24,284 nucleotides of DNA. Source: a bacterium (GTDB lineage: Bacteria; ARS69). The stretch is taken from NCBI GenBank assembly GCA_025774805.1, contig JALGZR010000110.1:1-24284 (forward strand), in the 5' to 3' direction. The notes beneath the pieces were generated by a model, which was given only the letters and a program-made list of their open reading frames with translations, was not told the DNA's origin and ran no database searches. Shown piece after piece: positions 1 to 24,284 of this stretch (position 1 is its first letter; each line of letters starts with the position of its first letter). The translations under genes were made by a program, and so were the position numbers.

Positions 1-20
1 CTAGCGCGGAGGGCTGAGGC

Positions 21-1511
21 TTGTCCATGCTCGCGAGCGCAGCCGAGCGGCTGACGAAGTGGTGGGGCGGGGCCAACGGCACCCAGCGCGCGCTGGTCGC
101 CGGTGGCGTGGCGGCCGGTCTCCTCTCCATCGGGCTGGTCGTGTTCTGGTCGGCACAGCCCGACTACGTGGTTCTCTTCAGCGGAGTGGGGGCCGACGCC
201 GCCGGGCCCATCCTCGATGAACTGGATCAGGCGAGCGTGGCCTATCGGGTGGCCCACCGTGGGGGGACCATTCTCGTGCCGTCCGACCAGGTCGGAGAGC
301 TCCGCATGCGGATCGCGGGAAAAGGCCTCACCGGGGACACGACGGTCGGCTACGAGATCTTCGACAAGTCCAGCCTGGGGATGACGGAGTTTCTCCAGCA
401 CGTGAATTATCGCAGAGCGCTCGAGGGAGAGCTGATCCGAACCGTGGTCTCGCTCGAGGAGGTGCGGAACGCGCGCGTGCACCTCGCCATGCCGGAGAAG
501 AACGTCTTCGCCCGCGAACAGATGCCTCCCAGTGCTTCGGTCATTCTCGATCTCGTGCCGGGAGCCAGGCTCCGCGCCGACCAGGTTCGGGGAATCGTCG
601 CCTTGATGGCCGCTTCGGTCGAGGGCCTGGATCCGGCCGGAGTGACCGTCGTCGACTCGTCGGGCCGGGAGCTCGGGGGGGGCGGCGGCTCCGGTGAGTT
701 CGCCGCGTCGTCGGAGCAGCTCCGAATCCAGCAGGACGTCGAGAGTCATTTCCAGCGCAAGGTGACCTCCCTTCTCGAGCAGGCTCTGGGGGCCGGCCAG
801 GCGGTGGTGCAGATCCATGCCGCGCTCGACTTCGAGCGCGTCGAGCGGTCGGTGGAGACGTACGATCCCCAGTCCGCCACGATTCGCAGCGAGCAGAGGA
901 TGACGGGATCCGGAAACGCCGGGGAGTCGAACGAGACGATCTTGACGAACTACGAGATCGACAAGACCGTCGAGCGCATCCTCGGCTCCGTCGGAAGCAT
1001 TCAGCGGCTGTCGGTCGCCGTGCTCGTGAACGGTGAGTACCGGACGAACGAGAACGGGGAGACCGTCTACGCCGAACGCTCGGCCGAGGAGCTCGCCACG
1101 CTCGAGGCCGTGGTCAAGGACGCGGTGGGGTACGACGCCGATCGCGGGGACAGCCTGGAGATCGCGACCCTCCGGTTCGCCGAGCCCCCCGGCGGCGAGC
1201 TCGCCGGATCGCCTCTCCCGTGGTGGCTGCTCTTCCCGAGCATGGGCTCCCTCCTCCGCAGCCTCGTGATCCTGCTCGCGATCGCCCTCGTCGCGTGGGG
1301 TCTGCGCCAGTCGTCGCGCATCCTCGTGCACGCAGTCGAGGCCGACCGGCGGCGGCGCGAGCGGATCATGGCGATGGAGCAGTCCCAGGCGGACGAAGCG
1401 GATATTCGCAAAGAGGTCATCCGGGAGCAGATGAACTCGCTGGCGCACGACCGTCCGAACGAGGTCGCGCAGGTTCTCCGTAGCTGGCTCGTCGAAGAGA
1501 AGTCCTCATGA
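21..1511 (+). CDS. fliF: Flagellar MS-ring protein FliF
   Basis: FliF forms the inner-membrane MS ring that houses the export gate and anchors the C ring. The 496-residue product has a transmembrane helix near residues 24-44, a periplasmic ring-building region (with 'LEGELIRTV' and 'ARVHLAMPE' typical of the YscJ/FliF family), a second helix near 410-428, and a charged cytoplasmic tail that would bind FliG. E. coli FliF is about 550 residues, so this one is slightly short but complete. I chose the TTG at 21 because GGAGG at 8-12 lies 8 bases upstream; the ATG at 27 is the alternative. The stop overlaps the fliG start by 4 bases. Family assignment is very secure. Confidence 0.97.
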   Translation: MSMLASAAERLTKWWGGANGTQRALVAGGVAAGLLSIGLVVFWSAQPDYVVLFSGVGADAAGPILDELDQASVAYRVAHRGGTILVPSDQVGELRMRIAGKGLTGDTTVGYEIFDKSSLGMTEFLQHVNYRRALEGELIRTVVSLEEVRNARVHLAMPEKNVFAREQMPPSASVILDLVPGARLRADQVRGIVALMAASVEGLDPAGVTVVDSSGRELGGGGGSGEFAASSEQLRIQQDVESHFQRKVTSLLEQALGAGQAVVQIHAALDFERVERSVETYDPQSATIRSEQRMTGSGNAGESNETILTNYEIDKTVERILGSVGSIQRLSVAVLVNGEYRTNENGETVYAERSAEELATLEAVVKDAVGYDADRGDSLEIATLRFAEPPGGELAGSPLPWWLLFPSMGSLLRSLVILLAIALVAWGLRQSSRILVHAVEADRRRRERIMAMEQSQADEADIRKEVIREQMNSLAHDRPNEVAQVLRSWLVEEKSS

Positions 1512-2524
1512 ACAAATCCGAAGTCGAGTACCAGAACCTGACCGGGCGTCAGAAGGCCGCGATTCTCCTCGTGGCCCTGGGTCCCCGCACGGCCAGCGAG
1601 GTCATGAAGCAGTTCAGTCCCCGCGAGGTGGAGGAGGTCTCCCTCGAGATCGCGGAGCTCGGCAACGTTCCGAACGACCTCATCGAGCGCGTGCTCGCGG
1701 AGTTCTACGAGAACACGATCGGAAAGCGGAAGGTGCAGCAGGGCGGGGTGGACTACGCCCGACAAGTTCTCAAGTCGTCCTTCGGCGGGGAGACGGGAGA
1801 GGAGATCATGACGAAGGTCCTCAACGCGATCCACTCCCGCAGCTTCCGGGTTCTCAAGCACCTCGACGCCAGCCAGCTCATCTCCTTTCTCCAGGACGAG
1901 CATCCTCAGACGATCGCGCTCGTCCTCGTGCACCTCACCTCGAAGCAGGCGGGCACCGTGATGACGGGGCTCTCCGAGGATCTCCAGGGGGACGTGGCCC
2001 TGCGGATGGCCCGGATCGGACACATCGCGCCGGGGGCCATCGACACGATCGAGAAGCAGCTCGAGGAGCACGTCAGCGCGATCAGCCTCGCGAGCTCGGC
2101 CACGGGAGGTCCGGAGGCGGTGGTCAGCGTGCTCCACCAGGTCGATCGCGCCACCGAGGAGAGCATCCTCGAGTCGATCGCCGAGGAGGACCCCGATCTC
2201 GCGGACGAGATCCGGAACATGATGTTCGTGTTCGAGGACATCACGAAGCTCGACGACCGCGCGATCCGCGAGATGCTCAAGGAGGTCGAGGTCAAGGAGC
2301 TGGCGCTCGCGCTCAAGGGAGCGAGCGAGGAGATCAAGAGCAAGATCTTCACGAACATGTCGAAGCGGGCCCGCGAGGGGATTCTCGAGGACATGGAGTA
2401 CATGGGTCCGGTGCGGCTCGCCGACGTCGAGGGAGCGCAGGTGACCGTGCTCAACGTCTTCCGCCGACTCGAGGAGGAGGGCACGGTGAACCTGACCGGA
2501 GCCGAGGACACCCTTGTCGCCTGA
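1508..2524 (+). CDS. fliG: Flagellar motor switch protein FliG
   Basis: FliG is the C-ring protein that contacts MotA and transmits torque; its N-terminal part binds the FliF tail. The 338-residue length is normal. Visible signatures are an N-terminal FliF-binding domain (about 1-110), the EHPQT motif of the middle domain at residues 131-135 (FliM contact), the MFVF hinge motif at 239-242, and a C-terminal charged helix (about 278-300) that interacts with the stator. The ATG at 1508 overlaps the fliF stop as ATGA, so translation is probably coupled. All FliG domains are intact, which contrasts with the broken motA downstream. Confidence 0.98.
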   Translation: MNKSEVEYQNLTGRQKAAILLVALGPRTASEVMKQFSPREVEEVSLEIAELGNVPNDLIERVLAEFYENTIGKRKVQQGGVDYARQVLKSSFGGETGEEIMTKVLNAIHSRSFRVLKHLDASQLISFLQDEHPQTIALVLVHLTSKQAGTVMTGLSEDLQGDVALRMARIGHIAPGAIDTIEKQLEEHVSAISLASSATGGPEAVVSVLHQVDRATEESILESIAEEDPDLADEIRNMMFVFEDITKLDDRAIREMLKEVEVKELALALKGASEEIKSKIFTNMSKRAREGILEDMEYMGPVRLADVEGAQVTVLNVFRRLEEEGTVNLTGAEDTLVA

Positions 2525-3161
2525 CGTCATCAAGGAAGAGGAGTTCCGGGCGCTTTACGAGCCGGCCGACGGAACGGACGCGGAGGCCGGTCGGCCCCGG
2601 CGCTTCGACTCCCAGCGCGCCCGGATCCGGGAGCTGCTCCGGCGCCTCGACGCAGCGGAGGAGCGCGAGCGTCGCCACGTCGAGGAAGCGGTCGCCCGGG
2701 TTCGCGAACAGGCTCTCGAGGAGGCGCGTGAGGAGTACGGCAGGGCCGCGGAGGCGTTTCGGGGCGCGGTGGACGAGCTTCGCGCGACCGTGGAGGGACA
2801 GAGCGAGATCGCCGGGGAGGAGATCGTGGAGCTGGCGGTGGCCGTCGCCTCCAAAGTTCTGAGACGGGAGATCCGGCGGGACGACGAGTTCGTGGTCCGG
2901 CTCGTGCGCCGTTGCCTGCTCCGAATCGCCCGTCGCTCCTCCGTTCAGATTCGAGTCCACCCGGAGGACCACGAGCGAATCGCGCAGCGCGCAGAGGAGT
3001 TGATTGCAGAGACGGGAGCGCGCCACGAGGTCTCGATCGTGAAGGACCAACGGGTGGATCGGGGGGGATGCGTGGTGGAGACGCCGGACTTCGTCGTGGA
3101 CGGGACGATGCGATCACAGCTCGGGACCGCCGCCGAAGCGCTCGCGGGAGAGGGAACATGA
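2514..3161 (+). CDS. fliH: Flagellar assembly protein FliH (export ATPase regulator)
   Basis: FliH binds and regulates the export ATPase FliI and tethers it to the C ring. The 215-residue product has a charged, helical, coiled-coil-like N-terminal half (about 35-95) and a C-terminal FliH/V-ATPase E-like domain with 'DQRVDRGGCVVET' near residues 178-190. The TTG start at 2514 has GAGG 7 bases upstream and overlaps the fliG stop by 11 bases; no better start is available without losing the N-terminus. Its place between fliG and fliI is the classic one. FliH diverges widely in sequence, so the call rests on the C-terminal motif plus position. Confidence 0.93.
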   Translation: MSPDVIKEEEFRALYEPADGTDAEAGRPRRFDSQRARIRELLRRLDAAEERERRHVEEAVARVREQALEEAREEYGRAAEAFRGAVDELRATVEGQSEIAGEEIVELAVAVASKVLRREIRRDDEFVVRLVRRCLLRIARRSSVQIRVHPEDHERIAQRAEELIAETGARHEVSIVKDQRVDRGGCVVETPDFVVDGTMRSQLGTAAEALAGEGT

Positions 3162-4498
3162 CCCGGACCCGCCGCATGATCCGACAGCTCGAACGCGCGG
3201 ATCTCCTCCGGGTGCACGGCCGGGTGATCCGCAGCATCGGCGCGGTGGTCGAGGCATCGGGTCCGCCCGCCTTCGTGGGGGAGATCTGTCGGATCCACGT
3301 CTCGCGTAACGAACCCCCCGTCCCGGCGGAGGTGGTCGGCTTCGCGGAGGGACGGGTCGTTCTCATGCCCTGGGGATCGGCGGCGGGCATCCGTCCCGGT
3401 TCGGAGGTCGTGGGAACCGGCTCCGCCCTCACCGTGGGCGTCGGAGACGAGTTGATGGGGCGGGTTCTCGACGGGCTCGGCCGCCCCATCGACGACCGCG
3501 GCCCGCTCCTGTCGGGAGAGCGTCGGCCCGTGCGCGGCCCGACGCTGAACCCGCTCCACCGGGTGTCCCCGAAGGAGCCCCTGGTCACCGGCATCCGGTC
3601 GATCGATGCCCTGGTCACCTGCGCGCGCGGCCAGCGGCTCGGTCTTTTCGCGGGAGGGGGCGTGGGGAAGAGCGTGCTGCTGGGAATGCTCGGGCGGACC
3701 TCGGACGCCGACGTGAACGTCCTCGCGCTCGTCGGCGAACGGGGGCGCGAGGTCGTCGAGTTCCTCGAGCAGGAGCTCGGCGAGGACGGTCTCGCCCGGT
3801 CGGTGGTCGTCGTCGCGACGTCGGACGAATCACCGCTGAAGCGCGTCCAGGCGGCTCGCGTGGCCTGCGCGATCGGGGAGTCGTTCCGGGACGAGGGCAA
3901 GCACGTCCTTCTGCTCATGGACAGCTTGACCCGCGTGGCGATGGCCCAACGCGAGATCGGCCTCGCGGCCGGAGAGCCGCCCACGACACGAGGCTATCCG
4001 CCCTCGTCGTTCGCGATTCTCCCCGAGATCGTCGAGCGCGCGGGAGCGACGCGGGACGGCTCGGTGACCGGCTTCTACTCGGTGCTTCTGGAGGGCGACG
4101 ACATCGATGCACCGCTGTCCGACGCGGCGCGCGCGGTCCTTGACGGACACATCGTACTCGCGCGCGAGCTCGCCACGGTCGGTCACTACCCAGCGGTCGA
4201 TCCGCTCGCGAGCGTGAGCCGGATGCGCGACGACGCGCAGGATCCGGAGATGCTCACGAGCTGTCGGGAGATGATCGAGCTCCTCGCGGTGCGACGTGAC
4301 ATGGCGGATCTCCTGGCGATCGGTGCCTACAAAGCGGGCTCCGATCCCCGGGTCGACCGCGCGCTCGAGCGGGAAGAGGCGATGAACGGTTTCCTCCGTC
4401 AGGGAAGAAGGGAGAAGTCCACCTGGGAGGAGACGCGGAAGCGGGTGATCGGGCTGATGGCCTCGCGTACGGAGGAGGCCGGTGTTCCGACTGGATAA
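3158..4498 (+). CDS. fliI: Flagellum-specific export ATPase FliI
   Basis: FliI is the F1-beta-like hexameric ATPase that energises the flagellar type III export apparatus. The 446-residue product shows a beta-barrel N-domain, Walker A AGGGVGKS at residues 165-172, GERGRE at 193-198 around the catalytic glutamate, and Walker B ending in the Asp at 255 (LLLMDSLTR). PTTRGYPPS (275-283) is typical of type III ATPases. The reading frame is open upstream to 2912, but the ATG at 3158 overlaps the fliH stop as ATGA and yields the normal family length, so I reject the longer version. It overlaps fliJ by 17 bases. Confidence 0.98.
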   Translation: MTRTRRMIRQLERADLLRVHGRVIRSIGAVVEASGPPAFVGEICRIHVSRNEPPVPAEVVGFAEGRVVLMPWGSAAGIRPGSEVVGTGSALTVGVGDELMGRVLDGLGRPIDDRGPLLSGERRPVRGPTLNPLHRVSPKEPLVTGIRSIDALVTCARGQRLGLFAGGGVGKSVLLGMLGRTSDADVNVLALVGERGREVVEFLEQELGEDGLARSVVVVATSDESPLKRVQAARVACAIGESFRDEGKHVLLLMDSLTRVAMAQREIGLAAGEPPTTRGYPPSSFAILPEIVERAGATRDGSVTGFYSVLLEGDDIDAPLSDAARAVLDGHIVLARELATVGHYPAVDPLASVSRMRDDAQDPEMLTSCREMIELLAVRRDMADLLAIGAYKAGSDPRVDRALEREEAMNGFLRQGRREKSTWEETRKRVIGLMASRTEEAGVPTG

Positions 4499-5018
4499 GG
4501 TCCTTCACCACAGGGAGCTCCTCGAGAAGGAGGCGCGGGCCGAACGGGCCGAGGCCGAGCGCCGGGCGAACGCGCTCGAGGGGGCGATCGAGTCGGTGCG
4601 CCGGGAGAGGGGCTCCTGCCCCGAGGACGTCGGAGAAGGAGAACCGGAGGCGGTCGTCACGGAGCTCGCGCAGTGGTCCCGCTACGCGGAGGGCCTTCGC
4701 CGGCGGGAGCGAGGCCTGGAGCAGCGGCTCGCGGCGATTCGCCCGAAGTTGGAGGAGCGGATTCGAGCCCACCAGGAGATCCGAAAGGAGGTGGAAGGGT
4801 TGCGGAAGCTGAGAGCGAGGCATCTCGCGCGGCGCCGCCGCTTGCGCGAGCGGAAGGGCCAGGAGGCGATCGACGACGCGGCCTCCCGGCGAAGGATTCC
4901 GGGACCCGGCACGGAATTCCCGAAGATGACGGAGCCCGGGCACCGCGGTCATTCTGCGGAAACGGCGGGAGAGCCCGCCGGGACGGATCGGAACCCAGAT
5001 CGAGGGACGGGACGATGA
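4482..5018 (+). CDS. fliJ: Flagellar export chaperone FliJ
   Basis: FliJ is a small coiled-coil protein that inserts into the FliI hexamer like the gamma subunit of F1 and helps couple export to FlhA. The 178-residue product begins FRLDKVLHHRELLE, a recognisable FliJ start, and continues as a long, highly charged helical coiled coil to about residue 130. The C-terminal 45 residues look disordered (Pro, Gly, Thr and charge rich) and make it somewhat longer than typical FliJ (about 147). The GTG at 4482 follows GGAGGAGG at 4471-4478. It is sandwiched between fliI and a motE-like gene with overlaps on both sides. Confidence 0.9.
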   Translation: MFRLDKVLHHRELLEKEARAERAEAERRANALEGAIESVRRERGSCPEDVGEGEPEAVVTELAQWSRYAEGLRRRERGLEQRLAAIRPKLEERIRAHQEIRKEVEGLRKLRARHLARRRRLRERKGQEAIDDAASRRRIPGPGTEFPKMTEPGHRGHSAETAGEPAGTDRNPDRGTGR

Positions 5019-5620
5019 GCGGAACGGATGTTGCACAGAAGCCGCCCGAGGAAACCGCCGGTGAGGAGCAGCCCACGAAGAGGGGCGGCAACTTTCGGGC
5101 CTTCCTGAAGATCTGGCTGCCGTTCCCCGTGATCCTGGGGGCGCTCCTCTTCTTCCAGTTCAAGACCGGGAACTTGGGGAAGTCGGAGCCGCCGCCCGAG
5201 GAGGAGACGGGGGTTTTCGAGGGAGCCGGATCGGGCCTTCCCATTCTCCTTCAGGCGCTGCAGGAGGAGCGGGCGGCCCTTCAACAGGACTGGGAAGACC
5301 TTCGGTTCGCGGAGAGGCGGATCTTCCTCGAGCAGGGGGAGATCGAGGAGCGGAAGGAAGAGGTGCAGACGCTCCTGACCCGCGTGGAGGCGAAGGTCCA
5401 GGTGATGGAAGAGGAGAGGGATCGAATGCTCGGCCAGCTCGCCCGGGTCTACGAGACGATGAAACCGGACGCGGCCGCGGAGATCCTCTCGGGAGTCGAC
5501 GTCGAGACGTCGACGGAGATCATCCGGCGCATGAAGGAACGCGCCGCGGCCCAGGTGATGGCGAGCCTGGAACCGAAGGCCGCGGCCCGCATCAGCCAGA
5601 GGATGCTCCGGATTCCCTGA
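5015..5620 (+). CDS. MotE-like membrane coiled-coil protein with MgtE-N-type domain
   Basis: This 201-residue product has a charged cytoplasmic N-terminus, one transmembrane helix (about residues 31-48), a long coiled coil (about 75-145), and a C-terminal module 'MKPDAAAEILSGVD...' (about 148-195) resembling the MgtE intracellular N domain. The architecture matches proteins often encoded between fliJ and fliK in many phyla, and MotE of rhizobia, which acts as a periplasmic chaperone for MotC. MotE function here is inference. The coiled coil and MgtE-N-like module would sit outside the membrane. The ATG at 5015 overlaps the fliJ stop (ATGA). The frame is open back to 4673 but that part overlaps fliJ. 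Confidence 0.8.
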   Translation: MSGTDVAQKPPEETAGEEQPTKRGGNFRAFLKIWLPFPVILGALLFFQFKTGNLGKSEPPPEEETGVFEGAGSGLPILLQALQEERAALQQDWEDLRFAERRIFLEQGEIEERKEEVQTLLTRVEAKVQVMEEERDRMLGQLARVYETMKPDAAAEILSGVDVETSTEIIRRMKERAAAQVMASLEPKAAARISQRMLRIP

Positions 5621-5650
5621 CCCTCCTCGAAAGGCGTGGAGGACTCGAAT

Positions 5651-7612
5651 TTGGAGACCCATTTCCCGAAGGAGGCGCGGCCGGCCCGCGCCGTTTCCGC
5701 GCCGGAGACGGCCGTTCACTCGTTGAGCGGCCTCGTCGCGTTTCCCGAGATCTTCCGCGCCGTGGAGAGCGAGCGGCCGGTGGACGTGACGCCGGACCGG
5801 CCCCCGGAGGCGCGAACGGCCGCCCGGTCGAAGACGAGCGAGCCGAATTCCGGTAGAGCGTTCGTCGAGCGCCCATCCGGAAACCCGGGGTACCGCTCCA
5901 CACGATCCTCGATCCCGGAGGGGGCCGATCGGCCGGGGTCCGCAACCCGACCGGAGGCGCGCGAGAGCGGGGTCCCGAGGGAGGCGCGGCCGGCCGACGC
6001 GCGGGCCGCCTTCCGCCCCGCCGACCCGGCGCGACCCGAGAAGGGCGGCGCGCTACCGCCGGAAGAAGGGGTCGCCCCGTCGCCCGCCCGTGCGGAAGGA
6101 GGGGCCCGTCGGGGCGTGGTGCCGGTCGAACCGGGCACGGCGGAGAGTCGGGATCGCTCTCCGGCGAGGGAGCTCTCCCGCTCCTCGGCGGGCGGGCACG
6201 CGCCGGAGCGATCGACGGACGCGCCGCGCGGTCCGGTCGTCGCGCCCGGTGCCGAGACCTCCACGAGGAGGCCGGGTTCTCTCGCCCGATCCGACTCCGA
6301 ACGTCGGCCGAACGACCCGCGAAGCTTCTCCCGGCCCGTCCCCCCGAGGCCCGAGGCGACGGTCCGCTCCCAAGGGTTCCCGGCGGTTCCGGGGTCGGAG
6401 CCGACCGTCCCCCGGGAAGACGGGTCGGAGACCCGCCCCGCCGATTCGACCGGGAGGACCTCGCGCCCCGCTGCCCTCGACGCGCGCGCCCTCGAGACGG
6501 CTCCGCGAACCGCGGGGGGGGAGAACCGGGGGGCTCCGGTCCCCTCGCGAACGGGCGTCGCGGAGCTGCGCGGTGGAGACACCGGAAGCCGCACCTCGGG
6601 TCCTGACATTCGCGCGGCGGAGACCGAACTCCGCATGAACCTCCCGGAGCCCCGCGGAACGGAGGCCCGACCTCGGGTCGCGGCCGCGGGGCCGCGCGCG
6701 ACGGAGATCGGGTCGCGGCTCGCATTCGGCGTGCTGCGCGTCACCGAGGCCGGGCCCGCGGTCGGGACCGACGGGGCCCGGCCGGCGGGCCGGGAGCGGG
6801 AAGCCCCGGAAGGCCGGCCCCATCCCGTGCCACAGGAGTCGCGGCCCCCCGCCGGCGTCGTCCGGACCGCAGCGCCCGCCCCGCCGCTCGAAGGTCGATC
6901 TTCGGCCCCGGTCCCCGAGGAGTCTCTCCGGGACGCGGTCCCTCGAACGGACCCTCCGGCCGCGCGAGCCGTCGTGCCGCCGACCGCCGCCTCGGCCCGC
7001 GCGGCCGAAGCGAGGGCCGACGGAGCCGAGATTCGGGAGAGTCGGGCAACGACCCGGACCTCGTCGGTGTCGCGTCCGGCGGCCCCGGTTGCCGCGGCCT
7101 CCGCCGCCGCGGCGCGTCCCGGCGTCGAGGGAAGCGGGACGCTGACTCACCAGATCGCACTGCCGGCCGCGCGCCCGACGCCCTCCCTCACGCTCCGGGT
7201 GGCTCCCGGGTTCGAGACTCAGCTCGCGACGAAGGCCCAGGAGTTCCTCCGGCAGGGGAGGGCCGAGTTCCGCGTCACGCTTCAGCCCCCTTCCCTCGGG
7301 CGACTTCGGGTGCGGCTCGAGGTGACGGAGAACCGGGCCGTGGCCCGGATCGTCGCGTCGAGCCCCGAGGCGGCGATGACGCTGGGGCGGGAGCGTGAGG
7401 ACCTCTTCCGGGCGTTCCAGGCCCAGGGATTCGAGTCCGTGGACGTCCGCATCGAGGCCGACGACGAGGCCGCCGCCCGCGGCCGTCACGGCCGCGGCGC
7501 CTCGTCCCGGGAGACGGAGGCCGAGACTCACGAGGCCGGTCGGGAGCGGGAGCGGTCCCGCGAACGACCCACCCGGCCCCGGCACGGCGCCGGTGTCGAT
7601 CTGTTCGCATAG
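5651..7612 (+). CDS. fliK: Flagellar hook-length control protein FliK
   Basis: FliK is secreted during hook growth, measures hook length and switches export specificity through FlhB. The 653-residue product is much longer than E. coli FliK (405). Most of it (to about residue 505) is a low-complexity, probably disordered region rich in Arg, Pro, Ala, Glu and Gly, including a 14-residue tandem repeat at 6470-6763. The C-terminal domain (about 7190-7480) has the Flg_hook motif VTLQPPSLGRLRVRLEV, which contacts FlhB. The TTG at 5651 has GGAGG at 5638-5642 with an 8-base spacer; the in-frame GTG at 5636 would add five residues. It lies between a motE-like gene and flgD, the usual place. Confidence 0.92.
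   Translation: METHFPKEARPARAVSAPETAVHSLSGLVAFPEIFRAVESERPVDVTPDRPPEARTAARSKTSEPNSGRAFVERPSGNPGYRSTRSSIPEGADRPGSATRPEARESGVPREARPADARAAFRPADPARPEKGGALPPEEGVAPSPARAEGGARRGVVPVEPGTAESRDRSPARELSRSSAGGHAPERSTDAPRGPVVAPGAETSTRRPGSLARSDSERRPNDPRSFSRPVPPRPEATVRSQGFPAVPGSEPTVPREDGSETRPADSTGRTSRPAALDARALETAPRTAGGENRGAPVPSRTGVAELRGGDTGSRTSGPDIRAAETELRMNLPEPRGTEARPRVAAAGPRATEIGSRLAFGVLRVTEAGPAVGTDGARPAGREREAPEGRPHPVPQESRPPAGVVRTAAPAPPLEGRSSAPVPEESLRDAVPRTDPPAARAVVPPTAASARAAEARADGAEIRESRATTRTSSVSRPAAPVAAASAAAARPGVEGSGTLTHQIALPAARPTPSLTLRVAPGFETQLATKAQEFLRQGRAEFRVTLQPPSLGRLRVRLEVTENRAVARIVASSPEAAMTLGREREDLFRAFQAQGFESVDVRIEADDEAAARGRHGRGASSRETEAETHEAGRERERSRERPTRPRHGAGVDLFA
6470..6763 (+). repeat. Seven tandem 42-bp (14-residue) repeats inside fliK
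   Basis: Seven consecutive 14-codon units can be laid out in the FliK frame, starting AALDARALETAPRT, AGGENRGAPVPSRT, GVAELRGGDTGSRT, SGPDIRAAETELRM, NLPEPRGTEARPRV, AAAGPRATEIGSRL and AFGVLRVTEAGPAV. Position 6 is Arg in all seven, position 7 is small (Ala, Gly or Val), position 9 is usually acidic, and position 13 is Arg in six of seven. The flanking 14-mers are degenerate (only partial matches). The units are diverged at DNA level, so the array is old or selected for its protein pattern. Confidence 0.75.
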
Positions 7613-7632
7613 GAAGGGGAGGGGGAAGGGCG

Positions 7633-8310
7633 ATGGAGATCCCCATAGGAACCAGCATCGACGAGCGGCTCGCGGCCATCGCGGCGGAGAACCGGGTCGA
7701 GCACGGGGAGCTCGGGCGCGACGCGTTCATGAAGCTCCTCGTCAACCAGCTCGCGAATCAGGACCCGCTCGAGCCGTTGACCGATCACGAGTTCGTGGCT
7801 CAGCTCGCCACGTTCTCCAGCCTCGAGCAGCTCGAGAACATGAGCGAGACGATGCAGGCGTCCCTCCTGATGAACCAATCCGTGAACAACACCCTCGCCA
7901 CGACGCTGATCGGCAAGAGGGTTCTTGCGGAGGGGAGCACGGTGCAGCTCGGGGAGGAGGGGGACATCGACTTCCAGCTCGAGCTCGCCACCGAGGCCGA
8001 CGTGGTGATCCTCGTCCGGGACTCGGAGGGAGACCTGGTACGTCGACTCGACCTCGGCCACCGACAGGCCGGGGACAACACGGTCGAGTGGGACGGCCGC
8101 GACGAGAGCGGCGACCGATCCGAGGCGGGGCAGTACGACCTGGAGGTCCTCGCCACGGGAACCGCCGGTGAGGACGTCGCCCACTCCCTGAAGATCCGGG
8201 CGCTCGTGGAGGGCGTCCGGTTCATAGACGGTAGCGGTTTTCTGATGGTCGGAGAGACCACGCTCCCCTTGGCGAGCGTGTTCGAGATCTACGCCGAAGG
8301 GACCCGTTGA
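7633..8310 (+). CDS. flgD: Flagellar hook assembly scaffold FlgD
   Basis: FlgD caps the growing hook, is needed for FlgE polymerisation and is not kept in the finished hook. The 225-residue length is normal. The conserved N-terminal export and assembly segment contains FMKLLVNQLANQDPLEP (about residues 35-51) and FVAQLATFSSLEQLENM (about 56-72), both diagnostic. The C-terminal part carries the Tudor-like and Ig-like folds, with 'DNTVEWDGRDESG' typical of FlgD. The ATG at 7633 is preceded by a purine-rich GGGGAGGGGGAAGGG run. It sits between fliK and flgE, as in many flagellar clusters. Confidence 0.97.
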   Translation: MEIPIGTSIDERLAAIAAENRVEHGELGRDAFMKLLVNQLANQDPLEPLTDHEFVAQLATFSSLEQLENMSETMQASLLMNQSVNNTLATTLIGKRVLAEGSTVQLGEEGDIDFQLELATEADVVILVRDSEGDLVRRLDLGHRQAGDNTVEWDGRDESGDRSEAGQYDLEVLATGTAGEDVAHSLKIRALVEGVRFIDGSGFLMVGETTLPLASVFEIYAEGTR

Positions 8311-8332
8311 GGTCGCGAGAGTGATTTGACGC

Positions 8333-8359
8333 GGCGACCCCGGCTGACCGGGGCCCGCC
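8333..8359 (+). other. Hairpin in the flgE leader
   Basis: In the 71-base flgD-flgE gap, CCCCGG (8338-8343) and CCGGGG (8348-8353) form a perfect 6-bp stem with a CTGA loop. GGCG (8333-8336) can pair with CGCC (8356-8359) to extend it across a 1x2 internal loop. It ends 6 bases before the flgE ribosome site and no T-run follows, so it is not a classic terminator. A role in mRNA processing, stability or translation control of flgE is inference. Confidence 0.45.
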
Positions 8360-8381
8360 AGCAAGGGAGGAAGGATTCCCC

Positions 8382-10802
8382 ATGATGCGTTCGCTGTTCG
8401 CAGCCATTTCCGGTCTGCGAAATCACCAGATGAGCTTGAGCGTGATCGGGAACAACATCGCGAACATCAACACGATCGGCTTCAAGACGGGCCGAGCGCT
8501 CTTTTCGGAGATGCTCTCGGAAACGATGCAGGGAGCGTCCCGGCCGACCACCGAACATGCCGGAACGAATCCCATCCAGGTCGGTCTGGGGATGACGGTT
8601 GCCTCGGTGGCCAACCAGTTCGGCCAGGGCCAGCTCCAGCTCACCGGTCACATGCTCGACATGGCGATCCAGGGCGACGGATTCTTCGTGATGCGTGAGG
8701 GCGGGCGGGAGTTCTTCGGGCGGGCCGGCGCCTTCGGGTTCGACGGAGCCGGGCGCCTCACCGCCGGCCAGGGACTCCTCGTGCAGGGCTGGGCCGCGAA
8801 CGACCAAGGGGAGATCGCCTCCGGAAGCGCGCTGGACGACGTCGTGCTTCCTTTCGGCCAGAAGTCCCCGGCGCGGGCCACGACGACCGTTCATCTCCAG
8901 TCGAACCTCGACGCCGCCGCCGAGGCGATGAACACGGTGACGCGGACGAACGCTCTCCTCGCGACGGCTCAGGCCACCGACCAGCTTCAGACGCTGTACA
9001 GTTCGAACGGTCAGCGGCTCGGGTTCCAGGAGGGAGACGTCATCCGGGTGCGGTACTCGGGTACCGCCGCCACCCTGGTCTCGAATCTGGCCACCGAGTC
9101 CGGGGCCCCGATCGATCTCCAGAACGGGGATACCATCCTCGTGAGCGACGGCGGGAACTCGACGAGCATCACGTACGATTCGAGTTGGACCTTGGCCGAC
9201 TTCGCGGCGGCCGTCGAGGGGGCGCTCGCGAGCCCGGGCATGACCGAGACCGACATCCAGGTGAGCGTGAACGACGACGGAAGTCTCCTCTTCACGAACC
9301 CAATGGGGGGGAACAACGCGGATGTCACGGTGACGCTCTCCTCGGCCGGCCGGACCGTCTTCAACTCCCTCGTGCCGTCCGTCCCCGTGATCAACGGCAC
9401 GTCCACCGCCCGATCCCAGCAGACCGTCGTCGAGTCGACGCTGACGAACGGGCTGCAGTTCTCGAACCTGAACGAGCTGGCAGCGGCTCTGGAGAGTGTC
9501 TTCAGCCTCGGGTCGGGAGGTGCGAGCGTCGTCTTCCAGGGCGGCCAGTTCGTCTACTCCAACGTGGACACGGGTGACCCTACGGGCGACCAAGATCTGA
9601 AGAACGTCTCGATCACCCGCCCGGGTGCCACGACCGCCTTTGCCGACGCGATGGGCCTCTACGGGCAGGATCTGGATCTCGGCGGGACCGCTCGGTCCGA
9701 CACCCTGCTCGACACCGCCGAGCGGACGGACGACCTGACCGCCCTCTACGATTCCCAGGGGACCTCCCTGGGCCTCACCCTCGGCGACGTGTTCACGTTC
9801 GACGCCCGGGTCGGTGACTCGCCGGTCTCCCAAAGCACCTTTTCCGTGGTGAACACGGGGGACGGATCGAGCAGCGATCGGGCCGTGCAGACGCTGGGCG
9901 GTCTCCTGGACGAGCTCGAGGACGCACTCCAGCTCACGACCGCCGGTGCCGTCTCCCTCGACGAAGGGGCCATCGTCATCGAGGGACGCGCGGGTCTCGC
10001 GGCGGCCCTCTCGGACCTCATGTTCAACGAGAGCAATAACCCTGATCTTACTTCGGCGCTTGCATTTACGGAGACGCAGGCGGCCACCGATGTGACCCAC
10101 GAGGCGTCCATCCGCGTCTTCGATTCGCTGGGGCACGAGCATCTCCTGACGATGCTGTTCACCAAGGACACCGACAGCGACAACCGGTGGACCTGGGTCG
10201 CGGATGTCGAAGATGCCGACATCACGTCCGGCGGGAGCGGGGCCGTGACGTTCAGCGGGGACGGCACGCTGGAGTCCTTCACGACCGATGAGGGGGGCCC
10301 ACTGCGCATCGATCCCACCACCGGCGCCGAGGGCCCCATGGTCATCGATTTCGACGCCGGGACGCGGGGCGGGGTCGACGGCATGACGGGCTATGCCCGG
10401 GAGTCGACCACCGCGATCGTGGACCAGGACGGATACGGCATGGGAACGCTCGAATCCATCAGCGTGGCTGCCGATGGAGTGATTACCGGGGTGTTCACGA
10501 ACGGGACCTCCCGGGCGCTGGCGCAGATCGCCCTGGCCAACTTCAAGAACCCTGCTGGGCTCCAGAAGGAGGGGCAGGACGGTTGGATTACCACCCCGAA
10601 CTCGGGGGAGGCCATCATCCGGCGCCCGGGCACGGACAGCGAAGTGGGCTCGATCAGCGCCGGGACCCTGGAGATGTCCAACGTCGACATCGCCCAGGAG
10701 TTCACGAACATGATCGTGGCCCAGCGCGGGTTCCAGGCGAACGCCCGAACCGTCACCACCTCAGACGAGATGCTCGTCGAGCTGGTCAACCTGAAGCGGT
10801 AG
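8382..10802 (+). CDS. flgE: Flagellar hook protein FlgE (enlarged)
   Basis: FlgE polymerises into the hook, the universal joint between rod and filament. The N-terminus (SLFAAISGLRNHQMSLSVIG, then NNIANINTIGFK) and C-terminus (VDIAQEFTNMIVAQRGFQAN, then ARTVTTSDEML) are classic D0/D1 helices. At 806 residues it is twice the E. coli length (402) and closer to Campylobacter or Helicobacter hook proteins. The extra mass is a central insertion (about 185-560) with an internal duplication: residues 189-221 and 439-471 share 16 of 33 positions, including LL-TA-TD-L-LY-S-G-LG-GDV. I see no cysteine in the protein. ATG at 8382 (or 8385) follows GGAGGAAGGA. Confidence 0.96.
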   Translation: MMRSLFAAISGLRNHQMSLSVIGNNIANINTIGFKTGRALFSEMLSETMQGASRPTTEHAGTNPIQVGLGMTVASVANQFGQGQLQLTGHMLDMAIQGDGFFVMREGGREFFGRAGAFGFDGAGRLTAGQGLLVQGWAANDQGEIASGSALDDVVLPFGQKSPARATTTVHLQSNLDAAAEAMNTVTRTNALLATAQATDQLQTLYSSNGQRLGFQEGDVIRVRYSGTAATLVSNLATESGAPIDLQNGDTILVSDGGNSTSITYDSSWTLADFAAAVEGALASPGMTETDIQVSVNDDGSLLFTNPMGGNNADVTVTLSSAGRTVFNSLVPSVPVINGTSTARSQQTVVESTLTNGLQFSNLNELAAALESVFSLGSGGASVVFQGGQFVYSNVDTGDPTGDQDLKNVSITRPGATTAFADAMGLYGQDLDLGGTARSDTLLDTAERTDDLTALYDSQGTSLGLTLGDVFTFDARVGDSPVSQSTFSVVNTGDGSSSDRAVQTLGGLLDELEDALQLTTAGAVSLDEGAIVIEGRAGLAAALSDLMFNESNNPDLTSALAFTETQAATDVTHEASIRVFDSLGHEHLLTMLFTKDTDSDNRWTWVADVEDADITSGGSGAVTFSGDGTLESFTTDEGGPLRIDPTTGAEGPMVIDFDAGTRGGVDGMTGYARESTTAIVDQDGYGMGTLESISVAADGVITGVFTNGTSRALAQIALANFKNPAGLQKEGQDGWITTPNSGEAIIRRPGTDSEVGSISAGTLEMSNVDIAQEFTNMIVAQRGFQANARTVTTSDEMLVELVNLKR

Positions 10803-10813
10803 TCGTCGGCGGG

Positions 10814-10840
10814 GGCGGTAGGCCGGTCCCGCCTGCCGCC
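10814..10840 (+). other. Hairpin between flgE and motA
   Basis: GGCGGTAGGC (10814-10823) and GCCTGCCGCC (10831-10840) form a 10-bp stem with one T-G wobble and a 7-base loop, starting 11 bases after the flgE stop. No T-run follows, so it is unlikely to be an intrinsic terminator. It could protect the 3' end of a processed flgE mRNA or lower read-through into motA; that is inference. Confidence 0.5.
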
Positions 10841-10853
10841 ACCGGAGAGTAGC

Positions 10854-11282
10854 GTGGATCTCGGGACCATCATCGGCATCTTCATCGGGATGGGTCTCGT
10901 CTTCTCCGCCATCATCATGGGCGGAGGGATCCAGCTCTTCTTCGACGTCAACTCGCTGCTCATCGTGTTCGGCGGGGTGACGGCGGCCACGCTCATGTCG
11001 TTTCCGCTCGGCTCGGTGACGCAGGTGCCCGGGGTCGTCCTCAAGGCCTTCATGCACAAGGCCGCGCCGCCCCACGTGATCCTGGAGCTCATCACGAAGT
11101 ACGCCGAGATGGCGCGCCGCGACGGAATGCTCGCGCTCGAGGACGAGGCCGAAAAGGCGCCCGACGAGTTCCTCCGCAAGGGTATTCGCCTCGCGGTCGA
11201 CGGCACCGACGCGGAACTCATCGGGATGATCCTCCGTCTTGAGCTCCGGTCCCTCGGATGCTCGGCACTCTCATCGGACTGA
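10854..11282 (+). CDS. motA: MotA N-terminal fragment (frame-disrupted motA)
   Basis: MotA is the stator subunit that with MotB conducts ions and pushes on FliG. This 142-residue ORF covers TM1 (about 5-25), TM2 (about 30-50) and the large cytoplasmic loop with 'EMARRDGMLALEDE', where the torque-relevant Arg and Glu lie. It proceeds normally to DGTDAELIGMILRLEL, then runs into eight unrelated residues (RSLGCSALSSD region) and stops at 11282. A family member would continue with about 20 more loop residues and then TM3. GTG start at 10854 with GGAG about 8 bases upstream. See the partner fragment at 11258; together they look like one gene with an internal out-of-frame deletion. Confidence 0.85.
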   Translation: MDLGTIIGIFIGMGLVFSAIIMGGGIQLFFDVNSLLIVFGGVTAATLMSFPLGSVTQVPGVVLKAFMHKAAPPHVILELITKYAEMARRDGMLALEDEAEKAPDEFLRKGIRLAVDGTDAELIGMILRLELRSLGCSALSSD

Positions 11283-11563
11283 TCCAGATGCTCCAGGTCC
11301 TCGACGACCCGAGCAAGATCGGCGGCGGAATGGCGGTTGCGCTCGTGACCTCGTTCTGGGGCGCGTTCATGGCGAACACGCTCTTCCTTCCTCTGGCCGG
11401 CAAGCTCAAGTACCGCTCCGCCGAGGAGAGGAACGTCCGGCGTCTGGTGATCGAGGGGGTCACGTCCATCCAGGGAGGGGACAGCCCCCGGATCGTGAGG
11501 GAGAAGCTCTACACGTTCATCAACCCCGGGGCGCGCGAGACCCTGGAGAAGGCGAAGAAGTAG
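11258..11563 (+). CDS. motA: MotA C-terminal fragment (frame-disrupted motA)
   Basis: This 101-residue ORF, in the -1 frame relative to the previous fragment, carries MotA TM3 (MLGTLIGLIQML), the 'DDPSKIGGGMAVAL' loop, TM4 (about 24-46, with the LPLAGKL proline) and the basic cytoplasmic tail. The frame is open upstream to 11243, where codons read APVPR before the ATG; family members read APAFGM here, so the TM3 proline codon (11246-11248) exists but lies outside any independently started product. There is no ribosome site before 11258, so separate translation is doubtful. Sequencing or assembly error, pseudogene, or programmed frameshift are the alternatives. Confidence 0.8.
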   Translation: MLGTLIGLIQMLQVLDDPSKIGGGMAVALVTSFWGAFMANTLFLPLAGKLKYRSAEERNVRRLVIEGVTSIQGGDSPRIVREKLYTFINPGARETLEKAKK

Positions 11564-11579
11564 AGCGGGAGACGGACCG

Positions 11580-12278
11580 GTGATGACCGATATCGAAGAC
11601 GACGCACCGGAAGAGGAAGAGAAGAGGGGAGGGTGGCTCACCACATGGGCCGACATGATGTCGGTTCTCCTCACATTCTTCATCGTGCTCCAGGCCTTCT
11701 CCACGATCTCGGAGAAGAAGTTCTACGAGGCGGTCTCCTCGATCCAGCGCGCGTTCCGGGTCCCGCTGCCGATCCGCGCCCCGGGAAACTTCCGTTTCGA
11801 TACCGAGTCACCCTCGGCGACGGAGCTCGACGAGGTGCTCGAGGAGGAGGGAGCGGACGCGGTCTCGGTGGAGGATCACGGGGATCGCATCGTGCTCACC
11901 GTGAACACCGGGGTCCTCTTCGAGGTCGGACGCGCGGACCTGACCCCGGCCGGGCAGGTCGTGATGAGGAGCGTGGCCCGGGTGCTGCAGAGGACCGAGG
12001 GGAACATCCGGATCGAAGGGCACACGTGCGATCTCCCGCTCGGTCCGGGGGCGGACTATCCCGACAACTGGTGGCTGTCGACGGCCCGAGCCGTCGTCGC
12101 TCTCGAGGCCCTTCAGGGCAACGGTGTGGCCTCCCAGCGTCTGTCCGCCGCGGGCTACGGAGAGTTCGATCCCGTCGCCCCGAACGACGGGGAGGCGAAC
12201 CGAGCCCGGAACCGGAGGGTCGAATTCGTCGTCGAGAGGGGGAGGTCCCTTGCCGATGTTCTAGCTGGGAGCGAGTGA
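11580..12278 (+). CDS. motB: Flagellar stator protein MotB
   Basis: MotB pairs with MotA and anchors the stator to peptidoglycan. The 232-residue product has a short charged N-terminus and a single transmembrane helix starting WLTTWADMMSVLLTFFIVL. Its Asp25 aligns with the ion-carrying aspartate (E. coli Asp32). A C-terminal OmpA-like domain (about 95-225) follows, with NWWLSTARA and NRARNRRVEF, the peptidoglycan-binding signature. MotB is intact although motA just upstream is not. GTG at 11580 is 8 bases from GGGAG at 11567-11571; the ATG at 11583 would remove one residue. It is the gene directly after motA, 16 bases away. Confidence 0.97.
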   Translation: MMTDIEDDAPEEEEKRGGWLTTWADMMSVLLTFFIVLQAFSTISEKKFYEAVSSIQRAFRVPLPIRAPGNFRFDTESPSATELDEVLEEEGADAVSVEDHGDRIVLTVNTGVLFEVGRADLTPAGQVVMRSVARVLQRTEGNIRIEGHTCDLPLGPGADYPDNWWLSTARAVVALEALQGNGVASQRLSAAGYGEFDPVAPNDGEANRARNRRVEFVVERGRSLADVLAGSE

Positions 12279-12333
12279 GTGCGCGTCCCGTTCGGACGAC
12301 ATTGCCCGGTATCGGCAAGAATTCGAGGCTTTC

Positions 12334-12795
12334 GTGAAACGGATCGTCACCACCGGTTTGGCCCTCTTGCTCCAGGCGGGCCTCGCCTACGCCGCCGTGA
12401 CCTTCGTCGTGGGACCCTGGTCGCGCGGCGAGCCGCTCCCGTGGCAGTCGCCGGCGGGAGAGGGGGAACAGGCGGCCGAGGACACGAAGGAGCTCGGCGC
12501 CCTCTTCCCGCTCGAGGAGATTCTCGTGAACGTCGCGGACACGAAGGGGCGTCGATACCTCAAGACCTCGATGACGCTCGAGATCGAGGGGAAGGGCCTC
12601 GAGAAGATCGCCCCGCAGCGCCTGCCGATACTCCGCGGACGCGTCATCGACATCCTCTCCTCGAAGCGCATGGAACAGCTCATCCAACCCGGAGTGCGCG
12701 ACACGCTCCGCCTGGAGCTCCTCCAGGCCCTCAACTCCGAGGTCTCGGGCGGGGAGTTCCGGGATCTCTTCTTCACCGAATTCCTGGTCCAGTAG
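12334..12795 (+). CDS. fliL: Flagellar basal-body-associated protein FliL
   Basis: FliL surrounds and supports the stator units at the basal body. The 153-residue product has one N-terminal transmembrane helix (about 4-26) and a periplasmic stomatin-like domain with FPLEEILVNVADTKGRRYLK (about 58-77), the most conserved FliL segment, and the closing FFTEFLVQ. Length is normal. The GTG at 12334 has only a weak CGAGG upstream; 55 bases separate it from motB and hold no clear signal. The next gene is fliN, where most clusters would have fliM. Confidence 0.94.
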   Translation: MKRIVTTGLALLLQAGLAYAAVTFVVGPWSRGEPLPWQSPAGEGEQAAEDTKELGALFPLEEILVNVADTKGRRYLKTSMTLEIEGKGLEKIAPQRLPILRGRVIDILSSKRMEQLIQPGVRDTLRLELLQALNSEVSGGEFRDLFFTEFLVQ

Positions 12796-12802
12796 GAGCG
12801 CG

Positions 12803-13195
12803 ATGATCGACGACCCGACCCGCGAGACGTCGGCGGTCGCATCGGATCCCGGGGTTCTTCCGGTGTTCTCCCGGGAGTCCCTCCGCTCCGATTCCCCTCT
12901 GTTCCGGCTGGAGGACCTGGCCGAGGTCCCCCTGCGCGTGGACGTCCCGCTGGGCGCTCTGGAGGTGACGATCGAAGACCTCCTCGGACTCCGGGTCGGG
13001 TCGACGCTTCGCCTCGACCGTCAGACGGGGGAACATCTCGAGATCCACGTGAACGGCACGCCTGTTGCAAGGGGAGAGGTGAGGGTTCACGGAGAACGGT
13101 TCGCGGTCCGGGTCACCCAGATCCTGAAGGGCCCGGCGTTCGATCCGGCGGAAGGAGAGATGCCCCATGAGTCCCCGAGCCGGGAGACGGACTAA
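12803..13195 (+). CDS. fliN: Flagellar motor switch protein FliN
   Basis: FliN forms the bottom of the C ring and docks FliH. The 130-residue product has a variable acidic N-terminus (1-38) and a SpoA domain (about 40-110) with VPLRVDVPLGALEVTIEDLL and 'LRLDRQTGEHLEIHVNGTPVARGEV', clearly of the FliN/SpoA family. The ATG at 12803 is 4 bases after GGAG, 7 bases after fliL. It overlaps fliO by 29 bases. The tail after residue 112 is acidic and probably disordered. A FliY-like phosphatase domain is absent. Unusually, fliM does not precede it; fliM begins about 10.4 kb downstream. Confidence 0.92.
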   Translation: MIDDPTRETSAVASDPGVLPVFSRESLRSDSPLFRLEDLAEVPLRVDVPLGALEVTIEDLLGLRVGSTLRLDRQTGEHLEIHVNGTPVARGEVRVHGERFAVRVTQILKGPAFDPAEGEMPHESPSRETD

Positions 13196-13595
13196 GTCTC
13201 TCGCGATCGCCGCGATCGCACTGGTAGCGCTGCCCTCCCTCGCCCTTGCGGCGGATCCGGGCTCTCCTCCCTCCCTCTCCGACGCCGTCGTTCGAACCGT
13301 CGCCTCTCTCGGGGCCGTGCTGGCCCTGATCGTGCTGTTGGCCTTCCTCTTCAAGCGTTTCCGCGAGCAGGCCACGCAGTCGGGCGGGGGGGGGCGTCTC
13401 GTCGAGATCGCGCGCCTGGACCTCGGGAGCCGGCGCGAGATCCGCCTCGTCCGCGTCGCGGACCGCCAGCTCGTCGTCGGAATCACGGCGGAGCGCATGC
13501 AGCTCCTGGCTGAGCTCCCCGCGGAGGGCGCCGAGGCGGACGAGGACGCGGACGCCGGGCTCCGCATTCTCCGGAAACTGGCCACTTCTTCATGA
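13167..13595 (+). CDS. fliO: Flagellar biosynthesis protein FliO
   Basis: FliO is a membrane scaffold that helps the FliP ring assemble at the export gate. The 142-residue product has a putative cleavable signal (about 11-29, ending ALA), a second transmembrane helix (about 45-64) and a cytoplasmic domain with 'LVEIARLDLGSRREIRLVRV' and 'RQLVVGIT', the usual FliO features. The ATG at 13167 overlaps fliN in another frame by 29 bases. Sequence conservation in FliO is low, so position before fliP adds weight. A 196-base gap follows, the largest in the window. Confidence 0.9.
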   Translation: MSPRAGRRTKSLAIAAIALVALPSLALAADPGSPPSLSDAVVRTVASLGAVLALIVLLAFLFKRFREQATQSGGGGRLVEIARLDLGSRREIRLVRVADRQLVVGITAERMQLLAELPAEGAEADEDADAGLRILRKLATSS

Positions 13596-13622
13596 CCAAG
13601 ATCTAGTCAGTGCCCAGATTCT

Positions 13623-13657
13623 GAGCACGGGACCTCGACCGGGGACGTGCTCCCGTG
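13623..13657 (+). promoter_or_regulatory. Inverted repeats upstream of the sigma-54 promoter, possible activator site
   Basis: GAGCACG (13623-13629) is a perfect inverted repeat of CGTGCTC (13646-13652), and overlapping it CACGGGA (13626-13632) mirrors TCCCGTG (13651-13657). The two pairings exclude each other as RNA hairpins. They lie roughly 95-125 bases upstream of the start site expected from the sigma-54 element, the usual distance for a bacterial enhancer-binding protein such as the FleQ/FlrC/FlbD types. Activator identity is unknown and no such gene is in the window. Confidence 0.4.
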
Positions 13658-13723
13658 ACGTCCGAAGGGTGCATCTCCTTTCGTTATTGTCAGTTGCGAT
13701 TCCTCCCCGACACCCGACGCCGA

Positions 13724-13738
13724 TGGCACCCCCTTTGC
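13724..13738 (+). promoter_or_regulatory. Sigma-54 promoter (-24/-12) upstream of fliP
   Basis: TGGCAC (13724-13729), five bases, then TTGC (13735-13738) match the sigma-54 core TGGCAC-N5-TTGC, with the invariant GG and GC exactly 10 bases apart. The expected start is near 13750, 40 bases before the chosen fliP TTG. It lies in the only sizeable non-coding gap, so transcription of fliP through at least flhF and fliA may be sigma-54 dependent. Confidence 0.8.
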
Positions 13739-13791
13739 GTATCCGGGGAACGCCCGGGAAATCTTCGGTGGCAGCGGGAGGAAGAGACGAG

Positions 13792-14559
13792 TTGCGAGCG
13801 ATATCGACCGGCCTCGGCATGGCGACGGCGATCTTGGCAATCGCTCTCTTCGCAACACCGTCCGTCGCCCAGACTCCGGTTCCGCTGCCCACCGTCTCCT
13901 TCGGGGTCGAGGACACGACCGAGCCCTCGCGGGTCGCCATGACGCTCCAGATCCTGGCGTTGATGACGATCCTCTCTCTCGCGCCGGCCATCCTGGTGCT
14001 CACCACCTCTTTCACGCGGATCGCCGTCGTGCTCTCGTTCCTGCGGACCGCCCTGGGGACGCAGCAGCTTCCCCCGAACCAGATTCTGATCGGACTCGCG
14101 CTCTTCCTGACGTTCTTCGTGATGGCGCCCACGTGGAAGGAGATCCACGGTACGGCGCTCTCTCCGTACCTCGCCGGGGAGATGGAGCCGACCGAGGCGT
14201 TCGCCCGGGCGACCGGGAGCATGAAGGAGTTCATGCTGCGCAACACGCGCAGCGAGGACCTCGGGCTCTTCGTCGAGCTCCGTCAGGGAGACGTTCCGGA
14301 CGGACCGGAGGATCTCGGACTGGAGGTCATCGTTCCCTCCTTCGTGGTGTCCGAGCTGAGGACGGCGTTCCAGATGGGATTCGTGATCTACGTCCCGTTC
14401 CTCGTCATCGACATGGTCGTCGCGTCGGTGCTCATGTCGATGGGCATGCTGATGCTGCCCCCGATTCTGATCTCGCTGCCATTCAAGATCCTCCTGTTCG
14501 TTCTCGTCGACGGATGGCACCTCGTCATCCGGTCGCTGGCCGGCAGCTTCGCGACGTAG
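13792..14559 (+). CDS. fliP: Flagellar export gate protein FliP
   Basis: FliP forms the core pore of the flagellar type III export gate with FliQ and FliR. With the TTG start at 13792 the product is 255 residues (E. coli 245) and begins with a likely signal peptide cleaved after PSVA (residue 26). FliP signatures are abundant: 'TTSFTRIAVVLSFLR', 'ELRTAFQMGFVIYVPFLVID' and the ending 'LVDGWHLVIRSL'. GGGAGGA at 13776-13782 supports this start. The frame is open to an ATG at 13669, but that lies upstream of the predicted sigma-54 transcript start and codes for a poor N-terminus; ATG 13819 would lose the charged signal start. Confidence 0.95.
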   Translation: MRAISTGLGMATAILAIALFATPSVAQTPVPLPTVSFGVEDTTEPSRVAMTLQILALMTILSLAPAILVLTTSFTRIAVVLSFLRTALGTQQLPPNQILIGLALFLTFFVMAPTWKEIHGTALSPYLAGEMEPTEAFARATGSMKEFMLRNTRSEDLGLFVELRQGDVPDGPEDLGLEVIVPSFVVSELRTAFQMGFVIYVPFLVIDMVVASVLMSMGMLMLPPILISLPFKILLFVLVDGWHLVIRSLAGSFAT

Positions 14560-14574
14560 GGAGGAGAGCGCCCC

Positions 14575-14841
14575 ATGAGTCCCGAGACCGCCCTCGACAT
14601 CTTCCGGAGCGCCCTCCTGACCGCGCTGCTCATCGCCTCGCCGATGCTCGGGGTGGGGCTCGTCGTCGGCCTCCTCATCAGCATCGTTCAGGCCGTGACG
14701 CAGATCCACGAGATGACCCTCACGTTCATCCCGAAGATGGTGGGGGTCATCCTGGCCGTGATCGTCGCCCTTCCCTGGATGATCCGCACGATGCTCACCT
14801 ACGCCTCGTCCCTCTTCGGCAACCTCGAGTCCTTCGTGTGA
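14575..14841 (+). CDS. fliQ: Flagellar export gate protein FliQ
   Basis: FliQ is the small two-helix export-gate subunit that wraps around the FliP-FliR core. The 88-residue product matches the family length. It has two hydrophobic segments (about 15-40 and 52-75), with 'ASPMLGVGLVVGLLISIVQA' and 'TQIHEMTLTFIPK', which are strongly conserved in FliQ. The ATG at 14575 follows GGAGAG, 15 bases after the fliP stop. It belongs to the fliPQR-flhBA run. Confidence 0.97.
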   Translation: MSPETALDIFRSALLTALLIASPMLGVGLVVGLLISIVQAVTQIHEMTLTFIPKMVGVILAVIVALPWMIRTMLTYASSLFGNLESFV

Positions 14842-14848
14842 GGCGCCC

Positions 14849-15619
14849 GTGACGTTCATCCCGGACCCGGAGCGCGTGCTCCTTTTCACGATGCTCCTGG
14901 CGCGAGCCACGGGGCTCGTCGCGGCCGCGCCGTTCTTCGGCGAGCGCATGATTCCCGTGCGCATCAAGGCACTCGTGTCCGGGGCGCTCGCCCTTCTCAT
15001 GCTCTCGGTGGCGCGGGAGGCCCCTCCGGTTCCCGAGAGCCTCGTCGGGCTCGTCCTCCTGGCCGGCGCGGAGCTCTCCGTGGGTCTCGTCATGGGATTC
15101 TCGGGCCGGCTCTTCGTGATGGCCTTCGAGATGGCCGGGCAGGTGGTCGCCGTGCAGATGGGGTTCGGGATGGCGGCCATGATCGACCCGCTGCAGCCGC
15201 ACCGGACGACGCTGATGGGGCGATGGATGTGGCTCGTCGGCATGACCGTCTTCCTCGGCCTCGGCGGACATCACCACCTGCTGCGCGCGGTGGCGGGCAG
15301 TCTCGAGCTGGTTCCGCCCGGACAGGGGCTGCTCACCGCCGCCGTCGTCGAGGCGGTCGTCGACTACAGCGCCCGGGGATTCGTGACCGCGCTGAGCATC
15401 GCGGCCCCGGCGATCGGTCTGCTGCTCCTGACGTCGATGGGTCTGGGCATTCTCGCGCGCACGGTCCCGCAGATGAACGTCTTCATCGTCGGTTTCCCGC
15501 TCAAGATCACGACGGGAATCGTCGGCGTCATGCTGTCCCTGCCCTACCTGCTCGAGGTGGCGCGGCGGGAGGTCGCCGAGCTCGCGCGTCACCTGTCCGG
15601 ACTGATCCTCGCGGCCTAG
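14849..15619 (+). CDS. fliR: Flagellar export gate protein FliR
   Basis: FliR is the single-copy subunit that completes the FliP5-FliR1 export pore. The 256-residue product is a polytopic membrane protein of normal length (E. coli 261). Conserved pieces include 'LLFTMLLARATGLVAAAPFFG' (start of TM1), 'GFGMAAMIDPLQ' and 'ARTVPQMNVFIVGFPLKI', all diagnostic of FliR. The GTG at 14849 is 7 bases after the fliQ stop, with TGAGG just upstream overlapping the fliQ stop. It ends 9 bases before flhB. Confidence 0.97.
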   Translation: MTFIPDPERVLLFTMLLARATGLVAAAPFFGERMIPVRIKALVSGALALLMLSVAREAPPVPESLVGLVLLAGAELSVGLVMGFSGRLFVMAFEMAGQVVAVQMGFGMAAMIDPLQPHRTTLMGRWMWLVGMTVFLGLGGHHHLLRAVAGSLELVPPGQGLLTAAVVEAVVDYSARGFVTALSIAAPAIGLLLLTSMGLGILARTVPQMNVFIVGFPLKITTGIVGVMLSLPYLLEVARREVAELARHLSGLILAA

Positions 15620-15628
15620 GAGAGCTTC

Positions 15629-16711
15629 GTGGCGGATGAGACGACCGGTCAGGAGAGAACCGAACGAGCGACCCCGAGGCGCCGATCGAAGGCCCGCGGC
15701 GAGGGAAACGTCGCGCGGTCGGTCGAGATCAGCTCCGTGGCCGTCCTCGGCATCGCGCTCGTGACCCTGGCCGGTCTCGGCCCGATGATGGTCGGCAGGG
15801 TCATGGGTCTGCTGACGTATCACTTCCAGCATCTCGGATTCCTCGAGATCACGCCCGACACCTTTCCCGAGCTGGCCCGTCACGCGGGTGCCACCCTCGG
15901 GGCCGTCGTGCTTCCGTTCGCCGGGGTGATCGCCGCGGTGGGCATCGGGGCGAACGTTCTCCAGACCGGGTTCGTGCTGACCGGCAAGCCCCTCGAGCCG
16001 AAGCTCAACCGAATCTCGCCCGCGACGGGATTCAAGCGGATCTTTTCACGCCGCGGTCTCGTCGAGCTGACCAAGTCGCTGATCAAGCTCGCGATCGTGG
16101 CGGGGATCATCGTCTGGGCCCTGATGACCACGATCGAGTCCTTCATGCCCCTCATGACCGTCGGCCTCGCCGCCGGTTACCGGGCGATCCTCGGCGCGAT
16201 GTTCCGAATGGCGGGGGCCGGAGCGCTCGCGCTGGCGCTGGTCGCGATTCTCGACCTGTTCTTCCAGCGGTGGGACTACGAGCGCCAGCTCATGATGACC
16301 CGGCAGGAGATCAAGGAGGAGCACAAGCAGAACGAGGGCGATCCCCACATGAAGAGCCGGATCCGGTCGCTCCAGATGGAGGCCACCCGGCGGCGCATGA
16401 TGGAGGCCGTGAAGACGGCCGACGTCGTCGTGACGAACCCGCTCCGGTTCGCGGTCGCCCTGAAATACGAGTCGGCCAAGATGCACGCCCCGAAGGTCGT
16501 CGCCAAGGGCGCCCGGTTGCTTGCGCACCGGATCCGGAAGATCGCCCGGGAGGCCGGCGTCCCCGTCGTCGAGAACCCTCCGCTGGCCCGGGCCCTCTAT
16601 CACGCCTGCAAGGTCGGCGCGTCGATTCCGCTCTCGCTCTACCAGGCGGTGGCGGAGCTGCTCGCCTTCGTCTACCGCCAGCGTGAGACGGCCCCCGGAG
16701 GGATCCGATGA
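15629..16711 (+). CDS. flhB: Flagellar export switch protein FlhB with NPLR instead of NPTH
   Basis: FlhB regulates export-gate opening and, after cleaving itself at Asn-Pro in its cytoplasmic domain, switches substrates from hook to filament. The 360-residue product has the usual basic N-terminus (ERTERATPRRRSKARGEG), four membrane helices (about 33-210) and a cytoplasmic domain with MTRQEIKEEHKQNEGDP. The autocleavage motif, canonically NPTH, is Asn270-Pro271-Leu272-Arg273 here (codons AAC CCG CTC CGG, 16436-16447), followed by the normal FAVALKY. The scissile Asn-Pro is kept, but Thr and His are lost. GTG start at 15629; the stop overlaps flhA (ATGA). Confidence 0.97.
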   Translation: MADETTGQERTERATPRRRSKARGEGNVARSVEISSVAVLGIALVTLAGLGPMMVGRVMGLLTYHFQHLGFLEITPDTFPELARHAGATLGAVVLPFAGVIAAVGIGANVLQTGFVLTGKPLEPKLNRISPATGFKRIFSRRGLVELTKSLIKLAIVAGIIVWALMTTIESFMPLMTVGLAAGYRAILGAMFRMAGAGALALALVAILDLFFQRWDYERQLMMTRQEIKEEHKQNEGDPHMKSRIRSLQMEATRRRMMEAVKTADVVVTNPLRFAVALKYESAKMHAPKVVAKGARLLAHRIRKIAREAGVPVVENPPLARALYHACKVGASIPLSLYQAVAELLAFVYRQRETAPGGIR

Positions 16712-18768
16712 GCTCTCTCTTCGGGAGTCTGCGCTCGGGCTCGGTCCTGCTCGCCGTCGGGATGTTCCTCATCCTCGCGGTCATGATGGTGCCCGTTCCC
16801 ACCGGGCTCCTCGATCTGATCATCACGTTCAACATCGCGTTTGCCCTGACGGTGCTGCTGGTCACGCTCTATACGCGGGAGCCCCTCGAGTTCAGCGTGT
16901 TTCCCAGCCTGCTCCTCGTGCTCACGCTGCTGCGCCTCGCGCTGAACGTCGCTTCGACCCGACTCATCCTCGCGAACGGCTTCGCGGGCAAGGTGATCGA
17001 GAGCTTCGGGCAGTTCGTCGTCGCGGGAAACCCGGTGATCGGGCTCGTGATCTTCGTGATCTTGGTGGTCATCCAGTTCGTCGTGATCACGAAGGGGGCG
17101 GGACGCGTGGCGGAAGTGGGCGCCCGCTTCACTCTCGACGCCATGCCCGGAAAGCAGATGGCGATCGACGCCGACCTCAACGCCGGACTGATCGAGGAGA
17201 GCGAGGCCCGGCGCCGTCGGGAGCTGATCTCTCAGGAGGCCGACTTCTACGGAGCCATGGACGGCGCCTCCAAGTTCGTGCGCGGCGACGCCATCGCCGG
17301 AATCGTCATCACGCTGATCAACATTCTCGGCGGTTTCGTGATCGGGGTGGCCCAGCGCGGGATGCCGTTCAACGACGCGCTCAACACGTACACGTTGCTC
17401 ACGGTCGGTGACGGGCTCGTCACCCAGATCCCCGCCCTCATCGTCTCGGTGGCGGCCGGCATCCTGGTGACCCGGGCCGCCGGCGACACGGACCTCGGCG
17501 GCGACCTGATCAATCAGGTCTTCCTCCGTCCGCGCGCGGTGCTGGTCGCCGCGGTCATGCTGGCCGTGCTCGGCACGGTTCCCGGATTGCCCACCGGGCC
17601 GTTCGTCATGCTGTCGATGGGCGCGGCGCTGCTCGGCTTCCTCGCCCACCGGAACCGGCTCCGCCGGGAGCGGGAGGAGGCGGCCCGATCCGCGCGGGAG
17701 GCCGCCGTTCCCGAGGAGCCCGCCGGGCCCTCCCCGGTCGACGAGCTCCTGGTCGTGGATCCTCTGGAGATCGAGGTCGGCTACGGGTTGATCTCGCTCG
17801 TCGACGCGAATCAGGGCGGGGATCTCCTCGATCGGATCACGATGATCCGGCGGCAGGTCGCGTCGGAGCTCGGCTTCGTCGTGCCGCCCGTGCACGTGCG
17901 GGACAGCATCCAGCTCGAGCCGAATCACTACCGCATCCGCGTGAAGGGCGTGCCGATCGGGGAGTCCGCGATCGAGAAGGACCGGTTGCTGGCCATGAAT
18001 CCCGGCAACGCGAAGGGCGAGGTGCGCGGGATCAAGGTTCGGGAGCCCGCCTTCGGTCTGCCCGCGGTCTGGATCCCGCGCGGCGACCACGACGCCGCCA
18101 GCTCGGCGGGGCACACGATCGTCGAGCCGTCGGCGGTGATCGCCACCCACCTCACGGAGATCATCAAGTCGTCCGCCCCGGAGCTCCTCGGCCGTCAGGA
18201 GGTCAAGGCGCTCCTCGAGGGCGTAAAGGAGCGCGCAGCCGCCGTGGTCGAGGAGCTGATCCCCGGACAGATGACCGTCGGCGGGGTGCAGAAGGTCCTC
18301 GCCGGGCTCCTCCGGGAGCGCGTGTCCGTCCGGGATCTGGTGACCATCCTCGAGACCCTGGCCGACCACGCCGGCGCGAAGCGTGACGTCGGCACGCTCG
18401 TGGAACTCTGTCGCGCCGCCCTCGGTCGGGCGATCTGCGAGTCGCACCGGAACCCGGACGGGTCGGTGGCGGCCGTCACGCTGTCTCCCCGGGTCGAGAA
18501 CCTGATCGGGGACTCTCTGTCCGCGACCGACACCGTCGCCCTTCCCCCGGATACGAATCGCGACCTCCTGGAGAAGCTGAACGCGCAGGTCGAGAAGGCG
18601 GTGATCACCGGAATGCAGCCGGTGATCCTCACTTCGTCGCGCGTCCGAAGCGCCCTGCGTCGGCTCGTCGAACCGATTCTTCCGCACGTGGCCGTTCTCT
18701 CGTTCGCCGAGATCGCGGCGGGCACGCCGGTCACCTCCATCGGAACGGTGAAGCTGGATGATGAGTAG
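16708..18768 (+). CDS. flhA: Flagellar export gate protein FlhA
   Basis: FlhA is the nonameric export-gate component that uses proton motive force and docks chaperone-substrate complexes on its cytoplasmic ring. The 686-residue length is normal (E. coli 692). The N-terminal half has about eight membrane helices (to about residue 315) with the FHIPEP-family signature around 'DAMPGKQMAIDADLNAG' (144-160). The rest is a cytoplasmic domain (about 345-686) with intact 'HVRDSIQLEPNHYRIRVKG'. ATG at 16708 overlaps the flhB stop, and the end overlaps flhF by 11 bases. Nothing looks truncated. Confidence 0.98.
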   Translation: MSSLFGSLRSGSVLLAVGMFLILAVMMVPVPTGLLDLIITFNIAFALTVLLVTLYTREPLEFSVFPSLLLVLTLLRLALNVASTRLILANGFAGKVIESFGQFVVAGNPVIGLVIFVILVVIQFVVITKGAGRVAEVGARFTLDAMPGKQMAIDADLNAGLIEESEARRRRELISQEADFYGAMDGASKFVRGDAIAGIVITLINILGGFVIGVAQRGMPFNDALNTYTLLTVGDGLVTQIPALIVSVAAGILVTRAAGDTDLGGDLINQVFLRPRAVLVAAVMLAVLGTVPGLPTGPFVMLSMGAALLGFLAHRNRLRREREEAARSAREAAVPEEPAGPSPVDELLVVDPLEIEVGYGLISLVDANQGGDLLDRITMIRRQVASELGFVVPPVHVRDSIQLEPNHYRIRVKGVPIGESAIEKDRLLAMNPGNAKGEVRGIKVREPAFGLPAVWIPRGDHDAASSAGHTIVEPSAVIATHLTEIIKSSAPELLGRQEVKALLEGVKERAAAVVEELIPGQMTVGGVQKVLAGLLRERVSVRDLVTILETLADHAGAKRDVGTLVELCRAALGRAICESHRNPDGSVAAVTLSPRVENLIGDSLSATDTVALPPDTNRDLLEKLNAQVEKAVITGMQPVILTSSRVRSALRRLVEPILPHVAVLSFAEIAAGTPVTSIGTVKLDDE

Positions 18769-19846
18769 CTCGAAACGGTACCGGGGTCGGACCCCCGGAG
18801 AGGCGATGAGGAAAGCGAGACAGGACCTGGGAGACGACGCCCGGCTCGTGAGCGCGCGCCGAGTCTCCTCCGCGGCCGAGCCTCCCCTCTACGAGGTTCG
18901 GGTGACGTCCGCGCCGGAGCCCTCCCCCCTCGTCGGGGGAGGCCTCGACGAGCTCCGGCGCGAGATCGAGTCCCTCCGGGAGACGATCAGATCCCTGGCC
19001 GCGGCCCCCGCCGGGCCTCGGGCCGAGCCGGAGCGAGAAGCGGAGGAGGAGGACGTCGATCCGGATTTCGCGCGCTGGCTCGAGGTGATGCGGCGCCGCG
19101 GCATCGGGCGCGCGGCGGCCCGGCGGATCGTGCGCGGCACGCGCGCCCGCCTGCAGTCCCGGGCCGAGGAGGATCCCTTCCACGCGCTGCAACGGACGAT
19201 CGCCGCGCAGTTTCCGCGGGCCGAGGACGAGGATCCCCTCGGGGAGCGGTCGACGATCTTCCTCGGCTCGGCCGGAGCGGGGAAGACGACGGTCTTGGCC
19301 AAGGTCGCGGCCGAGGAGGTGGCCCGGGGCCGGCGCCCGGTTCTCGTCACCACGGACGGCGAGAGCCTGGCGGGAGAGGAGACCTTGTACGCGGTCGCGA
19401 CCGCTTTGGGACTCCGACTGGAGACCGCGTTCCTCGACGGCCAGCTCGAGTCGCTGATCGAGCGCCTCGGACCGGGGGAGACGATCCTCGTCGACACGCC
19501 CGGTCGGACCCCGTACGAGCGCGAGGGGCTGTCGGCGCTCGAGGCCGTGGTGCATTCGGTGCCGGGCGCGGAGGTCGTCCTGGTGATTCCGGCCACCACC
19601 GATGCGGAGGAGGCCCGAATCCTCCTCGAGGCGTACGAGACGCTCGGAGTCGAGCGGATCGTGCTGACGAAGATGGATGTGCTCGCCCGCCCCGGACGTC
19701 TCGTCGACCTGGCGCGGACGATCACGCGTCCCGTCGCCTGGGTCACGTACGGACGAGGCGTGCGGGGAGCGAGCTCACCACCCTCGGATCCGCGGATCAT
19801 CGCGCGAATCCTGGGGACCGAGCTCGCCGTGGCGAAGACGGCCTAG
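18758..19846 (+). CDS. flhF: Flagellar biosynthesis SRP-type GTPase FlhF
   Basis: FlhF is an SRP-family GTPase that sets the site, and with FlhG the number, of flagella; it is typical of polar or otherwise spatially controlled flagella. The 362-residue product has the basic N-terminal 'TPGEAMRKARQDLGDDA', a variable linker, an N-domain (about 80-160) and a G-domain with P-loop GSAGAGKTT (170-178), DTPGR (246-250) and TKMD (304-307). Length is near normal. ATG at 18758 overlaps flhA. The usual next gene, flhG (MinD-like ATPase), is missing; a small membrane protein gene follows instead. Confidence 0.94.
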   Translation: MMSSSKRYRGRTPGEAMRKARQDLGDDARLVSARRVSSAAEPPLYEVRVTSAPEPSPLVGGGLDELRREIESLRETIRSLAAAPAGPRAEPEREAEEEDVDPDFARWLEVMRRRGIGRAAARRIVRGTRARLQSRAEEDPFHALQRTIAAQFPRAEDEDPLGERSTIFLGSAGAGKTTVLAKVAAEEVARGRRPVLVTTDGESLAGEETLYAVATALGLRLETAFLDGQLESLIERLGPGETILVDTPGRTPYEREGLSALEAVVHSVPGAEVVLVIPATTDAEEARILLEAYETLGVERIVLTKMDVLARPGRLVDLARTITRPVAWVTYGRGVRGASSPPSDPRIIARILGTELAVAKTA

Positions 19847-19897
19847 CCTCGGCAGGCCACGGCCCGAAACCCGGACGGGGAAGGCAACGAGCGTTTC

Positions 19898-20227
19898 ATG
19901 GCGCGAAAGAAGAGGGACGAAGGGCTCCCCATCGCCGTCGCGACTCAGGGAGGGCTCATCGCCGCGCTGGCGGTCCTCCTGATCGGAATGATCTACGGGG
20001 GGAGAGCCTGGATCCTTCTCATCAATGCGGCCACGGCGTTCATGTTGACCTCGGCGATTCTCAAGATCGTGACGGCCGGCGTGATGCAGTCCGTGCGCTG
20101 GAAGGCCACGCGGCCCGAGAAAGAGAGCGACCAAGAGGGCGACACGGAACCGGCGGCGCGAGAGGCCGTCGGCGCGATCCGAACCGAATCCAGTATCCCT
20201 GAATCCACGGAGACGGTGGCTTCATGA
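19898..20227 (+). CDS. Unrecognised small membrane protein between flhF and fliA
   Basis: I do not recognise this 109-residue product. It has a basic N-terminus (MARKKRDEG), two hydrophobic helices (about residues 12-33 and 38-60) joined by a short GG turn, then a hydrophilic, Glu/Thr/Ser-rich tail. The predicted topology is a helical hairpin in the inner membrane. It occupies the site where flhG normally lies, 51 bases after flhF, and overlaps fliA by 4 bases (ATGA), so it is almost certainly co-expressed with both. It lacks any Walker motif, so it is not a truncated FlhG. A flagellar accessory role is inference from location. Confidence 0.72.
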   Translation: MARKKRDEGLPIAVATQGGLIAALAVLLIGMIYGGRAWILLINAATAFMLTSAILKIVTAGVMQSVRWKATRPEKESDQEGDTEPAAREAVGAIRTESSIPESTETVAS

Positions 20228-21099
20228 CGAAAGGCGATAGCGCGGATCAGCTCTGGAAGGATTACCGAAACACACGTTCACCGGAGATTCGAGAGAAGCT
20301 CGTGTTGAGATACGTCTCCCTCGTCAAGTACGTCGCGGGACGGCTGGCGATCGGGCTTCCTCCGTCCGTCCAGGCGGACGACCTGATCAGCTCGGGAATC
20401 CTCGGCCTGATGGACGCCATCGACAAGTACGACCTGGAGAGGGACACCCGATTCGAGACCTACGCCGTCACCCGGATTCGGGGAGCCATTCTGGACGAGC
20501 TGCGCGCCCTCGACTGGATCCCCCGGTCGACGCGGCAGAAGGCCCGGAAGCTGGAAAGCGTCTACATCCACCTGGAGAACTCGCTCGGCCGCGCGGCCAC
20601 GACGGACGAGGTCGCGCGCCACATGAAAATCTCCACCTCCGCACTCTACGGACTGCTGGACGAGGTGCGCTCGACGAACCTCGTCTCACTCGACGAGTTC
20701 GTGCAGGGCAAGGACGGAGACGGGCAGACACGCCTGGTCGACGCCGTGGAGGACCGGATCAGTCTCGACCCGTCCGATCGGATCGACATCGAAGACATCA
20801 AGGACGTCATGAATCACGCGATCCTGCGCCTTCCGTCGCGGGAGCGTCTCGTGATCGCGCTCTACTACTACGAAGAGCTGACTCTCAAGGAGATCGGCTC
20901 GATCCTGAACGTCTCCGAGTCCCGCATTTCGCAGATTCACACGAAGGCGATCCTGCGCCTGCGCGGGAAGCTTCGTAAGCAGACCGGGTCGCTCATCTCG
21001 GGCCTGATGGGCCCGGGCATTCCCCAGGCCTACTCCACGGCGGAGAGCCTGGGGGCGAAGGTGGTCATCGGGGACATCACGAAGATCCTGTCGGAGTAG
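20224..21099 (+). CDS. fliA: Flagellar sigma factor FliA (sigma-28 family)
   Basis: FliA directs late flagellar transcription (flagellin, chemotaxis, motor genes). The 291-residue product has region 2 (about 25-100, with DDLISSGILGLMDAIDKYD and ETYAVTRIRGAILDELR, the FliA/WhiG hallmark), region 3 (about 101-150) and region 4 (202-250, LTLKEIGSILNVSESRISQI). A 41-residue tail (251-291) follows region 4 and is absent from E. coli FliA (239 residues); it ends in 'AKVVIGDITKILSE'. The ATG at 20224 is coupled to the preceding small membrane gene. No flgM anti-sigma gene is in the window. No sigma-28 promoter was recognised here. Confidence 0.94.
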   Translation: MTKGDSADQLWKDYRNTRSPEIREKLVLRYVSLVKYVAGRLAIGLPPSVQADDLISSGILGLMDAIDKYDLERDTRFETYAVTRIRGAILDELRALDWIPRSTRQKARKLESVYIHLENSLGRAATTDEVARHMKISTSALYGLLDEVRSTNLVSLDEFVQGKDGDGQTRLVDAVEDRISLDPSDRIDIEDIKDVMNHAILRLPSRERLVIALYYYEELTLKEIGSILNVSESRISQIHTKAILRLRGKLRKQTGSLISGLMGPGIPQAYSTAESLGAKVVIGDITKILSE

Positions 21100-21175
21100 G
21101 GGGCAAGGCGATCACCCCGAATCCGGGAGGACACGGCCCGACGGGCACGCCGGCGGCCGGGCGGAGGAGGAAGCC

Positions 21176-21487
21176 ATGGTCGAGAGCTCGGATCTTCAGT
21201 CCGCGATTCAGCGAACCCAGGCCACGGAGCGGATCCAGCAGCTCCAGAGCCAGCAGGAAGAGCTCAACCGAAAGCGGTTCGAGCTGGAAATGGCCCGCCA
21301 ACGCGCCGAAAAGGAGAAAAAGATCCAGGACTTGGAGAAGACGGAAGGCAAGCGGGTGATCCGGGACCGATACGACGGCGAGGAGGGCGCGCAGCGGCAG
21401 CCGCCCCGCGAGGGCAACCGAGGAGAGGAGGCCGCTCCGGACGACGAGGACCGGCCGAGGGGAGGGAATCTCGATGTGCGGGTTTGA
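21176..21487 (+). CDS. Unrecognised small charged coiled-coil protein
   Basis: The 103-residue product is not one I can assign. Residues 1-60 are strongly helical and charged, rich in Gln, Glu, Lys and Arg with a heptad-like pattern (AIQRTQATERIQQLQSQQEE), so a coiled coil is likely. Residues 61-103 are hydrophilic and probably disordered. There is no signal peptide or membrane segment. The ATG at 21176 has an excellent GGAGGAGG 5 bases upstream, after a 76-base gap from fliA. It overlaps the next gene by 14 bases. Location downstream of fliA suggests a flagellar or chaperone-type role, but that is inference only. Confidence 0.65.
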   Translation: MVESSDLQSAIQRTQATERIQQLQSQQEELNRKRFELEMARQRAEKEKKIQDLEKTEGKRVIRDRYDGEEGAQRQPPREGNRGEEAAPDDEDRPRGGNLDVRV

Positions 21488-22238
21488 GCGAGCGCTCGCG
21501 ATCGGCCTGGGCGGTGCGGCCTGGGCTCGGACCGGGGTCGCCGAGGCGACGGACCCGGGTCGCCTCGAGCTGATGGCGAAGGAAGTGGCCCACTTCAGCG
21601 CGCCGTTGCTGACGCCCGCCAACGACCCCTCCTGGCCGATGGGCGTCGGGGTGATCGCCGGGGTCTTCCTGGCCGCGTACCTGGGGACTCGGTTCGGAGT
21701 CCGAAGGGTCACGTTCGGCCGCGTCCGGGAGAAGGACGGATGGCGCGAGGTGACCTATCGCTTCCGGTCGGCGGCACCCCTCCAGCTTCGGAACGATCTC
21801 TTCCCCCGGCTCGAGGATGTGCTGGAGCAGCTCGAGGACCTCGGGACCCGGATCCGGAAAGCCTCGGAGAAGAGGCTCACCGCCCCCACGGAACCGGACG
21901 GCGAACCGGCACCGCCGATTGAAGGCGAAGCCTCGCTCACCGCGAAGTCGGAGGAGCCTTCAATCCCTCCCATCCGCTTCGCGCGAAACCCGGACCGCGA
22001 GGGGGCGGGAGGACCCGACGCAGCGGGGGAGTCGACCGGCGCGGAGGACCTCGAGAACAACCTCTTGCGGTCCGCGGCGCGTGCGCGCTCGCTCGATCGC
22101 CGCTCCGCGTACGGCCGGGCCCGGACGCTGCTCGCCGAAGGCCATGCCCCCGACGTCGTACGGGAGCTCACCGGACTGCGACCGGCCGAGCTGGAGCTCC
22201 TCCGCAGCGTGCCGCAGCCCGCGGGCTCGAAGTCGTGA
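21474..22238 (+). CDS. Unrecognised single-pass membrane protein with HTH-like C-terminus
   Basis: The 254-residue product has a weakly hydrophobic start, one clear transmembrane helix (about residues 56-72), a charged region with a short helical stretch (about 98-125), a Pro/Glu-rich disordered linker (about 130-200) and a C-terminal helical pair, 'GRARTLLAEGHAPDVVRELT' followed by GLRPAELELLRS. That C-terminus resembles the DUF2802/DUF6115 type of helix-turn-helix-like domain sometimes found near flagellar genes; this resemblance is from memory and moderate. The ATG at 21474 has GGAGG 8 bases upstream. It overlaps the preceding ORF by 14 bases and the following small ORF by 4. Confidence 0.65.
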   Translation: MCGFERALAIGLGGAAWARTGVAEATDPGRLELMAKEVAHFSAPLLTPANDPSWPMGVGVIAGVFLAAYLGTRFGVRRVTFGRVREKDGWREVTYRFRSAAPLQLRNDLFPRLEDVLEQLEDLGTRIRKASEKRLTAPTEPDGEPAPPIEGEASLTAKSEEPSIPPIRFARNPDREGAGGPDAAGESTGAEDLENNLLRSAARARSLDRRSAYGRARTLLAEGHAPDVVRELTGLRPAELELLRSVPQPAGSKS

Positions 22239-22420
22239 GAAGGGGCCTTCCCGGACCGCGGCTTCGCTCTCCGGAACCCGCGCCCCCACCCGATTCGCGC
22301 CGACGCTCCGGCCCCCCGGCCGCGGCCGCCGCCCCGGCTCCGAGCCCGGTGCGCGTCGGTCGGGCCCGGCTGAACTTCGAGCTCTTCCGCCGGCGGACCC
22401 GCGAGGGGAGCGGATCCTGA
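22235..22420 (+). CDS. Possible small Pro/Arg/Ala-rich protein
   Basis: This 61-codon ORF exactly fills the space between its neighbours. Its GTG overlaps the previous stop (GTGA) and its TGA shares a base with the next ATG (TGATG). About 80% of its codons end in G or C, as in nearby genes. The product is basic and low complexity, ending 'RLNFELFRRRTREGSGS', with no membrane segment. There is no good ribosome site, and such composition can keep frames open by chance, so it might be non-coding spacer. Alternatively it is a coupled small protein. No family recognised. Confidence 0.4.
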   Translation: MRRGLPGPRLRSPEPAPPPDSRRRSGPPAAAAAPAPSPVRVGRARLNFELFRRRTREGSGS

Positions 22421-23604
22421 TGGCGCCCGAGCCCCGTCTCCGCCCCGCGCCCGGGGAGGTCGTCACACCCTCGCCCTCCGAGCGGATCCTCGTGATCGAC
22501 GACGAGCCGAACATCCGAGACGCGATCGAGGAGTTCCTGTCGCTGAGCGGGTACGAGGTAGACACGGCCCCCGACGGGGCCGCCGGCCTCGACCTCCTGA
22601 GGCGTGGCGAGTACGACCTGGTTCTCTCCGATCTGAAGATGCCCGGCGTGACCGGTATCGCGGTCATCCAGTGGCTGAGCGAGACCCACCCCGATCTTCC
22701 GGTCATGGTGATGACCGGGCACGCCACCGTCGAGACTGCCGTCCAGGCCCTCCGGCTCGGGGCCTGCGACTATCTGCTCAAACCGTTCTCGCTCGACGAA
22801 ATCGATCGGACCGTCGGGAACTGCCTGGAAAAGCGGCGGCTCGAACGGCGCAACACCGAGCTCACCGAGATGAACGAGCGACTGCTCGACATCGAGCGCA
22901 TCAAGGACGATCTCCTCGCCACGGTGTCGCACGAGTTCCGGACGCCGCTGACCTCGATGAAGGGCTTCCTGGGCCTCTTGGATCAGCTCGGCCTCGACAA
23001 CCTCCGCCCCGATCAGATCCACGCCATCGACGCGATGCGCGAAAGCGTCGAGCGGCTCGACGTCATGATCGGGAACCTGCTCACGCTGGTGGAGAGCCAG
23101 AATGGGGACCACCCCCCGGTTCTCGGGCCGGCGCGCCTCGGGGAGTTCCTCGACGAGTACTTCCACAGGCAGGACCCCAGGAGTCTCCAACGATTCTGCC
23201 GGGTGGAGATCGACGATTCCCTGGCGGAGACCGAGGTCCTTCTCGATCACCGGCGCTTCCCGCTCGTCCTGTCGAATCTGCTCGACAACGCCTTCAAGTT
23301 CGCCCGCGTACCCGGGGAGGCGAACGTCCGCCTCCACGCCCGCCGGGAGGGTCCGAACGCGGTCCTCGAGGTCCACGACGATGGAATCGGGATCACCGGC
23401 GCGATGGGGGAGACCATCTTCGATCGATTCACTCAGGCCGACATGACGTCCACGCGGGAGCACCAGGGGGCGGGTCTGGGACTCGCGGTCGTGCGCGAGA
23501 TCGTGGCGGGACACCGGGGAACCGTCCGGCTCGTTCCTCCCGTGCTGGGGGGAGCGTCGGTCCAGGTCACCCTGCCCGCGTTCGAGGGCGGCGAGAGGAG
23601 GTGA
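22420..23604 (+). CDS. Receiver-histidine kinase protein (REC-HisKA-HATPase)
   Basis: The 394-residue product joins an N-terminal receiver domain (about 22-138; acidic Asp27/Asp28, phospho-acceptor Asp71 in LSDLKMPG, Thr99, Lys121) to a histidine-kinase core. The kinase has HisKA with SHEFRTPL (His171) and a HATPase domain with NLLDNAFKF (286-294), DDGIGI (320-325) and GAGLGL (350-355). All catalytic residues are present. There is no membrane or PAS domain, so it is a soluble kinase whose input is its own receiver, phosphorylated by another kinase. The ATG at 22420 follows GGGGAG 9 bases upstream. It lies 7 bases before fliM, suggesting a link to flagellar control or motor switching. Its partner regulator is unknown. 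Confidence 0.92.
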   Translation: MAPEPRLRPAPGEVVTPSPSERILVIDDEPNIRDAIEEFLSLSGYEVDTAPDGAAGLDLLRRGEYDLVLSDLKMPGVTGIAVIQWLSETHPDLPVMVMTGHATVETAVQALRLGACDYLLKPFSLDEIDRTVGNCLEKRRLERRNTELTEMNERLLDIERIKDDLLATVSHEFRTPLTSMKGFLGLLDQLGLDNLRPDQIHAIDAMRESVERLDVMIGNLLTLVESQNGDHPPVLGPARLGEFLDEYFHRQDPRSLQRFCRVEIDDSLAETEVLLDHRRFPLVLSNLLDNAFKFARVPGEANVRLHARREGPNAVLEVHDDGIGITGAMGETIFDRFTQADMTSTREHQGAGLGLAVVREIVAGHRGTVRLVPPVLGGASVQVTLPAFEGGERR

Positions 23605-23611
23605 GAGGCGC

Positions 23612-24284
23612 ATGGCGGACACGCTGAGCCAGGCCGACATCGACGCGCTTCTCAGTGCCATCCCCGAGGACGGGACCGCGGGGGACGCGAACGCCCCCGG
23701 AGCGATCCCGGAGAGGGCGAATCCGGGCGAGTCGTACGACTTCAGCCACCCGGAGCTTCTCTCACGAGATCAACTCCGATCGATCCGGACGCTTCACGAG
23801 GGCTTCGCCCAGGCACTCGCGAAAAGGCTCTCCACGGAGTTCCTGTCGAACGTCTCGGCGGCCCTCGTCTCGGTCGATCACCTCACCTACGGCGAGTTTC
23901 TGATGCTCCTTCCCACCCCGACCGTTCTGTCCGTGATCGAGGTGCCGTCCCAGGAGGGGAACATCGCCATCGAGCTCAATCCCACGATCGCGTTCGCGTT
24001 CATCGATCGGCTCCTGGGAGGACCCGGAACACCCCTGAGCAAAGTTCGCTCGCTCACCGCCATCGAGCAGGGGCTGATCGAGCGCGTTCTCCGCAAGTGT
24101 TGTCAGGAGCTCGGCGGTGTTTGGGCGCAGATCATGGACCTGGAGTTCGTGTTCCAATCGATCGAGGGGAATCCGGAGCTGGCCCGGGTGGTGGGTCCCA
24201 ACGAGATGGTCGTTCTCGTCTCGCTGGAGCTCAAGATGAACGACGTGACCGGGATGATGAACGTCTGCCTTCCCTACGTCGTCA
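23612..24284 (+). CDS. fliM: Flagellar motor switch protein FliM (5' part, cut by window end)
   Basis: FliM is the central C-ring subunit that binds CheY-P and links FliG to FliN. Only the first 224 codons are inside the window. The N-terminal CheY-P-binding peptide (LSQADIDALLSA, residues 5-16) is followed by a Glu/Pro-rich linker and the CheC-like middle domain, with FDRLLGGPG-type sequence (FIDRLLGGPG) and 'LTAIEQGLIERVLRKC'. The ATG at 23612 is preceded by a near-perfect AGGAGGTGA (23596-23604), the strongest ribosome site in the window. It is separated from fliN and follows a kinase gene. The C-terminal SpoA domain should lie beyond the end. Confidence 0.96.
   Translation, partial: MADTLSQADIDALLSAIPEDGTAGDANAPGAIPERANPGESYDFSHPELLSRDQLRSIRTLHEGFAQALAKRLSTEFLSNVSAALVSVDHLTYGEFLMLLPTPTVLSVIEVPSQEGNIAIELNPTIAFAFIDRLLGGPGTPLSKVRSLTAIEQGLIERVLRKCCQELGGVWAQIMDLEFVFQSIEGNPELARVVGPNEMVVLVSLELKMNDVTGMMNVCLPYVV

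Follow-up and report, generated by a model that had tools for sequence, protein, structure and literature searches.

The window, a stretch of 24,284 bases that is one whole contig (C69) of the draft genome G000, carries a flagellar gene cluster in which the stator gene motA, with a flgE-like gene on one side and motB on the other, is divided over two reading frames. This raises the question of whether the break belongs to the organism, as a lost, a two-piece or a frameshifted stator subunit, or to the assembly of its DNA.

Size and position of the loss in motA

The 5′ fragment of motA (Table 1) is MotA-like up to about position 11253 (LRLELRSL), after which it runs into a non-homologous tail, GCSALSSD, and a TGA stop codon. 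As the reference for the loss we used the intact motA of G004 (locus L008, 257 aa), a genome of the same family but another genus and the only one of the phylum's relatives examined that also has motA. The 5′ fragment is 71% identical to the G004 protein across 133 aa with no gap (72% for the N-terminal part of the gene), and the 3′ fragment is 79% identical. In a global alignment of the DNA, the two genes differ by one 64-base gap (710 versus 774 bases) and otherwise by substitutions only. The left arm tracks G004 through LRLEL-x-SL, while the right arm picks up one base into the codon preceding the ATG at 11258, where homology resumes at M157 with MLGTLIGL. The window gene therefore lacks 21 residues, 135–155 of the L008 protein, together with one further base, the first of codon 156. 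This bears out the preliminary description, which had reported an out-of-frame internal loss, and also its argument that a plain frameshift would not suffice; a simple frameshift is ruled out as the cause because 64 bases are missing.

Two details of that description need correction. It had estimated the loss at 59 or 61 bases, but the gap is 64 bases against the closest relative, and the frame change is compatible only with losses of 3n + 1 bases, which 61 and 64 fit and 59 does not. In the homologues described below, the spacing from the RH..G motif to the P-x-x-G motif is 16 residues in all 73 scorable sequences out of 80. It had also placed the resumption of homology at APVPR, which is not MotA-like, sharing just the AP with the family's APAFG; in that motif, at the start of TM3, the conserved positions are P153 (80/80 homologues), A154 (78/80) and G156 (80/80). 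The bases behind APVPR are better taken as the last residues (LRSL) of the left arm, seen in another frame.

The domain searches agree with this division of the gene. The 3′ fragment matches Pfam MotA_ExbB with 51.6 bits over profile positions 61–123 of 127, whereas the L008 protein matches positions 3–123 in a single frame; neither frame of the window's motA holds the full-length domain. The 5′ fragment matches MotA_N with 22.4 bits and so falls short of the curated threshold of 27.3, but this is no sign of damage, since the intact L008 protein matches just as weakly (23.1 bits).

The join itself contains neither an N run nor a repeat of k-mer length and so points to no particular assembler mechanism, and the only direct repeat found at the breakpoints, CTCATCGG at 11217 and 11270, lies away from it. 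A deletion-favouring hairpin in the relative's sequence was considered and dropped, as its fold is not above that of shuffled sequences (z 0.80).

Table 1 Fragments of motA, the adjoining motB and frame breaks elsewhere in the draft genome
Feature	Contig (locus)	Position	Strand	Description
motA 5′ fragment	C69	10854..11282	+	GTG start, TGA stop, 142 aa; spans TM1-TM2 and the larger part of the cytoplasmic loop
Junction of the 64-base loss	C69	11254..11257	+	Left arm ...TCCCT(C), right arm (GG)ATGCTCGGC; exact breakpoint uncertain within a few bases
motA 3′ fragment	C69	11258..11563	+	In-frame ATG, TAG stop, 101 aa; TM3-TM4 and C-terminus
motB, intact	C69	11580..12278	+	MotB_plug and OmpA domains; sole MotB_plug match of the draft
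DHH-family phosphoesterase gene	C50 (L127)	5471-5648	minus	Exact 88-base tandem duplication (90 bases identical); frame broken
ispH (LytB)	C124 (L249)	~73.7 kb (L249 13700-13787)	minus	Exact 44-base tandem duplication near the 3′ end; frame broken
Family-2 glycosyltransferase gene	C1 (L114)	~19717-19730		~43 bases lost between RGYNL and GFKGI; frame change

Conserved residues in the missing stretch and the state of the two halves

The missing stretch was compared with the best 80 homologues fetched by an alignment query, a set selected for good matches that spans many phyla at 42–54% identity; an N-terminal query of genome contigs found no named close relatives. R137 is conserved in 80 of the 80 homologues, H138 in 79 and G141 in 75, and the window gene lacks this RH..G loop as well as the proline and glycine at the start of TM3. 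Our alignment pairs P153 with Pro-173 in the MotA of enteric bacteria, a residue at the beginning of TM3 that belongs to the proton path (PMC4030992). The lost loop probably also includes the counterpart of E150, a residue of E. coli MotA (PMC6079164). A MotA lacking the stretch would not be expected to function.

These residues bear directly on the possibility that the gene works as it stands. TM1-TM2 with the loop and TM3-TM4 could be made as two proteins through coupled translation: both frames are open and conserved, the second begins with an ATG exactly at TM3, and the overlap of the TGA at 11280–11282 with the ATG at 11258 fits coupling. The two pieces together, however, still lack 21 residues, including R137, H138, P153 and G156, the missing proline being, by the same alignment, the one in the proton path of the enteric protein. 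No Shine-Dalgarno sequence is obvious by eye upstream of 11258, and none of the best 80 homologues, selected as they were for good matches, is split. We regard a working two-piece MotA as highly improbable, and a stator subunit that functions as two polypeptides while lacking the end of the loop and the TM3 proline that all known relatives have as scarcely credible. Programmed ribosomal frameshifting could in principle unite the two frames, which overlap at 11243–11282, but a frameshift would leave the 21 residues absent and we noticed no known slippery motif there, so that the probability of this route is close to negligible. Both proposals founder on the same point, namely that neither restores the missing conserved residues.

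Apart from the gap, the gene shows no mark of decay. Averaged over the 80 homologues, identity is 40.4% for the N-terminal part of the window gene versus 39.3% for that of the intact G004 gene, and 53.1% versus 52.7% for the C-terminal part. Identities to G004 by codon position (77/87/50% and 80/90/58%) show the pattern of a constrained gene, like those of the neighbouring genes, and there is neither another indel nor faster change. A long-standing pseudogene is therefore rejected: both halves are conserved as in the intact relative, which leaves no period of neutral decay and indicates that the loss is either very recent or not real.

The flagellar cluster and the stator genes of the draft

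The draft genome comprises 5.1 Mb in 284 contigs and is 96.3% complete and 5.1% contaminated. On the window contig, fliF, fliG, fliH, fliI, fliK, flgD, the flgE-like gene and motB were recognised by Pfam, and fliJ gave a weak match; the order fliL, fliN, fliO, fliP, fliQ, fliR, flhB, flhA, flhF, fliA ... fliM was assigned by position and is matched in a related genome. A second contig, C144, carries intact frames for flagellin, an FlgG-type rod protein, FlgA, FlgH, FlgI, FlgN, FliD and FliS, together with an intact frame for another flagellin-like protein that is probably FlgL or FlgK. The remaining flagellar machine looks complete among the genes tested on these two contigs, and the earlier statement that no other gene of the machine is broken is correct to that extent, for the genes tested on the window contig and the flagellar open reading frames tested on C144.

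Two further genes of the window were noted. Positions 22417–23604, between fliA and fliM, encode a response-regulator plus histidine-kinase gene whose counterpart in G004 is 63% identical. Positions 4940–5620, beside fliJ and fliK, encode a protein with a weak MgtE_N/FliG_M-like C-terminus, the counterpart of which in G004 lies immediately upstream of motA; the window protein may be a MotE-like component of the flagellum.

The 96.3%-complete draft contains no second match to MotA_N or MotB_plug, both having their single match at this locus. Five further MotA_ExbB matches, all without MotA_N, are presumably of the ExbB/TolQ type. A second stator elsewhere in the genome was rejected on these grounds, and the suggestion that motility could depend on another stator found no support. 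No MotA match is present in G001, G002 and G003, which are of the same family, make up three of the five genomes of the phylum examined and include one that is 100% complete; flagellar motility seems to be patchy within this family.

The window motA is best explained as a normal single-copy stator gene beside motB, from which 64 bases may have been lost in the organism or in its assembly.

Frame-breaking indels elsewhere and the origin of the break

A genuine, very recent out-of-frame deletion would have cost the organism its MotA stator, leaving a flagellum that is built but cannot turn; it could also be a minority variant that the assembler chose. The loss is clean and affects the draft's only motA, the other flagellar genes tested are intact, as expected shortly after such a loss, and bacteria commonly lose motility through single mutations. 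A paralysed strain, which the preliminary description had also considered, is a possible outcome.

The rest of the draft speaks to the same question. Our homology survey sampled 1.16 Mb of the draft and 1.2 Mb of the related genome G002, searching the G002 open frames in the draft for single proteins matched in two frames and reading the alignments. Most candidates proved to be shadow frames or neighbouring genes and were dropped, which left two real breaks in conserved genes in the 1.16 Mb, in the DHH-family phosphoesterase gene and in the family-2 glycosyltransferase gene, the latter about 400 bases from a contig end. In the reverse direction, draft frames against G002, there was no comparable break in 274 kb at ≥40% identity. 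A third case, in ispH, came from a scan for exact close repeats, unlike the other two; this is the draft's only ispH, and the duplication touches just the final few residues of the family profile. Bacteria with the MEP pathway depend on IspH for survival. The longest close repeats of at least 40 bases in G002 have periods of 39 and 45, both multiples of three. The counts from the homology survey, two in the draft versus none in G002, with ispH added by the repeat scan, are small and would not be significant alone.

The draft further contains one 44-base N gap, a sign of scaffolding. Nearly three copies of a 46-base repeat follow a LexA-like frame on C125 (L121, 2280–2396); these are not within long open frames and were not counted as frame breaks.

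A deletion in the organism appears the less likely origin: selected loss of motility is a poor explanation for three further frame breaks by indels of similar size, all in unrelated conserved genes and one of them in the only ispH. We consider it probable, from the assembled sequence, that the motA loss is a local assembly error in a draft of metagenome type. This reading, which had been raised before as a possibility, is favoured because conserved genes of the draft have their frames broken by at least three further indels, each tens of bases long, while the reverse survey of G002 gave none. Two pieces of sequence would have been joined, either at a false overlap or with a short stretch that lacked coverage omitted, and motA would be intact in the organism itself. 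We infer that the motA break and the three other indels have a common assembly cause; against this, short tandem duplications and deletions also occur in living cells.

The observation of a split motA is therefore correct in essence, with small numeric corrections, and its meaning is most likely technical. An annotation that accepted the break as it stands would describe a flagellated yet non-motile bacterium from a rarely sampled phylum. The analysis suggests that where this draft implies a gene loss, above all through a single short indel, the loss is not to be believed without reads; a real motA deletion would amount to an ordinary loss-of-motility mutation.

Compared with known MotA stators (Pfam MotA_N, PF20560, and MotA_ExbB, PF01618), the window shares the gene order motA-motB-fliL and both Pfam regions, at 72–79% identity to the stator of the same-family relative, and differs in that 64 bases are absent, two reading frames are used, and the end of the loop and the start of TM3 are gone. 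It resembles loss-of-motility mutants with otherwise complete flagellar systems in having one motor gene broken and the rest intact; here, in contrast, genes unrelated to motility carry comparable breaks and the mutation itself is putative, as would be any loss of swimming. Metagenome assemblies have been documented to contain local errors as well as sequence that is duplicated at joins (Chen et al. 2020, PMC7111523). As in those cases, short lost or duplicated stretches break genes in otherwise good contigs of this draft, the difference being that such errors are to be diagnosed by reads failing to support the join, while the breaks reported here were judged from the assembled bases.
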